A program made the position numbers and the translations under genes. The notes beneath the pieces were generated by a model, which was given only the letters and a program-made list of their open reading frames with translations, made no database searches and was not told the origin of the DNA. Positions 1 to 52,195 of a DNA stretch of 52,195 nt are shown piece after piece (positions within the stretch are counted from its first letter, which is position 1; each line of letters begins with the position of its first letter). This DNA comes from a virus. The stretch is taken from IMG/VR virus record IMGVR_UViG_3300017917_003289, positions 1-52,195 of that record; one strand, 5' to 3'.

Positions 1-246
1 GCAGTGCCCCGATGGTTGCTCTGGCGCAGGGGTAAACGCTTGCCACCTCGGGTAGTCTGCGTATTGGTCAAGGCCAATCCCCTCCCGCTCAATGATCGGA
101 CCGCCTTGTGACCAGTCGGCTGAATAGTTTCCATCATCGGCTTCGCGCATGCCGTCGATGTAGCTCTCCAACGTGTCCGGGCTTGCGCCTTCGCACTTCG
201 CCACTGCCCAGTCAAGCGCGGCCCCTGTCAGTTCACTTGTCTTCAT
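1..246 (-). CDS. ninX: NinX-like phage protein (DUF2591), runs off the left edge
   Basis: The start is an ATG at 246, preceded by AAGGAG at a 7-base spacing. The 82 visible residues open with MKTSELTGAALDWAVAKCEG and contain an SADWSQGGPIIERE block; both are hallmarks of the DUF2591/NinX family of small phage proteins, whose function is unknown. The frame is open at base 1. Because 246 is divisible by three, it continues in frame into the protein open at 52195, where the next residues would be ALRTAIEQAEK. If the molecule is circular the product is about 187 residues, with a NinX N-terminus fused to a different C-terminal region. A palindromic operator-like site lies directly upstream of the ribosome site. 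Family call is confident; function is not known. Confidence 0.75.
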   Translation of the reverse strand, partial: MKTSELTGAALDWAVAKCEGASPDTLESYIDGMREADDGNYSADWSQGGPIIEREGIGLDQYADYPRWQAFTPAPEQPSGHC

Positions 247-258
247 GTCGTTCTCCTT

Positions 259-272
259 AATCCCATGGGATT
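259..272. promoter_or_regulatory. Palindromic operator-like site 1 (AATCCC-AT-GGGATT)
   Basis: This is a perfect 14-bp palindrome whose end abuts the AAGGAG ribosome site of the NinX-like gene. It is one of eight copies found only between 259 and 3883. It could be a DNA operator. In RNA it could also fold as a 5-bp hairpin with a CAUG loop beside the Shine-Dalgarno sequence. Confidence 0.6.
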
Positions 273-277
273 TGTTG

Positions 278-946
278 TCAGTTGTTTTTCGGGTTGTTCA
301 GTGTTAGCCATGCGCGCACGGCGGTGCGCACCTCGTCGATGCTGTCCGGCGTGTCGTTTCTATACAACGCCATGGTGTTGGTCAGGAATGCTTCCATGTC
401 CTGCAGCTCGGCCACGGTCTCGGCGCTGGGGTAGTCCACGGGCACGTCCTGTGTCATGCGGCGCAGTGCTTCCTGTGTGCGGGTGAGGCAGCTCATCAGG
501 GTTCCCATGCGTGTGGCCGAGCGCAGCCGCGGCTTGTCCACCTCGGGCAGGTCGCCGTGGATGGACTGCAGGATGAGCCGGGCGTGTTCTGGGTTGCAGC
601 GATCGCCACCTCGGTTGACTGCCTGGGTGTAGAACACCTGCTCGTTGGCCTCCTCGCGGGTGCAGCCGTGGTTGATCATGTAGGCTCTGATGAACCCGTC
701 GACGTAGTACCGCTCGTGCCTGTTGGTCGTGACCGAGTAGGTCAGTGGAGTGACCCAGAGCTCGGACTTCTGCGTGTGGTGGTTGACCACGACCTGTGCG
801 ATCTTGGTGCTGTAACTGATACCTGCAGCGGACATGGTGAATAGCTTCGAGAGCGTGCTGTGTGTGCCCACTGATTCCATGCGGCTGCCCTTGGCGGGCT
901 GGCTGCGGCCGAACTTCTCGCCGACTTTTGCGTGTGATGTGCTCAT
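278..946 (-). CDS. Hypothetical early protein, 222 residues
   Basis: I do not recognise this protein. The ATG at 946 is chosen because AAGGA lies 8-9 bases upstream; the open frame continues further upstream but would run into the neighbouring sigma-like gene. The N-terminus is polar and basic (MSTSHAKVGEKFGRSQPAKG). The middle contains a mixed aromatic and charged segment (YYVDGFIRAYMINHGCTREE) and the C-terminal half is predicted helical, with many Leu, Arg and Glu residues. There is no signal peptide or membrane segment. It sits in the early operon between the sigma-like gene and the NinX-like gene, with an operator-like palindrome immediately before its ribosome site, so it is probably co-regulated with them. 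Gene call is good; function is open. Confidence 0.75.
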   Translation of the reverse strand: MSTSHAKVGEKFGRSQPAKGSRMESVGTHSTLSKLFTMSAAGISYSTKIAQVVVNHHTQKSELWVTPLTYSVTTNRHERYYVDGFIRAYMINHGCTREEANEQVFYTQAVNRGGDRCNPEHARLILQSIHGDLPEVDKPRLRSATRMGTLMSCLTRTQEALRRMTQDVPVDYPSAETVAELQDMEAFLTNTMALYRNDTPDSIDEVRTAVRAWLTLNNPKNN

Positions 947-959
947 GGTGTGTGTCCTT

Positions 960-973
960 AATTCCGTGGGATT
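960..973. promoter_or_regulatory. Operator-like site 2 (AATTCC-GT-GGGATT, one mismatch)
   Basis: This copy has one mismatch in the left half-site. Its end runs straight into the AAGGA ribosome site of the gene starting at 946, the same arrangement as site 1. It overlaps the last codon region of the sigma-like gene. Confidence 0.55.
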
Positions 974-1412
974 AGTTGATGTCGTTGATGTCGTTGACCC
1001 CGAGTGCTCGCAGCACTCGCTTGCAGTCGCGCTCGGCCCTGCGCTCAATCTGCCGGACGCGCTCGCGTCCAACGCCTAGAGCGTCGCCGATCTCTTCGAG
1101 CGTCATGTCCATGATGTTGCGCATGTACAGCACCTGTAAGCGCCGGTGGGACATGACGTACCTGTCCGTCGCCTCTTGCAGCAGCGCGCACAGCCGCTGC
1201 GCGTCGAGCCTTCGCTCCACATCGCTGATGTCATATTCCGAGCTTGTGGGCGCAGGCAGCTCAGGCAGTGGCGGCAGGTCTTCGTCCTTGGCGTAGCCGT
1301 AGTAATAGACTGCGCTCTTGAGCTCCGACGATGCACCAGCCAGCACGCCGTAGGGCAGTGTGCGGCCACGCAAGACTCTTCCGTATGGTCGGTTGTGTGT
1401 GTCTAATCCCAT
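972..1412 (-). CDS. Sigma-70 region 4-like transcription factor
   Basis: This 146-residue protein's C-terminal third (about residues 95-137) matches sigma-70 region 4: a helix ending LYMRNIMDM, then TLEEIGDALGVGRERVRQIERRAE, the helix-turn-helix that reads the -35 element. Regions 1 and 2, needed for -10 recognition and core binding, are not visible; the first 65 residues are unlike any sigma domain I know. It is therefore more likely a sigma-like activator, appropriator or anti-sigma than a complete sigma factor. The ATG at 1412 lies inside an operator-like palindrome and is preceded by GAGGAG at 8 bases, so expression is probably controlled at that site. Its targets are unknown; early or middle phage promoters are plausible. 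Confidence 0.8.
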   Translation of the reverse strand: MGLDTHNRPYGRVLRGRTLPYGVLAGASSELKSAVYYYGYAKDEDLPPLPELPAPTSSEYDISDVERRLDAQRLCALLQEATDRYVMSHRRLQVLYMRNIMDMTLEEIGDALGVGRERVRQIERRAERDCKRVLRALGVNDINDIN

Positions 1413-1418
1413 GGGATT
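1405..1418. promoter_or_regulatory. Operator-like site 3, contains the start codon of the sigma-like gene
   Basis: This is a perfect AATCCCATGGGATT palindrome. The central ATG is the start codon of the minus-strand gene 972-1412. The palindrome also holds the TAA stop of the preceding gene (1417-1419 begins in it). In mRNA, AAUCC/GGAUU would place AUG in the loop of a small hairpin. Confidence 0.6.
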
Positions 1419-1626
1419 ACTCCTCGTGTTCAAATAGGTCTGTATAGGCATCCAGTGGGTCTGTGTCCTGGAAGTCGTTGGTGTCGGACTGCACAATGGA
1501 TGCCGCCTCGTCCTGCACCCAGAGTGAGGCCCCGGTGAGCTGGTCGGTAATCTCGTAAGCCCAGCCGTTGCCGTAGCTGTCGACGTGGTAGCGCCCGTCA
1601 ATGGTGATGAATGAGTTGGTGATCAT
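1417..1626 (-). CDS. Small acidic hypothetical protein, 69 residues
   Basis: The start is an ATG at 1626 whose ATGA overlaps the stop of the upstream zinc-ribbon gene, which suggests translational coupling. The protein begins MITNSFITIDGRYHVDSYGN and reads like a small beta-rich domain. The tail is strongly acidic and ends DLFEHEE. There is no membrane segment or known motif. It lies between the zinc-ribbon gene and the sigma-like gene in the early operon, and its stop codon sits in operator-like site 3. I do not recognise a family. Confidence 0.7.
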   Translation of the reverse strand: MITNSFITIDGRYHVDSYGNGWAYEITDQLTGASLWVQDEAASIVQSDTNDFQDTDPLDAYTDLFEHEE

Positions 1627-1841
1627 CGGTTGCCCCTGTGTGATGAGTTGAGACCTTGGAGCAGGCTGTAGTCCGTGACCACGATGTAGTTGGACTTGGG
1701 CATCGGCACGATGGTGTGCCGTGTGGAGCGGGCTGCTGATTCTCCGCAGGGCAGGCAGGTGTGCTTGCCAGCACGTTCCCATCGAAGGGTCGACACTGGG
1801 TCGCCGCAAGTAACGCAGCGGTATGCGCGTGATGTAGCCAT
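1623..1841 (-). CDS. Small zinc-ribbon protein
   Basis: This 72-residue protein has two CxxC knuckles (CVTCGDP near residue 10 and CLPCGES near residue 30) spaced as in a single zinc ribbon. It is followed by a short basic stretch and a Ser/Arg-rich tail. The ATG at 1841 is chosen because TGAGG lies about 7 bases before it; an in-frame ATG at 1853 is also possible but has no clear ribosome site. It is the first gene after the host-like promoter at 1949-1977 and overlaps the next gene by ATGA. It probably binds nucleic acid or RNA polymerase; this is inferred only from the zinc ribbon and the context. Confidence 0.7.
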   Translation of the reverse strand: MATSRAYRCVTCGDPVSTLRWERAGKHTCLPCGESAARSTRHTIVPMPKSNYIVVTDYSLLQGLNSSHRGNR

Positions 1842-1882
1842 GATGAACCTCATGAGGTTGGTGAGTTAACAAGTGAGTGGCT

Positions 1883-1896
1883 AATCCCGTGGGATT
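1883..1896. promoter_or_regulatory. Operator-like site 4 (within 18-bp palindrome 1881-1898)
   Basis: AATCCCGTGGGATT is extended by CTA/TAG on the flanks, making it the best-preserved copy. It lies about 45 bases downstream of the predicted start of transcription from the early promoter and upstream of the zinc-ribbon gene, where bound protein would act as a roadblock or repressor. Confidence 0.6.
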
Positions 1897-1948
1897 AGAC
1901 CGGGCTGAGAGAAGAGAACCCGAAGGCGCTCTCCAACTCAGTGAATAT

Positions 1949-1977
1949 ATTGTACCAGATTACCCGTGGTTTGTCAA
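1949..1977 (-). promoter_or_regulatory. Strong host-type promoter for the early operon
   Basis: On the minus strand TTGACA (1977-1972, perfect consensus) is followed by a 17-bp spacer and TACAAT (1954-1949, one mismatch). Transcription would start near 1942 and read the zinc-ribbon gene, the sigma-like gene and onward through the left edge. The -35 element lies inside the end of the RHH gene. Confidence 0.7.
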
Positions 1978-2430
1978 GTCAGGCGACTCAGCAGTGCCTG
2001 TCAGCGCGCGGTACTGCAGGTCTGCCCGGAGTCGCTGCAGCTTCGTCGCGTGGGCTTCGCTGTGCCACGGCAGCACGGGGTTGTACTCGCCACCCTTCGC
2101 GACCTCAACGCACGCAGTCTCGATGAACTCGGTCGATACGCCCAGCTCTCTGGCGGTCTGCACCTTTGACAGCCCACGCAGCGCGAGGCCTCTTGCCTTT
2201 GCAACAATAAGCCTGTAATTTACTGAGCCGTCTTCCAGCCTTGGTAGCTCAGGTGCAGGTGCAGGGGATGCAACGGGTGCAGGCTCTGCAACATCCAGCA
2301 GCCCGCGGTCGCGCGCGGCGGTCTTCAGCATACGCCGAATAAGGCTGGACAGCGGCAGGTACTCAAGCTCAGCGAGGGCAGCGAATAGTGCGTGATCTTC
2401 GTCGGAAACGCGGAAATTGATGACTTTCAT
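1960..2430 (-). CDS. Ribbon-helix-helix candidate repressor
   Basis: This 156-residue protein has an N-terminal block of residues 1-45 (MKVINFRVSDEDHALFAALA, then LSSLIRRMLKTAA) that fits a ribbon-helix-helix DNA-binding fold: a short beta strand followed by two helices. A Pro/Ala-rich linker (about 50-65) joins a second helical domain containing a possible helix-turn-helix (SKVQTARELGVSTEFIETAC, about 92-111). ATG 2430 has GGAG upstream. It is transcribed separately, upstream of the early promoter, with operator-like sites on both sides (1883-1896 and 2556-2569). It is the best candidate in the window to bind the repeated palindrome and to control itself. The binding specificity is inference. 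Confidence 0.65.
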   Translation of the reverse strand: MKVINFRVSDEDHALFAALAELEYLPLSSLIRRMLKTAARDRGLLDVAEPAPVASPAPAPELPRLEDGSVNYRLIVAKARGLALRGLSKVQTARELGVSTEFIETACVEVAKGGEYNPVLPWHSEAHATKLQRLRADLQYRALTGTAESPDLTNHG

Positions 2431-2463
2431 CGAAAAAGCTCCAAAAAGTGTATGTGGAACTAC

Positions 2464-2492
2464 AGTATAACTGCTGCTACTCTGCTTCTCCA
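2464..2492 (-). promoter_or_regulatory. Weak candidate promoter of the RHH gene
   Basis: TATACT (2469-2464) lies 17 bp after TGGAGA (2492-2487), 34 bases before the RHH start codon. The -10 is good but the -35 is poor. The nearest palindrome is about 65 bases further upstream. Confidence 0.3.
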
Positions 2493-2555
2493 GATAAAGC
2501 CTAAAAAAGATAAGTGCTTTACACATTCGCGCCTGCTAAAGCGGCTTTTTGTGCA

Positions 2556-2569
2556 AATCCCACGGGATT
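2556..2569. promoter_or_regulatory. Operator-like site 5 (AATCCC-AC-GGGATT)
   Basis: This copy lies upstream of the RHH gene, about 64 bases beyond its candidate -35, and sits between two CTGCTAAAG repeats. Confidence 0.55.
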
Positions 2570-2618
2570 AGCTGCTAAAGTGGCCCGGAAATACTTGACT
2601 TTAGTGTGTGGGTATGCG

Positions 2619-2827
2619 CGTAAGTCGTTGATTTTAAAGGGATTAGTCGATTAGCACGTAGTTTGGAGATAAGAGAGAGTCTGGAGGGGGAAGGGGATGC
2701 TGGTCGAAACGGTTTTGGCCAGACCCGTTTTTTTCCAGGGGTTGCTCTATTATTTTACTAACTAATCTACTAAACAATATATATATACCCCCCTATGCCC
2801 GTTCTACGGCCGTAAGTCGTTGATTTT
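2619..2827. repeat. 17-bp direct repeat pair
   Basis: CGTAAGTCGTTGATTTT occurs at 2619-2635 and again at 2811-2827, separated by the AT-rich tract. Both copies are in the same orientation. Confidence 0.6.
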
Positions 2828-2838
2828 GCAGGCTTTTT

Positions 2839-2852
2839 AATCCCACGGGATT
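2839..2852. promoter_or_regulatory. Operator-like site 6 (AATCCC-AC-GGGATT)
   Basis: This copy lies 12 bases after the second 17-bp repeat, inside the gene-free region and away from any start codon. That position favours a DNA-level role over a purely translational one. Confidence 0.55.
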
Positions 2853-2961
2853 ACCCGCAATTTACAAATCTTTAGCAGCAATTTCGGAATGGCTCAACCA
2901 TGCGGGTTACAGCTGCTAAAGCCATCATTTTTATAACGATCGCAGGGGGGGTATGTCGTCG

Positions 2962-2989
2962 GTCGTTTGTCGTTTGTCGTTTGTCGTTT
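2962..2989. repeat. Four tandem heptamers GTCGTTT
   Basis: Four perfect consecutive copies of GTCGTTT are followed 12 bases later by operator-like site 7. Short tandem heptamers of this kind are typical of origins or of slippage-prone control sequences. Confidence 0.6.
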
Positions 2990-3000
2990 ATCTGTCGGCT

Positions 3001-3014
3001 AATCCCGTGGGATT
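3001..3014. promoter_or_regulatory. Operator-like site 7 (AATCCC-GT-GGGATT)
   Basis: This copy sits at the right end of the repeat-rich region, directly after the heptamer array. Confidence 0.55.
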
Positions 3015-3045
3015 GCGCGCAGCCCGTCGCACACCGCGGCCAGCC

Positions 3046-3077
3046 TGATAGTAGGTTGCACGCTACGTGATAGTAGT
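3046..3077 (-). repeat. CCTACTATCA element (copy 1) and a degenerate neighbour
   Basis: On the minus strand CCTACTATCA occupies 3055-3046; ACTACTATCA follows at 3077-3068. The same element recurs at 3903-3894, 4014-4005 and 4764-4755, always in intergenic DNA of this left arm. Confidence 0.45.
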
Positions 3078-3093
3078 GATGATAGTTTTTGCG

Positions 3094-3120
3094 AAAAAAA
3101 GCCCCGGCTGGGCCGGGGCT
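3094..3120 (-). terminator. Rho-independent terminator after the 210-residue gene
   Basis: Read on the minus strand, AGCCCCGGC pairs with GCCGGGGCT (9-bp stem, 3-base loop) and is followed by a run of seven T. It lies just after the stop of the gene at 3136-3768 and separates that unit from the origin-like region. Confidence 0.85.
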
Positions 3121-3135
3121 GGTGGGTGGCTTGGG

Positions 3136-3768
3136 TTAAGCGCTGGCGCTGCCCTTGATCTTGCGCCCTTGGGTGGCCTTGTCCAGGCGGTACCCCATCT
3201 CGATCAGTCGCGCGGTGATGCGGCCATGGTAAACGGCATCCGTCAAGTATTCCTCCAGATTGTCAAGCCAGGCGGAAAACGCGTCAATTTCGGTTTTGAC
3301 ATCCGGCGCCGGGTCGGCGTTTTTGGGCGCGGCGGGTTTGCGGCCAGCGCCGGCTTTGCGGCCGAGTCCGTGCACTTCGCGCACCTGCTTCGCGGCGTCA
3401 CGCATGGCATGCTTCGGCATGGCCACGGCTTCGGCGGCGGTGATGTGCTGCTCGATTTTCTTGCCATCCTTGCCCATGGCGTCAACGGTGACCGGGGTTT
3501 GTGCGGCGGCCAGTAGCGTCAGCGCGTCCTTGAAAAGCGCTTTTACATTGTGACCTGCGGCCTTGAAGTCGTCCGCGTAAAGCGCGCACACCGACTCGAT
3601 CCGTTCGCCCATGGGCTGGGCCGGGTTCAGTTGACCGGCGGCGGCTTGCGCGGCTTCTTTGCACAGGGCCAGCATGGATGCTGCTGCGCGGCCGGCCTTG
3701 TTGATGAGGGCGCCCACGGTGGCGTCACGGTGGCCGAGTACGGCCGCTTGGGTTTGGGTTGCTTTCAT
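3136..3768 (-). CDS. Hypothetical helical early protein, 210 residues
   Basis: I do not recognise this protein. It is Ala-, Lys- and Gln-rich and predicted almost fully helical through residue 130. A basic linker (GRKAGAGRKPAAPKNADPAP, about 135-155) precedes a C-terminal helical segment ending in a basic tail. The composition suggests a DNA- or protein-binding scaffold. It is a monocistronic unit: it has its own promoter (3836-3864), an operator-like site just upstream and a terminator just downstream. That independent, apparently repressible control suggests a product needed at a defined time, such as immediate early. No function is assigned. Confidence 0.75.
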   Translation of the reverse strand: MKATQTQAAVLGHRDATVGALINKAGRAAASMLALCKEAAQAAAGQLNPAQPMGERIESVCALYADDFKAAGHNVKALFKDALTLLAAAQTPVTVDAMGKDGKKIEQHITAAEAVAMPKHAMRDAAKQVREVHGLGRKAGAGRKPAAPKNADPAPDVKTEIDAFSAWLDNLEEYLTDAVYHGRITARLIEMGYRLDKATQGRKIKGSASA

Positions 3769-3835
3769 GTTGCTTTACCTTTCCTTGATCCCGGAAACCG
3801 CCGGGTCGGTATGGCATCTCGCTGCCATGGAATCT

Positions 3836-3864
3836 ATTATACATCATCCAGCGGGCAAGTCCAC
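3836..3864 (-). promoter_or_regulatory. Promoter of the 210-residue gene, GTGGAC-N17-TATAAT
   Basis: A perfect TATAAT (3841-3836) lies 17 bp from GTGGAC (3864-3859). The -35 region reads TAAATTGTGGACTT and closely matches the promoter at 4697-4725 (AAACTGTGGATTT). It is not a consensus TTGACA, so an activator or the phage sigma-like factor may help. Confidence 0.55.
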
Positions 3865-3869
3865 AATTT

Positions 3870-3883
3870 AATCCCACGGGATT
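3870..3883. promoter_or_regulatory. Operator-like site 8 (AATCCC-AC-GGGATT)
   Basis: This copy abuts the -35 side of the promoter at 3836-3864. A bound protein here could repress or, from this upstream position, activate. Confidence 0.6.
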
Positions 3884-3885
3884 GG

Positions 3886-4014
3886 CCCGGGCATGATAGT
3901 AGGCGGCGGGGCATGGGCGTCCGTCTGGTGACGTGGCCATGTTGCGCGCAGGTCGTCGCATGGTGGGGCCAGCACAGGCTGGCACGGCTGTCAAGCCCCG
4001 GGCATGATAGTAGG
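3886..4014 (-). repeat. 18-bp direct repeat carrying the CCTACTATCA element (copies 2 and 3)
   Basis: The minus-strand reading is CCTACTATCATGCCCGGG at 3903-3886 and 4014-3997, identical over 18 bp and 111 bp apart. A fourth, shorter match (CCTACTATCATCCCC) lies at 4764-4750. Confidence 0.6.
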
Positions 4015-4026
4015 AAGGTTGGGCAA

Positions 4027-4049
4027 AAGAAAAAGCCCCCGAAGGGGCT
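4027..4049 (-). terminator. Rho-independent terminator after the 165- and 32-residue genes
   Basis: On the minus strand AGCCCC-TTC-GGGGGCT is followed by TTTTTCTTTT. It begins 5 bases after the stop codon of the small membrane ORF, which supports that ORF being the last gene of its unit. Confidence 0.85.
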
Positions 4050-4053
4050 GGTG

Positions 4054-4152
4054 TCAGGGCTTCATCACGAACGCAAAATACAGGATGAAGGGCAGCGCGA
4101 AAAGGGCAGCAGCCACTGCTGCCCTCGCGAGATCAATCGCAAACGATTTCAT
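4054..4152 (-). CDS. Tiny membrane protein, 32 residues
   Basis: The sequence opens MKSFAIDLARAAVAAALFAL, then runs through PFILYFAFV to a short basic end: one hydrophobic helix from about residue 10 to 29. The ATG at 4152 overlaps the end of the gene at 4133 and has AGGTGG 6 bases upstream. The terminator follows the stop directly. Ribosome site, membrane helix and placement make a real gene likely. The function is unknown; small single-pass phage proteins often act on the host membrane or as exclusion or lysis modulators. Confidence 0.6.
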   Translation of the reverse strand: MKSFAIDLARAAVAAALFALPFILYFAFVMKP

Positions 4153-4630
4153 ACTGGGCCACCTCTTCGAGTTTTGTACCGACCTGCACTTTGCGGCATG
4201 ATGTTGCCGCTTCAGAGATGTTGGCCACGAACTTCAGGTTCACGGTCACGCCAGCGACATTTTGGCTGAAGCGGAACACGCGCTGGCTCGACCAGTCGCT
4301 GGCATAGTCCTTGGTGCTGATGGCCTCGAACCCACAGGCCATGGCGCGCTCGATCAGGTCAACGATCTTGCCGGTCTTCAGGCTGTCCACGTAACCCTCG
4401 AGGGCGATGTCGATCTCAGGGTCGTTGTATGTGAACGCGGCGATGTTCGACCAGCGAGTGAACTCGATCTCGCTGGCATAGTCCGCGACCATGTTGGCCA
4501 CGTGAATGGCAGCGCGCATGACGGGCGCGAGTTTTTGCAGGCGCGCGACGTCGCGCTTTGCGTCAGCGAGTTGCTCGCGACGAGTGGCCACCAGTTTGGT
4601 GTGGGAAAAGGTAGATGCTTTGCGTGCCAT
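4133..4630 (-). CDS. Hypothetical early protein, 165 residues
   Basis: I do not recognise this protein. It starts MARKASTFSHTKLVATRREQ and the first 45 residues are a basic helix rich in Arg and Lys. The remainder is mixed alpha/beta with a short beta-rich stretch (RVFRFSQNVAGVTVNLKFVA, about 117-136). There is no signal or membrane segment. It is the minus-strand gene nearest the divergent control region, and together with the overlapping 32-residue ORF it forms a unit with promoter at 4697-4725 and terminator at 4027-4049. It is probably among the first genes expressed; the function is open. Confidence 0.75.
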   Translation of the reverse strand: MARKASTFSHTKLVATRREQLADAKRDVARLQKLAPVMRAAIHVANMVADYASEIEFTRWSNIAAFTYNDPEIDIALEGYVDSLKTGKIVDLIERAMACGFEAISTKDYASDWSSQRVFRFSQNVAGVTVNLKFVANISEAATSCRKVQVGTKLEEVAQYEIVCD

Positions 4631-4696
4631 GTTGGCCTCCAGTAAGTAAGTCCCCAGATCGCTGGGCCGTCATGCCGTTTTGTTTGGCATGGGTGA

Positions 4697-4725
4697 ATTA
4701 TACCGTGAATTGCGATTAAATCCAC
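4697..4725 (-). promoter_or_regulatory. Promoter of the 165-residue gene, GTGGAT-N17-TATAAT
   Basis: A perfect TATAAT (4702-4697) lies 17 bp from GTGGAT (4725-4720). The -35 surroundings are shared with the promoter at 3836-3864. The predicted start of transcription is about 60 bases before the gene. Confidence 0.55.
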
Positions 4726-4754
4726 AGTTTAAACTTAATGAGCGCGGCTGGGGA

Positions 4755-4764
4755 TGATAGTAGG
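4755..4764 (-). repeat. CCTACTATCA element (copy 4)
   Basis: The minus-strand reading is CCTACTATCATCCCC over 4764-4750. It lies about 30 bp upstream of the -35 of the promoter at 4697-4725, where an upstream activator site would be expected. Confidence 0.45.
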
Positions 4765-4883
4765 GCCCCCCACAGGACCCCCATGGGGGTACCCCCCGCC
4801 CCCCATCCAATATGGGGCACTCTCACAACAAGGCCAATTTTTTAGGTTCCAACATCTGTACGACAAACTCGGAATTTATTAAG

Positions 4884-4913
4884 TTTACAGTCGGCCCCAG
4901 GTATGTTTACAAT
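4884..4913 (+). promoter_or_regulatory. Candidate late-operon promoter
   Basis: TTTACA (4884-4889), an 18-bp spacer and TACAAT (4908-4913) form a host-type promoter with one mismatch in each hexamer. It would start transcription near 4920, ahead of the terminase genes. Confidence 0.5.
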
Positions 4914-5054
4914 AATCCCGCCGGTTAAGCGTGATGACGCTGGTCCCATAGGCCAGAAGGTCGGCGTGGGTTGGGGGTTCCCGGCCGCCGGCGCCTGTGC
5001 TACAGTCCACACCACTGATATTCCAGACAGTGCTCGCACTGAGGAGGTAGTCGA

Positions 5055-5603
5055 TTGCACGCATCCATCAACGCTGACCAGCTGCTTCGCAGCCTGGCCC
5101 TCTCCATTGCCAGAAACAACGTGGGTGCCATGCTCCCACTGCACACGGTGCTCGCTTCAGAGGGGTTGGTGCAGTCCGAGTACGACGAAATCGCCAAGAA
5201 CCCCCAGTTTCAGACCTACGTCACCCAGTACGAGGCCGAACTCAAGGAGTCAGGGTTCTCTTTTGCGGCAAAGAGCAGGGTTCTGGCTGAGGATTTGCTG
5301 CCTGTGGCCTACCACATGGCCCGCGACGTGGACGTTCCGGCCGCAACCAGGGCAAAAATGATCGAAAACCTGGTCGAATGGGGTGATCTGAAGCCCAAAA
5401 ACAGCAGTTTGCAGGCCCAAGGCCCCGGTTTTTCGATCACTTTTAACATCCCGAGTACCCAAAATACGCCCCCGCAGACCATCGTTTTGGAGGCGGAAAC
5501 CCCGGAAAAACCCTCGAAAACTGACCAAAAACTGACAAAAACGCCCATTTTTGTCCTTGAAGAGCCCGAGGATTACGTCTACGCAGGGGATGACATCCTG
5601 TGA
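5055..5603 (+). CDS. Probable terminase small subunit
   Basis: This 182-residue protein lies directly before the large terminase and overlaps it by four bases, the usual place of the small subunit that recognises phage DNA for packaging. The first 110 residues are helical and could form a DNA-binding and oligomerisation core; the last 60 are Pro-, Thr- and Lys-rich and end in an acidic tail (EEPEDYVYAGDDIL). The start is a TTG at 5055, chosen because GAGGAGG sits 7 bases upstream and no ATG fits. The sequence itself shows no diagnostic motif, so the name rests mainly on position and size. Confidence 0.6.
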   Translation: MHASINADQLLRSLALSIARNNVGAMLPLHTVLASEGLVQSEYDEIAKNPQFQTYVTQYEAELKESGFSFAAKSRVLAEDLLPVAYHMARDVDVPAATRAKMIENLVEWGDLKPKNSSLQAQGPGFSITFNIPSTQNTPPQTIVLEAETPEKPSKTDQKLTKTPIFVLEEPEDYVYAGDDIL

Positions 5604-7045
5604 GCATCAACTACACCCCGGTGCCGAGCGTCACCCCTTACCTCCTCTCTGACAAATTCCAGAGCTTCATCATTGGGCCGGTGGGTTCCACGAAGACGAC
5701 TGCGTCTCTGATGAAGATTCCGCTGGAGGCCAAGAAGATGGCCAAGTGCCAGGACGGCATCCGACGTTCGCGGTGCGCGGTCGTTCGCAACACGCGGCAA
5801 ATGTTGCTGGACTCGACCATCAAGGACTTCCTGAACCTGTTCCCCGAGGGGCAGGCCGGGGTGTACATGCGCACCGAGCTCAAGTACATCCTCAAGTTCG
5901 ACGATGTGGAGTGCGAGGTGCTGTTCCGGGGCCTGGATGACGCCGACGACGTGCGCCGGCTGCTGTCGCTGCAGCTCTCGTTCGCCATGGTTGACGAGGT
6001 GCGGGAGATCAACGCGGACGTGTTCGACGCGCTCACTGGTCGTGTGGGGCGGTATCCCAACGGCATGCTCGTGCCGCATCGGCCGCAGTGGGGCGTCGAC
6101 GAGAAAGGCAACCCGGTCCAGGGCTGCGTGGACGACTACGGCAACCAGATGAAGAAAGTCTGGGGGGCGACCAACCCGCCGGACCTCGACAGCCACTGGG
6201 AACAGTACTTCACCAACGCCAACGAGGACAAAGTCCACGTGACCATCCAGCCCAGCGGCCGCTCACCCGAGGCCGACTGGATCAAGCACCTGCCCAGCGG
6301 CTACTACGACGACCTGCAGGTCGGCAAGAGTGAGGACTGGATCGACGTGTACATCGACGGCAAGTGGGGCAAGAGCCTCAGCGGCACGCCGGTGTACGAC
6401 AAGACCTTCGTGCCAGACTTCCACGTGGCCAAGGAAGAGCTCAAGGCAGTAGGCAACGCAGACTACCCCATCACGATCGGCATGGACTTCGGGCGCACAC
6501 CGTCAGCCGTGTTCATGCAGCGCGATCCACGCGGGCGGGTTCTCATACTGAGCGAAATCACCTCGGACAACATGGGCCTGGAGACGTTCATCAACACCAA
6601 GCTCAACCCGCACGTGGCCACACACTACCCCGGGCACACGTTCGTCGTGGCGCCGGACCCGGCCGGGTACGCCAAGACCCAGGCCAGTGAGATGAGCCTC
6701 GTCGACCAGCTGCGAGACGCCGGGTTCCAGTGCGCGCGGCCGCCCACCAACGACCCGGACAAGCGGATTCAGGCAGTGGAGCGCCTGCTGAACCAGCAGC
6801 TCGAGGGCAAGGCCATGTTCCTCGTCGACCCGGGGTGCACCCAGCTCATCAAGGGCTTCAGGTCCGGGTACCGGTACAAGGTCAAGAAGAACGGCGAGAT
6901 GGAAGACAAGCCGGACAAGAACGAGTTCAGCCACGTGCACGACGCGCTGCAGTACGGCTGCGCGGTCATTGACATGAACATCCGGGGCTTCGGGCAGCGC
7001 ACACAGCGGCGGGAGATCAGGAAAGCAAGCTACCGCTATGCTTGA
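5600..7045 (+). CDS. terL: Terminase large subunit
   Basis: This 481-residue packaging motor and headful nuclease contains both expected domains. The ATPase shows GPVGSTKT (Walker A, residues 26-33), hydrophobic FAMVDE (Walker B, D132-E133) and GATNPP (coupling motif, 189-194). The RNase H-like nuclease shows acidic residues in GMDFGRT (D296), APDPAG (D353) and HVHDAL (D448). The start is a GTG at 5600 overlapping the stop of the small subunit. Length is normal for the family. It cuts and pumps concatemeric DNA into the prohead through the portal encoded next. The closest known groups cannot be named without a search. Confidence 0.92.
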   Translation: MSINYTPVPSVTPYLLSDKFQSFIIGPVGSTKTTASLMKIPLEAKKMAKCQDGIRRSRCAVVRNTRQMLLDSTIKDFLNLFPEGQAGVYMRTELKYILKFDDVECEVLFRGLDDADDVRRLLSLQLSFAMVDEVREINADVFDALTGRVGRYPNGMLVPHRPQWGVDEKGNPVQGCVDDYGNQMKKVWGATNPPDLDSHWEQYFTNANEDKVHVTIQPSGRSPEADWIKHLPSGYYDDLQVGKSEDWIDVYIDGKWGKSLSGTPVYDKTFVPDFHVAKEELKAVGNADYPITIGMDFGRTPSAVFMQRDPRGRVLILSEITSDNMGLETFINTKLNPHVATHYPGHTFVVAPDPAGYAKTQASEMSLVDQLRDAGFQCARPPTNDPDKRIQAVERLLNQQLEGKAMFLVDPGCTQLIKGFRSGYRYKVKKNGEMEDKPDKNEFSHVHDALQYGCAVIDMNIRGFGQRTQRREIRKASYRYA

Positions 7046-7069
7046 CCATTGACCCCTCGGGGGTACAAT
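7042..7069 (+). promoter_or_regulatory. Candidate promoter ahead of the portal gene
   Basis: TTGACC (7042-7047), a 16-bp spacer and TACAAT (7064-7069), one mismatch in each hexamer. It lies at the end of the terminase gene, and transcription would begin near 7076, 20 bases before the chosen portal start. Confidence 0.45.
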
Positions 7070-7095
7070 TTCGGCAATTTCTGAACGGGACCGCC

Positions 7096-9186
7096 ATGAA
7101 CCTTGGACTCGCCATCATCCCTGTCGCCACCGCGGCTGACATCGAGGCGCAGCAAAAGCGCAACACTGAGACGCAGGCCAAGCCGGTCATTCAGGGGCTC
7201 GCCGCGCATGTGAAAAAGCGCTGGGAGTCTGCGCGAGAAGCCAAGCGAACCATCGAGGAGCGCATGCTCCAGGGCCTGCGTCAGCGCAACGGCCAGTACG
7301 ACCCGGACATCGAGGCCGAGATCAAGAAGCAAGGTGGCTCGGACATCTACATCAACCTCAGCTCAGTCAAGTGCCGCGCTGCAACCAGCTGGCTGCGTGA
7401 TACTCTGCTGGGCACTGGCGCCGACAAGCCCTGGGGGCTCGAGCCCACACCCGAGGCCACACTGCCGCCCGAGGTGATCCAGGCTCTGCAAGCCAAGATG
7501 GCCCAGCAGCTCATGATGATCATGGAAGCCGGGCAGACGCCGCCGGACCCAGAGCAGCTGCGCCAGGTAGCGCTGCAGATGAAAGACTCCATGATGCGCG
7601 AGATGCAGGAAGAGGCGCAGCAGCGCGTCGACCGCATGGAACGCAAGATGGAAGACCAACTCGTCGAGGGCGGCTGGATCAAGGCGCTCAACGAGTTCCT
7701 CGACGACATCGTCACTTTCCCCTTCGCCGTGCTCAAGGGCCCGGTCAAGCGCAAGCGCAAGACACTCAAGTGGGCCAACGGCAAGCTCGTCCCCGCTGAA
7801 GAAATCCGCAACGAGTGGGAGCGCGTCGATCCGTTCCTGTTCTACTGGGCCCCGTGGTCCTCGGACGTCAACGACGGCTTCATCATCGAGCGCCACAAGC
7901 TCACCCGCGAAGACCTCCAAGCCTTGCTGGGCGTGCCTGGCTACAACGACGACGCCATCCGCGCCGTGCTTCAGGACTTCGACCAAGGCAGCCTTAACGA
8001 GTGGCTCTGGACCGACAGCGCGCAGTCTGTCGCAGAGGGCAAAGACACCACGCAGACCATCTTCACCACTGACCTCATCGAAGCCTTGCAGCTGTGGGAC
8101 TCGGTCGAGGGCAAGGTGCTGCGTGAGTGGGGCCTGTCGAACAAAGAGATTCCTGATCCGACGCTGACCTACCCGTGCGAAGTGTGGTTAATTGGCAACA
8201 CTGTGATCCGCGCGGTGCTCAACTATGACCAGCTCGGTCGCAAGCCCTACTACGTCACGTCGTACGAGAAGGTCCCCGGCGCCATCGCCGGCAAGGGCGT
8301 GACTGATTTGTGCCGCGACTCGCAGGCCATGGTGAACGCCTCGGCCCGCTCGCTGGCCAACAACATGGGCATCAGCTCCGGCCCACAGGTGGGTGTGAAC
8401 GTCTCGCGCCTACCGCCGGGCGAGGACATCACCGAGATGTACCCCTGGAAAATCTGGCAGTTCCAGAGCAGCGAGTTCAACGACGGCAGCCAGCCGCTGA
8501 GCTTCTTCCAGCCGGGCAGCAACGCCAACGAGCTCATGGCCGTGTTCGAGAAGTTCAGCGCTCGCGCTGATGAGGACACCATGATCCCGCGCTACATGAC
8601 CGGTGAGTCCAGCCCTGGCGCCGGCCGCACGTCGTCGGGCCTGTCGATGCTCATCAGCAACGCCGGCAAGGGCATCAAGCAGGTCATCACGAACATCGAC
8701 CAGAACGTCATCGTGCCTTGTATCGAGCGGCTGTATCAGGACAACCTGCGCTATGCCCAGGACCCGGACCTGGTCGGCGATGTCCGCGCTGTGGCCCGTG
8801 GCGCCACGAGCCTGGTGGTCAAGGAAGCCGAGGCCGTGCGCCGCAACGAGTTCCTCACCCTGGTGCTCAACAGCCCGGTGGCTCAGCAGATTGTTGGCAT
8901 GGACGGCGCGGCCGAGCTGCTGCGCGAGCAGGCCCGCAACCTGGCTGGCAACGTGGACCGCATCGTGCCCAACCGCCCGACCGTGACAGCCATGCAGCAG
9001 CTCCAGCAGCAGAACATGCAGCTGCAGCAACAGATCGAAGCCATGATGGGCGCTGCGCAGGAAGTCCTGAACGCGCCCGCAGGTGGAGTGACACAGGGCC
9101 CGGCGCCCAAGAACATGCTCCCGGACGGCAGCCAGGTTGGCGGTCGCGAAGGAAATTTCGTGTCGCCGCGCCCGAACATGCGTTGA
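7096..9186 (+). CDS. Portal protein
   Basis: This protein of about 696 residues sits between terminase and scaffold, where the dodecameric portal through which DNA enters and leaves the head is expected. Visible features are a long charged helical region with Met- and Gln-rich coils (about 115-200), a mixed alpha/beta core with SYEKVPGAIAGKGVTDLCRD (about 390-409), and TGESSPGAGRTSSGLSMLI. The C-terminus (about 630-660) is Gln-rich and coiled. Large podovirus portals have this size and a similar helical C-terminal barrel. ATG 7096 is preferred over a TTG at 7042, which has no ribosome site and would overlap terL; GGGA lies 6 bases before 7096. Confidence 0.85.
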   Translation: MNLGLAIIPVATAADIEAQQKRNTETQAKPVIQGLAAHVKKRWESAREAKRTIEERMLQGLRQRNGQYDPDIEAEIKKQGGSDIYINLSSVKCRAATSWLRDTLLGTGADKPWGLEPTPEATLPPEVIQALQAKMAQQLMMIMEAGQTPPDPEQLRQVALQMKDSMMREMQEEAQQRVDRMERKMEDQLVEGGWIKALNEFLDDIVTFPFAVLKGPVKRKRKTLKWANGKLVPAEEIRNEWERVDPFLFYWAPWSSDVNDGFIIERHKLTREDLQALLGVPGYNDDAIRAVLQDFDQGSLNEWLWTDSAQSVAEGKDTTQTIFTTDLIEALQLWDSVEGKVLREWGLSNKEIPDPTLTYPCEVWLIGNTVIRAVLNYDQLGRKPYYVTSYEKVPGAIAGKGVTDLCRDSQAMVNASARSLANNMGISSGPQVGVNVSRLPPGEDITEMYPWKIWQFQSSEFNDGSQPLSFFQPGSNANELMAVFEKFSARADEDTMIPRYMTGESSPGAGRTSSGLSMLISNAGKGIKQVITNIDQNVIVPCIERLYQDNLRYAQDPDLVGDVRAVARGATSLVVKEAEAVRRNEFLTLVLNSPVAQQIVGMDGAAELLREQARNLAGNVDRIVPNRPTVTAMQQLQQQNMQLQQQIEAMMGAAQEVLNAPAGGVTQGPAPKNMLPDGSQVGGREGNFVSPRPNMR

Positions 9187-9211
9187 CTGGCCAAAATACC
9201 AGTGGTATAAA
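9183..9211 (+). promoter_or_regulatory. Strong extended -10 promoter for the small gene at 9218
   Basis: TTGACT (9183-9188), a 17-bp spacer and TATAAA (9206-9211) with TGG just before the -10. This is the best host-type promoter in the late region. Transcription should start at about 9217-9219, on or next to the ATG at 9218. Confidence 0.7.
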
Positions 9212-9217
9212 CGCAAC

Positions 9218-9460
9218 ATGAAGATTTTTGTGGGCCTCAAGCCCGATCGGCAGCAGATGCAAGCGCTCATGCGCTGCAAGCTGCCAGAAAGCGAGCAGTT
9301 GTTGGCGTTGTTCCGCGCCAGGCTGGAGGAGACGAAGTCTGCTCTGGTTGTGGCGGACGACTACCACCGCATCTGCAAACTTCAAGGTCGTGCGGAGGTC
9401 CTCGCAGATTTCCTCGAGGCGGTTGAGAAATCGTCCGAGGTTTTCGACCGGATCAAGTGA
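9218..9460 (+). CDS. Small protein in a moron-like cassette, 80 residues
   Basis: The protein starts MKIFVGLKPDRQQMQALMRC and is mostly helical, with the character of a small soluble domain; I recognise no family. The start at 9218 has no Shine-Dalgarno sequence but lies at the predicted transcription start of a strong promoter, so the mRNA may be leaderless. A hairpin terminator overlaps the stop codon. Promoter, gene and terminator inserted between portal and scaffold match the layout of a moron, an independently expressed accessory gene. A structural or assembly role remains possible, since small genes do occur at this position. Confidence 0.7.
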   Translation: MKIFVGLKPDRQQMQALMRCKLPESEQLLALFRARLEETKSALVVADDYHRICKLQGRAEVLADFLEAVEKSSEVFDRIK

Positions 9461-9470
9461 TCCGATTTTT
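9449..9470 (+). terminator. Terminator of the small cassette
   Basis: CGGATC-AAGT-GATCCG followed by ATTTTT. The stem is only 6-7 bp, so strength is moderate. The stop codon TGA (9458-9460) is in the hairpin. Confidence 0.55.
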
Positions 9471-9545
9471 GTAGTCCGAGCAAACCATTACGCGTAGGCA
9501 GACCGCAGTAGGAGCCGAAACGGAGTTGGAGCTTTAGGAGTAATG

Positions 9546-10517
9546 ATGGCATTGCCTAAACAAGTTGAAGCCCAGTTGAAAGAGATTGAGGCGATCGAAA
9601 AGCAGCTGATGCAGCCCGCCGAGGCCCCTGCACCCCAACCGCAGGACCCGCCCGCAGACCCCGCACCGGCAGAGCCCACCGACCCGAAACCTGCTGACCC
9701 TGAGCCTAAGCCTGTTGAGCCGACGCCAGCCCCAGCTGAACCGACCGTAGCGGAAGAGAAATGGGAGCAGAAGTACAAGACCCTCAAGGGTATGTACGAC
9801 GCCGAAGTTCCTCGCTTGCACGCGGAGCTGCGCGAACTCAAGGCCACTGTGGAGTCTCTCCGCAAGGCCACTGAGACCAAGCCAGCCGAGCCGACCAAGC
9901 CCGCAGCACCCGAGAAGCTGGTTACCGATGAAGATGTTGCAGCATTTGGCCAGGACCTGATTGAGGTCCAGCGCAAAGTTGCACGCGAAGTCGCAGCCGA
10001 GTTCCGCAAGGACATCGACGATCTGCGAGCCGAGAACGCCACGCTGCGCGAGCAGCTGACCAAGACCGGCACACAGGTAGTCGAGGCCACCTTCGAGCAG
10101 CGCCTGCACCGTTTGGTGCCGGACTTCGACACGGTGAACACCGATCCCAAATGGGTCGAGTGGCTCAACGAAGTCGATCCCCTGCTTCGAGGCCCGCGGA
10201 AGATGGTCGCGCAAGACGCGTTCAACCGAGGCGACGCTGAAGCCGTGGCAGACTACGTGAAGCTGTTCAAACAAGCGACAGCCCCCGTGGAGCCAACGCC
10301 GAAAGTGGCCGAAGAACTGGAACGTCAGATTCAGCCGAGTCGCAGCGCCTCGAGCGCCCAGACACCTTCGCCCAAGGGCAAGGTCTACTCGACCGGGGAC
10401 ATTGACAAGATGTTCCAGAAGGTCGCGCAGCTGGGCAACCAAGGCAAAGTCGACGAAGCACGCAAACTTGAAGCTGAAATTGATGCTGCCTACATGGAAG
10501 GCCGGGTAACCGCCTGA
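9546..10517 (+). CDS. Scaffolding protein
   Basis: This protein of about 323 residues lies directly before the major capsid gene. It has a Pro/Ala/Glu-rich low-complexity N-terminal region (about 20-75), a long charged coiled-coil region (about 78-190, including LREQLTKTGTQVVEATFEQR) and a more basic C-terminal helical segment (about 255-323) that could bind coat subunits. This acidic, helical build is typical of internal scaffolds that guide procapsid assembly and then leave. ATG 9546 is 5 bases after AGGAG; an ATG at 9543 is too close to the ribosome site. No protease motif is seen. Confidence 0.8.
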   Translation: MALPKQVEAQLKEIEAIEKQLMQPAEAPAPQPQDPPADPAPAEPTDPKPADPEPKPVEPTPAPAEPTVAEEKWEQKYKTLKGMYDAEVPRLHAELRELKATVESLRKATETKPAEPTKPAAPEKLVTDEDVAAFGQDLIEVQRKVAREVAAEFRKDIDDLRAENATLREQLTKTGTQVVEATFEQRLHRLVPDFDTVNTDPKWVEWLNEVDPLLRGPRKMVAQDAFNRGDAEAVADYVKLFKQATAPVEPTPKVAEELERQIQPSRSASSAQTPSPKGKVYSTGDIDKMFQKVAQLGNQGKVDEARKLEAEIDAAYMEGRVTA

Positions 10518-10520
10518 CGT

Positions 10521-10557
10521 GAGGAGCAGCTCGATGACCAACCTGTTTTATTTTTAG
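10521..10557 (+). promoter_or_regulatory. Possible 7-codon leader peptide before the capsid gene
   Basis: GAGGAG (10521-10526) precedes ATG 10534 and a 7-codon frame (MTNLFYF) whose TAG stop (10555-10557) is built into the AGGAGG ribosome site of the capsid gene. Ribosomes ending there could reload on the capsid start. It may also be chance. Confidence 0.35.
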
Positions 10558-10566
10558 GAGGCCAAA

Positions 10567-11568
10567 ATGGCTGCTGTTTTCCCCGTCCAATCGCCGTTCA
10601 ACACGAACCCCTCGTACTCCGGCGCCTTCATCCCCACCCTGTGGTCCGGCAAGCTGCTGGCCAAGTTCTACCAGAACACCATGCTGTCGGAGATTGCCAA
10701 CACCGACTACGAAGGTGAGCTGAAGAACCAAGGCGATACCATCCGTATCCGCCTGGCTCCGTCCATCAGCATCAGCGACTACACCGCTGGTATGAACCTG
10801 AACTACGAAGTGCCCACCCCGATCTTCCAAGACATGCAGGTCAACAAGGGCAAGTACTTCGGCGTGCAGGTCAACGACGTGCTGGCCTATCAGTCTGACA
10901 TGAACCTGATGAACATGTTCACTGAAGACGCCGCCAAGCAGCTGAAGATCGCCATCGAGAACGAAGTGTTCTTCAACAACTTCGTGACCGAAGGTCCCGC
11001 TGCTGCCAACGAAGGCGCTACCGCTGGTGCCATCTCGGCCGCCTACGACCTGGGCACTGACACTGCTCCGATCAACCAGGCTACTCCCGAGAACGTCCTG
11101 AAGGCCATCCTGCGTATGTCCACCGTGCTGGACGAGCAGAACGTGCCTGAAGACGGCCGCTGGCTGGTCATGACCCCGTTCGATCGTCACCTGCTGATGC
11201 AATCGAACCTGGCCCAGGCCTACTTCACCGGCGACGCCTCCAGCACCATCCGCACTGGCAAGATCGGCATGATCGACCGCTTCACGGTCTACGTGTCGAA
11301 CCTGCTGCCGCGCGGCGCTGCTGGCAAGGCACTGGTTGCTGGTCTGACCGACCCGGCCACCGGTGGTTCTGTGTCCAACGCCAAGGCCCGTCGTCTGATG
11401 GTCGCTGGTACCAAGGCTGCCAACTCGTTCGCCATGACCGTGAACAAGACCGAGCCGCTGCGTAACCAGACCGACTTCGGCGACATCGTCCGCGGCCTGG
11501 CTGTGTACGGCCGCAAGGTGGTCAAGCCCGAGGCAATGGTTATCGCTCAGGTTGGCTCTGCTACCTGA
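10567..11568 (+). CDS. Major capsid protein
   Basis: This 333-residue protein directly follows the scaffold and is followed by a strong terminator, as is usual for the most abundant virion protein. The ribosome site AGGAGG lies 6 bases before the ATG. The opening (GAFIPTLWSGKLLAKFYQNT, residues 19-38) and the central QGDTIRIR, YEVPTPIFQDM and KGKYFGVQVNDV strands resemble coat proteins of podoviruses with the HK97 fold. It forms the icosahedral shell around the DNA. Codon use looks strongly optimised, with repeated GGC, CTG and ACC. The name rests on position, size and remembered similarity. Confidence 0.88.
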   Translation: MAAVFPVQSPFNTNPSYSGAFIPTLWSGKLLAKFYQNTMLSEIANTDYEGELKNQGDTIRIRLAPSISISDYTAGMNLNYEVPTPIFQDMQVNKGKYFGVQVNDVLAYQSDMNLMNMFTEDAAKQLKIAIENEVFFNNFVTEGPAAANEGATAGAISAAYDLGTDTAPINQATPENVLKAILRMSTVLDEQNVPEDGRWLVMTPFDRHLLMQSNLAQAYFTGDASSTIRTGKIGMIDRFTVYVSNLLPRGAAGKALVAGLTDPATGGSVSNAKARRLMVAGTKAANSFAMTVNKTEPLRNQTDFGDIVRGLAVYGRKVVKPEAMVIAQVGSAT

Positions 11569-11581
11569 TCGGTGATACAGT

Positions 11582-11609
11582 AAAGGGGCCCTTCGGGGCC
11601 CCTTTCTAC
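11582..11609 (+). terminator. Terminator after the capsid gene with C(UUCG)G loop
   Basis: AAAGGGGCCC and GGGCCCCTTT form a 10-bp stem closed by the very stable UUCG tetraloop. It is followed only by TTTCTACTT, so partial termination is likely: high capsid expression with read-through to the tail genes. Confidence 0.8.
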
Positions 11610-11623
11610 TTCTGGAGACCCAC

Positions 11624-11893
11624 ATGACTGCATCCGAACTGATGGCCCACCTCGGCGCCGAAATCCTCAGCAACAAAGTACGCCACCCGCAGACTGGCGT
11701 TGTGCTGGCGCGCGTTGAGGGTAGCGAGCTGGAACTTACCCCCGAGGGTATTGAAGTCGCAGCCAGCTTGCCCGCAAAAACCACTCGCGCCAAGGCAGCG
11801 CCTGCGGTAGAATCTGTCGAAGTAGCCTCCGACGCCTCTGACGCAAGCGCACCCGCGGAGGCCTCTCCGCCCGACGCCGCCCCTGCTGAGTGA
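11624..11893 (+). CDS. Small capsid-adjacent protein, 89 residues
   Basis: The first 45 residues (MTASELMAHLGAEILSNKVR, then VLARVEGSELELTPEG) look like a small folded domain. The rest is an Ala/Pro/Glu-rich acidic tail. It has a good ribosome site (GGAG). It lies between the capsid gene and the first adaptor. A capsid decoration or head-completion role is possible from position only. Confidence 0.65.
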   Translation: MTASELMAHLGAEILSNKVRHPQTGVVLARVEGSELELTPEGIEVAASLPAKTTRAKAAPAVESVEVASDASDASAPAEASPPDAAPAE

Positions 11894-11900
11894 GGATTGA

Positions 11901-12578
11901 ATGGCCACCGTCAAAGTCGTAGACATCATCACAAGGGCTAAGACGCTCTTGCAAGACACCACTTCTGTTCGGTGGCCCGTTACAGAGCTGCAGCTGTGGC
12001 TCAATGACGCTTACCGGGACGTGGTCAATCTGCGCCCGGACTCAAACACCCAGACCGGCACGTTCACCTGCGCCGCAGGCGCGCGCCAGGTTCTGACCAC
12101 CGGGTTCGCCAACGCACTGCGACTCATCGACGTGGTGCGCAACGTGGCCTCCGGCTCCGCCAAGGGCGCCGTTCGGCTGATCAGCCGCCAAGTGCTCGAT
12201 GACCAGCGCCGCAACTGGTACGCCGAGACTGGCACGGTCGACGTCCAACACTACATGTTCGACGCGCGGCTGCCCAAAGAGTTTCTTGTCTACCCCCCGG
12301 CCACTACCAGCGCGCAGCTCGAGGTAGTCTACTCCTCTGTGCCGCTTGGCCACACGTTGACTGAGTCGCAGCTCAACAACACAGCGACCGCGGAGGTCAT
12401 CAGGATTGACGACAGCTACGCCGGCGCGCTGCTCGATTACATCTTGTACCGCGCGTACAGCAAGGACGCGGGTTACGCCGCCAACGCGCAGCGCGCGGTA
12501 GCGCACTTCCAGGCCTTCCAGAACGCTCTGGGTGTAAAGGGGCAGGCTGAGGCCGCGTCGCAACCTGGAGCAGCATAA
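11901..12578 (+). CDS. Head-tail adaptor protein (DUF6682-like)
   Basis: This 225-residue protein begins MATVKVVDIITRAKTLLQDT, followed by RWPVTELQLWLNDAYRDVV and later RAYSKDAGYAANAQRAVAHF. This pattern matches the phage adaptor family annotated DUF6682, which sits after the capsid gene in podovirus-like genomes and is thought to join portal and tail. The ribosome site is GAGGA. The last base of its stop codon is the first base of the next ATG, so the two adaptor-like proteins are translated together. The family match is from memory. Confidence 0.75.
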   Translation: MATVKVVDIITRAKTLLQDTTSVRWPVTELQLWLNDAYRDVVNLRPDSNTQTGTFTCAAGARQVLTTGFANALRLIDVVRNVASGSAKGAVRLISRQVLDDQRRNWYAETGTVDVQHYMFDARLPKEFLVYPPATTSAQLEVVYSSVPLGHTLTESQLNNTATAEVIRIDDSYAGALLDYILYRAYSKDAGYAANAQRAVAHFQAFQNALGVKGQAEAASQPGAA

Positions 12579-13201
12579 TGGCCAAGACCTGGGACGACTT
12601 CCTCCCGCTGCTGCGTCCGCATCTTCCGAGCTGCCCGGACATCACGATCAAACTGCACATCGCAGAGGTCGCTGCCGACTTTTTCGCCCGCACGTACCTT
12701 TGGCGTGACAACATCGACGCGATCTACCTGGCCCCTAACCAGATCGAGTACGACTTGGACGCAGAAGCTGTGGTCGAGGACGTTATCGCCGTCACCTACG
12801 GCGACCGCGTCTTGGATCGCACAGACGCCCGACTGCTGCCTCACAATCGCCTCACAGAGACTGGCGAGCCCCAGATGTACTGGGTCCACGCCGACAACAC
12901 CATCCGCGTCCACCCGGTGCCTGATCTCCGCGCCAAGTTGACTGTGTCCGCTGTGCTCAAGCCAAGCCGCACAGGCACTGGTGTTGAGGACTGGATTTAC
13001 GAGACCTGGGCCGACGCCATCATCGACGGAACCATCGCCAAGATCGCCATGATTCCGGGCAAGGACTGGACCGACGTGGCCATGGCCGAGAGCCGCCGCG
13101 CCATGTACGAGCGCGCTATCGTTAACGCCCGCATTCGAGATTTCCGTGGCGTACGCCTTACCGTGCGCCAGCGCCCTGTTGTGAGGAAGCACTATGGCTG
13201 A
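12578..13201 (+). CDS. Second connector or tail-adaptor protein, 207 residues
   Basis: The protein begins MAKTWDDFLPLLRPHLPSCP and has a helical N-terminus, a beta-rich middle (NQIEYDLDAEAVVEDVIAVT) and a basic C-terminus (RLTVRQRPVVRKHYG). Size, composition and its place directly after the DUF6682-like adaptor suggest a second ring protein of the head-tail connector or tail tube. It overlaps both neighbours by a few bases. No diagnostic motif is recognised, so the role is inferred from gene order. Confidence 0.6.
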   Translation: MAKTWDDFLPLLRPHLPSCPDITIKLHIAEVAADFFARTYLWRDNIDAIYLAPNQIEYDLDAEAVVEDVIAVTYGDRVLDRTDARLLPHNRLTETGEPQMYWVHADNTIRVHPVPDLRAKLTVSAVLKPSRTGTGVEDWIYETWADAIIDGTIAKIAMIPGKDWTDVAMAESRRAMYERAIVNARIRDFRGVRLTVRQRPVVRKHYG

Positions 13202-13526
13202 GAAGATCAAACTGGTCCAGGGCGACACCAAGCCCGCGCTGGTGTGCAACATCACGGACGAGACCACTGGGCTACCGATCGGGCTGACTGGCGCCACCGT
13301 GCGCCTGAAGTTCCGCGCTGCTGGGGCCACTACTCTCACCGCTACGGTTACTGGTTCGGTAACTGACGGCCCCAACGGGCAGGTTGTGTTCTATCCGGCG
13401 TCCGCCCCTGAGATGCTCCAGGGCGAACCTGGTGACTACGAGGGTGAGATCGAGATCACCTTCGGCGACAGCACCGTTCAGACGGTCTACGACCTGCTGA
13501 AGTTCAAGGTCCGTGAGGACTTCTGA
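13194..13526 (+). CDS. Small beta-sandwich structural protein (BppU N-terminal-like)
   Basis: This 110-residue, mainly beta protein opens with IKLVQGDTKPALVCNITDET, then GATVRLKFRAAG, and ends with GEPGDYEGEIEITFG. This is the layout of the small immunoglobulin-like domain at the N-terminus of baseplate protein BppU and of related phage proteins. It would attach a fibre or the next repeat protein to the particle. The ribosome site is GAGGAAG. It overlaps the previous gene by 8 bases and the next gene by one. Confidence 0.6.
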   Translation: MAEKIKLVQGDTKPALVCNITDETTGLPIGLTGATVRLKFRAAGATTLTATVTGSVTDGPNGQVVFYPASAPEMLQGEPGDYEGEIEITFGDSTVQTVYDLLKFKVREDF

Positions 13527-14485
13527 TGGGCGCAAGGGTTACCAGCGTAACCCCTGTCGCGACATCTAATGTTCAGCGGGCACGGGTAGGCGTAGTAGTT
13601 ATCGCTCCCGCGGTCTCGTCTGCGGTCGAGCAGCTGGCCGCCACGGCGTCTTTTGACGCGCCTGTTGCAGCGCTTACCGCGGTCGTCCCAGCCACCGCCA
13701 TCGCATACATCGATCTCTCGCTGCAGGCAGTGCTCGATACGTCTGGTCGGTACCGCTTCGTGCCAGACCTCGCGGCTGTCACGGACTCCTTCCGATTCAC
13801 ACTAGCCCGGCCCGTTAGCGACTCCATCTTTACGGCGGACCGGCCGTCGTTCAATATCGCGCGCCCTGTGAGCGACAGTGTGACGCTGAGCGAATCCTTT
13901 TTCAAGACGCTCACATTCATCCGAGCGTATGCTGACTCGGCTAGCCTCTCCGAGGCGCTGGCGTTCAACACGGCAAAATTGTCTACAGACATCGCCATAG
14001 CGCTGGATCGCAAGTATTTGCAGCTGGATCGTCCGGTGGTGGATAGCGTACCCAACGCGGATGCGCTCTCTATTCTTACCGCAAAATTACTGGTAGACGA
14101 GCTCGCGCTCGGGGACGCTTCGGCGCTATACGTCGGGAAGGCAGTCACGGACGCCGCCGCGGCTGACGATGTGCTCACGTTTGCCCTGAGCAAGCTGTTG
14201 GCGGATACCTCAGCGCCGCAGGATATTCTTACGCTGGGGCTGGCTAAGCTCATCACCGACGGGTTTGCCATGAACGACGCCTTCGACACTGGCGATGGCT
14301 CCGTTTTCAGCTTTGCGAAAGGCGTGTCCAATGTCACAATAGCGTCTGACGCATCCACACGTGTTGTGGCCAAAGCCACGGCAGACTCGACGGCAGTCGC
14401 TGACGCCGGGTCGCTCTTGAACCAGAGCTACGTGGAAATCGGGTATTTTCTGGAAGACTATGTCGGCGCGTCCCGCGCTTTTTAA
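13526..14485 (+). CDS. Repeat-containing structural protein
   Basis: This 319-residue protein is built from about ten degenerate units of roughly 18 residues with the pattern LxxAKLxxDxxAxxDAL; clear examples are ILTAKLLVDELALGDASA and FALSKLLADTSAPQDILT. Such solenoid-like repeats form elongated shafts. Position between a small beta-sandwich protein and the fibre genes suggests a fibre or spacer component of the tail. Codon use is less biased than in the capsid gene. The ribosome site is GAGGA and the stop of the preceding gene overlaps the ATG. I know no named family. Confidence 0.6.
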   Translation: MGARVTSVTPVATSNVQRARVGVVVIAPAVSSAVEQLAATASFDAPVAALTAVVPATAIAYIDLSLQAVLDTSGRYRFVPDLAAVTDSFRFTLARPVSDSIFTADRPSFNIARPVSDSVTLSESFFKTLTFIRAYADSASLSEALAFNTAKLSTDIAIALDRKYLQLDRPVVDSVPNADALSILTAKLLVDELALGDASALYVGKAVTDAAAADDVLTFALSKLLADTSAPQDILTLGLAKLITDGFAMNDAFDTGDGSVFSFAKGVSNVTIASDASTRVVAKATADSTAVADAGSLLNQSYVEIGYFLEDYVGASRAF

Positions 14486-14494
14486 GGAGCTCAC

Positions 14495-14932
14495 ATGCTT
14501 AACGACAACCTCAAAGTCACGGGCGCCGTGCAGATTCAGCTGTTCAACAAGGACGGTTCGGTCAAGGACACCCGCGAGATCAAAAACCTGGTGGTAACCA
14601 CTGGCAAGGAGTTCATTGCCGGGCGTATGGTAGGCACCCCCACCGAGATGAGCCACATGGCCATCGGCGCAGATGGTACCGCCACTGCTGTGGGCAACAC
14701 CGCGCTGGGTTCGGAACTTGGTCGTGTCGCCCTGGCGTCCGACAGTTCGGCTGGCGCAGTAGTCACCTATGTTGCCAGCTTCCCTCCCGGCACTGGCACC
14801 GGGGCGGTTGTGGAGGCTGGTATTTTTAACGCCGCTTCGGGCGGTACAATGCTGTGCCGCACGGTGTTCTCGGTTGTCAACAAGGGCGCAGACGACGCGA
14901 TGTCGATCACCTGGACGATCACCGTCAGCTGA
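14495..14932 (+). CDS. Probable tail structural protein, 145 residues
   Basis: The sequence (MLNDNLKVTGAVQIQLFNKD, later VVTTGKEFIAGRMVG and TVFSVVNKGADDAMSITWTI) is beta-rich, with Gly/Thr turns. It resembles small phage tail proteins often found just before a tail fibre gene. It could cap or anchor the fibre. AAGGAG precedes the ATG. The function is inferred from context. Confidence 0.6.
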   Translation: MLNDNLKVTGAVQIQLFNKDGSVKDTREIKNLVVTTGKEFIAGRMVGTPTEMSHMAIGADGTATAVGNTALGSELGRVALASDSSAGAVVTYVASFPPGTGTGAVVEAGIFNAASGGTMLCRTVFSVVNKGADDAMSITWTITVS

Positions 14933-14951
14933 TTTTCCAGAGGTGACCTAG

Positions 14952-17900
14952 ATGGCTGATCTGACCCTTCGCCTTGCAAAAGGCTCCCCGCTTACCAACG
15001 AGGAAGTCGACGCAAACTTTGCGAATCTGAACGAGGGGCAGACTATCGCTGGGGAGCCCATGGGGCATGAGGACAAGACGCAGTCTGTCCTCAGTTTTGA
15101 CGCTGGAACCCGTACCGTGACGATCGCGCCTGTGGGTGCGTCGTTCACTGTGTGGTGCAAGGGCGAGAAGTACGAGTTCACCGCAGCGCAGACGGTGGTG
15201 ATCCCCAACACCACCGGCATCCACTACATCTACTTCAGCAGCGCTGGAGTGTTGTCGGCGAAGTTGGGCTACTTCGACTTCCACGAAGACGCTCCGACGG
15301 CCTATGTGTACTGGAACGCCGTAACGGGTACTGCGCCCTTCTTCGCCGATGAGCGCCACGGCATCACGCTGGACTGGCAGACCCATGAGTACCTGCACCG
15401 CACCCGCGGTGCGGCGCTCGCCAACGGGTTCAGCATCAGCAACTACACCACGACGGGTTCGGGCAGTCTCGACTCCGACGCGCAGTTTGACCTCTCCGGC
15501 GGCACGTTCTTCGATGAGGACCTGAAGGTCCAGATCGTTGCGACGAACACCCCCACGGCGGGCACGTGGGAGCAGGACCTCACAGGTCCGGCACAAGTCC
15601 CAGTGATGTACCGCAGCGGCGCAGGTTGGGTCCGCGATAATCCGACGAATTTTGTGCTCAAGGCTGGCACGGCGACGCCCCGCTACAACACCGAGTCTGG
15701 CGGTGTGTGGGGCCTGACCGATGTGCCCAACAACAGCTACTCGATCGTCTGGGTCGTGGCCACCAACAACCTGACATACCCCGTGGTCGCCATCATGGGG
15801 CAGGCCGCCGACGGCAACTCAGGCAACGTCGAGGTGTTGGACTGGAACGACCTCAATTTGGATGGTTTCCCCGCAGTCGAGTTCCGCCCGCTCTACAAGA
15901 TCATCTTCCAGGCTAAGTCGACCGCCACCAACGCGATCAAGGCGCATTTCACGAATGTCTTCGACGTGCGCAACCTGGTGTCCGCGGGTCCTTCGGCAGC
16001 TATCGGCAGCTCGCACGGCGGGCTCTCTGGCCTCGGCAACGACGACCACGTACAGTATCTGCATGTCTCTGAGGTGCGCAACCCTTCGCAGGCTGTCAAG
16101 AACAGCTTCCTGCCGGCGCAGACCGGCAACAATGGCAAGTTCCTGACCACCGACGGCAGCACGCCTTCGTGGGCCATGATGACCGCGCCGAACAACGGCA
16201 CGCTGACGCTCAGCACCTCTGGCTCTGGGCTGTCTGGTTCTGGATCGTTCACGGCCGATCAAGCTGGCAATAGCACGTTCACGGTCACGATTAACTCCGC
16301 CAGCGCGAACACTGCAGACACCATCGTGCTGCGCGACGGTTCCGGTAACTTCTCTGCCAACGTCATCACAGCCAACAGCTTCAGCGGGCCGCTGGCAGGA
16401 AACGCCAGCACGGCCTCTGCGCTGGCTACGGCGCGCGCCATCACTGCCACTGGCGACTTGTCCTGGACCGTTAGCTTCGATGGCTCCGCGGCAGTTTCTG
16501 CCGCTGCCACGCTGGCCAACTCAGGTGTCACGGCCGGTACCTACGGCTCCGCCACGCAGACTGTGACCGCCGTTGTGGACGCCAAGGGGCGTGTGACATC
16601 GCTGGCTCAGCAGACCGTCACCCCGGCCTGGAGCTCGATCACTGCTACGCCCACAACGCTGGCCGGCTATGGCATCACGGACGCTCAGGCGCTGGATGCA
16701 GATTTGACTGCGATAGCGGCGCTGACTGGAACCAGCGGCTTCCTGACGAAGACGGCGGCCAATACTTGGTCGCTGGACACCAGCACGTACTTGACTGGCA
16801 ACCAGACCATCACCGTGTCTGGCGACGCAAGCGGTAGTGGAGCTACCTCGATAGCCTTGACGCTCGCAAACAGCGGCGTGACCGCCGGCACCTACACCAA
16901 GGTGACGGTCGACGCGAAGGGCAGGGTAACGACTGGTGCGTCGCTGTCCTCGGGGGACGTCACAACGGCGCTGGGCTACACGCCCTACAACAGCACTAAC
17001 CCCAACGGGTACATCACGAGCTCTGCGCTCTCGGGGTACCAAGCAACGCTTGTCTCAGGCACCAACATCAAGACGATCAACGGTTCGTCGGTGCTGGGCT
17101 CCGGCGATCTCACTGTGAGTGGCACGGACCCGACCAAGCTGCCGCTTAGCGGCGGGACGCTTACGGGCGTCATCACGACCCCCAACGGTACTCACGGCAT
17201 CATTATTGGTGACGACTCCAGGTTGGCCGACAGAAACATTGCTAACACCCTGTTTGTTGAGGGCAGTCAAAACAATGATCGCGGGTACATCAACTTTGGT
17301 CAGACGAGCGGCAACGCGCTGGGAGCGATCAACGCTGGCGACTTGACGTGGCGCGGTAGCGTTGTCCTCCACGCTGGCAACTACAACTCTTACGCCCTCG
17401 GGATTTTTGGCGACACGTTCACCATCGCAGACTGGAACTCTCTGACAGCATTCGGTAGCCGAAGGACAGCGCCAGATGGTGCCGATGCAAATGGCCCTCC
17501 AATCAACCAGTACGGCAACCTTCTGGTGTTTGGCCACAGCAGTGGCGTGACCCAGCTTCAGGCTGGCCACGATGGTCGTCTTGCGTGGCGAACCAAGTGG
17601 AATGCTGCTGATTGGACCGGCTGGAGTGTCGCGCTGGACAGCGGCAACTACAGCAGCTACGCCATACCTAGAAACGGCAGCTCGTGGACGCCGCACCCGA
17701 GCACTAACCGCACGGCTGACTGGAACACGTTCTACACAGATTACGGTTACATCCAACTTGGCCCGGCCAACAGTTCTTGGGCGCACATCTACTCGGACAA
17801 GAACTTCTATTTCAACAATGGCATCTGGATTGCTGGCAACCGTGTTCTCGACGCAGGCAACATCAACAGCTACATCCCTAGCTGGAGCACTGGCGTCAAC

Positions 17901-19211
17901 GGCAATCACATCGTTCAGCGCGATGGCAGCGGCTACATCTACGCCAACCACATCAACTTCAACACGAGCGAATCCGAGAACCCGACGATCAACTCGTTCA
18001 TCACTTCCAACGGTGATGGCTGGTCGCGTAAGTCCTCGCTCGCGCACGTCAAGAACCAGATTCGCGGTGTTGCTGACGGCACTTGGGGCATCAGCGTTAC
18101 TGGGAACGCTAACGCTCTCGGCATCACCGGATACGGCTCTGGCAATCTCACCTATTATCAAACGTCAGGCAATCACCAAACTTGGACAGGCGGGTGGGCC
18201 AGTCACATCATTGCAAGTCACGGCGACGGTGCGACCTACTATAACCAGACACTCATCTTGCCTTTCTGGAGCGCGCCGCAGTACATGCGGAAGGAAGGCG
18301 GCACGAATGTCGGCCCGTGGGTGTTCCTGACCACAGAGAACTACACCAGCTACAGCCCATCGCTAACCGGCTCCGGCGCATCGGGTACGTGGGGCATCAG
18401 CGTCACAGGAAGCTCCAACAGCCTGAACCTGTCCGGCCACACGATCAGCAGCAGCTCTTGGGCTGGCGGCGGTGGTTATCACGGCTATCAGTTCAACGGC
18501 GGCAACTGGCGCTTCGGCTTCTCTTCGACCGGCGGCGTGGTCGATGTTTATGCCGACGGGAATTTCTACGCCACCGACAGCAGCCATCTCGTTTTGCACG
18601 CTGGCAACTTTGGAAGTTACGCCCTACCCCTGAGTGGCGGGACGGTGTCTGGCATAGCCTATTTCTTGACCAACAACGGCGGCTACTGCGGCAGCACAAA
18701 TAGCGCAAAACTTCAGGCCTACTCAACCGACAACAACTCGGCCTTTATGTCCTTCCACAAGGCCGGGCATTACGCCATCAACATGGGCCTCGACGCGGAC
18801 AACGTGTTCCGTATCGGCGGCTGGTCTGCATCGGCAAACCGATTGCAGATGGACATGTCGGGCAACCTCACGATGGCGGGCAACGTCACCGCCTACTCGG
18901 ACGAACGTCTGAAGAAAGACTGGGCTGCAATGCCCGCTGACTTTGTCAGCCGCCTCGCCCAAGTCAAGAGCGGCACGTACACCCGCATCGACAGCGATGA
19001 GCGGCAGGCAGGTTCCTCTGCGCAAGACTGGCAGGAGCTGCTTCCTGAAGTCGTACATGTTGGCGGTGATGAAGACAAAACCCTGGGTCTTGCCTACGGC
19101 AACGCTGCCTTGGTGTCCGCCATCGAGCTGGCCAAAGACAATGTCGAACTCCGCGCTCGCATCGAGCGCCTCGAGTCCCTTATTGCAACCCTGATCGGAG
19201 ATCAAAAATGA
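14952..19211 (+). CDS. Large tail fibre with C-terminal S74 chaperone
   Basis: This 1419-residue fibre has an N-terminal attachment part (MADLTLRLAKGSPLTNEEVD, with a DANFANLN motif) and a long Ser/Thr/Gly-rich beta shaft. A series of repeats such as VLHAGNYNSYAL and GTWGISVTG occurs from about residue 800 to 1230. The C-terminal domain starts at YSDERLKKDW (about 1314) and ends in a coiled coil (RIERLESLIATL); it matches the S74 intramolecular chaperone, which trimerises the fibre and then cuts itself off at a Ser-Asp bond. It would recognise the host surface. The same chaperone type recurs in the second fibre at 27341. Confidence 0.88.
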   Translation: MADLTLRLAKGSPLTNEEVDANFANLNEGQTIAGEPMGHEDKTQSVLSFDAGTRTVTIAPVGASFTVWCKGEKYEFTAAQTVVIPNTTGIHYIYFSSAGVLSAKLGYFDFHEDAPTAYVYWNAVTGTAPFFADERHGITLDWQTHEYLHRTRGAALANGFSISNYTTTGSGSLDSDAQFDLSGGTFFDEDLKVQIVATNTPTAGTWEQDLTGPAQVPVMYRSGAGWVRDNPTNFVLKAGTATPRYNTESGGVWGLTDVPNNSYSIVWVVATNNLTYPVVAIMGQAADGNSGNVEVLDWNDLNLDGFPAVEFRPLYKIIFQAKSTATNAIKAHFTNVFDVRNLVSAGPSAAIGSSHGGLSGLGNDDHVQYLHVSEVRNPSQAVKNSFLPAQTGNNGKFLTTDGSTPSWAMMTAPNNGTLTLSTSGSGLSGSGSFTADQAGNSTFTVTINSASANTADTIVLRDGSGNFSANVITANSFSGPLAGNASTASALATARAITATGDLSWTVSFDGSAAVSAAATLANSGVTAGTYGSATQTVTAVVDAKGRVTSLAQQTVTPAWSSITATPTTLAGYGITDAQALDADLTAIAALTGTSGFLTKTAANTWSLDTSTYLTGNQTITVSGDASGSGATSIALTLANSGVTAGTYTKVTVDAKGRVTTGASLSSGDVTTALGYTPYNSTNPNGYITSSALSGYQATLVSGTNIKTINGSSVLGSGDLTVSGTDPTKLPLSGGTLTGVITTPNGTHGIIIGDDSRLADRNIANTLFVEGSQNNDRGYINFGQTSGNALGAINAGDLTWRGSVVLHAGNYNSYALGIFGDTFTIADWNSLTAFGSRRTAPDGADANGPPINQYGNLLVFGHSSGVTQLQAGHDGRLAWRTKWNAADWTGWSVALDSGNYSSYAIPRNGSSWTPHPSTNRTADWNTFYTDYGYIQLGPANSSWAHIYSDKNFYFNNGIWIAGNRVLDAGNINSYIPSWSTGVNGNHIVQRDGSGYIYANHINFNTSESENPTINSFITSNGDGWSRKSSLAHVKNQIRGVADGTWGISVTGNANALGITGYGSGNLTYYQTSGNHQTWTGGWASHIIASHGDGATYYNQTLILPFWSAPQYMRKEGGTNVGPWVFLTTENYTSYSPSLTGSGASGTWGISVTGSSNSLNLSGHTISSSSWAGGGGYHGYQFNGGNWRFGFSSTGGVVDVYADGNFYATDSSHLVLHAGNFGSYALPLSGGTVSGIAYFLTNNGGYCGSTNSAKLQAYSTDNNSAFMSFHKAGHYAINMGLDADNVFRIGGWSASANRLQMDMSGNLTMAGNVTAYSDERLKKDWAAMPADFVSRLAQVKSGTYTRIDSDERQAGSSAQDWQELLPEVVHVGGDEDKTLGLAYGNAALVSAIELAKDNVELRARIERLESLIATLIGDQK

Positions 19212-19558
19212 GCGCAACTTATGAAATCAAGATCAACGGCATCCGCACCGGCGCCGTCGGCAGCCTGACCGACGTGATCCGCAAGGTCGAGTTCACGGTC
19301 AAGGGCACCGAGGAGGGCCAGTCCTTCGAGCTGCCGCAGACCGTCGACCTCACCGAGCCACAGGCCGAGAGCTTCAAGCCCCTGGCCCAGGTCACCGAGG
19401 CCGATGTCGTCGCGTGGGTGGAAGAGAACTTCACCAACATGGGCGGCGTGAAAGCTCACATCCAGTTCGTGCTGGACAAGGAAGTGGCAAAGGCAGCGCT
19501 CGAGTCCAAGCCACTGCCTTGGGCGCCCACTCCGGAGCCAGCCCCCGCCGCCGTGTAA
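19208..19558 (+). CDS. Hypothetical protein downstream of the fibre, 116 residues
   Basis: The protein starts MSATYEIKINGIRTGAVGSL and has a beta-rich first half, a helical second half and a Pro/Ala-rich tail (APTPEPAPAAV). Similar proteins that follow tail fibre genes in other phages are of unknown role, perhaps fibre assembly. It overlaps the fibre gene by four bases, with GGAG upstream, so expression is coupled. There is no membrane segment. Confidence 0.7.
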   Translation: MSATYEIKINGIRTGAVGSLTDVIRKVEFTVKGTEEGQSFELPQTVDLTEPQAESFKPLAQVTEADVVAWVEENFTNMGGVKAHIQFVLDKEVAKAALESKPLPWAPTPEPAPAAV

Positions 19559-19579
19559 TTCCCGCAGAAAGTAGTACCC

Positions 19580-19816
19580 GTGGATAACCAGCAACTCTTC
19601 AACTTCGTAGTCAGCATCGCAGGATTCCTTGCCGTGTTCGTCTTCTACCAAGTCATGCAGCGGCTGCAAAAGCTCGAGGACCACATGTCCGCGATGAAGG
19701 AAGACCTGCACAAGGACTACGTGCACAAGGACGACTATCGCTCCGACATCAAGGAGGTGAAGGACATCCTTCGCCAGATTTTCGACAAGCTCGACGCCAA
19801 GCAGGACAAGACGTGA
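19580..19816 (+). CDS. Small membrane protein with cytoplasmic coiled coil
   Basis: This 78-residue protein has one hydrophobic helix (about residues 7-25, FNFVVSIAGFLAVFVFYQVM) and then a charged coiled coil ending DKLDAKQDKT. The start is a GTG at 19580 with a weak ribosome site. It opens a run of membrane and secreted proteins leading into the lysis genes. It could be a holin partner, pinholin or exclusion protein. It resembles single-pass phage proteins often labelled holin, but one helix is not diagnostic. Confidence 0.6.
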   Translation: MDNQQLFNFVVSIAGFLAVFVFYQVMQRLQKLEDHMSAMKEDLHKDYVHKDDYRSDIKEVKDILRQIFDKLDAKQDKT

Positions 19817-20436
19817 AATGGACCCTCTTGCTGCTCTTCATCACAGGCTCCGCGCTGGCCCAGAACTCGGCCACGGTGGACAACCTGTCGACGAACCAGC
19901 AGGGGAGCAACATCACCAACAACAGCAACTCGAACAACTCTACGCAGAGCACGACGTACAACGGGCCGGCGCCTGGCAGCACACCGCCTCCGAGCGCGAT
20001 TGCTCCGTCGTACATGGGCGGGGGCCAGGACTCCTGTTTGATCGGCATCAGCGGCTCGGTGTCTTCGAGCTTGATCGGGATCGGTGGGGGCACCTATCGA
20101 CGCGACGAGCAGTGCGAGCGCTTGAAGCTCGCCAAGACGCTCAACGAGTTCGGACTGAAGGTAGCCGCAGTCGCTGTTCTGTGCCAGGACGCACGGGTGT
20201 TTCAAGGTATGGCTATGGCGGGGACGCCGTGTCCATACCTCGGGGCAATAGGCAAGCAGGCCACGCTGTTGTGGCAGCAGAACCCCGAGTGGAGGCCCGA
20301 CTATGAACTCAAACCGCTCAAACCCATATCCCTTGCTGGCGTGGGTCGCAACGACGATTCTGGTTCTCTTTCTGACCGATTCCGCGCCAGCAAACGCGCA
20401 AAGTCTGACGACAAGCCAGCAGACGGCGGTAAGTAA
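19813..20436 (+). CDS. Secreted hypothetical protein, 207 residues
   Basis: A clear signal peptide (MKWTLLLLFITGSALAQ, cleavage after ALA) is followed by an Asn/Ser/Thr-rich low-complexity segment, a Pro-rich linker, and a small domain with four Cys residues (C63, C85, C115, C136). These could form disulfides in the periplasm. The start is a GTG overlapping the previous stop. Its last 134 bases overlap the signal-peptide region of the next gene in another frame, which is unusually long. A role in the host envelope is likely; the function is unknown. Confidence 0.65.
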   Translation: MKWTLLLLFITGSALAQNSATVDNLSTNQQGSNITNNSNSNNSTQSTTYNGPAPGSTPPPSAIAPSYMGGGQDSCLIGISGSVSSSLIGIGGGTYRRDEQCERLKLAKTLNEFGLKVAAVAVLCQDARVFQGMAMAGTPCPYLGAIGKQATLLWQQNPEWRPDYELKPLKPISLAGVGRNDDSGSLSDRFRASKRAKSDDKPADGGK

Positions 20437-21130
20437 CCTGTCGTCCAGCTCGCTGGCGATTAAGAACCAGCTTGCCACTGGTGCTGCGTTCAGCGCAGGG
20501 TTCTCGGCGGCAGCCTCGAGCGGCACCATCGTGGACCCCAACGCCTATACGACGGCCACGATCACCGAGCAACAGCGCACGGCGTACAACACGTCGCTTT
20601 CGACGTTCAACGGTACCGACTTTTATACGGCCCGACAGTTCCTGCTGCAACAGGCTGCGAACGCCACCGCCAACATGCAGACGGCGATCAGCTCCTTGGC
20701 CACCGCTACCGTCGAGTTGCAAAAAGCCGTGGTGGTCAACCAGATGCTCTCTTCGGTCTCCGATGCGCCGACCGCCCGTGCGACGCAGTCTGCGATTGCG
20801 GCATCCGGTTTGAACACGGAGATCAGCTCTGCCCAGGTGTCGGCCTACAACACGAGCCTGGCCAACGTGAACAGCTACGCAAGCCAGGCAGCTTCGTTCT
20901 TCCAGGCGGCCAACAACACGACCATCACCACCAACATCGACGCGTTCAAGGCGACCTACAACAAGGACCTGAGCCAGGCCTACGCGACGACTGGCTACAA
21001 CAGCGCCAACCCATACGTCACCGTCGGCTGGCAGGACGGTATGGCTATCGGCCACTCGGGGCTGTTGCAGCAGTACACGCAGTCTTCGGCGTCGTTCTAC
21101 ACAGCCAACAACCCGTTCGGGAATAACTGA
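20303..21130 (+). CDS. Secreted hypothetical protein, 275 residues
   Basis: The signal peptide comprises a basic N-terminus, a hydrophobic core (LLAWVATTILVLFL) and a likely cut after APANA. The mature protein is Ala/Ser/Thr/Gln-rich and helical with periodic Asn-Thr-Ser-Leu segments, like an extended periplasmic coil. It has a tyrosine-rich end (YATTGYNSANPYVTVGW). GGAGG lies 7 bases before the ATG. It is the second of two consecutive secreted proteins. Phages rarely devote two genes to exported proteins other than lysis factors; superinfection exclusion or modified lysis are possible roles. Confidence 0.68.
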   Translation: MNSNRSNPYPLLAWVATTILVLFLTDSAPANAQSLTTSQQTAVSNLSSSSLAIKNQLATGAAFSAGFSAAASSGTIVDPNAYTTATITEQQRTAYNTSLSTFNGTDFYTARQFLLQQAANATANMQTAISSLATATVELQKAVVVNQMLSSVSDAPTARATQSAIAASGLNTEISSAQVSAYNTSLANVNSYASQAASFFQAANNTTITTNIDAFKATYNKDLSQAYATTGYNSANPYVTVGWQDGMAIGHSGLLQQYTQSSASFYTANNPFGNN

Positions 21131-21678
21131 TGGCGGATGAGAACAAGCCCACCGACAAGGTCGACCTTGCCAGCACCGAGCTCAAGATCGGTGGGGTCAA
21201 CCTCAAGGGCAGCTACATCGTCTGGTTCCTCGCGTGCGTGAGCGCCGTGGGCGGAACGATCTACGCCGCAGGCGGCGAGTGGGGCAAGTACCAAAAGCTG
21301 CAAGAGGCTGTGGCGCAGTGGAAGTCGCCCGACATGGAGCCGGTCGTGAAGATGACCGAGCAGATCAACAACATCGACAGTGAGCTGGTCAACCTGTCCA
21401 AGAGCGTCTCCGAGCTTCAAGCCCTGGGCGGTAGGCTCACGGTAGACGTCTCGGGCATGCAGAAGCTGATCGAGGCCAACGATGTAAGCAAGCTGCAAGG
21501 CGCGATCTCTCAACTACGCACCACGGTAGATGGAGTTCAGGTCTTCACACGCGACGTCCAGGCGCTGCGTGAGCAGATGGTGGCGGTGCAGAAAGACATG
21601 GCGTCGCTCAAGAAGGACGTTGACAGCCAGTGGAACGCCATCGACTCCATAGGCGCAGGTGCCCTGAAAGGAAAGTGA
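21130..21678 (+). CDS. Membrane-anchored coiled-coil protein, 182 residues
   Basis: The first 25 residues are polar. One membrane helix (about 28-46, YIVWFLACVSAVGGTIYAAG) follows, and then a long coiled coil (about 50-170) with heptads such as LREQMVAVQKDMASLKKDVD. The topology suggests a periplasmic coil. It overlaps both neighbours by a single base, so the block 19208-22991 is one tightly coupled translation unit. It could interact with the secreted proteins before it. No family is recognised. Confidence 0.65.
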   Translation: MADENKPTDKVDLASTELKIGGVNLKGSYIVWFLACVSAVGGTIYAAGGEWGKYQKLQEAVAQWKSPDMEPVVKMTEQINNIDSELVNLSKSVSELQALGGRLTVDVSGMQKLIEANDVSKLQGAISQLRTTVDGVQVFTRDVQALREQMVAVQKDMASLKKDVDSQWNAIDSIGAGALKGK

Positions 21679-22040
21679 TGACTAAGTTCGACGAATGGTG
21701 GGAGAGTGTTTACTCGGATCGACCAAAGCCAGCCCACCGACAGGCGTTCGACACTGGATACGACCAAGGTTACGCGGACGGGGTGGCCAACGTCTCACTG
21801 ATGCGCTGGGTTATTCTGGCTGCCGCGGTGCTCGCTTGCGTGTTCTTGCTCTCTGGGTGTGATGACTACTACCGGTATCCATGCCAGAATCCCGACAACT
21901 TCCACAAGCCAGAGTGCCAGAAACCTAAGTGTCTGTTCACGCAGATGTGCCCTGAGTACCTTGTAGCCCCTATCTTGGAGAAGCAGATCAATGCCACTCA
22001 AAATACTCAACCCGCATCCGAAGCAGCAGCTAACCGCTGA
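21678..22040 (+). CDS. Membrane or lipoprotein-like protein with Cys-rich tail
   Basis: This 120-residue protein has 40 cytoplasmic-type residues with a DTGYDQGYADGVAN segment, a membrane helix (about 43-58) ending LLSGC, and a Cys-rich outer part (CQNPDNFHKPECQKPKCLFT). The LLSGC resembles a lipobox, but the helix lies far from the N-terminus, so it may be a membrane anchor instead. Five more Cys residues in the tail could form disulfides. GAAAG precedes ATG 21678, and its end overlaps the next gene by 50 bases. Confidence 0.6.
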   Translation: MTKFDEWWESVYSDRPKPAHRQAFDTGYDQGYADGVANVSLMRWVILAAAVLACVFLLSGCDDYYRYPCQNPDNFHKPECQKPKCLFTQMCPEYLVAPILEKQINATQNTQPASEAAANR

Positions 22041-22500
22041 CGACATCGAGGTCCGCATCTGGGGCTTCGTGGTCATCACGGTCACGCTGATTCTGTGTTT
22101 CATCGTCGTGGCGATGCTGTACTCAGTGACCTTCGTCACGCAGCCGATCAAGTCGATGGCGCCCATCGACCAGGCCTACACGAAGATGCTCAACGACATC
22201 GTGCTGCTGATCGTCGGCGGCATCGGTGGGGTCATGTCCAAGCGAGCTACTGCTGCAGTGGCTAAGGGTCTGGCGCCTGAATCCCCAAAGTCTCCAGCGG
22301 CGGCGGTACCCCAGCCGCAGCCGCAGACTCCTCCGGGGCCGACAAGCGTAGTTCCTGACTGGAACTGGATGGGATACAAGAATCCGGACCTCGACGAGAG
22401 CTGGGTTCCTCCTCCGCCGCCAACCACGCCGGCCGATTACGTCGACCCGGCCATGGAAGAGATCGCCCAGGAGCGAGCCAACGCGAAGGTTGAATCATGA
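21991..22500 (+). CDS. Candidate holin, two membrane helices
   Basis: This 169-residue protein has helix 1 at about 24-47 (WGFVVITVTLILCFIVVAML) and helix 2 at about 68-82 (DIVLLIVGGIGGVMS), followed by a basic turn and a long Pro-rich cytoplasmic tail (PQPQPQTPPGPTS and VPPPPPTTPADYV). It lies immediately before the spanin and endolysin genes, where a holin is expected. The Pro-rich tail is unusual for a holin. The alternative is an accessory membrane protein. GGAGA lies before the ATG at 21991. Confidence 0.55.
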   Translation: MPLKILNPHPKQQLTADDIEVRIWGFVVITVTLILCFIVVAMLYSVTFVTQPIKSMAPIDQAYTKMLNDIVLLIVGGIGGVMSKRATAAVAKGLAPESPKSPAAAVPQPQPQTPPGPTSVVPDWNWMGYKNPDLDESWVPPPPPTTPADYVDPAMEEIAQERANAKVES

Positions 22501-22991
22501 CCAGATACCTCATCGCAGCTGCTGTTACCCTGCTTATAGTCCTGGGCCTGTACCGCTGGGGCTACCACAACGGCTGGGGCACCCGCGACGCAGAGATGCA
22601 GGCCGAGATTGCCAAGGCCAACGAAGCGGCGCGCCAGACCGAACAGAAGCTCACCGAGCAGATCAACTCCAACGCAACCAAACTCCAGGAGGCCAACCAT
22701 GCCCTCGACCAAAAGTCTTCTGCACTTGATCGCGCTATCCGTGCTGGCCGGGTGCGCCTCCCCGCCCCAAGTTGCGTACAAGCCCCCGCAAGTCCCGCCG
22801 CTCCCACCGGAGATCGGAACGAAGCGCCAGGCCAACCTGACCGACAGGCTGACCCAGCTCCTGATGCCGAGCGAGAAACCCTCCGACTCATCGCCCAAAT
22901 CGCAGCAGACGGAGACAAAGCCATCAACCAGCTCAACGCCTGTATCGACGCCTACAACCAAGTAAGGGAGCAGCTCAATGGTCAACGCTGA
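22497..22991 (+). CDS. Rz: Rz-like inner-membrane spanin
   Basis: This 164-residue protein has an N-terminal membrane anchor (RYLIAAAVTLLIVLGLYRWG, residues 3-22) and a long periplasmic coiled coil (about 33-85, AEIAKANEAARQTEQKLTEQ). It ends in a helical segment with LNACIDAYNQVREQL. This is the layout of i-spanin Rz, which links inner and outer membranes and fuses them at the end of lysis. A lipoprotein frame (Rz1) is embedded inside in the +1 register, the strongest support for the call. It overlaps the holin candidate (ATGA) and the endolysin gene. Confidence 0.85.
   Translation: MTRYLIAAAVTLLIVLGLYRWGYHNGWGTRDAEMQAEIAKANEAARQTEQKLTEQINSNATKLQEANHALDQKSSALDRAIRAGRVRLPAPSCVQAPASPAAPTGDRNEAPGQPDRQADPAPDAERETLRLIAQIAADGDKAINQLNACIDAYNQVREQLNGQR
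22699..22965 (+). CDS. Rz1: Rz1-like outer-membrane lipoprotein spanin, embedded in Rz
   Basis: An 88-residue frame lies fully inside the Rz gene. ATG 22699 has AGGAGG 6 bases upstream. The signal sequence MPSTKSLLHLIALSVLAGC ends in a lipobox (LAGC, Cys19). The mature part is Pro-rich (PPQVAYKPPQVPPLPPE), as typical for o-spanins, with a Ser/Pro/Thr tail. It would be lipid-anchored in the outer membrane and bind Rz. At 70 mature residues it is somewhat longer than the lambda protein. Confidence 0.85.
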   Translation: MPSTKSLLHLIALSVLAGCASPPQVAYKPPQVPPLPPEIGTKRQANLTDRLTQLLMPSEKPSDSSPKSQQTETKPSTSSTPVSTPTTK

Positions 22992-23577
22992 GCAACTGCA
23001 AGAGCTCAAGATCGGCATCGAGTGGGTACCGGCGCTCAACGAGACTTTTGCCCGGTTCAATATCGCCACGCCCATCCAGCAGGCGGCGTTCATCGGCCAG
23101 TGTGGGCACGAGTGCGGCAACTTCAAAATCCTCGAAGAGAACCTGAACTACCGCGCCGAGGCCTTGATGAAGCTCTGGCCCAAGCGGTTCCCGACCCGCG
23201 AGATCGCCGACCAGTACGCGCGCAACCCCAAAAAGATTGCCAACAAGGTCTACGCCAGCCGCATGGGTAATCGGGACGAAGCCTCTGGAGATGGGTTCCG
23301 CTTCCGCGGCCGCGGCTGCATCCAGCTGACCGGTTATTCAAATTACTACCACGCCGGCCAGGCTCTGGGCGTCGATTTCGTCAAGGAGCCCGATCTGGTG
23401 GCCACGCCGCAGTACGCCGCGCTGACCGCTGGGTGGTTCTGGGACACGCATGACTGCAGCCGCTTCGCCCAGGCGCAGGACTGGAAAGGCCTGACCAAGC
23501 GCATCAACGGCGGGCACATCGGTCTGGAAGACCGCATCAAGCACACAAACCACGCCCTGGCTGTTTTGACGGCCTGA
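22978..23577 (+). CDS. Endolysin, glycoside hydrolase family 19 type
   Basis: This 199-residue protein shows the GH19 chitinase/lysozyme fold signatures: FIGQCGHECGNFKILEENLN with the catalytic Glu in GHE (E45) and the substrate-cleft motif FRGRGCIQLTGYSNY (about 109-123), then WFWDTH and RINGG near the end. GH19 endolysins cleave the glycan backbone of peptidoglycan. There is no signal peptide or anchor, so it needs a holin to reach the wall. GGGAG precedes the ATG. It overlaps Rz by 14 bases, which is unusual in that the spanins come first. Confidence 0.92.
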   Translation: MVNAEQLQELKIGIEWVPALNETFARFNIATPIQQAAFIGQCGHECGNFKILEENLNYRAEALMKLWPKRFPTREIADQYARNPKKIANKVYASRMGNRDEASGDGFRFRGRGCIQLTGYSNYYHAGQALGVDFVKEPDLVATPQYAALTAGWFWDTHDCSRFAQAQDWKGLTKRINGGHIGLEDRIKHTNHALAVLTA

Positions 23578-23608
23578 GACTACAATCGGGCCCAGTGAGG
23601 GACTCCCA

Positions 23609-25255
23609 ATGGCCGTTATCTCGTTGACCAAATTCTCCGGCGTGGCGCCCAAGATGTCGCCGAACAAGTTGCCTCCGGAGCTCGCCCAGACCGCGGATAA
23701 CGTGCGCCTGCTCGCCGGGACTCTCGACGCGTGGACAGCCCCGCTGACAGTGCTGTCTGGCCTGACCGCTGCCCCCACATCCACCATCTACCGGTTCGGG
23801 CAGGACTTGGTTTCTGATACCCAGTACTGGTTCCACTGGACTGTGGACGTCAGCATCGTGAAAGGCGCGATCGCCAACGACCAGACAGAACGCACATACT
23901 TCGTTCACCCCACGCTGGGCCCGCGGCTGACTTACAACACGCTGGCGCTCACTGGTGGTTCAGGGGACTACCCCTGGGCGTCGTATCCACTCGGCGTACC
24001 CGCCCCTGTTTCTGCGCCCATCGCTGCAGTCGGCACCGAGGGGAACACCAGCACGACGGCCGAAGCCCGTGTCTACGTTTACACCTTCGTCACCTCACTC
24101 GGCGAAGAGGGTCCACCCAGCCCGCCTTCCAATTCCCTGACCATCTACCCGGATGGTGGTGTCGCTGCGTTGTCTGGCTTGGCCGCTTCTGCACCTTCTG
24201 GGTATTCTGGCTACATCACTGCCAAGCGAATCTACCGGACCCTCACTGGCAGCTTGTCCACCGAGTTCCAGTTTGTAGACGAGATTCCGATCGCCCAGAG
24301 TACCTACTCGGACTCCATCCGTGGCGAAGACCTCGACGAGGTTATCCCCAGCGTGCAGTGGTTTCCTCCGCCCAGCACGGCAATCGACATTGTGCAGATG
24401 GCCAACGGCATCACGGTAGTGTTGGATAAATACGACATTTACCCCTCCGAGGCCTACATTCCATCGGCGTATCCGCCAGGCTATTCTCTGGCGGTTGACT
24501 ATCCCGTGGTGGGTGGGGCGGCTGTTGGCACCACGGCGTTTATTCTGACCACTGGCGTGCCGTACCTGCTGACGGGTTCCGATCCGTCGGCCATGTCGCT
24601 GGTCAAGCTGGAGACCCCGCAGTCGTGCGTCTCGAAACGCTCGATCGCAGCCATGGATGGCGGGGTGCTGTACGCTTCGCCGGACGGGCTTATCTACCTC
24701 ACAGGTTCTGGGCAGATCACCAACGTGACGGCGCCGTTCTTCAGCCGCAAAGAGTGGCAGGCGTTGGTTCCCTCGAGCATCCACGGGTATTACCACGAGG
24801 GGCGGTACCACGGGTTCTACAACAACGGCGCCACGCAGCGAGGATTCATCTTCGACCCGGCGCAGGGTAGTGCTGCGTTCACATTCACCGATCTGTACGC
24901 CACTGCTGGTTTTACGGACCTGGTGCAGGATTCGCTGTACCTCAAGGTCGGCACTGATATTGTCAAGTGGGGCGCCGACAATGACAAGCAGGCTTATACC
25001 TGGCGCTCGGCGATCTTCGAGATGGCGTCGCCCGAGAACAAGGCTTGTGCGCAAGTTATTGCCAAGAGCTACCCAGCTACGTTCAAGCTGTATGCAGATG
25101 GCGCCCTCAAGCACACCCAGACAGTGGCGAATGCTGACCCGTTCTGGCTTCCCAGCGGTTATCGCGCCAGGTACTATGAGTTCGAGCTGAGCGGCACAGC
25201 GGAAATCTTGTCTGTGCATGTCGCAGACAGCATGAAAGAGCTCGGAGGCGTATGA
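23609..25255 (+). CDS. Propeller-like virion structural protein, 548 residues
   Basis: This beta-rich protein starts MAVISLTKFSGVAPKMSPNK and has repeated motifs such as YRFGQDLV, GGVLYASPDGLIYLTGSG, YHEGRYHGFYNNG and DIVKWGADND. They suggest a propeller of several blades in which short strands end in Gly/Asp turns. Similar proteins in podovirus-like phages are tail or head-closure proteins of undefined role. It is the first gene after lysis, and its end overlaps the fibronectin-domain gene by four bases, so the two are probably partners. I can name no specific family. Confidence 0.7.
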   Translation: MAVISLTKFSGVAPKMSPNKLPPELAQTADNVRLLAGTLDAWTAPLTVLSGLTAAPTSTIYRFGQDLVSDTQYWFHWTVDVSIVKGAIANDQTERTYFVHPTLGPRLTYNTLALTGGSGDYPWASYPLGVPAPVSAPIAAVGTEGNTSTTAEARVYVYTFVTSLGEEGPPSPPSNSLTIYPDGGVAALSGLAASAPSGYSGYITAKRIYRTLTGSLSTEFQFVDEIPIAQSTYSDSIRGEDLDEVIPSVQWFPPPSTAIDIVQMANGITVVLDKYDIYPSEAYIPSAYPPGYSLAVDYPVVGGAAVGTTAFILTTGVPYLLTGSDPSAMSLVKLETPQSCVSKRSIAAMDGGVLYASPDGLIYLTGSGQITNVTAPFFSRKEWQALVPSSIHGYYHEGRYHGFYNNGATQRGFIFDPAQGSAAFTFTDLYATAGFTDLVQDSLYLKVGTDIVKWGADNDKQAYTWRSAIFEMASPENKACAQVIAKSYPATFKLYADGALKHTQTVANADPFWLPSGYRARYYEFELSGTAEILSVHVADSMKELGGV

Positions 25256-27339
25256 GCTACAAGCCCGCGCCGATCCCCGCGCTGCCTGCGAACACCGACC
25301 CGCAGCTTCGCCAATTTCTGACGTCCATCAAGGAAGCGCTGGAAGTCCGCACCCGACAGCGGGGTAGCGCGCTGGACGCCTCGCCAACGTTCAAAGACCT
25401 GTTAGACACCGGCCTGCTGAAGATCAAAGAGGGCGTGACGACCATCGGCGGCAAGCAGTACACCGCCGAGCAGCTCCTTGGATTGGTCGAGTTCTCGCTG
25501 CCCGACTGGGTTACCTCTGATACCGCGCCTCCGGCGCCCACTGGGCTGGTCGTAACTACCGATCGCACCAACACGATCTTGCGCTGGAACGCCAGCGCGT
25601 TCGACCAGTATTCCCACACGGAAATCTGGCGCGCCGATTACAACAACATCAGTGCCGCCGTGAAAGTGGGGTCCACCTCCGGTGCGGAGTTCACCGACGG
25701 CTTGCCAGAGCCTGGCAACGGGTACTACTACTGGATCAGAGACGTTGCGTACAACACACTGGCCGGCCCATTCAACGACGTCAATGGCGCTGGGACAATG
25801 CTTGGCCCCAGCGGGGTAGCCGTCACTCGCACATTCGTCGGCCCAGATGTAGACTTTGCTTGGCCCACGCCGACCAGCAATCTGGCCGTAGCGCTGTATC
25901 GCATCGAGTATTTCGACGGCGGTTGGCTTCCGCTGGATATTGTCTCTGGGAACTCGCACCGCTTTCGCGCAACGTGGGGCGGGGATCGACAGTTTCGACT
26001 CGCCGCGATCGACATCAACGGGGACCAGGGCCCATTCGTCACGTTCACCGTCACAGTGGTACCGCCGGCAGCGCCAGAAGTCACTACGGACTTCGACGGT
26101 GAGCAAGTTTTGCTGACTTGGCTGGTGCCTTCCGGATCGCTTCCGGTCGACCGCTATGAAGTCTACGACACGTCGATCTCGGCCGTGAATTTGTTGGCCA
26201 CGCTGTACGCGACGGCGTTCCGCACCAAGGTCACCTGGCTCAATAAAAACCTGCTCGTCCGTGCGATTGATTCCGCTGGCAACGCCGGCACGCTGCGCAC
26301 GGTGCCGGTAAACGTCGTGACCGGACAGGTGCTGAATCTGACGACCGAGGTTATCGACAACAACGTGCTATTCCGCTGGGGCAACCTGCCTGGGTCTTTG
26401 CCCATCGCCACGTACGACCTTCGCCGCGGCCCGGTGTGGTCTACAGCGGACGAAATCGGCCGCAAAGATGGCGGCTTCACTACGGTTTTTGAAGCGCCCC
26501 CGACGCAGACTGTTTATACCTACTGGCTGGCTGCTATCGACACCGCCGGCAATTACGGCGCCCCTGTTAGCGTTACTGCGACGGTAAACCAGCCGCCAGA
26601 CTACGTCTTGGCGACGAACTTCATCTCTACGTTCTCCGGCACCCGTAGTAGTGCTGCCACTGATGGTGGCCGCCTAGCGATTCCTGTGAGCACTACACAG
26701 ACTTGGCAGGACCACTTTACCAGCCGTGGATGGGCGACGCCGCAGGCGCAAGTGACCGCCGGGTATCCGATCTTCATTCAGCCAGGCAGCTTGACTGGGT
26801 ACTACGAAGAGGTCTTCGACTACGGCGCTGTGCTGGTTGCTATGAAAATCGGCGTGACGTACCGCGAGATAGACGTAGCCGGCTCTGTGAGCACAGCTGT
26901 CACGATCACAACAGCGCTCGATGCCGGGTTCACTTCTAACGTCCAGACATTCAACAGCAGCCAGGCGTACGCCATTAACTTCCGATACGTCAAGGTTCGG
27001 GTTACCGCTACTGCCACCAACGACCAAGGTATCACTGAAATAGTTGGGCTGGCGGTTAAGCTGGACACGAAACTCAAGACCCAGACCGGGTCCCTGACAG
27101 CAAACGCTGGTGATTCCGGCGGCACTACGGTGTACCTGACCGAAGACCGCACGAGCACTGGCGCCAAGGTGTTCATTGACGTAGAATCCATCACGGTGTC
27201 GGCGAACTCGACATCGCCGGTCTACGCCATCTACGATTTTGTGGATTCGTACGACCCGCTGAGTTTCAAGGTGTTGCTGTACAACAGCAGCGGAACAAGG
27301 ATCACTGGCGCAGTCAGTTATTCTGTGCGAGGATATTGA
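25252..27339 (+). CDS. Tail protein with fibronectin type III repeats
   Basis: This 695-residue protein has an N-terminal helix (LRQFLTSIKEALEVRTRQRG, about 20-39) that probably attaches to the particle. Three or more fibronectin-III-like modules follow, with APPAPTGLVVTTDRTNTILR at about 91, AAPEVTTDFDGEQVLLTW near 275, and a third near 360. The C-terminus is a beta-rich domain. This resembles tip-attachment and receptor-contact proteins (gpJ-like in their FNIII part). It would sit at the tail tip. GGAGG precedes the ATG. Domain calls come from sequence pattern only. Confidence 0.75.
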   Translation: MSYKPAPIPALPANTDPQLRQFLTSIKEALEVRTRQRGSALDASPTFKDLLDTGLLKIKEGVTTIGGKQYTAEQLLGLVEFSLPDWVTSDTAPPAPTGLVVTTDRTNTILRWNASAFDQYSHTEIWRADYNNISAAVKVGSTSGAEFTDGLPEPGNGYYYWIRDVAYNTLAGPFNDVNGAGTMLGPSGVAVTRTFVGPDVDFAWPTPTSNLAVALYRIEYFDGGWLPLDIVSGNSHRFRATWGGDRQFRLAAIDINGDQGPFVTFTVTVVPPAAPEVTTDFDGEQVLLTWLVPSGSLPVDRYEVYDTSISAVNLLATLYATAFRTKVTWLNKNLLVRAIDSAGNAGTLRTVPVNVVTGQVLNLTTEVIDNNVLFRWGNLPGSLPIATYDLRRGPVWSTADEIGRKDGGFTTVFEAPPTQTVYTYWLAAIDTAGNYGAPVSVTATVNQPPDYVLATNFISTFSGTRSSAATDGGRLAIPVSTTQTWQDHFTSRGWATPQAQVTAGYPIFIQPGSLTGYYEEVFDYGAVLVAMKIGVTYREIDVAGSVSTAVTITTALDAGFTSNVQTFNSSQAYAINFRYVKVRVTATATNDQGITEIVGLAVKLDTKLKTQTGSLTANAGDSGGTTVYLTEDRTSTGAKVFIDVESITVSANSTSPVYAIYDFVDSYDPLSFKVLLYNSSGTRITGAVSYSVRGY

Positions 27340-27340
27340 C

Positions 27341-28339
27341 ATGGCTGACCACAGCAAACCAGTACTGACCAGTCCCTACGCGGACTTCGTGACGGAGTTG
27401 GATGGCCGCTTCGACGATCTCGCGGTGGGGCTCGACCCCGCCGTCACGACAGCGACCAACATCCCGACAAACACAATTCGGTTCTCCAGCGCCGCGGGCA
27501 AGTGGCAGAAGTTCACTGGCTCAACTTGGGTCGATCTCGCATCTACATACGCTATCAATATCTCCGGCAACGCAGGCTCGGTCACCAACGGCGTCTACAC
27601 GAACGGCTCGTACTCCGACCCTGCATGGCTCACCTCGCTCGCGGGCTCGAAGATCACCGGAAACATTTCCGGCAACGCAGGCACCGCCACCACGCTCGCC
27701 ACGGCGCGCACGATCAATGGCGTGAGCTTCAACGGCTCGGCGAACATCAGCGTCAACCTGAACAGCTCTGTCACCTTCAACAACGGCGGCGCTGGCGCTG
27801 CCAGCGGTGTCACGTTCAATGGCGGCTCAGCCATCACGGTGAGCTACAACACGGTGGGCGCTCCGTCCACGACGGGGGCGAACGCCTCGGGCACCTGGGG
27901 CATCTCGATCAGCGGGACCGCGGCGACAGCTACTACCGCGGCTACCGCGACTACCGCGACTACTGCGGTCAACCTAAACGGCGGCTCTGTAAACGCTACC
28001 ACAATCGTTGCGTCCGGCAACATCACAGCCTCCGGCAACATCACAGCCTCCGGCGACGTCACCGCGTTTTCGGATGAGCGACTCAAACAGAACTGGCGCG
28101 ACCTACCCGCTGACTTCATCGAGCGTCTGGCTGGCCTGAAGATGGGTGTCTACGACCGCACGGACAGTGGCGAGACTCAAGTGGGTGTCAGTGCGCAGGG
28201 TCTTCAGTCGATGCTGCCATGGGCGGTCAGCGCGAACGCGAACGGCATGCTTTCAGTGGCTTACGGCAACGCGGCGCTTGCTGCCTGTGTGCTTATGGCT
28301 AGAGAAATTATGGCCATCAAAGCAAAAGTAGGGGTTTGA
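27341..28339 (+). CDS. Second tail fibre with S74-type chaperone domain
   Basis: This 332-residue protein has a short N-terminal helix, a Thr/Ala/Gly-rich beta shaft with ISGNAGSVT and ISGNAGTAT repeats, a low-complexity ATTAATATTATTA segment (about 200-214) and a tandem 6-residue repeat (ASGNIT, about 225-242). A C-terminal S74-like domain begins at FSDERLKQNW (about 243). The last domain aligns by eye with the end of the 1419-residue fibre (PADFxxRLAxxK and AYGNAALxxA), so the two are paralogous or recombined. It could be an alternative receptor-binding fibre. Confidence 0.8.
   Translation: MADHSKPVLTSPYADFVTELDGRFDDLAVGLDPAVTTATNIPTNTIRFSSAAGKWQKFTGSTWVDLASTYAINISGNAGSVTNGVYTNGSYSDPAWLTSLAGSKITGNISGNAGTATTLATARTINGVSFNGSANISVNLNSSVTFNNGGAGAASGVTFNGGSAITVSYNTVGAPSTTGANASGTWGISISGTAATATTAATATTATTAVNLNGGSVNATTIVASGNITASGNITASGDVTAFSDERLKQNWRDLPADFIERLAGLKMGVYDRTDSGETQVGVSAQGLQSMLPWAVSANANGMLSVAYGNAALAACVLMAREIMAIKAKVGV
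28013..28066 (+). repeat. 18-bp tandem repeat inside the second fibre gene
   Basis: TCCGGCAACATCACAGCC is present twice without change (28013-28030, 28031-28048), followed by a diverged third unit. Each unit encodes SGNITA. Being a multiple of three, expansion or loss would lengthen or shorten the shaft without a frameshift. Confidence 0.7.
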
Positions 28340-28340
28340 T

Positions 28341-29036
28341 ATGACGCTACCTACCGGGCAGATTTCAATGTCTCAGGTCAACACTGAGCTGGGGCGTTCC
28401 TCCACGGCGACAATCAGCCTTGGTGAGTCCGCGGTGCGTTCGCTTGCTGGTGTGTCAAGTGGTGCAATCTCCATGAGCAATTTGCAAGGCAAGTCGGCCT
28501 ACTCCCCTACAAGGCGTGAGTTTAGCTCCAGCAGCAGCTTCACGGTCCCTGCCGGAATGACCAGCATCAGCTACGTCTTGGTCGGCGGTGGCGCTGGCGG
28601 CGCGTACGGCTCAGGTAGCGGGTATTCATCGTACCCGGGCGCTGGTGGCAACGGGGGAGCCGTTACGTCGGGCACCTTGTCTGTCAGCGCAGGCCAGACG
28701 GTGTCGTTCACACTTGGCGGCGGCGGTGCAGGCAACGGCAGCGCTGGTGGGGCTTCGTACCTGTACCTTAACGGAACACTGGTCGCATCCGTCGGTGGTG
28801 GAGGCAGCGCTGGCGGGGCCAACGGCGCGAACGCCGGGTCGTACACCGTTGGTGGTGTGGCCGTCTCGTACGGCATTGCCGGTTCGGGTGGGGGCGCAAC
28901 GAGTAGTACCGGCGCGTCTGGGACAAATGGCACCGGACAGGGTGGACAGGGTGGCGGTGGAAGTGTGCCGAACATCAATAGACCACCCGGTCCGGGCGGC
29001 TCGGGTGGTAGTGGCGGTTTCGCCTGCTACGGTTGA
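28341..29036 (+). CDS. Glycine-rich adhesin-like tail protein
   Basis: This 231-residue protein has an N-terminal 50 residues (MTLPTGQISMSQVNTELGRS) of the type found in small phage particle proteins of this kind. From about 60 it is a Gly/Ser-rich domain (VLVGGGAGGAYGSGSGYSSY and later GGGGSAGGANGANA) ending in polyglycine segments. Gly-rich sandwiches such as the T4-type distal adhesin gp38 have this look and bind host surface proteins. This gene may supply a receptor-binding tip. AGGGG precedes the ATG. Confidence 0.65.
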   Translation: MTLPTGQISMSQVNTELGRSSTATISLGESAVRSLAGVSSGAISMSNLQGKSAYSPTRREFSSSSSFTVPAGMTSISYVLVGGGAGGAYGSGSGYSSYPGAGGNGGAVTSGTLSVSAGQTVSFTLGGGGAGNGSAGGASYLYLNGTLVASVGGGGSAGGANGANAGSYTVGGVAVSYGIAGSGGGATSSTGASGTNGTGQGGQGGGGSVPNINRPPGPGGSGGSGGFACYG

Positions 29037-29131
29037 AGTGATTTGTGGCCGATGGGCCGGAAAGGTTTGAGATGGACACCCCCAGCAACCGGATGCACGC
29101 GTTCAGCGCGACCATCTCGTGAAGGCTTGAT

Positions 29132-29518
29132 ATGCCCTACGCCTTCTTGAACCCCGACGGCACGATCCGCCAAGTGATCGCTAAACCCAGCCCCTTCATG
29201 CGGCTGGGCGAAGGCGAGCGCATGGTCAACTACAACCCGCCCATCGTGGACGACAGCCTGTTCGTCGCGGTGCCGGCGGCCCCGGTGCCTGAAGGCGTTC
29301 TGGATGTGACCTTCACCGTCGAGCCCCTGCCCGACGAGGTGGTGTGGCCGGTGATCCGCGCCCGGCGCGACGCCTTGCTGGTGCAGTCCGACTGGACCCA
29401 GCTGCCTGACGTGCCCCTGGCCACCAAAGAAGCCTGGGCAGCCTACCGCCAGCAACTCCGAGACATAACCTTCCAGCCCGACCCACACAACATCAGCTGG
29501 CCAACACCGCCGCAGTAA
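29132..29518 (+). CDS. Phage tail assembly chaperone-like protein
   Basis: This 128-residue protein's second half, with VIRARRDALLVQSDWTQLPD and later EAWAAYRQQLRDI, matches the conserved ending of tail assembly chaperones and the small domain of the Phage_tail_APC family. The first 80 residues are a Pro/Val-rich beta segment. Such proteins assist fibre or tail assembly and often follow adhesin genes, as here. GAAGG lies before the ATG. Confidence 0.75.
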   Translation: MPYAFLNPDGTIRQVIAKPSPFMRLGEGERMVNYNPPIVDDSLFVAVPAAPVPEGVLDVTFTVEPLPDEVVWPVIRARRDALLVQSDWTQLPDVPLATKEAWAAYRQQLRDITFQPDPHNISWPTPPQ

Positions 29519-29533
29519 GCCATAATACGCGCC

Positions 29534-29950
29534 ATGGCAGAGCTTGTTTATGACCAGCAAGAGCGCATCGGCACATGGGTGGCCAAGCAGGTCGGGCAAG
29601 GAGCCAGCTGGGGTGATTTCTACGCGATCGGCGTTGTCCGCGGGGACGACATCATTGCTGGGGTCGTGATCAACAATTACAACGGGGCGAACGCCACTTG
29701 TCACATTGCCATCGCGCAGCAGACCAAGGCGATCATTCCGCTGTTCCAGGCCGTGTGCGACTACGCGTTCCGGCACTGCAAGTTGAAGCGACTGACCGGG
29801 ATGGTGCCGACCAACGAGCCGCACATCATCGCGTTCGACAAGCACCTCGGCTTCGAGGAAGAGTTTGTGATGAAGGACGGCGCCCCGGGCGCCGACATGC
29901 AAGTTTTGGTTCTGCGGCCCGAGACCTGTCGGTGGCTGCCAAAGGAGTAA
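29534..29950 (+). CDS. GNAT acetyltransferase-like protein
   Basis: This 138-residue protein shows an N-terminal beta region followed by AIAQQTKAIIPLFQAVCDYA, then NEPHIIAFDKHLGFEEEFVM (about 96-115). The final motif, asparagine-containing helix then LGF, is characteristic of motif B of GNAT acetyltransferases. The acetyl-CoA binding loop in motif A is weaker than usual. Such proteins occur beside internal virion protein genes in some podoviruses. The substrate is unknown; it may modify a host or virion protein. The ribosome site before ATG 29534 is weak. Confidence 0.65.
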   Translation: MAELVYDQQERIGTWVAKQVGQGASWGDFYAIGVVRGDDIIAGVVINNYNGANATCHIAIAQQTKAIIPLFQAVCDYAFRHCKLKRLTGMVPTNEPHIIAFDKHLGFEEEFVMKDGAPGADMQVLVLRPETCRWLPKE

Positions 29951-29953
29951 ACC

Positions 29954-30967
29954 ATGGGTGGTAAATCTAGTCCTCCGCCGCCAGATTACAGCGGGCTTGA
30001 GCGCGTCGCTCAGCAGCAGCTTGACTTCTCCAAGCAGCAGTACGCAGAGATCATGCCGTTTGCTCGGCAGGTCTATGGCACGCAGATGGAAGCCCAGCGC
30101 CAGCAGATGGCTGCGCAGGCTGAGCAGATGGCGCAAGCCCGCGACTACTACAACTACCAGACCCAGACATTCCGCCCGGTGGAGCAAGGCCTGGTCAAGC
30201 AGGCGCAGGAGTTCGACACCGAGGCGTACCGCCAGCAGCTGGCGGCGAAAGCCGCCGCTGACGCTGCCAAGGCGTTCCAGGGCTCCCAGGGTGTGATGAT
30301 GCGCGAAGCGACTCGCCGCGGTGTGAACCCGGCGTCTGGTGCTTTCGGCGCGGCGTCCAACGCCAACGCGCTCGGTCTCGCTGCCATGCAGACTGGTGCA
30401 GCCAACCAGGCCCGTCAACAGGCTGAGCAGCTGGGCTGGGCCCGCAAGATGGACGTTGTTGGTCTCGGCCGCGGCCTCGCTGGCGCTTCTACCGCCGCGT
30501 ACGGAGGCGCCACTGGCGCGGGCTCCGCAGCGTCTGCTACCGGCGCGCAGGGCGTCAACACCATGATGGCCCCCGGCACGCAATACATGCAAGGTTTGCA
30601 GGGTGCCGCCGGAACTATGGGCACGATCACCGGCCAGCAGGCTGGCATGTACAACGCGTCCATGCAGCAGGCCGATCCGTTTGCCACGATCGTCGGTATG
30701 GGCGTGGGCGCCTGGGCCGGTGGCGGGTTCAAGGGTTCTGACCGCCGCCTCAAGCAGAACATCGAGCTGGTCGGTCGCGACGAGCGCACTGGCCTCAACC
30801 TGTACGAGTTCGAGTACAAGAAGGGCTCTGGCAAGCGGTACGTCGGTGTCATGGCCGACGAAGTCGAGAAGCTGTACCCGGACGCTATCTTCGTGATGCC
30901 GGACGGATTTATGGCGGTGAACTACACGATGCTGGGCATCGAGATGCAAGAGGTGGCACATGGCTGA
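29954..30967 (+). CDS. Putative internal virion protein with S74-like C-terminal domain
   Basis: This 337-residue protein starts MGGKSSPPPPDYSGLERVAQ and continues as a Gln/Ala-rich coiled coil (about 20-105), then Ala/Gly-rich helices with a membrane-like stretch (GMGVGAWAGGGF). The final 80 residues (KGSDRRLKQNIELVGRDERT, then VGVMADEVEKLYPDAI) resemble the S74 chaperone of fibres. It is the first of three consecutive proteins with the size and composition of podovirus ejection proteins. AAGGAG precedes ATG 29954. The chaperone-like domain outside a fibre is unusual. Confidence 0.72.
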   Translation: MGGKSSPPPPDYSGLERVAQQQLDFSKQQYAEIMPFARQVYGTQMEAQRQQMAAQAEQMAQARDYYNYQTQTFRPVEQGLVKQAQEFDTEAYRQQLAAKAAADAAKAFQGSQGVMMREATRRGVNPASGAFGAASNANALGLAAMQTGAANQARQQAEQLGWARKMDVVGLGRGLAGASTAAYGGATGAGSAASATGAQGVNTMMAPGTQYMQGLQGAAGTMGTITGQQAGMYNASMQQADPFATIVGMGVGAWAGGGFKGSDRRLKQNIELVGRDERTGLNLYEFEYKKGSGKRYVGVMADEVEKLYPDAIFVMPDGFMAVNYTMLGIEMQEVAHG

Positions 30968-32510
30968 CTTTTTCCGAGGCCTTCAGGGCGGCTTTCAGAC
31001 GGGCATGCAGCTCGGCCAAGCCATGCGCCAGCGCCGCATGGAAGAGGAGTTGTCCAAGGCCTACGGCCTGACACCCCAAGAGCAGCTGGCCGCACAAGCC
31101 ACCCCGGAGCAGCTGGCCCGCGCGCAGGCCGAAGCGCAGGCGATGCAGCAGCAAGACGCCGCCGAGTTCGGGTTGACCCCGCAGGAATCCGCGCGCTACG
31201 CCCCCGCTGCGCCGCAAGAAGGCGCCCGTGTGGCCCTGCCCACCTACACCATGGGCGGCCAGACGTTCCAGCGCGCCCCGACCCAGCAAGAGATCGACTC
31301 CGCCCGTATGCGCGCGGCTGCTGACGTGTATGGCCGGTTTGGTGACGCCGCTCGCCGCGAAGAACTCATGCGCGGCCTGCGTGCTGAGGAGCGCGCCACC
31401 ACCGCCGAGGCCCGAGCCCAAAAGAGCTTTGAGACCCAGCAGGAGGAGGCAGGGCTGCGCATTGGTGAGACCCGTCGCCAGATTACTGAGCGCGAGAATT
31501 ACAACAACTTCGCCAAGTTCGCCACTGACAACCCCAATCTGCCGGTCGACGAGCTGCGCAAGGCCGCCCGCACGCAGTTCAACCTCACGCCCAAGCAGGA
31601 AGAGGACTACATCCTCAGCCGCCTCAACATCCAGAAGGCGGACGCTGACGCGTTCAAGTTGAACATCCAGAAGAAGCTCCAGGGCAAAAATCTGACGCAG
31701 CTTGGTCAGTTGTACAACACTGATCCTGACTTCGACGACAAGACCGACCTGGCCATCGTGCCGGGTAAAGGCGGCGCCGTCACGCTCAACTTCATCGACA
31801 AGGCAAGTGGGCGAGTCACCAGCACCCAATCATTCAAGAGCGAAGCCCTGGCCACTGAGTACCTTGCCAAGCAAGCTATCGACCCGCTCAACATTGGCAC
31901 CTGGCTGCAGACCGTGCAGAAGAACGAAGCCGTAATCGAGCAGTCGCAGGCCTACGCCAGCCGCCTTCGTGCGCTTGGCGGCGAAGAGAAGGGCTTGGAG
32001 AAAAAAATCTCTGACGCAGAAAAGACGCTGGGCCGCAAGCTCACCGATGATGAGCGGAAGATTCTGGTCGGCCTGGCACCGAGACCTCGTGATGTCAGCA
32101 ACGCCGACGTGATCAGCTACGCCAAAGAGCTCGTGGGCAAGCCCACAGGGCGCTTGGTAGATGGCAAGCCCGAGCGCTACACCGAGACCACCGCGGTACC
32201 CGCCGCCCGGGCCATCCTGGAGCAGCAGCCCACAACCACCGGACTTCCTGGCTGGGGTGAGGGCGGGCAGAAAACCTCCGCGGCTACGACCACCGCGGCG
32301 CCGACGGCGGCTCCTGCGCGTGCGGCCATCGATCCTCTGGGCCTGCAGATTGACCGAGAGACCGAAGAGCTGGCGCTCGGCCGACGTACGGCGTTTAGCC
32401 CGGAGGTGCAAGCCGCTCTGGATGCTCGTGGTGCTGGCCGGCGTGAGTCGGAGCAGGCATACTTGGCGCGAGAGCAAAACCTAGCCACAGGCCGCGGTTT
32501 GTGGCGATAA
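30960..32510 (+). CDS. Putative internal virion (ejection) protein, 516 residues
   Basis: This highly helical protein opens MADFFRGLQGGFQTGMQLGQ. It is Gln/Ala/Glu-rich in the first 160 residues and has charged coiled coils through 260 and a central basic segment (KKLQGKNLTQLGQLYNTDPD). The C-terminal third is Ala/Pro/Thr-rich. Composition, length and its place between two other such proteins suggest the T7 gp15-type ejection protein role, forming part of the channel for DNA entry. It overlaps the previous gene by eight bases. The assignment is by gene order, not by sequence similarity I can prove. Confidence 0.65.
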   Translation: MADFFRGLQGGFQTGMQLGQAMRQRRMEEELSKAYGLTPQEQLAAQATPEQLARAQAEAQAMQQQDAAEFGLTPQESARYAPAAPQEGARVALPTYTMGGQTFQRAPTQQEIDSARMRAAADVYGRFGDAARREELMRGLRAEERATTAEARAQKSFETQQEEAGLRIGETRRQITERENYNNFAKFATDNPNLPVDELRKAARTQFNLTPKQEEDYILSRLNIQKADADAFKLNIQKKLQGKNLTQLGQLYNTDPDFDDKTDLAIVPGKGGAVTLNFIDKASGRVTSTQSFKSEALATEYLAKQAIDPLNIGTWLQTVQKNEAVIEQSQAYASRLRALGGEEKGLEKKISDAEKTLGRKLTDDERKILVGLAPRPRDVSNADVISYAKELVGKPTGRLVDGKPERYTETTAVPAARAILEQQPTTTGLPGWGEGGQKTSAATTTAAPTAAPARAAIDPLGLQIDRETEELALGRRTAFSPEVQAALDARGAGRRESEQAYLAREQNLATGRGLWR

Positions 32511-32535
32511 TACTGGCAACCGCCAGAGCCACACT

Positions 32536-35500
32536 ATGCCGATCTTCAACATTCAGCAACTGAGAGACTCCGCTCCGGCGGAGTTCCGCGATCTTCCTTC
32601 TGATGAGCTGGTGCGGCGATACAGCCAGCAGACGGGTGTCCCGTTTGAACAGGCGGCCGACTTTTTCGGCGTTGCTCCTCGTGGCACCTTGGGGGAGATG
32701 GGCCGGCAGCTTGTTGGCGGCGCGGTTGTTGATCTGCCCCGCATGGTGGGCCAGGGCCTGCAATACACCGGTGTCGCGCCAGAGTTCGGGCGGGAGATGG
32801 CGCAGGCGGCCGAGGCCCGCGCGCCGATGTACGCCCCTGATGTCCGCGGTCGTGGGTTGCTTGGCCAGGCCGGTGTGTATGGTGCTCGTGGGCTGGCTCC
32901 CGCGCTGTCTGTTGCCCCGCTGGCGTTCGTTCCCGGCGGGCAGGTTGCAGCTCCTGCAGCCGCTGCCGCGCTGTTCGGCACCTCGGCCGCGCAAGAGACG
33001 TACGAGAAGCTGATTTCCCAGGGCGTTTCAGAGGAGGAAGCCGCCGCGGCGGCTCGACGCACTGGTCTGATCCAGGGTCCGCTGGAAGGCGCTGCAACGG
33101 CTGTCGGCCTGCGCGCGGTGCGCCCGGCCATGGCTGCTGTGCGAGGCACCCCTACTGCCGCACGGGTCGCAGAAGCGGCCACTGATACAGGCGTGCTTCG
33201 CCCACTGGCGCGCGGGTTGGCCATCAACGCCCCCGTGCAGGCTGGCACTGAAGTTGCCCAGGACGTCGGCACAGAGCTGGTCGAGCGAGCATACGGCGCC
33301 CGCCCCGAAGACCTCGGCGAGATCGCTCGGCAGTCCGCCCTGGGTGGCGCCGGCCTCACCCTGTTGCTGGGCCCACTCGCAGCTGGCGGGCAAGTTGCTC
33401 GCTCTCGTCGCGCCGCAGCGCTCAAAGAAGCGTTGTATGGAGACAACACTCCGATCGAGGTCCGCGCCCAGGCCATGGACTTGATTGCTGCGGAAGCCCG
33501 CCGCCAAGGCGTCGCCGAGCAGGACATCGGTACCTGGATGGATGAACAGTTCGCCGCTGAGGACGCGCGCACCGAAGCGCTTCGCGCTGCCGAGGTCGAG
33601 CGGCGCAACGCAGCCATAAATCTGCTGGGTGAAAAAGCGCAAGGCCTGGAAGGCCTGCAACAGCCCGCGTTTGCGTCGCTGGATCAGCAGCGCGCGTTTG
33701 AGCAGGGCATGGCGGGCGTACAGCTCGAAGCTCCGTTCTCCTCGCTCGGTCAACAGCAGGCGTTTGAGCAAGGTCTCCAAGCCGCGAGCTTGGCCAATAT
33801 CGAGCGCACCGGCCAGCAATACCAAGACCTCATGGGCGGCCGCGCCAGCACCCTGATGCAAGCCCAGGACCTGGGCCAGCAGGCACAAGAAGTCATGGCC
33901 CCGCAGCAGCGTGGCCTCGAGGCTGCGCAACGCGCCGGCGAGCAGTGGCAAGAAGTCCGCGCAGGCAAGACCCGCCTGCAGATGGAGATCGAGGACATCG
34001 GCCGTGAGTGGCAGAAACGCGCCGCGGAGATTCCGCAACCGGTTACTGGCGAGCTGACCCGTGGTCAGCGTGCTGCGCTTCGTGGCCCCGAGGGCCGTCG
34101 TCTGCGCCCCACGTCCACTCCCATCACCCCCGTCGAGGGTGGCCCGATGGCCACCACGCTGCTGCAGCCGCCGCAAGCTGCACCCAGCTCGCCACTCCCC
34201 GCTCCTGCTGCCGCGCCGTCCAGTCTGCTGACCGAGCGCCCGGCCGAGGCTGCACCGGTTGTTTCTCCTCCCAGCGGTGCCCCCGCTGTTCCAACCCCTG
34301 CTGCGCCGGCCGCAGCAGGGGGCTCTTTGGAACAACCCATGGCCCCCCAGGAACAGCGTGAACTCCAGCGCTTGATCGACGCCGCCGACAGCACTGACAC
34401 CGGGCGCGCTCTCCCCGCTGCTGTACGAGGTGCCGAAACCGTCAAGGCCCCTGGCAAAGCCACGATCACCGACCAGACGCTGCGCAAGATTCGCGACGCC
34501 CTGGTGTACGGGCGTGAAGCTACTGGTGTGGATGAAGGCACGCAGCGCGTCATCAGCGCGCTCAACTACTTCACCGAGGCCTACGAGAAGTACCTGCGTG
34601 CTGGCGACAAGGTCACGCAACGCCGCAAGCTGGTCAAAAAAGACGCTGTCGCCGAGACCGACAAGGCCGTCGAAGACCTGAACATGGCCGCACAAACTGC
34701 GCGGCAGGCGCTGGCTGAATTGGGCGAAGCGGTCGGCGGCAACGCCAAAAACGTCGAAGCCGTTGTTCGCCTCGTCAAAGACATGGTGCAGGGCAAGATC
34801 GTCACCCCGGGGCGCACCAAGGCTGACACGATCAAGGCCGCTGCGAAACTCGATACTGTTCTGTCGCAAGGCTGGGCTGCCGCCAAGCGCGAAGTCTTCT
34901 TGCCTGAGAATGTGGACTTGGCTGATGTGCGCGGCGGCGCTGTCCGGCAATCTCGTGAAGTGGCCGCCACTGGCGAGATGTCGCAGATCGAGAAGGCCGC
35001 CACCGAGGGCATCTACGTCAACAAGGAGACCGGCACGCTCCGCGGCATTGCCGCGGTCATGCACTATCTGCGCCGCTTCGGCACTCCCATGGAGCGCCAG
35101 CTTGCTGTGGCGTTGCGCGAAGCGTTCGTGGCCCAGGAGAACCCTGTGCAGGTGCAGTTCATCGACAGCGGCAACCCGCGGTTCGACCCTGCTACCAACA
35201 CGATCTACATTCGCCGCGACGAATCGCCAGAAGTTTTGCTGCATGAGGCGTTCCACGGAGCCCTACAGTCGTATGTCTACCGCAACCCCAACGATCCCGC
35301 AGTGGTCGCGCTCAAGCGCGCGCTCAAGGACGTTGTCGGCTTCAAGGGCGCGCTGACTGGCAAAGCCAAGGAAGTGCAGGACCTGCTCAAGAAGCTGGTG
35401 GCGGAGAAGAAAGAGCTGGACGCTGTGCTGGAGCTGGTCTCCTATGGCACCACGCTCAATGACTTCCGCCGCGCCATGCAAGCCATGCCGTCTCGCGGGG

Positions 35501-38394
35501 TTCCCGCTCAGTTCCTGGCGTCGGTCAACAAGATGTGGGCTGCGATTAAGCGCGCGGCAAGCCGCATGCTGGGCGATAAGCCCTCGCTGGCTTCCGATGT
35601 GCTGCAGTCGTCCATGGAGCTGCTCGACCAGGCCCGCAAGAAGGCGCCCCAGGCAGGCATGGGCAACGTGCTCGAGGCCGCCGTGCAGACCACCAAGCCC
35701 CTGAGCGACGCCAAAGCCGCGGCCGCCCTGGGCGTGTCCGAGCAGGACTACAGCCGCTGGGCCGGAAGCAACCTGATCAACCTGCTGCCTACGCAACGCC
35801 TCTTCGAGGCCGTGGGCTGGAGCGAGGCCAACGCCAAGAAGTTCGTGGGCAAAGCCAGCACCAAGTTCAAGGACCTGGTCAGCAAAAACTTCCCAGGCGC
35901 CGAGATCGCCCTGGGTCTGATCAACTCGCGCTACGCTGTCAACACATCGGTGTCGCAGGTCATGGACCGCTTCAAGCTGGACAAGGGCATCGGCTACCAG
36001 TACGCTGAGGACCTGGCCAATGTCATCTCGCGCCGCCCGGCAGCGGAGGTGAACGCGTTGTTCGCCTACCTCGATGGCAACAAGAAGGCCCTCGATGCCC
36101 TGCCCGACTCCGCCAAGCTCAAAGCCAACGCAGACAAGCTCAAGGAGTGGTTCGACCTGTACGTGGCAGACCTGTCCGACGTTGAGCAGCGGTACTTCAA
36201 GAGCCGCAAGTTCTCCGAGACGCTGCTGTTCCCCGAGCGCACCGAGCAGGTGGCCGGCGGCACATTCGGCCTGGGCAAGATCAACGAGGTGCTGGGCCTC
36301 AAGCGCAAGAGCGAGACCGAACTGGATCAGAACTGGTTCACCAAGGACGCGAACGGCGATCTGCTGCTCGATGGCGACATGTTCCAGGTCTTCAAGATCG
36401 ACAACACCGTCAAGCCCGGGGTCCCAGAAGCGGCAGGCTTTATGTCCGCAGCCCGCTTTGCCGAGTTGAACGGCAAGAACCCTGTCGGCTATTCCGTGGA
36501 CACCACGCGCAAGTGGGTGCATGAAGGGGCCTCCGACCAAGGGCATTCGTTCATCACCAACACCACTGCCCGCGACAAGATCGAGAACCAAAAAGCTGAC
36601 GACGTGGCCAACGCCCTGCGCAACACGGTTGCGGCCCTGGCCAACAACTACGCCAGCAAGCACTTCATCAAGTCGGTTTCCGAGATGGGTAGCGAGGGCA
36701 ACCCGCATGCCAGAGTCGCGTTCGACAGTCTCGACGCGCTCAACAAAGAGTATGGCACCAGCATCACCGAAGACAAGGTGCTGCCTGTGTCGTACGAGAT
36801 GTCGCGGTCCCCGCAGACCAAAGCCCTGTACCGCCAGAGCGGCACCTGGGTGAAGCTGCCCGAGTCCAAGGTCTATGGCGAGTTGTCCGGCAAGTACTTG
36901 CCCGGCCCGGTGTGGAACGCCATGGTCGACATGTCCGATCGGCAGCCGCTGGTTAACTTGCGTGCGGTCAACAACACCATGCGCTGGTTCAAGAAGTCCA
37001 AGACTGTCTGGAACCCTGGCACACACGTGACCAACGCGGCATCCAACGTGACCATGGCCATGCTGCACGACATCTCGTTCAGCACACTGCGCGACGCCAC
37101 CAAGCTGCTGGCCAAGTACGAAGTCTCCCCCAACTCGCTCACCAAAGCCGAGTTGGACCTGGTGCTGGCTTTCCGCGACTCTGGCGCCATGCTGGCTGAC
37201 TACTCCAGTGCCGAAGTCAAAGAGGCTTTGTACAAAGCCCACGCCGATAACCTGCGCGGTGGCGAGGACGTATCTGTCGCCCGCCGAGTGGCCGGCTGGA
37301 TGGGCATTGAGAAGGCCAAGGCCGAGTGGCTCAAGCAGCAGGCCGCCAAGGTCGGCAAAGGTGTCAACTACATCGACGACCTGACCTCGCAGATGTACGC
37401 CGCGGAAGACAACGTGTTCCGCTTGGCTGCGTTCCTCAAGACCGCGGGGACCCTGCAGGCGCGCGCAGGAGCTGCGGCTCCAACCGCCGAGATGCTGTCC
37501 GAAGCTGGCCTGTTTGCCCGCAAGGCGTTCGGCGACTACGACATCGACTCCAAGGCTGTGAAGGTTGCCCGCCAGACGGTGATGCCCTTCATCTCCTGGT
37601 TCTACGCCATGGCCCCTGTGCTTGGTCGCATCGCTGTGTACCAGCCCTGGAAACTAGCCAACGTGCTGGCAGCTTACATGCTGCTCGAGGCTGCGATGGG
37701 CGGCGGCGATGACGAAGAGCTGCGCAAGCAGGGGCCCGAGTCGATCCGCGAGCGGATGTTCTTCGGCACCATCGGCCCGTACATGCACATCCGCATCCCG
37801 TTCATGGGCGACGACCAGAACCCGGTGTACTACAAGCTCGGCGACTACTTCCCCATGGCGTCCATGACCAAGGGCCTGCCCAACGGCTTCATGGGCCAGT
37901 CGTGGTTCCCTGGCGGCTTGACTCCCAGCGGCCCGTTCGTGAGCGGCATCGCGGGCATGGTGCTGGGCGTCGACCCCTACACCGGTAAGTCGATTCACAA
38001 ACCGACGGATACAGACTGGGACAAGCTGTGGAACGTCACCAAGTTTGGCTACGACATCGTGACCCCGCCCGCCATCAGCAGCCGTCAGATCGGCCGCGTG
38101 GATGACTTGATCGCAGGCAAGACCGGCATCACCGGTGTGGAACCCTCTCCCCTGGTGCTGGCCCGCATGTTCGGCCTGAAAATGTACGACTACAACGTCG
38201 ACGAGCAGGCGGCGATCAACGAAATCGTGGTCAAGCGCATCGAGCGCGACTTCAAGTCCGCAATGACCAAGGCCAAGCGCGACGAGATGCGCAAAGGCTA
38301 CCCGGACTTCGAGGCTTTGGATACCGAACTGGACGACCTGCGCAAGCGCATGGAAAAAGAGATCGAAAAGGCCCGCGGTGGGGCCGAGGAGTGA
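32536..38394 (+). CDS. Giant putative ejection protein with HExxH protease motif, 1952 residues
   Basis: The largest gene of the window. It has an N-terminal helical domain (MPIFNIQQLRDSAPAEFRDL), then Ala/Gly-rich hydrophobic stretches (100-160). A very long Gln/Glu-rich coiled coil (about 290-500) follows, then a Pro/Ala/Ser-rich linker (about 540-615). A metallopeptidase motif HEAFH at 903-907 lies within SPEVLLHEAFHGALQSYVY. A large helical part follows, then hydrophobic segments near 1683-1730 (MPFISWFYAMAPVLG) and a charged C-terminal coil. It is likely injected with DNA, like the large internal proteins of T7-type phages; the zinc protease could act on peptidoglycan crosslinks or host proteins. 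There is no lysozyme-type transglycosylase motif. Confidence 0.75.
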   Translation: MPIFNIQQLRDSAPAEFRDLPSDELVRRYSQQTGVPFEQAADFFGVAPRGTLGEMGRQLVGGAVVDLPRMVGQGLQYTGVAPEFGREMAQAAEARAPMYAPDVRGRGLLGQAGVYGARGLAPALSVAPLAFVPGGQVAAPAAAAALFGTSAAQETYEKLISQGVSEEEAAAAARRTGLIQGPLEGAATAVGLRAVRPAMAAVRGTPTAARVAEAATDTGVLRPLARGLAINAPVQAGTEVAQDVGTELVERAYGARPEDLGEIARQSALGGAGLTLLLGPLAAGGQVARSRRAAALKEALYGDNTPIEVRAQAMDLIAAEARRQGVAEQDIGTWMDEQFAAEDARTEALRAAEVERRNAAINLLGEKAQGLEGLQQPAFASLDQQRAFEQGMAGVQLEAPFSSLGQQQAFEQGLQAASLANIERTGQQYQDLMGGRASTLMQAQDLGQQAQEVMAPQQRGLEAAQRAGEQWQEVRAGKTRLQMEIEDIGREWQKRAAEIPQPVTGELTRGQRAALRGPEGRRLRPTSTPITPVEGGPMATTLLQPPQAAPSSPLPAPAAAPSSLLTERPAEAAPVVSPPSGAPAVPTPAAPAAAGGSLEQPMAPQEQRELQRLIDAADSTDTGRALPAAVRGAETVKAPGKATITDQTLRKIRDALVYGREATGVDEGTQRVISALNYFTEAYEKYLRAGDKVTQRRKLVKKDAVAETDKAVEDLNMAAQTARQALAELGEAVGGNAKNVEAVVRLVKDMVQGKIVTPGRTKADTIKAAAKLDTVLSQGWAAAKREVFLPENVDLADVRGGAVRQSREVAATGEMSQIEKAATEGIYVNKETGTLRGIAAVMHYLRRFGTPMERQLAVALREAFVAQENPVQVQFIDSGNPRFDPATNTIYIRRDESPEVLLHEAFHGALQSYVYRNPNDPAVVALKRALKDVVGFKGALTGKAKEVQDLLKKLVAEKKELDAVLELVSYGTTLNDFRRAMQAMPSRGVPAQFLASVNKMWAAIKRAASRMLGDKPSLASDVLQSSMELLDQARKKAPQAGMGNVLEAAVQTTKPLSDAKAAAALGVSEQDYSRWAGSNLINLLPTQRLFEAVGWSEANAKKFVGKASTKFKDLVSKNFPGAEIALGLINSRYAVNTSVSQVMDRFKLDKGIGYQYAEDLANVISRRPAAEVNALFAYLDGNKKALDALPDSAKLKANADKLKEWFDLYVADLSDVEQRYFKSRKFSETLLFPERTEQVAGGTFGLGKINEVLGLKRKSETELDQNWFTKDANGDLLLDGDMFQVFKIDNTVKPGVPEAAGFMSAARFAELNGKNPVGYSVDTTRKWVHEGASDQGHSFITNTTARDKIENQKADDVANALRNTVAALANNYASKHFIKSVSEMGSEGNPHARVAFDSLDALNKEYGTSITEDKVLPVSYEMSRSPQTKALYRQSGTWVKLPESKVYGELSGKYLPGPVWNAMVDMSDRQPLVNLRAVNNTMRWFKKSKTVWNPGTHVTNAASNVTMAMLHDISFSTLRDATKLLAKYEVSPNSLTKAELDLVLAFRDSGAMLADYSSAEVKEALYKAHADNLRGGEDVSVARRVAGWMGIEKAKAEWLKQQAAKVGKGVNYIDDLTSQMYAAEDNVFRLAAFLKTAGTLQARAGAAAPTAEMLSEAGLFARKAFGDYDIDSKAVKVARQTVMPFISWFYAMAPVLGRIAVYQPWKLANVLAAYMLLEAAMGGGDDEELRKQGPESIRERMFFGTIGPYMHIRIPFMGDDQNPVYYKLGDYFPMASMTKGLPNGFMGQSWFPGGLTPSGPFVSGIAGMVLGVDPYTGKSIHKPTDTDWDKLWNVTKFGYDIVTPPAISSRQIGRVDDLIAGKTGITGVEPSPLVLARMFGLKMYDYNVDEQAAINEIVVKRIERDFKSAMTKAKRDEMRKGYPDFEALDTELDDLRKRMEKEIEKARGGAEE

Positions 38395-38396
38395 TC

Positions 38397-38678
38397 ATGG
38401 CAAAAGACCCCCGACTCGCACGTGCTGGCGTCAGCGGCTACAACAAGCCCAAGGCGACGCCCAGCCATCCAACCAAGAGCCACGTCGTCGTGGCCAAGAA
38501 GGGCGACCAGGTCAAGACCATCCGGTTTGGCCAGCAGGGCGTCAAGGGTGCTGGTGACAACCCCAAGACGGCTGAAGACAAGGCCCGCAAAAAGTCGTAC
38601 TATGCGAGGCACAACGCCCAGGACCCGAGCCCTGACAAATTGTCCGCACGGTACTGGTCCCACAAAGTGAAGTGGTGA
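38397..38678 (+). CDS. Small basic phage protein (DUF6321-like)
   Basis: This 93-residue protein contains ARAGVSGYNKPKATPSHPTK, VVAKKGDQVKTIRFGQQGVK and a C-terminal YWSHKVKW. This is the signature of a small conserved phage family annotated DUF6321, function unknown, rich in Lys and Gly. ATG 38397 is preferred because GAGGAG lies 6 bases upstream; a GTG at 38391 is also in frame. It heads a series of four tiny basic proteins at the end of the late operon, where they may be packaged or bind DNA. Confidence 0.78.
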   Translation: MAKDPRLARAGVSGYNKPKATPSHPTKSHVVVAKKGDQVKTIRFGQQGVKGAGDNPKTAEDKARKKSYYARHNAQDPSPDKLSARYWSHKVKW

Positions 38679-38683
38679 GCACC

Positions 38684-38839
38684 ATGAAAAAGCCTGTCTG
38701 GGAAACCCCCAATCCTGCCAAGAAATCCAAGCCGCTCAAGCCTGCACAGAAGGCTTCGGCCAAGGCCGCCGCCAAGCGCGCAGGCCGCCCCTATCCCAAC
38801 CTGGTGGATAACATGCGCGCTGCGCAGAGAGGAAAGTAA
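38684..38839 (+). CDS. Tiny lysine/alanine-rich protein, 51 residues
   Basis: Start ATG 38684 (MKKPVWETPNPAKKSKPLKP), stop TAA 38837-38839. It is rich in Lys, Ala and Pro and ends NMRAAQRGK. It has no fold I can name. The ribosome site is weak (GGTGAG); translational coupling to the gene ending at 38678 is likely. The coding pattern and packing between two other genes support it. A DNA-binding or packaged basic protein is possible. Confidence 0.6.
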   Translation: MKKPVWETPNPAKKSKPLKPAQKASAKAAAKRAGRPYPNLVDNMRAAQRGK

Positions 38840-38841
38840 CC

Positions 38842-39033
38842 ATGATGAAGTCCATGCCCAAGCGCGGTCAGCGTACCGCCACCAACAAGGCCAAGATGAA
38901 CCCGTTCGGCAAGGGTGAGTCTGCCAAGATGGAAGCCGCCGAGCGCAAGATGGCCCCCACCAAGGCTGCCTACGCCAAGATGGAAAAGATGCACGAGGGC
39001 AAGAAGTCGACCTCGAAGATGGGCAAGAAGTAA
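38842..39033 (+). CDS. Tiny lysine-rich protein, 63 residues
   Basis: This 63-residue protein (MMKSMPKRGQRTATNKAKMN, later MEAAERKMAPTKAAYAKMEK) is highly basic, with many Lys and Met and almost no hydrophobic core. The ribosome site GAGGAAAG lies before the ATG. Its composition is like small DNA-condensing proteins, but that is inference. It is one of four adjacent basic genes. Confidence 0.65.
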   Translation: MMKSMPKRGQRTATNKAKMNPFGKGESAKMEAAERKMAPTKAAYAKMEKMHEGKKSTSKMGKK

Positions 39034-39035
39034 TC

Positions 39036-39191
39036 ATGCCCTTCAAGTCAAAGGCCCAGGCCAACCTGATGCGCGCTGCTATGCACGATCCTACCTTCGC
39101 CAAGAAGGTGGGTGTGTCCAAGAAGGTCGCCACGAAGTTTGTGCGTGAAGACCAGAAGGCCAAGGGCGTCAAGCCCAAGGCCAAGAAGTAA
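39036..39191 (+). CDS. Tiny basic protein, 51 residues
   Basis: Start ATG 39036 (MPFKSKAQANLMRAAMHDPT), stop TAA 39189-39191. The opening MPFKSKAQ is the usual start of a small conserved family of phage and prophage proteins. The end is Lys-rich (GVKPKAKK). It is the last gene of the late operon; its stop touches the stop of the converging gene on the other strand. Confidence 0.65.
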   Translation: MPFKSKAQANLMRAAMHDPTFAKKVGVSKKVATKFVREDQKAKGVKPKAKK

Positions 39192-39443
39192 TTACTTCAT
39201 CCGGGCCGACTTGGTCCGGGCAAAGGAGCGGTTCTGGGACTTCGGCACCACGCGCAGGTTGCCAACCCCATTACCGCCGCCCTTGGCCATAGGCGTCTTG
39301 TGATCGACGTCCTTGCCGTCCCCCTTACTCACCAAACCCTTCTTCTCCATCGCGGCGCGCGCAGCGTTGCGCTTTGCACGGTTGGCGATCTGCTCGGGCT
39401 TGGCGTGGTAGTTGGCGTATTCCTTCTTGTAGTCGCGCGGCAT
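39192..39443 (-). CDS. HNH-type endonuclease-like small protein
   Basis: This 83-residue protein starts MPRDYKKEYANYHAKPEQIA and is followed by a basic helix rich in Arg and Ala. The motif VDHKTPMAKGGGNGVGNLRV (about 46-65) and a later N in SQNRSF match the beta-beta-alpha-metal fingers of small phage HNH proteins. It could nick DNA during packaging, as proposed for terminase-linked HNH proteins, although this one is at the end of the early operon. GAGG precedes the ATG. Its stop abuts the convergent late operon. Confidence 0.72.
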   Translation of the reverse strand: MPRDYKKEYANYHAKPEQIANRAKRNAARAAMEKKGLVSKGDGKDVDHKTPMAKGGGNGVGNLRVVPKSQNRSFARTKSARMK

Positions 39444-39451
39444 GGTGCACC

Positions 39452-39883
39452 TCAGTAAAGTCCTGTGAGATCAGGGGGCGCGTAGCCCGGCCCCTTCTTG
39501 ATCTTCCCATTTTCGTCGAAGATGGGGTTGCCGTCCACATCGTACTTCGACCAGTTGCTGATATTCACGCGTTCCGTGGCCTCGACGATCTGCATGCCTG
39601 CACAGTGGGCTACGCCTACGCCAGTCACGATCTGATCTGCGGCTGCGTCCAGGAACTCTTTGCGGTCTGTGATCTCGGCGCTGACGCGGCCCTGCTTGAG
39701 GCCATCTGCCAGCCAACTAAGGGCCGCACGGGCCCGAGTCAGCGTGTCGTTGTGGGTCAGGTTGACCACGGCCAACATCTCGACGATCTCCTCGAGGTGG
39801 CAGCCGAACTGGATGTCGAACTCACGAGGGGTTGGGTCAGGGCGTCCACGGCGGTGCCAGAGGGCAATGGACTCGATACTCAT
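39452..39883 (-). CDS. MazG/PRA-PH-like nucleotide pyrophosphohydrolase
   Basis: This 143-residue all-helical protein has acidic metal-binding patterns of the MazG superfamily: LEEIVEM (E31, E32, E35) and EFLDAAADQIVTG (E76, D79, D83). Its C-terminal segment (NISNWSKYDVDGNPIFDENG, then KIKKGPGY) is shared by phage phosphoribosyl-ATP-pyrophosphohydrolase-like proteins. It would remove pyrophosphate from NTPs or dNTPs, adjusting nucleotide pools or alarmones during replication. GGAG precedes ATG 39883, which overlaps the end of the primase gene (ATGA). Confidence 0.78.
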   Translation of the reverse strand: MSIESIALWHRRGRPDPTPREFDIQFGCHLEEIVEMLAVVNLTHNDTLTRARAALSWLADGLKQGRVSAEITDRKEFLDAAADQIVTGVGVAHCAGMQIVEATERVNISNWSKYDVDGNPIFDENGKIKKGPGYAPPDLTGLY

Positions 39884-42840
39884 GCAGCAGCTCCTAGAAC
39901 AGCAAGGGTGACTTTACTCTGGCCGCGGGACGAAGCGCCCAGCAGCGTGTCGGCGAAGCGCGGATGCGCCAGATTGACGATGACGCACTGTGCTTGCCCC
40001 GGCGCATGCTTGGGGCAGCCTTTGAACATGGTGACTCGTTCGCGGCGGTGCAACAGGGCACCCTCGGACTCGAGCTCCCGCTCGATCCGGTCCAGTCCAT
40101 CGCGCTTTGGCTTGAGCCATTTGCGAAGCGTCTCAGCGTTGATGGCGATGCGCGAGCCGGTCATCACAGGATTCTTGTCGTCGTACACCACGACCACACG
40201 AGCAACAGCCCTGTCGGGTGCTGGCATGGTGACCTGCTCGACGCCGCTGCCGTACTTCTCACGGGCCTCGACGATCTGGTCGTTGTGCTCAGCCAAGAAC
40301 TGGCCGATGGTGTCGAACACGTCGACGCGCATGGTGTTGGCTTTCTCGCGGGTGCGCTCGACAACATCCAGCATGTAGCGGACGGTGTCCTTGATGTCGA
40401 ACGGGAACAGGCCGAGCTTTTTGCCGATCGTGCCGATTGCCCAGGCAGAGATGATGCCCGTGCGGTAGAAGCGTTCCTGCGGCTCGAAGTCGAACTTGAA
40501 CACGTTGTCGAACGCAGCCTCGGCCCTGTCCCATACAGCTTGCGGGCCACCCAGATCGAGCACAGCTTGCACCAGCTCGGGCATAGCCCAGCCGTTGTTC
40601 TTGACCATCAGGTCGAAGAACACGTACGCATCGCTGCGCGTCTGGCCTTCCTTGGGCGTCACGAACGAGCGGTCGTGCTGAGGAATCTCGAAGCAGCGAA
40701 TGCGCAGCGGCTCGTCACCAGCTTGCGCGCCCTCAACCTTCTGATGCGAGGAGATGTTGGTCGACACCAGCGTGGAGCCGCCCCAACGCTCGGGCTCGCG
40801 AATCTTGCCGTCCTTGGTCATGCGCGTGCGCTCAACACCCTGGCTCAGGTCATACACCAGATCGGCGTACTCCTTGTCTTCCATGGATGTGATCTCGTCG
40901 ATGCACGCAGCCAGATGGTTGTGCACGCCACGGATTTTGTACAGCGCGTTCGCGGTGTCTTTGCGGTTGAGCATCAGCTCGCGGGGGCGGCCCAGCAGGC
41001 TGTTGGCAGCGATCAGCGACAGAGTCTTGCCGGTCGTGGTCTCTGGGGAATAGATCGACACCACCAGCTGTGCGTTGCCAGACGCCGGGCCCAGCAGACC
41101 GATGGTCGAGAGCAGCACGGCGGAGCGAATCGTTCCAGTACCCGGCTGGTCGAGCATGGCCATGCCACGCACCCACTCATCTCTGGAGCCCATGGGGCCG
41201 ATCAAGCCGTCATAGCGCGAGGCGGAGTCTCGCAAGCGCACATCCTGCGTGCCAGCGGGCGAGCCGATGATAGAAGGTCCGCACAGAAACGAGCCGTCTG
41301 GCTGCCAGCCAAACGCTGTGTAGTCCTGTCCGGTCGGTGCTTGCTGCTGCACCATCGTCAAGTAGTCCATTAAGTAGCCCCTCAGCTTTTCTTGTTGTCC
41401 GATATTTTTGACGTACACCTGCCGGTCCAGCAGGAACGTGTTGAACTCTTTGCCTGCGGTGGCGATCACCGCCATGTCGTGTGAATCTTCCTTCCAGCCC
41501 TCCATGGGATATTTGATCAGCAGCTTGAACGCTGACTTGCGGCTCTTCTCGTCGTAGTACACCCCGGTGATGTGCATCTCATACGAGCTCACCATGTCGA
41601 GCTCGACGACTTCCTGCGCTACCTCGTTGCCGTTGGCGTCTGTTGCCGTGACTTCTGTCTTCACCTCGCGGTGCACCTGATTGTTGTTGATCACATAGCC
41701 CTTGGGCATCGTGAACACAATCTCTTCACCAGCTTCGGTCTCGACTACGGACTCGGTCACCACAGACAGCTGCGCAGGGCTCGTGATCTTGCCGCGATGC
41801 GGGCAGCCTTCGCAACCCTTGGCGCACAGCTGCTCAAACTTGGCGCAGGTTGTTGGCCCTGTACCGTGCCAGCCCTCGATCTTGGCCAGATTGGCGTCGA
41901 GGTCAAAGTCAGGGTGCTTGCCCGCCAGCTTGATCACAGCTTCCTGCACATCAACTGCATGCTTGGCCAGGCCCAGTGACGCACGCCACAGCGGTTCTTC
42001 TACGCTCCGACCAGCAGCATCGACCACACCACCAGAAGCAACCAGCGCTCCCACCTGTGCGCAACGCTCTGCAACAGCGTCGATGAGAACGTCGTTGGAG
42101 TTGAGCACCGCGTCCATGATGGACGACTTGCCTTTGCCCGCCTTGCGAGCTGGCGCCGAAGTCTTAGGTATCTTGCCGAACCAAGGCTTGAGGACGCCAA
42201 AGAGCGCAACCGGCTCATAGTCCGGGCAGTCGCGCTTGCACTCGACGGGCTTCCACGGTGTCTGCTTTTTGTGGTTGGTGCCCACAGGGCGAAGCACCAT
42301 GGACGGGTCGTGAATCTTGCTGGTGTCGATGACGACATTGTGTTCCTCCAGCGCCATGCGCAGTGCGGTAGACGCCTTGACCCAGTGATCACGACCGATC
42401 TTCTCGGTCAGCGGCCAGTACAGGTGAATGCCTCGGCCAGACGACACGACCATGGGTCCGGGCATACCGATCGCCTTGAGCGCAGCGGACATGGCGTCCC
42501 AGCCTTCCTTCTGCGTCTTGTACGGTTTGTCGTCGCCGATGTCGAGGTCCAGCGCTAGGGCTTTGAACCATGTGGCGTTGTCTTGCTTGCGGTGCCACTT
42601 CTTCTTGGTGCCGTCCATGTACGCATGGTTGGCCATGGCGCCGACGGTGTAGTACACCGTGGTTTGTGGCTCTGCATCCCAGCGTGAGATGTGAGCTATT
42701 GCGTCGTCAAGGTCTGTGAACGATCCTCTGTTCCAGAAAAAGCCGCGCGGGTTTTGCCCCGTTGGGTCCGGCTTGTGTGTGCAGATGACGAGTTCATCGA
42801 CTTGGGCAAAGACGCGAGTGAGAAAGTGTTTTGTGTCCAA
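39880..42840 (-). CDS. Primase-polymerase fused to DUF927-type helicase
   Basis: This 986-residue replication protein has an N-terminal archaeo-eukaryotic primase fold: catalytic DLD (98-100) in ALALDLDIGDD and SGRGIHLYW (134-142). A Cys cluster (C332, C339, C343, C346) follows that could bind zinc. The ATPase of the DUF927 type shows SPETTTGKT (Walker A, 598-606) and LAACIDEI (Walker B, D648-E649). The C-terminal region is of unknown function. It would unwind and prime the phage genome. The start is a TTG at 42840, just after a terminator; no ATG is nearby, so the start is uncertain. Confidence 0.85.
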   Translation of the reverse strand: MDTKHFLTRVFAQVDELVICTHKPDPTGQNPRGFFWNRGSFTDLDDAIAHISRWDAEPQTTVYYTVGAMANHAYMDGTKKKWHRKQDNATWFKALALDLDIGDDKPYKTQKEGWDAMSAALKAIGMPGPMVVSSGRGIHLYWPLTEKIGRDHWVKASTALRMALEEHNVVIDTSKIHDPSMVLRPVGTNHKKQTPWKPVECKRDCPDYEPVALFGVLKPWFGKIPKTSAPARKAGKGKSSIMDAVLNSNDVLIDAVAERCAQVGALVASGGVVDAAGRSVEEPLWRASLGLAKHAVDVQEAVIKLAGKHPDFDLDANLAKIEGWHGTGPTTCAKFEQLCAKGCEGCPHRGKITSPAQLSVVTESVVETEAGEEIVFTMPKGYVINNNQVHREVKTEVTATDANGNEVAQEVVELDMVSSYEMHITGVYYDEKSRKSAFKLLIKYPMEGWKEDSHDMAVIATAGKEFNTFLLDRQVYVKNIGQQEKLRGYLMDYLTMVQQQAPTGQDYTAFGWQPDGSFLCGPSIIGSPAGTQDVRLRDSASRYDGLIGPMGSRDEWVRGMAMLDQPGTGTIRSAVLLSTIGLLGPASGNAQLVVSIYSPETTTGKTLSLIAANSLLGRPRELMLNRKDTANALYKIRGVHNHLAACIDEITSMEDKEYADLVYDLSQGVERTRMTKDGKIREPERWGGSTLVSTNISSHQKVEGAQAGDEPLRIRCFEIPQHDRSFVTPKEGQTRSDAYVFFDLMVKNNGWAMPELVQAVLDLGGPQAVWDRAEAAFDNVFKFDFEPQERFYRTGIISAWAIGTIGKKLGLFPFDIKDTVRYMLDVVERTREKANTMRVDVFDTIGQFLAEHNDQIVEAREKYGSGVEQVTMPAPDRAVARVVVVYDDKNPVMTGSRIAINAETLRKWLKPKRDGLDRIERELESEGALLHRRERVTMFKGCPKHAPGQAQCVIVNLAHPRFADTLLGASSRGQSKVTLAVLGAAA

Positions 42841-42854
42841 TGCTGCCCCCAGAT

Positions 42855-42882
42855 GAAAAACCCCCGGCTCATGGCCGGGGGG
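42855..42882 (-). terminator. Rho-independent terminator inside the early operon
   Basis: On the minus strand CCCCCCGGC pairs with GCCGGGGG across a CATGA loop, followed by TTTTTC. It lies between the SSB-like gene and the primase gene, only 14 bases before the TTG start, so it may act as an attenuator. Confidence 0.8.
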
Positions 42883-42901
42883 CCGTTACGCGACGATTCT
42901 A

Positions 42902-43837
42902 TTACTCGTCAAACAGGCTGTCGAGTTTGGCAGCAAGTTCGTCCGACGCTTTTACTGGGGCAACGGTCGGTTTGGACGTTGGTGAACTTCCATGAACAGC
43001 CGCGGACGGTGCGGCCTGTTGCGGGGCTGCAACAGCTTCATCTTCATAGGCATCATCCACAGCGGGTGCTGCAGGCTTGGCCGGGGCGGCAATGGCGGCG
43101 TTTTGCTGGGGGGCGGCCAGCGCCGGGCCAGAGTCCTTGGGTGCCATCAGGCGGGTAGCCACTTTGACGTCGTCGCTCTCGAGCAGCGAGTCCACACGGG
43201 TGATGGCCTTCTCCGGCACATAGCCCTTCTGCTTGAAAGTGATCTTGGGGAAGCTGGCGCTGTCGTCGAAGCCCAGCTCGGTGATCACTTCCTCGGGGCC
43301 GATGCCGTAGTTGCCCAGCTCCTTGAAGTACTCGCGCAGAGCTTTCATTCCGCTTACAGGTACTGTAAGGCTATACACCTTCGTGGGGTCGGCGGCAGCC
43401 ACGACGGCGAGGTGGCGCTGGTCGGCGCACATCTTGGACTTGGCGCCCGAGGGCAGAATCTTGGAACCCAGCACGTTGTGCGGGCAGTCGGCGCACGAGC
43501 TGTGCACCGGTGCGTTCACAGCAGCGTCGGGCTTGAGGCCGTCGTTGGACCAGCAGTCAGGGCGCACGTCAGAAGCGCTGGCATCGAACTGCTTGCCGTA
43601 GAAGACCTTGGAGACACGCGGGTTCGCACCCACGATGATGGTGTCCAGAGTCACGCCCACGGTAGTCTCAACGCCGCCCTCGACGAGACGATAGCGGCCA
43701 GCACGGATGCTGATGCGCGGGATGCTTACGCCGTCAGAGACGACAGCTGCAGCCACGGTGGACTTGGTGCCAGCTTGCTGGCGGGCTGCGATACGGGCCG
43801 CGATGTGGGCCGGGACGTTCATGGTCAAGTTGCTCAT
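42902..43837 (-). CDS. Probable single-stranded DNA-binding or replication accessory protein
   Basis: This 311-residue protein starts MSNLTMNVPAHIAARIAARQ, with a beta-rich core (about 35-210) holding a spaced Cys group (C94; CADC at 114-117; C135) that could bind zinc. A low-complexity Ala/Pro linker (about 236-285) follows, and then an acidic end, ELAAKLDSLFDE. A folded DNA-binding core, disordered linker and acidic tip is how SSB proteins recruit partners. It lies next to primase and helicase. A sequence match to a known SSB family is not visible to me, so the name is inference. Confidence 0.55.
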   Translation of the reverse strand: MSNLTMNVPAHIAARIAARQQAGTKSTVAAAVVSDGVSIPRISIRAGRYRLVEGGVETTVGVTLDTIIVGANPRVSKVFYGKQFDASASDVRPDCWSNDGLKPDAAVNAPVHSSCADCPHNVLGSKILPSGAKSKMCADQRHLAVVAAADPTKVYSLTVPVSGMKALREYFKELGNYGIGPEEVITELGFDDSASFPKITFKQKGYVPEKAITRVDSLLESDDVKVATRLMAPKDSGPALAAPQQNAAIAAPAKPAAPAVDDAYEDEAVAAPQQAAPSAAVHGSSPTSKPTVAPVKASDELAAKLDSLFDE

Positions 43838-43849
43838 GAGAAGTTCTCC

Positions 43850-44236
43850 TTAGTTCTGAGCTTTGCGAAGGTTGAAAACACGAGTCGAGGAAAAATTGAC
43901 TCCGGGTGGTGGAGCACCGTTGGCCTCGATGTAACTCTTGACCGCGGTTTTAGATGCACGGGCCTCGACCAAGTCCCATGCGTCATTCAGTTTGCAGTGA
44001 GTGAACAACTCTTCGCGTGATGCGACGGTTGCCGTGTGGTGCGTAGACCAGTAGCCTGTGCCGTGCGAGGTCTTGACTGTCTCCAGTCCGTCCTCCTGGG
44101 CCTTGGCTGTAATCCAGTTCTCAACCGCCACCAGTTTCTCAGTCAGTTTTGCCTTGTTTGCTTTGTGTTCGCGCTCAAGGGCTTCGATCTCTGCGCGGAC
44201 CTGCAGGTACCGCTCCATTGCAATGTCGTAGTTCAT
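43850..44236 (-). CDS. Conserved phage protein next to the SNF2 helicase, 128 residues
   Basis: The first 45 residues form a charged coiled coil (YLQVRAEIEALEREHKANKA). A conserved-looking core follows (TVKTSHGTGYWSTHHTATVA) and a final motif SKTAVKSYIEANGAPPPGVN (about 94-113). This arrangement recurs in many phages in replication or recombination regions without a known role. It probably forms dimers through the coil. It lies directly downstream of the helicase gene, so it may assist it. Confidence 0.72.
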   Translation of the reverse strand: MNYDIAMERYLQVRAEIEALEREHKANKAKLTEKLVAVENWITAKAQEDGLETVKTSHGTGYWSTHHTATVASREELFTHCKLNDAWDLVEARASKTAVKSYIEANGAPPPGVNFSSTRVFNLRKAQN

Positions 44237-44239
44237 GTG

Positions 44240-45793
44240 TCACTCATCGTCACTGTTGACTCCTCTGACGAGGGCCAAAAATTCCGCCAATGTGTTTTTC
44301 TTCGCGCGGAGCCGGCGGTATAGCTCTGCCTCGAAGCTGGTGGCCCAGAGGTGCCACACAGTCGTCTTGCCCTGCGTCGTCAAACGACGGATGCGGGCGT
44401 TGGCCTGTTCGTACTGCTCAAGTGAATAAATCGGTGCGTACCAGATGATGTCCTTCGCGCGTGTAAGTGTCAAGCCGTGCGCTGCCACCTTCGGATGCGC
44501 CAGCAACACCTTGATGTTGTCAGTGTGCTGGAAGTCATTGAATATCTGGTTGCGCTCAGTCTTGCTCACATCGCCGTGCACAGAGGCCACATCGTAGCCG
44601 TCAGCTTTCAGCTTCTCTTGCAGCCAGTCTTGCACACCCCGAAGCGGCACAAACACGATGACCTTGTCACCGATCTCCTCAAGCAATTCAGTGAGTGTAT
44701 TGTACCGCTCCGAGGCGTCGATGGCAATCGTAGTGCCATCACCGTAGACCACACCGCAGCAAATTTGCAACAGCTTGCTCAGCACCACGGCGGCGTTGGG
44801 CGCAGTCACTTCACCAGCAGCGAACACAGTAACCGCCTTGTCTTTCATCTCCTTGAACGCTTTTTCCTGCTGCTTTGTCATAAGGGTTTTGCGGCCAACG
44901 AAGTTGGTATCCGGCAAGTCCTTGCACTCGTCCAGCGAGAACCGGATCGACGGCTGCAGCACCTTGCGGCAAGTCTCCAGCGCGTCAGGCCGCGGAATCC
45001 AGCGGAAGGTCGAGACCTTCTGCATCACCATGTCCTTGAACGTCGTAAAGCTCTTGGGCACGGTGGGCGACGCGCACAAGCGAGCCAGTGTCCACGCATC
45101 AGCGGGCGTCTGCGAGATCGGCGTACCAGTCAGCAGCCACAGCCACGGCTGGTGTTTGTCCATCCACTTGGCGAATATCTTGTAGCGTTGCGAGCTGGGC
45201 GACTTGAGCGCCGTCGCCTCGTCGTAGATCACCACGTCGAAATCGTTCAGGTGCGCTTGCATGTTGGTGAAGCCGTCATGGTTGATGATGACGTACTGCA
45301 GCCCGGGCGTCTCCAGAACGCGCATGCGCTTTTCCTTGGAGCCTGTGCAGATGCCGAACGACCGATGCGGCAGGTGGTGCTTGAGCTCGCGGCCCCACAC
45401 AACGGTCAGCGTCGACAGCGGCGCGATGATAAGCACCTTCTTCGCAGCACCCTCACTCAGCAGGAAGTCTGCAGCCCAGATCGAGCTGATGGACTTGCCA
45501 GTGCCTGGCGCGTTCAGGCACAGCGCGCGCTTGTGCATCGTCAAGAACGCCGCCGTCTCCTTCTGGTGGTCCATGGGCGCGAAGCGTCCAGGCCAGTCGT
45601 AGTAGTGCAGGATCGGCGCAGGCACACTGAAGCCCATGTTCTTGAGCACCAGCGACTCGTCGATGCCGTAGTTCAGCGCGACCATGTCTTTGCCGCTCAG
45701 CGTCAGCTTCTTGGCGTGTGGCATGCAAGCCAGCACCGCGTCGTTCGCAGTGCTGTCGATGACCAGCTTTTTCTTCTCAGGAATTACCAGCAT
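44240..45793 (-). CDS. SNF2-family DNA helicase
   Basis: This 517-residue protein shows the expected motifs: MDHQKETAAFLTMHKRALCL with NAPGTGKS (Walker A, 94-101), DEAT (191-194) in VVIYDEATALKSP, LLTGTP (motif III, 220-225), and in the second half FVPLRGVQDWLQ, VASVHGDVSKTER, LAHPKVAAHGLTL and QANARIRRLTTQGKT (motif VI). It is a compact, phage-type SNF2/DEAD helicase, probably acting in replication or recombination restart. It overlaps its upstream neighbour by 17 bases. It is nearly full length for the phage members of the family. Confidence 0.9.
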   Translation of the reverse strand: MLVIPEKKKLVIDSTANDAVLACMPHAKKLTLSGKDMVALNYGIDESLVLKNMGFSVPAPILHYYDWPGRFAPMDHQKETAAFLTMHKRALCLNAPGTGKSISSIWAADFLLSEGAAKKVLIIAPLSTLTVVWGRELKHHLPHRSFGICTGSKEKRMRVLETPGLQYVIINHDGFTNMQAHLNDFDVVIYDEATALKSPSSQRYKIFAKWMDKHQPWLWLLTGTPISQTPADAWTLARLCASPTVPKSFTTFKDMVMQKVSTFRWIPRPDALETCRKVLQPSIRFSLDECKDLPDTNFVGRKTLMTKQQEKAFKEMKDKAVTVFAAGEVTAPNAAVVLSKLLQICCGVVYGDGTTIAIDASERYNTLTELLEEIGDKVIVFVPLRGVQDWLQEKLKADGYDVASVHGDVSKTERNQIFNDFQHTDNIKVLLAHPKVAAHGLTLTRAKDIIWYAPIYSLEQYEQANARIRRLTTQGKTTVWHLWATSFEAELYRRLRAKKNTLAEFLALVRGVNSDDE

Positions 45794-46088
45794 TCAGTGC
45801 CACCCATGCTTTGAACTCAAGCGCCCACGTATCCACGGACGTCTCACGAACGATCCACACCTCTGCGCCTGCGTCGATCGCTGCGGCTATCTCTTTGTCC
45901 TGATGCGGTGTAGTAGTGCCGCGACCGAACTTTGTCTCCACAGCAAAAGCATGCCCGTTGACACAGCCCACAAAGTCAGGGATGCCAGACCGACCATAGC
46001 CATTAGCAGGAGGCATAAACCACCAACAATTAGGTTGGTCATTGAGGACTTGTTTGACAATCTTTTTGACATCGCCTTCATTTTTCAT
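45777..46088 (-). CDS. VRR-NUC domain nuclease
   Basis: This 103-residue protein starts MKNEGDVKKIVKQVLNDQPN. It contains GRSGIPDFVGCVNGHAFAVE followed by TKFGRG, the D38, E51-x-K53 triad of the PD-(D/E)xK fold. This matches the stand-alone VRR-NUC domain found in phages next to SNF2 helicases. It may act as a structure-specific (for example Holliday junction) nuclease. GGAG precedes ATG 46088. It overlaps the helicase gene and the zinc-ribbon gene. Confidence 0.85.
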   Translation of the reverse strand: MKNEGDVKKIVKQVLNDQPNCWWFMPPANGYGRSGIPDFVGCVNGHAFAVETKFGRGTTTPHQDKEIAAAIDAGAEVWIVRETSVDTWALEFKAWVALNAGNS

Positions 46089-46326
46089 GGTGTGCTCCGT
46101 CGTTGTGTACGTAGCAGGTGTGGCGGTATCCAGCAGAGCTGGGCCAGCCGTTGGTTGCTTCTTTGTCGCAGCCTTCCACGTCGCATGCCAGCACGAGCGA
46201 ATCCACGCTCTTGCACTGGGGGCAGCCGTTGACCATGTCGGTAAGGTCAAACGGGTTCTGTGCGATCAGCACTTCGCCCTCTGCGCAGATGTGCCGGCAC
46301 TGCGTGCACTTGTATCGGTTGGTCAT
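46078..46326 (-). CDS. Small zinc-ribbon protein
   Basis: This 82-residue protein has CTQC (7-10), CPQC (35-38), CDVEGC (48-53) and a final C and H pair (TCYVHNDGAHH). These suggest two zinc-binding modules. It starts MTNRYKCTQCRHIC with GGAAAG before the ATG, and overlaps genes on both sides. It probably binds DNA or a replication protein; no named family is recognised. Confidence 0.72.
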   Translation of the reverse strand: MTNRYKCTQCRHICAEGEVLIAQNPFDLTDMVNGCPQCKSVDSLVLACDVEGCDKEATNGWPSSAGYRHTCYVHNDGAHHEK

Positions 46327-47042
46327 CGCTTTCCTTTCAGTCGTGCGTCAGGGCAGAACCCTTTCGCAGGGCACCACGGGCACAGGCCCGATGGCTTGGT
46401 GTCAAACACGCCGAGGTTGATCACCTCTTGCACCTTATCGAAGCGAGGCTCCAGTGCGCGCCACAGCGCGTCCAGATGGCGGCGCTCATACTTCGCGTTT
46501 GTCGTCTCGTTGAACTTGAGCCAGATGAACGAGGTCTTCACGGTGTTCACCTGCGGGAACAGCCACATCACCATGGCAGCAAAGAGCTGCAGCTGTGTCG
46601 GGTTGTCCTTGACCTTGCCCGTCTTGTAATCCAGGCAGTAGGCCGTGTCGCCGTCGACGACCAGCACGTCAGCGATCGAGCGAATCCACACGTCCTTGGC
46701 GAACCAGTCCACGGGCTGCAGCTGGCGATTCACTGCCATCTGGTACTCGAAATACTTCTTGCCGGGGCGGGACATGATCTTCTCAACCACGGGACCCCAC
46801 TGCTTTAGCGTGCTCTTGGCCTCGTCCGTGTCTTCCAGAGCCACAGCGGCTAAAGCCGCCGCGCTGCCTGCATTGATCGCGTTGCCATAAGCCTCCAGCA
46901 CCTTGTGCACACGATCGCCATAGTCGGCAGCCGCGTTGCTGGTGCTCTGCACCCGCTTGGACACATACAGGTAATCGAACTGTGCAGGGCACTGCTCGAA
47001 GGTGGACAGTCGGCTAAACGACAACGGCATCAGTTGGGTCAT
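46323..47042 (-). CDS. RecB/Cas4-like PD-(D/E)xK exonuclease
   Basis: This 239-residue protein shows the order of a RecB-type nuclease: S10-x-LSTFEQCP (C18), H46, E99, IADVLVV (D125), LDYKTGK (D138-YK), QLQLFAAM (Q150), and a C-terminal CPWCPAKGFC cluster. C18 with the three C-terminal Cys residues fits an iron-sulfur cluster as in Cas4 and AddB. It would resect DNA ends for recombination-dependent replication or degrade host DNA. GGAG precedes ATG 47042. Confidence 0.87.
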   Translation of the reverse strand: MTQLMPLSFSRLSTFEQCPAQFDYLYVSKRVQSTSNAAADYGDRVHKVLEAYGNAINAGSAAALAAVALEDTDEAKSTLKQWGPVVEKIMSRPGKKYFEYQMAVNRQLQPVDWFAKDVWIRSIADVLVVDGDTAYCLDYKTGKVKDNPTQLQLFAAMVMWLFPQVNTVKTSFIWLKFNETTNAKYERRHLDALWRALEPRFDKVQEVINLGVFDTKPSGLCPWCPAKGFCPDARLKGKR

Positions 47043-47293
47043 GTACGCTCCAAAGTTTCAACGGCAAGTTTTCTGGTCGCGAACTCGTGAAGCTGCTGGT
47101 ACACCTTGAGCCTGTCGAAGTGCCCTGTGCGGAGATACGCCGAGGCATCATCTATTTCCAAGCTCACCACGTGCGCCCAGCCGTCGTTGCACTTCACGCC
47201 AATGTCCAAGCGTTGCGTAAATGACCGCGGGTCATGCGTGATCTCAACACGCAACCAATCCGGGGTACGGATGTGCTCACTTCGCATCGCCAT
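47039..47293 (-). CDS. Hypothetical protein, 84 residues
   Basis: I do not recognise this protein. ATG 47293 is preferred because GGAG lies 6 bases before it; a GTG 15 bases upstream is in frame. It contains EHIRTPDWLRVEITHDPRSF, which is beta-rich, and LRTGHFDRLKVYQQLHEFAT, which is helical. It overlaps the end of the DNA polymerase and the start of the exonuclease gene, so it is part of the same coupled unit. Confidence 0.65.
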   Translation of the reverse strand: MAMRSEHIRTPDWLRVEITHDPRSFTQRLDIGVKCNDGWAHVVSLEIDDASAYLRTGHFDRLKVYQQLHEFATRKLAVETLERT

Positions 47294-49112
47294 AGCTCGC
47301 TCCAACACCAGTCTCGCACGCCACGGGAATGCTGCGGCACCACTTGGGTGTCATCGACAGACACTGCTCCATGTACGCACGTGCTTCATCAAGTTCTTCA
47401 TCGGGCACCACACAGACAGCTTCGTCATGGACGGAGAGCTTGACCGGGTAGCGCTCGTTGATACGCGCAGTTTGCCACATAACGATCTGCATTGCAGCAT
47501 GCTGCGACAAATTTTCTACGACCTTGGGCCCGTAGATGCGCACACGGCTGCGGCCCATCGTGTAAGTCCACTCGGCGCCGTCGTACTTCAGGTCGTTGTA
47601 CATCACGCCTGGCTCGCCCGGGCGGCCGAAGCCATCCCACTGGGTGATGAACCAGCCGTTCACGTCCACGGGGCGCATCGTGCACCCTGCAGCGATGTCC
47701 GGCAGGATCACTTCCTGGCAGTGCTTCCACAGCTGCACGACCTTCCAGTGCACCGAGCGGTACAGGTCCACGATGCTGTATGCCCGGTCCAGCGAGATAG
47801 GCTGCAGGTTGGGGTCAGTCCGCGCGGCCAGCCGCACCATGTCCTGGAACCGCTCAGCCCCAGCGCCGTACTGCAGAGACAGCATGGCCACCTTGCCCAG
47901 CTGGCGCTCGGCCTTGTCAGCCTTGGTCACCACGCGGCCGAACAGCTTGCCCGCAAAGTCGCAGTACAGGTCCACCCCGTTGCGCAGCTTGTCCAGCACG
48001 TCCTCTTGCCCGGCCAGGGCCATCACGGTGCGCAGCTCGATGTTGGACGAGTCACCCACCAGCACGGTGTGGCCCAGCGGAGCCAGCAGCGCGTCACGCA
48101 GCCCGGCGGACGGGCCCCGGGCGGGGATGTTCTGCCAGTTGATCGAGTTGCCGCCTGAGTACCGGCCCGTGGTCTTGGCGCCCCAGAAGTTGAGGTACAC
48201 CGGCAGCGGGCCACGCTTGGCAGTCTCCAGGAACCGCAACGCGCGGGTTTCTGCGATGGTTGTCTTCACGCCCAGGCGCGCGCCGACCAGTGCCTGCACA
48301 TCAGGATTGTCATGCTCGAGCAGATCGGTGAATGCCTTGTCGCTCTTGGCGAACGCGTATGTCTCTCTGCCCGTGGTCTTGCTCAGCTTGCGCGGCGCGG
48401 GGCAGCCCAGGTTCTCCAGCGCCTCGGCGAACTTGTCGTTGGACATGATCACCTCGCGGTTAGTCGCGGCCTTGTCCAGCAGCTGTTGCTTGCGCAGAAT
48501 CTCGGCCTCGTACAGCTGCTCCATCTTGTTGATGTCGCCGACCAGCAGCGGCTCGGTGAACATCCGCACGGTCATGTCGATCAGCTTGAACGCCAGCGGC
48601 GGTGTGAACGGGTCCAGGCGCTTGCCAAGTTCCTTGCACAGCCACGTGTCGTGGTTGCAGTACCCGGCGTAGTCGGCCATCTGCTCGTCGCCGAAGTCCT
48701 CGCGGCGCCAGCCCTGATATGTCTGCACCTGCGTGCCCTTGGCGGGCAAGTCGAAGTGCTTGGCCAGGTTGGCCAGTGAGTGCGACGTCAAGTACGGCAG
48801 CAGCATGCGCCCCTGTGCGTATGTGTCCATCCACAGCTTGGGCCTGATGCCGAACCGCTGCGTCATGATGAATCCATCGAACAGGGTATTGTGGCAGCGC
48901 ACGGCGGAGTTGGCCCAGTCGAAGTTGCCCCACAGCCAGTGCAGGGTCTCCTCTTCGGTGCCACTGAACCATACAGCGTCCTCATCGTTCTTGATCACGG
49001 ACAGGCCGATGACCTCGAAGCGATCGTCCTTGACGTAGGCGTCCGTCTGCATCTTGGACAGGGAAAAGTCCTTGTCGTAGTACGTCTCAAAGTCAACGGT
49101 CAGGATGTCCAT
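47277..49112 (-). CDS. Family A DNA polymerase with 3'-5' exonuclease
   Basis: This 611-residue protein contains the exonuclease: VDFET (D7, E9), HNTLFD (75-79) and YCNHD (Y151-D155). The polymerase contains TGRYSGG (315-321), motif A GDSSNIELR (D354), motif B RQLGKVAMLSLQYG (R403, K407, Y415) and motif C VHDEA (H562-D563). Length is short for the family, as in other phage polymerases that lack the 5'-3' nuclease. Motif A reads SSNIEL instead of the usual YSQIEL. It is the replicative polymerase. ATG 49112 has GAGGA upstream; the open frame continues but overlaps the previous gene. Confidence 0.93.
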   Translation of the reverse strand: MDILTVDFETYYDKDFSLSKMQTDAYVKDDRFEVIGLSVIKNDEDAVWFSGTEEETLHWLWGNFDWANSAVRCHNTLFDGFIMTQRFGIRPKLWMDTYAQGRMLLPYLTSHSLANLAKHFDLPAKGTQVQTYQGWRREDFGDEQMADYAGYCNHDTWLCKELGKRLDPFTPPLAFKLIDMTVRMFTEPLLVGDINKMEQLYEAEILRKQQLLDKAATNREVIMSNDKFAEALENLGCPAPRKLSKTTGRETYAFAKSDKAFTDLLEHDNPDVQALVGARLGVKTTIAETRALRFLETAKRGPLPVYLNFWGAKTTGRYSGGNSINWQNIPARGPSAGLRDALLAPLGHTVLVGDSSNIELRTVMALAGQEDVLDKLRNGVDLYCDFAGKLFGRVVTKADKAERQLGKVAMLSLQYGAGAERFQDMVRLAARTDPNLQPISLDRAYSIVDLYRSVHWKVVQLWKHCQEVILPDIAAGCTMRPVDVNGWFITQWDGFGRPGEPGVMYNDLKYDGAEWTYTMGRSRVRIYGPKVVENLSQHAAMQIVMWQTARINERYPVKLSVHDEAVCVVPDEELDEARAYMEQCLSMTPKWCRSIPVACETGVGASYGDAK

Positions 49113-49474
49113 CACAAAATCCTCATAAGTCGGTGAAGCACGGCGTGCTCCTGGGCCACGACCAACTCGTGCGTTGACGAACCCATCTTGGCCACGGTCT
49201 CGCAATAGTCGACCAGCACCAAGTGCAGTACCTCGTGCGTGGCCAGCCGCTCCGGGTCCCACAACAGTCCGAAGTCCCCTTCAACCTGCTTTGTCAAGCG
49301 GATGCACGCCGTATGCGCCACTACGTTGTATTGGGTCTGCGCGGTGACGCGGTCTCCGATCTGCTCGTGCGTAATCATCAGGTGCCACTCGTGCAATCCG
49401 AACTTGTCTACGAGCTCCAGCACCCGAGCCTTGAACTTGGCGAAGTCTTTATCGGTGAATATCTTGGTCTTCAT
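49112..49474 (-). CDS. HExxH zincin-like protein, 120 residues
   Basis: ATHEVLHLVLVDYCETVAKM contains the zinc motif HEVLH (80-84), with a downstream Glu in VAQEHAVLH (E109) that could complete the site. The N-terminus is a helix plus strand (LVDKFGLHEWHLMI, then VTAQTQYNVVAHTACIRLTK), as in small phage-encoded minimal zincins. It may be a protease removing a host or phage protein, or a SprT-like DNA-protein crosslink protease; both are inference. GGAGG precedes the ATG. Confidence 0.7.
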   Translation of the reverse strand: MKTKIFTDKDFAKFKARVLELVDKFGLHEWHLMITHEQIGDRVTAQTQYNVVAHTACIRLTKQVEGDFGLLWDPERLATHEVLHLVLVDYCETVAKMGSSTHELVVAQEHAVLHRLMRIL

Positions 49475-49846
49475 TTACTTGCCCTCCAGCAGCATCGAGG
49501 CGACCTGCGCGGTGAAGTGCCCCTGCAGCTCCTCGAGGTCCTTGGCGATCAGAATCTCGCTGCCGCACTTGAACACGAAGCCGTTGGCCACCTTGTCGAC
49601 CTCGACGTGAATCCTGGGCGCCGGGCGAAAGCCCGCAGCGCCTGTGATGTGGTTCTGCAAGCCATGCGCCGAGACGGCCAGCACGGACCCCGGGTACGCG
49701 TTCGTGGCCAAGCTCATCTGCGCGTTCTGCTTCCGCTGCATGTCTGCCTGAGACATACCCTGCGCGCCCAGCGGGTCGTTTCCGTACGGGCTGCCCATGA
49801 GCCCTGATGAGACAGCGCCCTGCGCTGCGAGGTTGTCGTCAATCAT
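49475..49846 (-). CDS. Hypothetical protein, 123 residues
   Basis: ATG 49846 has GGAG upstream and is chosen over longer frames. The first half is a disordered Gly/Ser/Gln/Met-rich segment (SSGLMGSPYGNDPLGAQGMS). The second is a beta-rich domain with a Cys (VANGFVFKCGSEILIAKDLE) and an acidic Leu-rich helix. It ends DLEELQGHFTAQVASMLLEG. I recognise no family. It is in the replication operon between the zincin and the dATP/dGTP-hydrolase-like gene. Confidence 0.65.
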   Translation of the reverse strand: MIDDNLAAQGAVSSGLMGSPYGNDPLGAQGMSQADMQRKQNAQMSLATNAYPGSVLAVSAHGLQNHITGAAGFRPAPRIHVEVDKVANGFVFKCGSEILIAKDLEELQGHFTAQVASMLLEGK

Positions 49847-50153
49847 CGGTTTTCTCCAGCGAGAGAAGGAACAGCACGCAGCAACCCACGTGCGCCAGGT
49901 GAGAGATGGAAGTTTCAGGATCGCACCGCTCACCGCGTGCATGCGCTGCAAGGTGCCGGAAGGCAGCTGCGAGGTAGCGCGTCTGAGCGTCGTCAACGTA
50001 GCGCCAGTTATCCCGCGCGTACTTCTTCGCGCCGTAATCCAGCACGCGCACAACTTCCTCGACAGCGTCCCACGGGAGGAGCGTGTAGTCTGGTTTGCCT
50101 GTGTCATATTTGCGTCCCTCGGTCGGGTCGTAGTTGGCCTCGTCGGTAGTCAT
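49839..50153 (-). CDS. dATP/dGTP diphosphohydrolase N-terminal domain-like protein
   Basis: This 104-residue helical protein has GRKYDTGKPDYTLLPWDAVE, VLDYGAKKYARDNWRYV and AAAFRHLAAHARGERCDPET followed by SHLAHVGCCVLFLLSL. This matches the domain called dGTP_diPhyd_N in phage dATP/dGTP diphosphohydrolases, a MazG-like helical fold. Here it stands alone. It would alter purine deoxynucleotide pools. The start is an ATG at 50153 with a GGGG stretch before it. It overlaps the exonuclease gene by four bases. Confidence 0.8.
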   Translation of the reverse strand: MTTDEANYDPTEGRKYDTGKPDYTLLPWDAVEEVVRVLDYGAKKYARDNWRYVDDAQTRYLAAAFRHLAAHARGERCDPETSISHLAHVGCCVLFLLSLEKTDD

Positions 50154-50665
50154 GCAGCCCCCATCGCAGTCAGGATGTCTATGGCATGCGTCGCCTGGTC
50201 CTTGGCGTCGTCCAGCGCGTTGTGGTGCACGCCGGCGCGGGCCATCTTGATGTCTGGCCGCAGGCTCTTGAGCGTGCGGTAGCAGCGATCGGCCCAGTAC
50301 GCCCACGGCTGTGCGCCGCTCAGGGCCTTGTACGCGTTGCCCAGGATCACGTTATCGAATGTGGCACCGTTGCCCCACAGGCACGCGTCTTTTGGGTACC
50401 AAGCAGCGAACTCGCCCAAGGCCACGTCGAGCGGGAACGCGCCGGGCCCCTTGAACGCCGAGCGTGCGGCGTCTGACTGCTGCATCCACCACATCACCGT
50501 GGAGACATCCATCTTCAGACCAGCATCCACGCAAGACTGCGGGTCCACGCGCATGTAGAACTCGCGGCCCAGGCCAGTCTTGTCGAACTCGACCGCGCCT
50601 ATTGAGATGATCACGGCGTTGCTGCCGTTGCCCAGGGTTTCCAAATCCACCATCACGTTTTTCAT
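50150..50665 (-). CDS. DnaQ/RNase T-like 3'-5' exonuclease
   Basis: This 171-residue protein starts MKNVMVDLETLGNGSNAVII with DLET (D7, E9, ExoI). It then has LWGNGATFDNVIL (ExoII Asp) and HHNALDDAKDQATHA (ExoIII His-Asp). It matches the Rv2179c-like group of short 3'-5' exoribonucleases found in phages. It may trim RNA or proofread DNA. GAGGAGG lies 7 bases before ATG 50665. Confidence 0.88.
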   Translation of the reverse strand: MKNVMVDLETLGNGSNAVIISIGAVEFDKTGLGREFYMRVDPQSCVDAGLKMDVSTVMWWMQQSDAARSAFKGPGAFPLDVALGEFAAWYPKDACLWGNGATFDNVILGNAYKALSGAQPWAYWADRCYRTLKSLRPDIKMARAGVHHNALDDAKDQATHAIDILTAMGAA

Positions 50666-50686
50666 ATCAGTGCCTCCTCTGCGTTG

Positions 50687-50896
50687 TCAATACACTGGCT
50701 GCGTGCCAGGCGCTCCCGCTTCACCAGCTCCGCTCCCCGCACCCGCGTGAAGGGCCATGTGGGATACGGCATTGACGCGCTCCACTGCGTGTCGCAGTCG
50801 AAGTGCTTCCTCGAAAGCTCGATCAAGTTGGTGGCGCAGGTATCGGTTCTCTGCTCGGACTTGCTCGAGCTCGATCGTGAGTTCTGTTTCATTCAT
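50687..50896 (-). CDS. Small leucine-zipper-like protein, 69 residues
   Basis: The protein starts MNETELTIELEQVRAENRYL. It is a coiled coil of about 45 residues with hydrophobic residues every 7 (LEQVRAENRYLRHQLDRAFE), followed by a Gly/Ala-rich tail. GGGGAG lies 5 bases before ATG 50896. A second frame, 50662-50892, covers the same bases but has no such pattern and is rejected. Similar small coiled-coil proteins are common in phage early regions and have no known function. Confidence 0.7.
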   Translation of the reverse strand: MNETELTIELEQVRAENRYLRHQLDRAFEEALRLRHAVERVNAVSHMALHAGAGSGAGEAGAPGTQPVY

Positions 50897-51165
50897 GGTG
50901 CTCCCCGCTCAGCCTCTTTGCGCAGGCTCGCGTCAATGAGCGCGTCGATGATCACAGCCATGGGTGGCTCCACCCCTTCAAGCCGCACAGGGCGCGACTC
51001 GCCCCACGGGGCCTTGGCCAGCAGCGACACAACGCGGCACCCAGGTGCCAGCAAGTCGTCGATGTCTTCTGCACTGCGCACGAAGGCAAAGCCGTCGCGC
51101 ACAAGGCTCGGCCACATGTCCATGCGGTCAATGCCGCAGGTGTTCCAGCGTTCGTCGTAAGTCAT
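50893..51165 (-). CDS. Hypothetical protein, 90 residues
   Basis: ATG 51165 follows GGAG and overlaps the stop of the preceding gene (ATGA). The protein is mixed alpha/beta: MTYDERWNTCGIDRMDMWPS opens it, with later VRSAEDIDDLLAPGCRVVSL and a C-terminal helix. There is no membrane segment or known motif. It is part of the accessory block upstream of the replication genes. Confidence 0.65.
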   Translation of the reverse strand: MTYDERWNTCGIDRMDMWPSLVRDGFAFVRSAEDIDDLLAPGCRVVSLLAKAPWGESRPVRLEGVEPPMAVIIDALIDASLRKEAERGAP

Positions 51166-51482
51166 AGCATCTCCAGTTTTGCAATCGCCACCATGCGGAC
51201 GACCGCGTCTTGAATGGTCTCGTCGTCTTTGACGATGACGATGTTGGGCACGTGTCGCGAACCCTTGACGACGAAGTTGTCGTCTGGCCTGCGCGTGTCC
51301 ATGCGCAACAGCGTGCCGTTGCTCACTTGAATGATGGACAAGCGTATGGTCTCGCAGTCATGCAGTACTTCATCGCGGCCGCGGTCTGTCGTCAGCCGGG
51401 CTTCCTTGGGCTCGTTACGTCTGCGGGCCATGCGCTCCAGCGCGGGCTCCAGTTTTTCAACAATCCAGTCAGTGAATGCCAT
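51162..51482 (-). CDS. Hypothetical protein, 106 residues
   Basis: AAGGAA precedes ATG 51482. The first 45 residues (MAFTDWIVEKLEPALERMAR) form a basic helix; the remainder (DCETIRLSIIQVSNGTLLRM, then VPNIVIVKDDETIQDAVVRM) is beta/alpha and looks like a small compact domain. I recognise no family. Confidence 0.65.
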   Translation of the reverse strand: MAFTDWIVEKLEPALERMARRRNEPKEARLTTDRGRDEVLHDCETIRLSIIQVSNGTLLRMDTRRPDDNFVVKGSRHVPNIVIVKDDETIQDAVVRMVAIAKLEML

Positions 51483-51505
51483 TGTATGTTCCTTTCAGCG
51501 GTGTG

Positions 51506-51790
51506 TCACTTCTCGTGCTTATTGGGCTTCTTGGACGACACGCCCGTGTTCACGTTCGTCCCGAACTGCTTGTAGGCCAGCACCTGTTGCCTGCGCTTCT
51601 TCGTGCCAGCACCCAGGGCGTACAAATCCACGGGGTCTTTGCCCTTGCTGCGCCTTGCGGCTGTTATCTCGGTCGCACGCTCGCTGTCGGTCTTGCCATC
51701 TTTGCGGGCGCGGAACTGCGGGTCCTGTGCGAATATGCTCGGCTCAGTGCGCATCCACCAGTTGAACGGGCTGCGGGGGTCTTTGCTCAT
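51506..51790 (-). CDS. Hypothetical basic protein, 94 residues
   Basis: ATG 51790 is chosen because GAGGAG lies 7 bases before it, inside the end of the tiny membrane gene. The protein starts MSKDPRSPFNWWMRTEPSIF and is highly basic (ATEITAARRSKGKDPVDLYA and a KKPNKHEK end). It has no membrane segment. DNA or RNA binding is possible from its charge alone. Confidence 0.6.
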   Translation of the reverse strand: MSKDPRSPFNWWMRTEPSIFAQDPQFRARKDGKTDSERATEITAARRSKGKDPVDLYALGAGTKKRRQQVLAYKQFGTNVNTGVSSKKPNKHEK

Positions 51791-51791
51791 T

Positions 51792-51881
51792 TCATTTCTC
51801 CTCGTAGTACCACATCGCGCATTTGACAGCGCACAGAAAGCCAACCCAAAAAGCGATCAAAGCGGTCAGGAAGTAGGTCAT
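51792..51881 (-). CDS. Tiny membrane protein, 29 residues
   Basis: The sequence starts MTYFLTALIAFWVGFLCAVK and ends CAMWYYEEK: one hydrophobic helix (residues 3-19) and a short tail. ATG 51881 has GGAGGG 5 bases upstream and overlaps the preceding gene's stop (ATGA). The next gene's ribosome site lies in its last codons. Ribosome site, overlaps and membrane helix support a real gene. The function is unknown; a role at the inner membrane is plausible. Confidence 0.65.
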   Translation of the reverse strand: MTYFLTALIAFWVGFLCAVKCAMWYYEEK

Positions 51882-52195
51882 GCCTGCCCTCCGTTCTTCT
51901 CGCGCAGCTTGGCTTCGATGGCTTTGCCAAATGTCAGGTATTGCATCGAGTCAACTTGCTTGTGAGTCTCAAAAATTTCCTCATCCGTCAGCCCAACCCA
52001 CGCACTCCGTGCTGATTGCCGCTGTGCTGCCAGTGGCGTAGCCACGTTAGGTGCTGCGGGTGGGGTGGTGTAGAGGGGCGTGCAGTTCTCGCATTCTTGA
52101 TGCGGACTGAACTCAACCTCAGTGTCTCCGAATGGGTGGCACATCCACGCCACCGGCTCCTGCTTCTCTGCTTGCTCGATGGCGGTGCGGAGGGC
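51878..52195 (-). CDS. Phage hypothetical protein, runs off the right edge (C-terminal part of the NinX fusion)
   Basis: The frame is open at the right edge (ALRTAIEQAEKQEPVAWMCH) and ends at 51878, 105 visible residues. It holds two Cys (CENC), TPLYTTPPAAP, and WVGLTDEEI with a C-terminal FGKAIEAKLREKN. These pieces recur in hypothetical proteins of Burkholderiales phages. If the molecule is circular it is the C-terminal part of the protein that begins at 246. The GTG at 52153 is then an internal codon rather than a start. Confidence 0.65.
   Translation of the reverse strand, partial: ALRTAIEQAEKQEPVAWMCHPFGDTEVEFSPHQECENCTPLYTTPPAAPNVATPLAAQRQSARSAWVGLTDEEIFETHKQVDSMQYLTFGKAIEAKLREKNGGQA

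Follow-up and report, generated by a model that had tools for sequence, protein, structure and literature searches.

A palindrome array in the early block of uncultured phages and a phage protein that may read it

Classical phage operators of the lambda type are few and overlap the promoter core. Dispersed operators are also already known, best from temperate mycobacteriophages. The stoperators of the cluster A mycobacteriophages (L5, Bxb1 and Trixie) are asymmetric 13-bp sites with 20-30 copies per genome, oriented with transcription; the protein that binds them is a monomeric repressor, and the phages are temperate (PMC6550527, PMC9283540). In cluster K (TM4 and others), the SAS are asymmetric 13-bp elements that include the Shine-Dalgarno sequence, and the ESAS are 17-bp imperfect inverted repeats with a variable spacer, of unknown function and suspected to be DNA-protein sites; no cognate protein was named for them (PMC3203893).

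We analysed a stretch of viral DNA of 52,195 bp (the window). By computation we found a palindrome array in its early block, the conservation of this array in a phage clade, its co-occurrence and co-variation with a phage protein of a family called A1, and a characteristic position of the sites relative to promoters and genes. Like the cluster A stoperators, the array comprises many copies of a short site mostly outside promoters, which one phage protein probably reads; a conserved site lies near the regulator's gene, and among relatives a change in the site consensus goes with a change in the protein. Unlike the stoperators, the site is a 16-18-bp palindrome with 8-11 copies in the early block only, and it is not an asymmetric site of one orientation, as its purine-pyrimidine centre appears in coding sense as both AC and GT. 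Nor does A1, which is without known relative, resemble a temperate immunity repressor: the lysogeny marker looked at, tyrosine integrase (PF00589), was absent from 22 records, and these phages apparently are not temperate.

As with SAS and ESAS, the repeats stand at the starts of non-structural genes and sometimes enclose the upstream stop codon, and the consensus is specific to the group, as that of ESAS is to the subcluster. Unlike in SAS, there is no Shine-Dalgarno sequence within the motif, the ribosome-binding site (RBS) being outside the palindrome, and a protein with a specificity residue can be proposed. The likeness to lambda-type operators is in DNA palindromes that a phage protein probably reads, one of them at the regulator's own promoter; the difference is that most sites here are behind promoters or at internal junctions.

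The palindrome array and the genes of the early block

The palindrome AATCCCRYGGGATT occurs in eight copies, seven of them perfect, within positions 259-3883 of the window. All eight copies listed in the first-pass annotation are present (at 259, 960, 1405, 1883, 2556, 2839, 3001 and 3870, that at 960 with one mismatch). They are confined to 3.6 kb as it had claimed, the sole other place with at most two mismatches being 17392 (two mismatches). The resulting nine matches are well above chance frequency: shuffled sequence gave 1.1 at the same threshold, with a largest count of 4, and nine was reached in 0 of 100 shuffles. The pattern read backwards as a control gave no match. The array is thus restricted to the early block beyond chance. 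A literature search did not find the full 14-bp motif in print.

Sites 1883, 1405, 960 and 259 belong to an operon with a sigma-70-like promoter at 1949-1977 (minus strand, TTGACA-17-TACAAT, 11/12 matches). The putative operator at 1883-1896 (AATCCCGTGGGATT) is within the leader, some 47-60 nt past the start point inferred for this promoter; it had been described as an 18-bp palindrome (1881-1898), and the symmetry does extend over 18 bp, except for the GT centre. The junction site at 1405-1418 (AATCCCATGGGATT) contains an ATG (CCCATGGGA), as had been noticed, which is the likely start of a gene for a sigma-70 region 4 protein (972-1412, minus strand, PF04545). The site at 960-973 (one mismatch, AATCCCACGGAATT in coding sense) and the junction site at 259-272 (AATCCCATGGGATT) run directly into ribosome sites (AAGGAG/AAGGA for 259 and 960), also as reported, in front of the gene at 278-946 and a NinX-like gene at 1-246, respectively (both minus strand). 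Homologues of the gene behind site 960 were found in seven of nine array genomes and in none of six others.

Three sites, where two had been counted, lie in the gene-free gap. The first (2556-2569) is upstream of the gene of a ribbon-helix-helix (RHH)-like protein (1960-2430, minus strand, weak DUF6290), the flanks of the second (2839-2852) are kept in relatives L012 and L187, and the third (3001-3014) is behind the gene of the candidate regulator, a family A1 protein of 210 aa (3136-3768, minus strand), and its terminator-like stem of 9 pairs with a T run (3100-3120, minus strand). The last site (3870-3883) adjoins, as stated before, a -35 element, namely that of the regulator's own sigma-70-like promoter (3863-3836, minus strand, TGGACT-16-TATAAT).

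A phage protein that accompanies the array

The palindrome recurs across a clade of uncultured phages, usually with 8-11 copies per genome. Of the 18 records that had four or more copies, 17 contained family A1, and of the 12 with at most one copy none did (30 records, Fisher ~1.5e-7). The lone record with at least four copies and no A1 (G023) is a 30.8-kb fragment in which the array begins 517 bases from the contig end. When the search started from the A1 protein, most of 68 loci carried the array; most of the loci with no palindrome copy were truncated next to the gene or carried ATTCCC, and one locus (L300) had the A1 protein and zero sites in 11 kb. The earlier suggestion of a phage regulon that acts through DNA gains strong support, since the array is kept across the clade, tracks a phage protein and co-varies in sequence with it. 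The protein partner and the DNA target are well supported, and the most probable ligand is the protein encoded at 3136-3768 (minus strand), which the first-pass annotation had overlooked.

The RHH protein and the sigma-like protein had been named there as candidate ligands, and both genes do lie inside the array. Their relatives were sought by locus search, in array genomes and by phmmer, and neither is conserved with the array: few array contigs have homologues of the RHH protein (phmmer, all loci), and the sigma-like protein is missing from all ten array genomes searched. The palindrome recurs among relatives, yet the RHH homologue fails to track it. An RHH regulon or a phage sigma-factor regulon, in which the respective protein accompanies the array, is therefore refuted in essence, and we give it hardly any credence.

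A host transcription factor could also read the sites, with A1 as a linked passenger. Phages do borrow host regulators, for example through CtrA sites (PMC9437464). We regard this as very improbable, since the presence of A1 follows the array, its residue 73 co-varies with the site, and the site plus RBS (AATCCCRYGGGATTAAGGAG) had zero matches in 84,980 prokaryote genomes. A search for host or prophage copies found no relative of the protein in prokaryote genome contigs, and none turned up in the phages or plasmids searched. Pseudomonas phage Rollin, which by terminase (38%) is the closest cultured relative, and genomes G007, G010 and G012 showed no palindrome array of their own. EBPR siphovirus 1 shares a stretch limited to 177 bp. 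The record showed no terminal repeat that would indicate circular closure.

Position of the sites and their likely action

Two classes of site were distinguished. Sites of one class are 36-85 bp behind near-consensus sigma-70 promoters (TTGACA-17-TAYAAT, 11-12 matches), about 20-fold enriched; at 51 of 217 oriented sites a -10 has its end 26-75 bp ahead of the palindrome, versus about 2.4 at random places. Sites of the other class are at internal gene junctions with no promoter, and those near a start codon are mostly without one. Many copies are in short intergenic spaces outside promoters, and the distance from site to start ranges from a start within the motif to more than 100 nt. In 96 of 205 cases the 16-mer opens with the TAA stop of the upstream gene. 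Such exact placement at gene junctions, with the stop codon inside, would also suit recombination linkers acting with no regulatory protein, an explanation we consider barely credible because it leaves the co-occurrence and co-variation with A1 and the fixed zone behind promoters unexplained.

We consider it fairly probable that the palindromes are operators for the phage's own A1 protein and act as dispersed roadblocks to elongation that turn the early block down. The A1 protein would be expressed from a strong sigma-70 promoter of its own and would bind the sites directly, probably as a dimer in which each half-site is met by one predicted recognition helix (residues 73-87). Most sites are behind other early promoters (~+30 to +80) or at junctions inside the operon. 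At such places there can be no competition between a bound dimer and RNA polymerase for the promoter, and therefore the likeliest action is an elongation roadblock; it is from site position that we infer repression by blocked elongation. As the protein accumulates, it may turn the early block down at many roadblocks, like the mycobacteriophage stoperators.

A weak point is the regulator's own site, which in most relatives is upstream of its -35, where a roadblock would leave that promoter untouched; the protein may activate there or play a dual role. More generally, A1 could bind the same DNA sites as an activator, an antiterminator-like factor or a DNA organiser (looping, segregation, replication), consistent with this own site just upstream of the -35, with the three sites in the gene-free, origin-like gap and with the sites that have no promoter at all. 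But the spacing between own site and -35 varies from 6 to ~14 bp, unlike a fixed activator site, and most sites follow a promoter or precede an RBS by a few bases, which leaves an activator no promoter to act on. We judge this set of roles unlikely, and repression by A1 the better account.

The same sequence might instead work as an mRNA hairpin beside the RBS, bound by A1 or a host factor, in processing or in translational control, the latter a rival idea already raised in the first-pass annotation. The 16-mer can indeed fold, as a 6-bp stem of about -4 to -5 kcal/mol, some 80% of oriented sites are followed by a start codon within ~60 nt, and good folding is seen for the leader of promoter 1977-1949 (z -4.1). 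However, in 11 of 18 one-mismatch oriented sites a G>A change at position 10 disrupts the stem, and the mirrored change, which retains a G-U pair, was found in only one. The centre, which had been taken as a free NN, is purine-pyrimidine in 319 of 321 distinct perfect sites of array contigs and is thereby two-fold symmetric. Three points weaken an RNA role: the recurrent mismatch breaks the stem, the centre has two-fold symmetry, and the regulator's own site is upstream of the promoter and thus outside the regulator's transcript. This last site adds to the copies in gene-free DNA, which had been held to favour a DNA target. An Rfam search gave zero matches. From fold energies, mismatch pattern and Rfam, the hairpin was set aside as improbable. 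The G>A change is lopsided toward the downstream half-site (11 vs 1), a bias that a strictly symmetric DNA site leaves unexplained.

Residue 73 and the A1 protein model

Residue 73 of A1 is His (52) or Asn (3) in proteins with AATCCC arrays and Ala (4) or Ser (1) in those with ATTCCCRYGGGAAT arrays. It is the sole alignment column that fully separates the two site classes (p=1.8e-7, with kinship ignored), in a comparison with five switched sequences from two phage lineages. The switched members occupy three places in the protein tree, and the specificity switch occurred at least twice. Residue 73 may be one determinant of which base pair stands second in each half-site.

We hold tentatively, with somewhat less than even confidence, a broader reading. 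An undescribed A1 family with no solved relative would damp the early genes of an apparently virulent phage by elongation block, with specificity changed by one residue, and in a sister lineage an unrelated protein with a palindrome of its own (TTAACTNNAGTTAA) would have taken the place of the whole module, within the same operon. This swap, to a protein with a TTAACT palindrome, suggests how whole regulator-operator modules get exchanged. An unnamed protein family across an uncultured phage clade would gain a probable role, together with its binding site and a residue predicted to set specificity, and the idea of dispersed operators would be extended to another site type, another protein and apparently virulent phages. 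The array also offers an easily tested example of a phage controlling its own early genes.

A1 is a new protein family, with zero matches in Pfam and PHROG searches and no relative in a PDB sequence search. Its structure model contains a helix at 65-71, a helix at 73-87 and a beta hairpin at 92-110, and residue 73 is the first residue of its predicted helix (pLDDT 85.8). We read the predicted fold as a possible winged helix, a reading of our own with no Foldseek counterpart, as Foldseek of the model gave no known DNA-binding fold and no PDB match at E 0.001. The G011 protein, considered as an A1 homologue, was rejected (hhalign probability 0.1); its model is poor (pLDDT 51.9). The BFVD structure search with the A1 model returned one uncharacterized relative.

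The palindrome array in the window and its relatives

We found seven perfect copies of AATCCCNNGGGATT in the window (259, 1405, 1883, 2556, 2839, 3001 and 3870) and one single-mismatch copy at 960, and none elsewhere. Shuffled windows gave about one match with two mismatches allowed and never reached nine. The first-pass annotation of eight copies confined to 3.6 kb is confirmed. All copies are located inside the leftward gene block 1-3883, which adjoins the rightward terminase gene (5600-7045). The gene-free gap of this block also contains a repeated, conserved non-coding element, CGTAAGTCGTTGATTTT (2618-2635 and 2810-2827), present in L012 and L187 as well and considered an origin candidate. 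A NinX-like ORF is truncated by the start of the window (position 1), and no terminal repeat was found at the window ends (1 and 52195).

Searches with the terminase and with the 16-mer converged on one group of uncultured viral contigs. The larger array records mostly contained 8-11 copies (range 6 to 11), grouped next to the terminase within at most ~10 kb; outgroup records contained 0 or 1. The centre was purine-pyrimidine in 319 of 321 distinct perfect array sites, and isolated matches in other phages had centres such as GA, TC or AA. In the terminase tree the array carriers fall into two deep lineages, and their terminases are as little as ~52% identical to that of the window; cultured relatives are distant (Rollin, terminase identity 38%). 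A 1952-aa protein (window 32536-38394), for which no Pfam match was found, is conserved in all nine compared array genomes and in the related record G007.

A protein family that tracks the array

The RHH-like protein (1960-2430) and the sigma-like protein (972-1412), proposed as ligands in the first-pass annotation, do not track the array, and neither assignment was borne out. When the proteins of nine array genomes and six comparison genomes were clustered, the product of window ORF 3136-3768(-) formed one family present in 9/9 array genomes and 0/5 array-free genomes; the sixth comparison genome, a contig with an altered palindrome, also contained it. A profile search revealed the family in 17 of 18 records having at least four copies, and in 0 of the 12 that have one copy or none. 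In reverse, the protein recovered 68 loci, most with the array; most of the others were cut off beside the gene or carried an altered palindrome. Site and protein were both missing from G007, G010 and G012 (records of 46-53 kb, which may be incomplete). On these sequence comparisons we reassign the putative ligand to this unnamed family, which has a predicted specificity residue.

The product showed no match in Pfam, PHROG, PDB, the phage collection, plasmids or prokaryote genomes. Two paralogues occur in some phages (L219 of G022, L135, L142 and L303), and contig L300 has a member with His73 and no palindrome in 11 kb. TGATAGTAG occurs five times in the gaps flanking the regulator gene (window 3046-4764), with similar copies beside the same gene in relatives.

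The related record G011 lacks a family member; there, the corresponding region has seven copies of TTAACTNNAGTTAA, placed at gene starts. Two of these (L214:13452-14267) flank a 201-aa basic protein, for which no profile similarity to the first family was found. The same arrangement exists at L323:4015-4844, with three copies of TTAACTNNAGTTAA and a 195-aa protein 64% identical to that of G011. In this second, unrelated module the palindrome and its protein seem to have been exchanged together.

Residue 73 and the two site classes

Loci L057 and L058 contain a family member and their arrays read ATTCCCRYGGGAAT; a scan for this sequence added L303, L305 and L309, in which such arrays likewise accompany family members. 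Among the 60 distinct family sequences whose site is known, only one alignment column, residue 73 in window numbering, fully separated the site classes: members paired with AATCCC have His (52) or Asn (3), and those paired with ATTCCC have Ala (4) or Ser (1). The family appears to have undergone a natural specificity switch between the two palindromes at this predicted specificity residue. Switched sequences occupy three places in the family tree and two phage lineages, because both L303 paralogues, whose site differs too, changed at residue 73. Exchange of His/Asn for Ala/Ser is chemically reasonable for an A-to-T change in the site. Together with the clade-wide array and the tracking family, this co-variation supports the phage regulon proposed at first pass.

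In an AlphaFold2 model of the regulator (mean pLDDT 85.8), residue 73 opens helix 73-87; helix 65-71 comes before it and a beta hairpin after it. This modelled order is that of a winged helix-turn-helix, and Foldseek with the model confirmed no known fold. A distant member with Gly73 and Ser77 (L065, contig of G040) has a single AACCCCATGGGGTT / TAACCCCATGGGGTTA (22698-22713) ahead of its promoter, which may represent a third specificity. Three ATTCCCRYGGGAAT sites with 34-bp spacing at L314 9330-9411, on a contig without the family, are probably a different system.

Target, placement and proposed action

A less likely reading is that the palindrome acts as an mRNA stem. The R-Y centre stays the same on strand exchange, and the coding sense uses both AC and GT. 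Of 18 one-mismatch oriented sites, 11 are AATCCCRYGGAATT (window 960-973, and also L250, L252, L254, L275, L299 and L107), which destroys the stem (-0.6 vs -3.9 to -4.8 kcal/mol); the mirrored change, able to keep a G-U pair, was found at one. The site at the regulator gene itself is not transcribed with that gene. These three features favour double-stranded DNA as the target. The G>A change favours the downstream half-site by 11 to 1, and symmetry of the DNA site does not account for such a strand bias.

A sigma-70 promoter (at least 10/12 matches, -10 ending 26-75 bp before the site, coding sense) preceded 51 of 217 oriented sites, against ~2.4 expected at random places. In the detailed list distances were 36 to 85 bp, and many promoters were TTGACA-17-TAYAAT with 11-12 matches; in the window, 1977-1949 lies upstream of site 1883. 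Sites no more than 25 nt from a start codon are mostly at internal junctions without such a promoter. In 96 of 205 cases the 16-mer starts with the TAA of the upstream gene, and an RBS often follows immediately. The regulator gene is served by a promoter of its own, with the palindrome just upstream of the -35 in most relatives; in the window the gene is followed by a strong terminator.

We infer a repressive sign and mechanism. The regulator, probably dimeric, would bind to the palindromic sites; when located downstream of a promoter or at a junction between genes, it would not contend with RNA polymerase for promoter access but could stop the polymerase, as stoperators do (PMC6550527, PMC9283540). 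Itself an early product, it would reduce expression of the early block while accumulating. Activation at its own promoter is possible. The closest known systems are stoperators and the SAS/ESAS repeats (PMC3203893) of cluster A and cluster K mycobacteriophages, respectively, whose defining features, tested here, were found only in part. Lysogenic immunity is not the obvious role, because the 22 records searched yielded no tyrosine integrase and no prokaryote genome contained the protein.

Several early leaders contain a short 5' hairpin ahead of the palindrome (window 1942-1897; L276:5518-5575; L298:1035-1073), perhaps an mRNA-stabilising 5' stem. Many genes, in many phages, have a recurring ACTTGTTTACTTACT-like stretch after the palindrome and before the Shine-Dalgarno; L027, L250 and L254 are examples.
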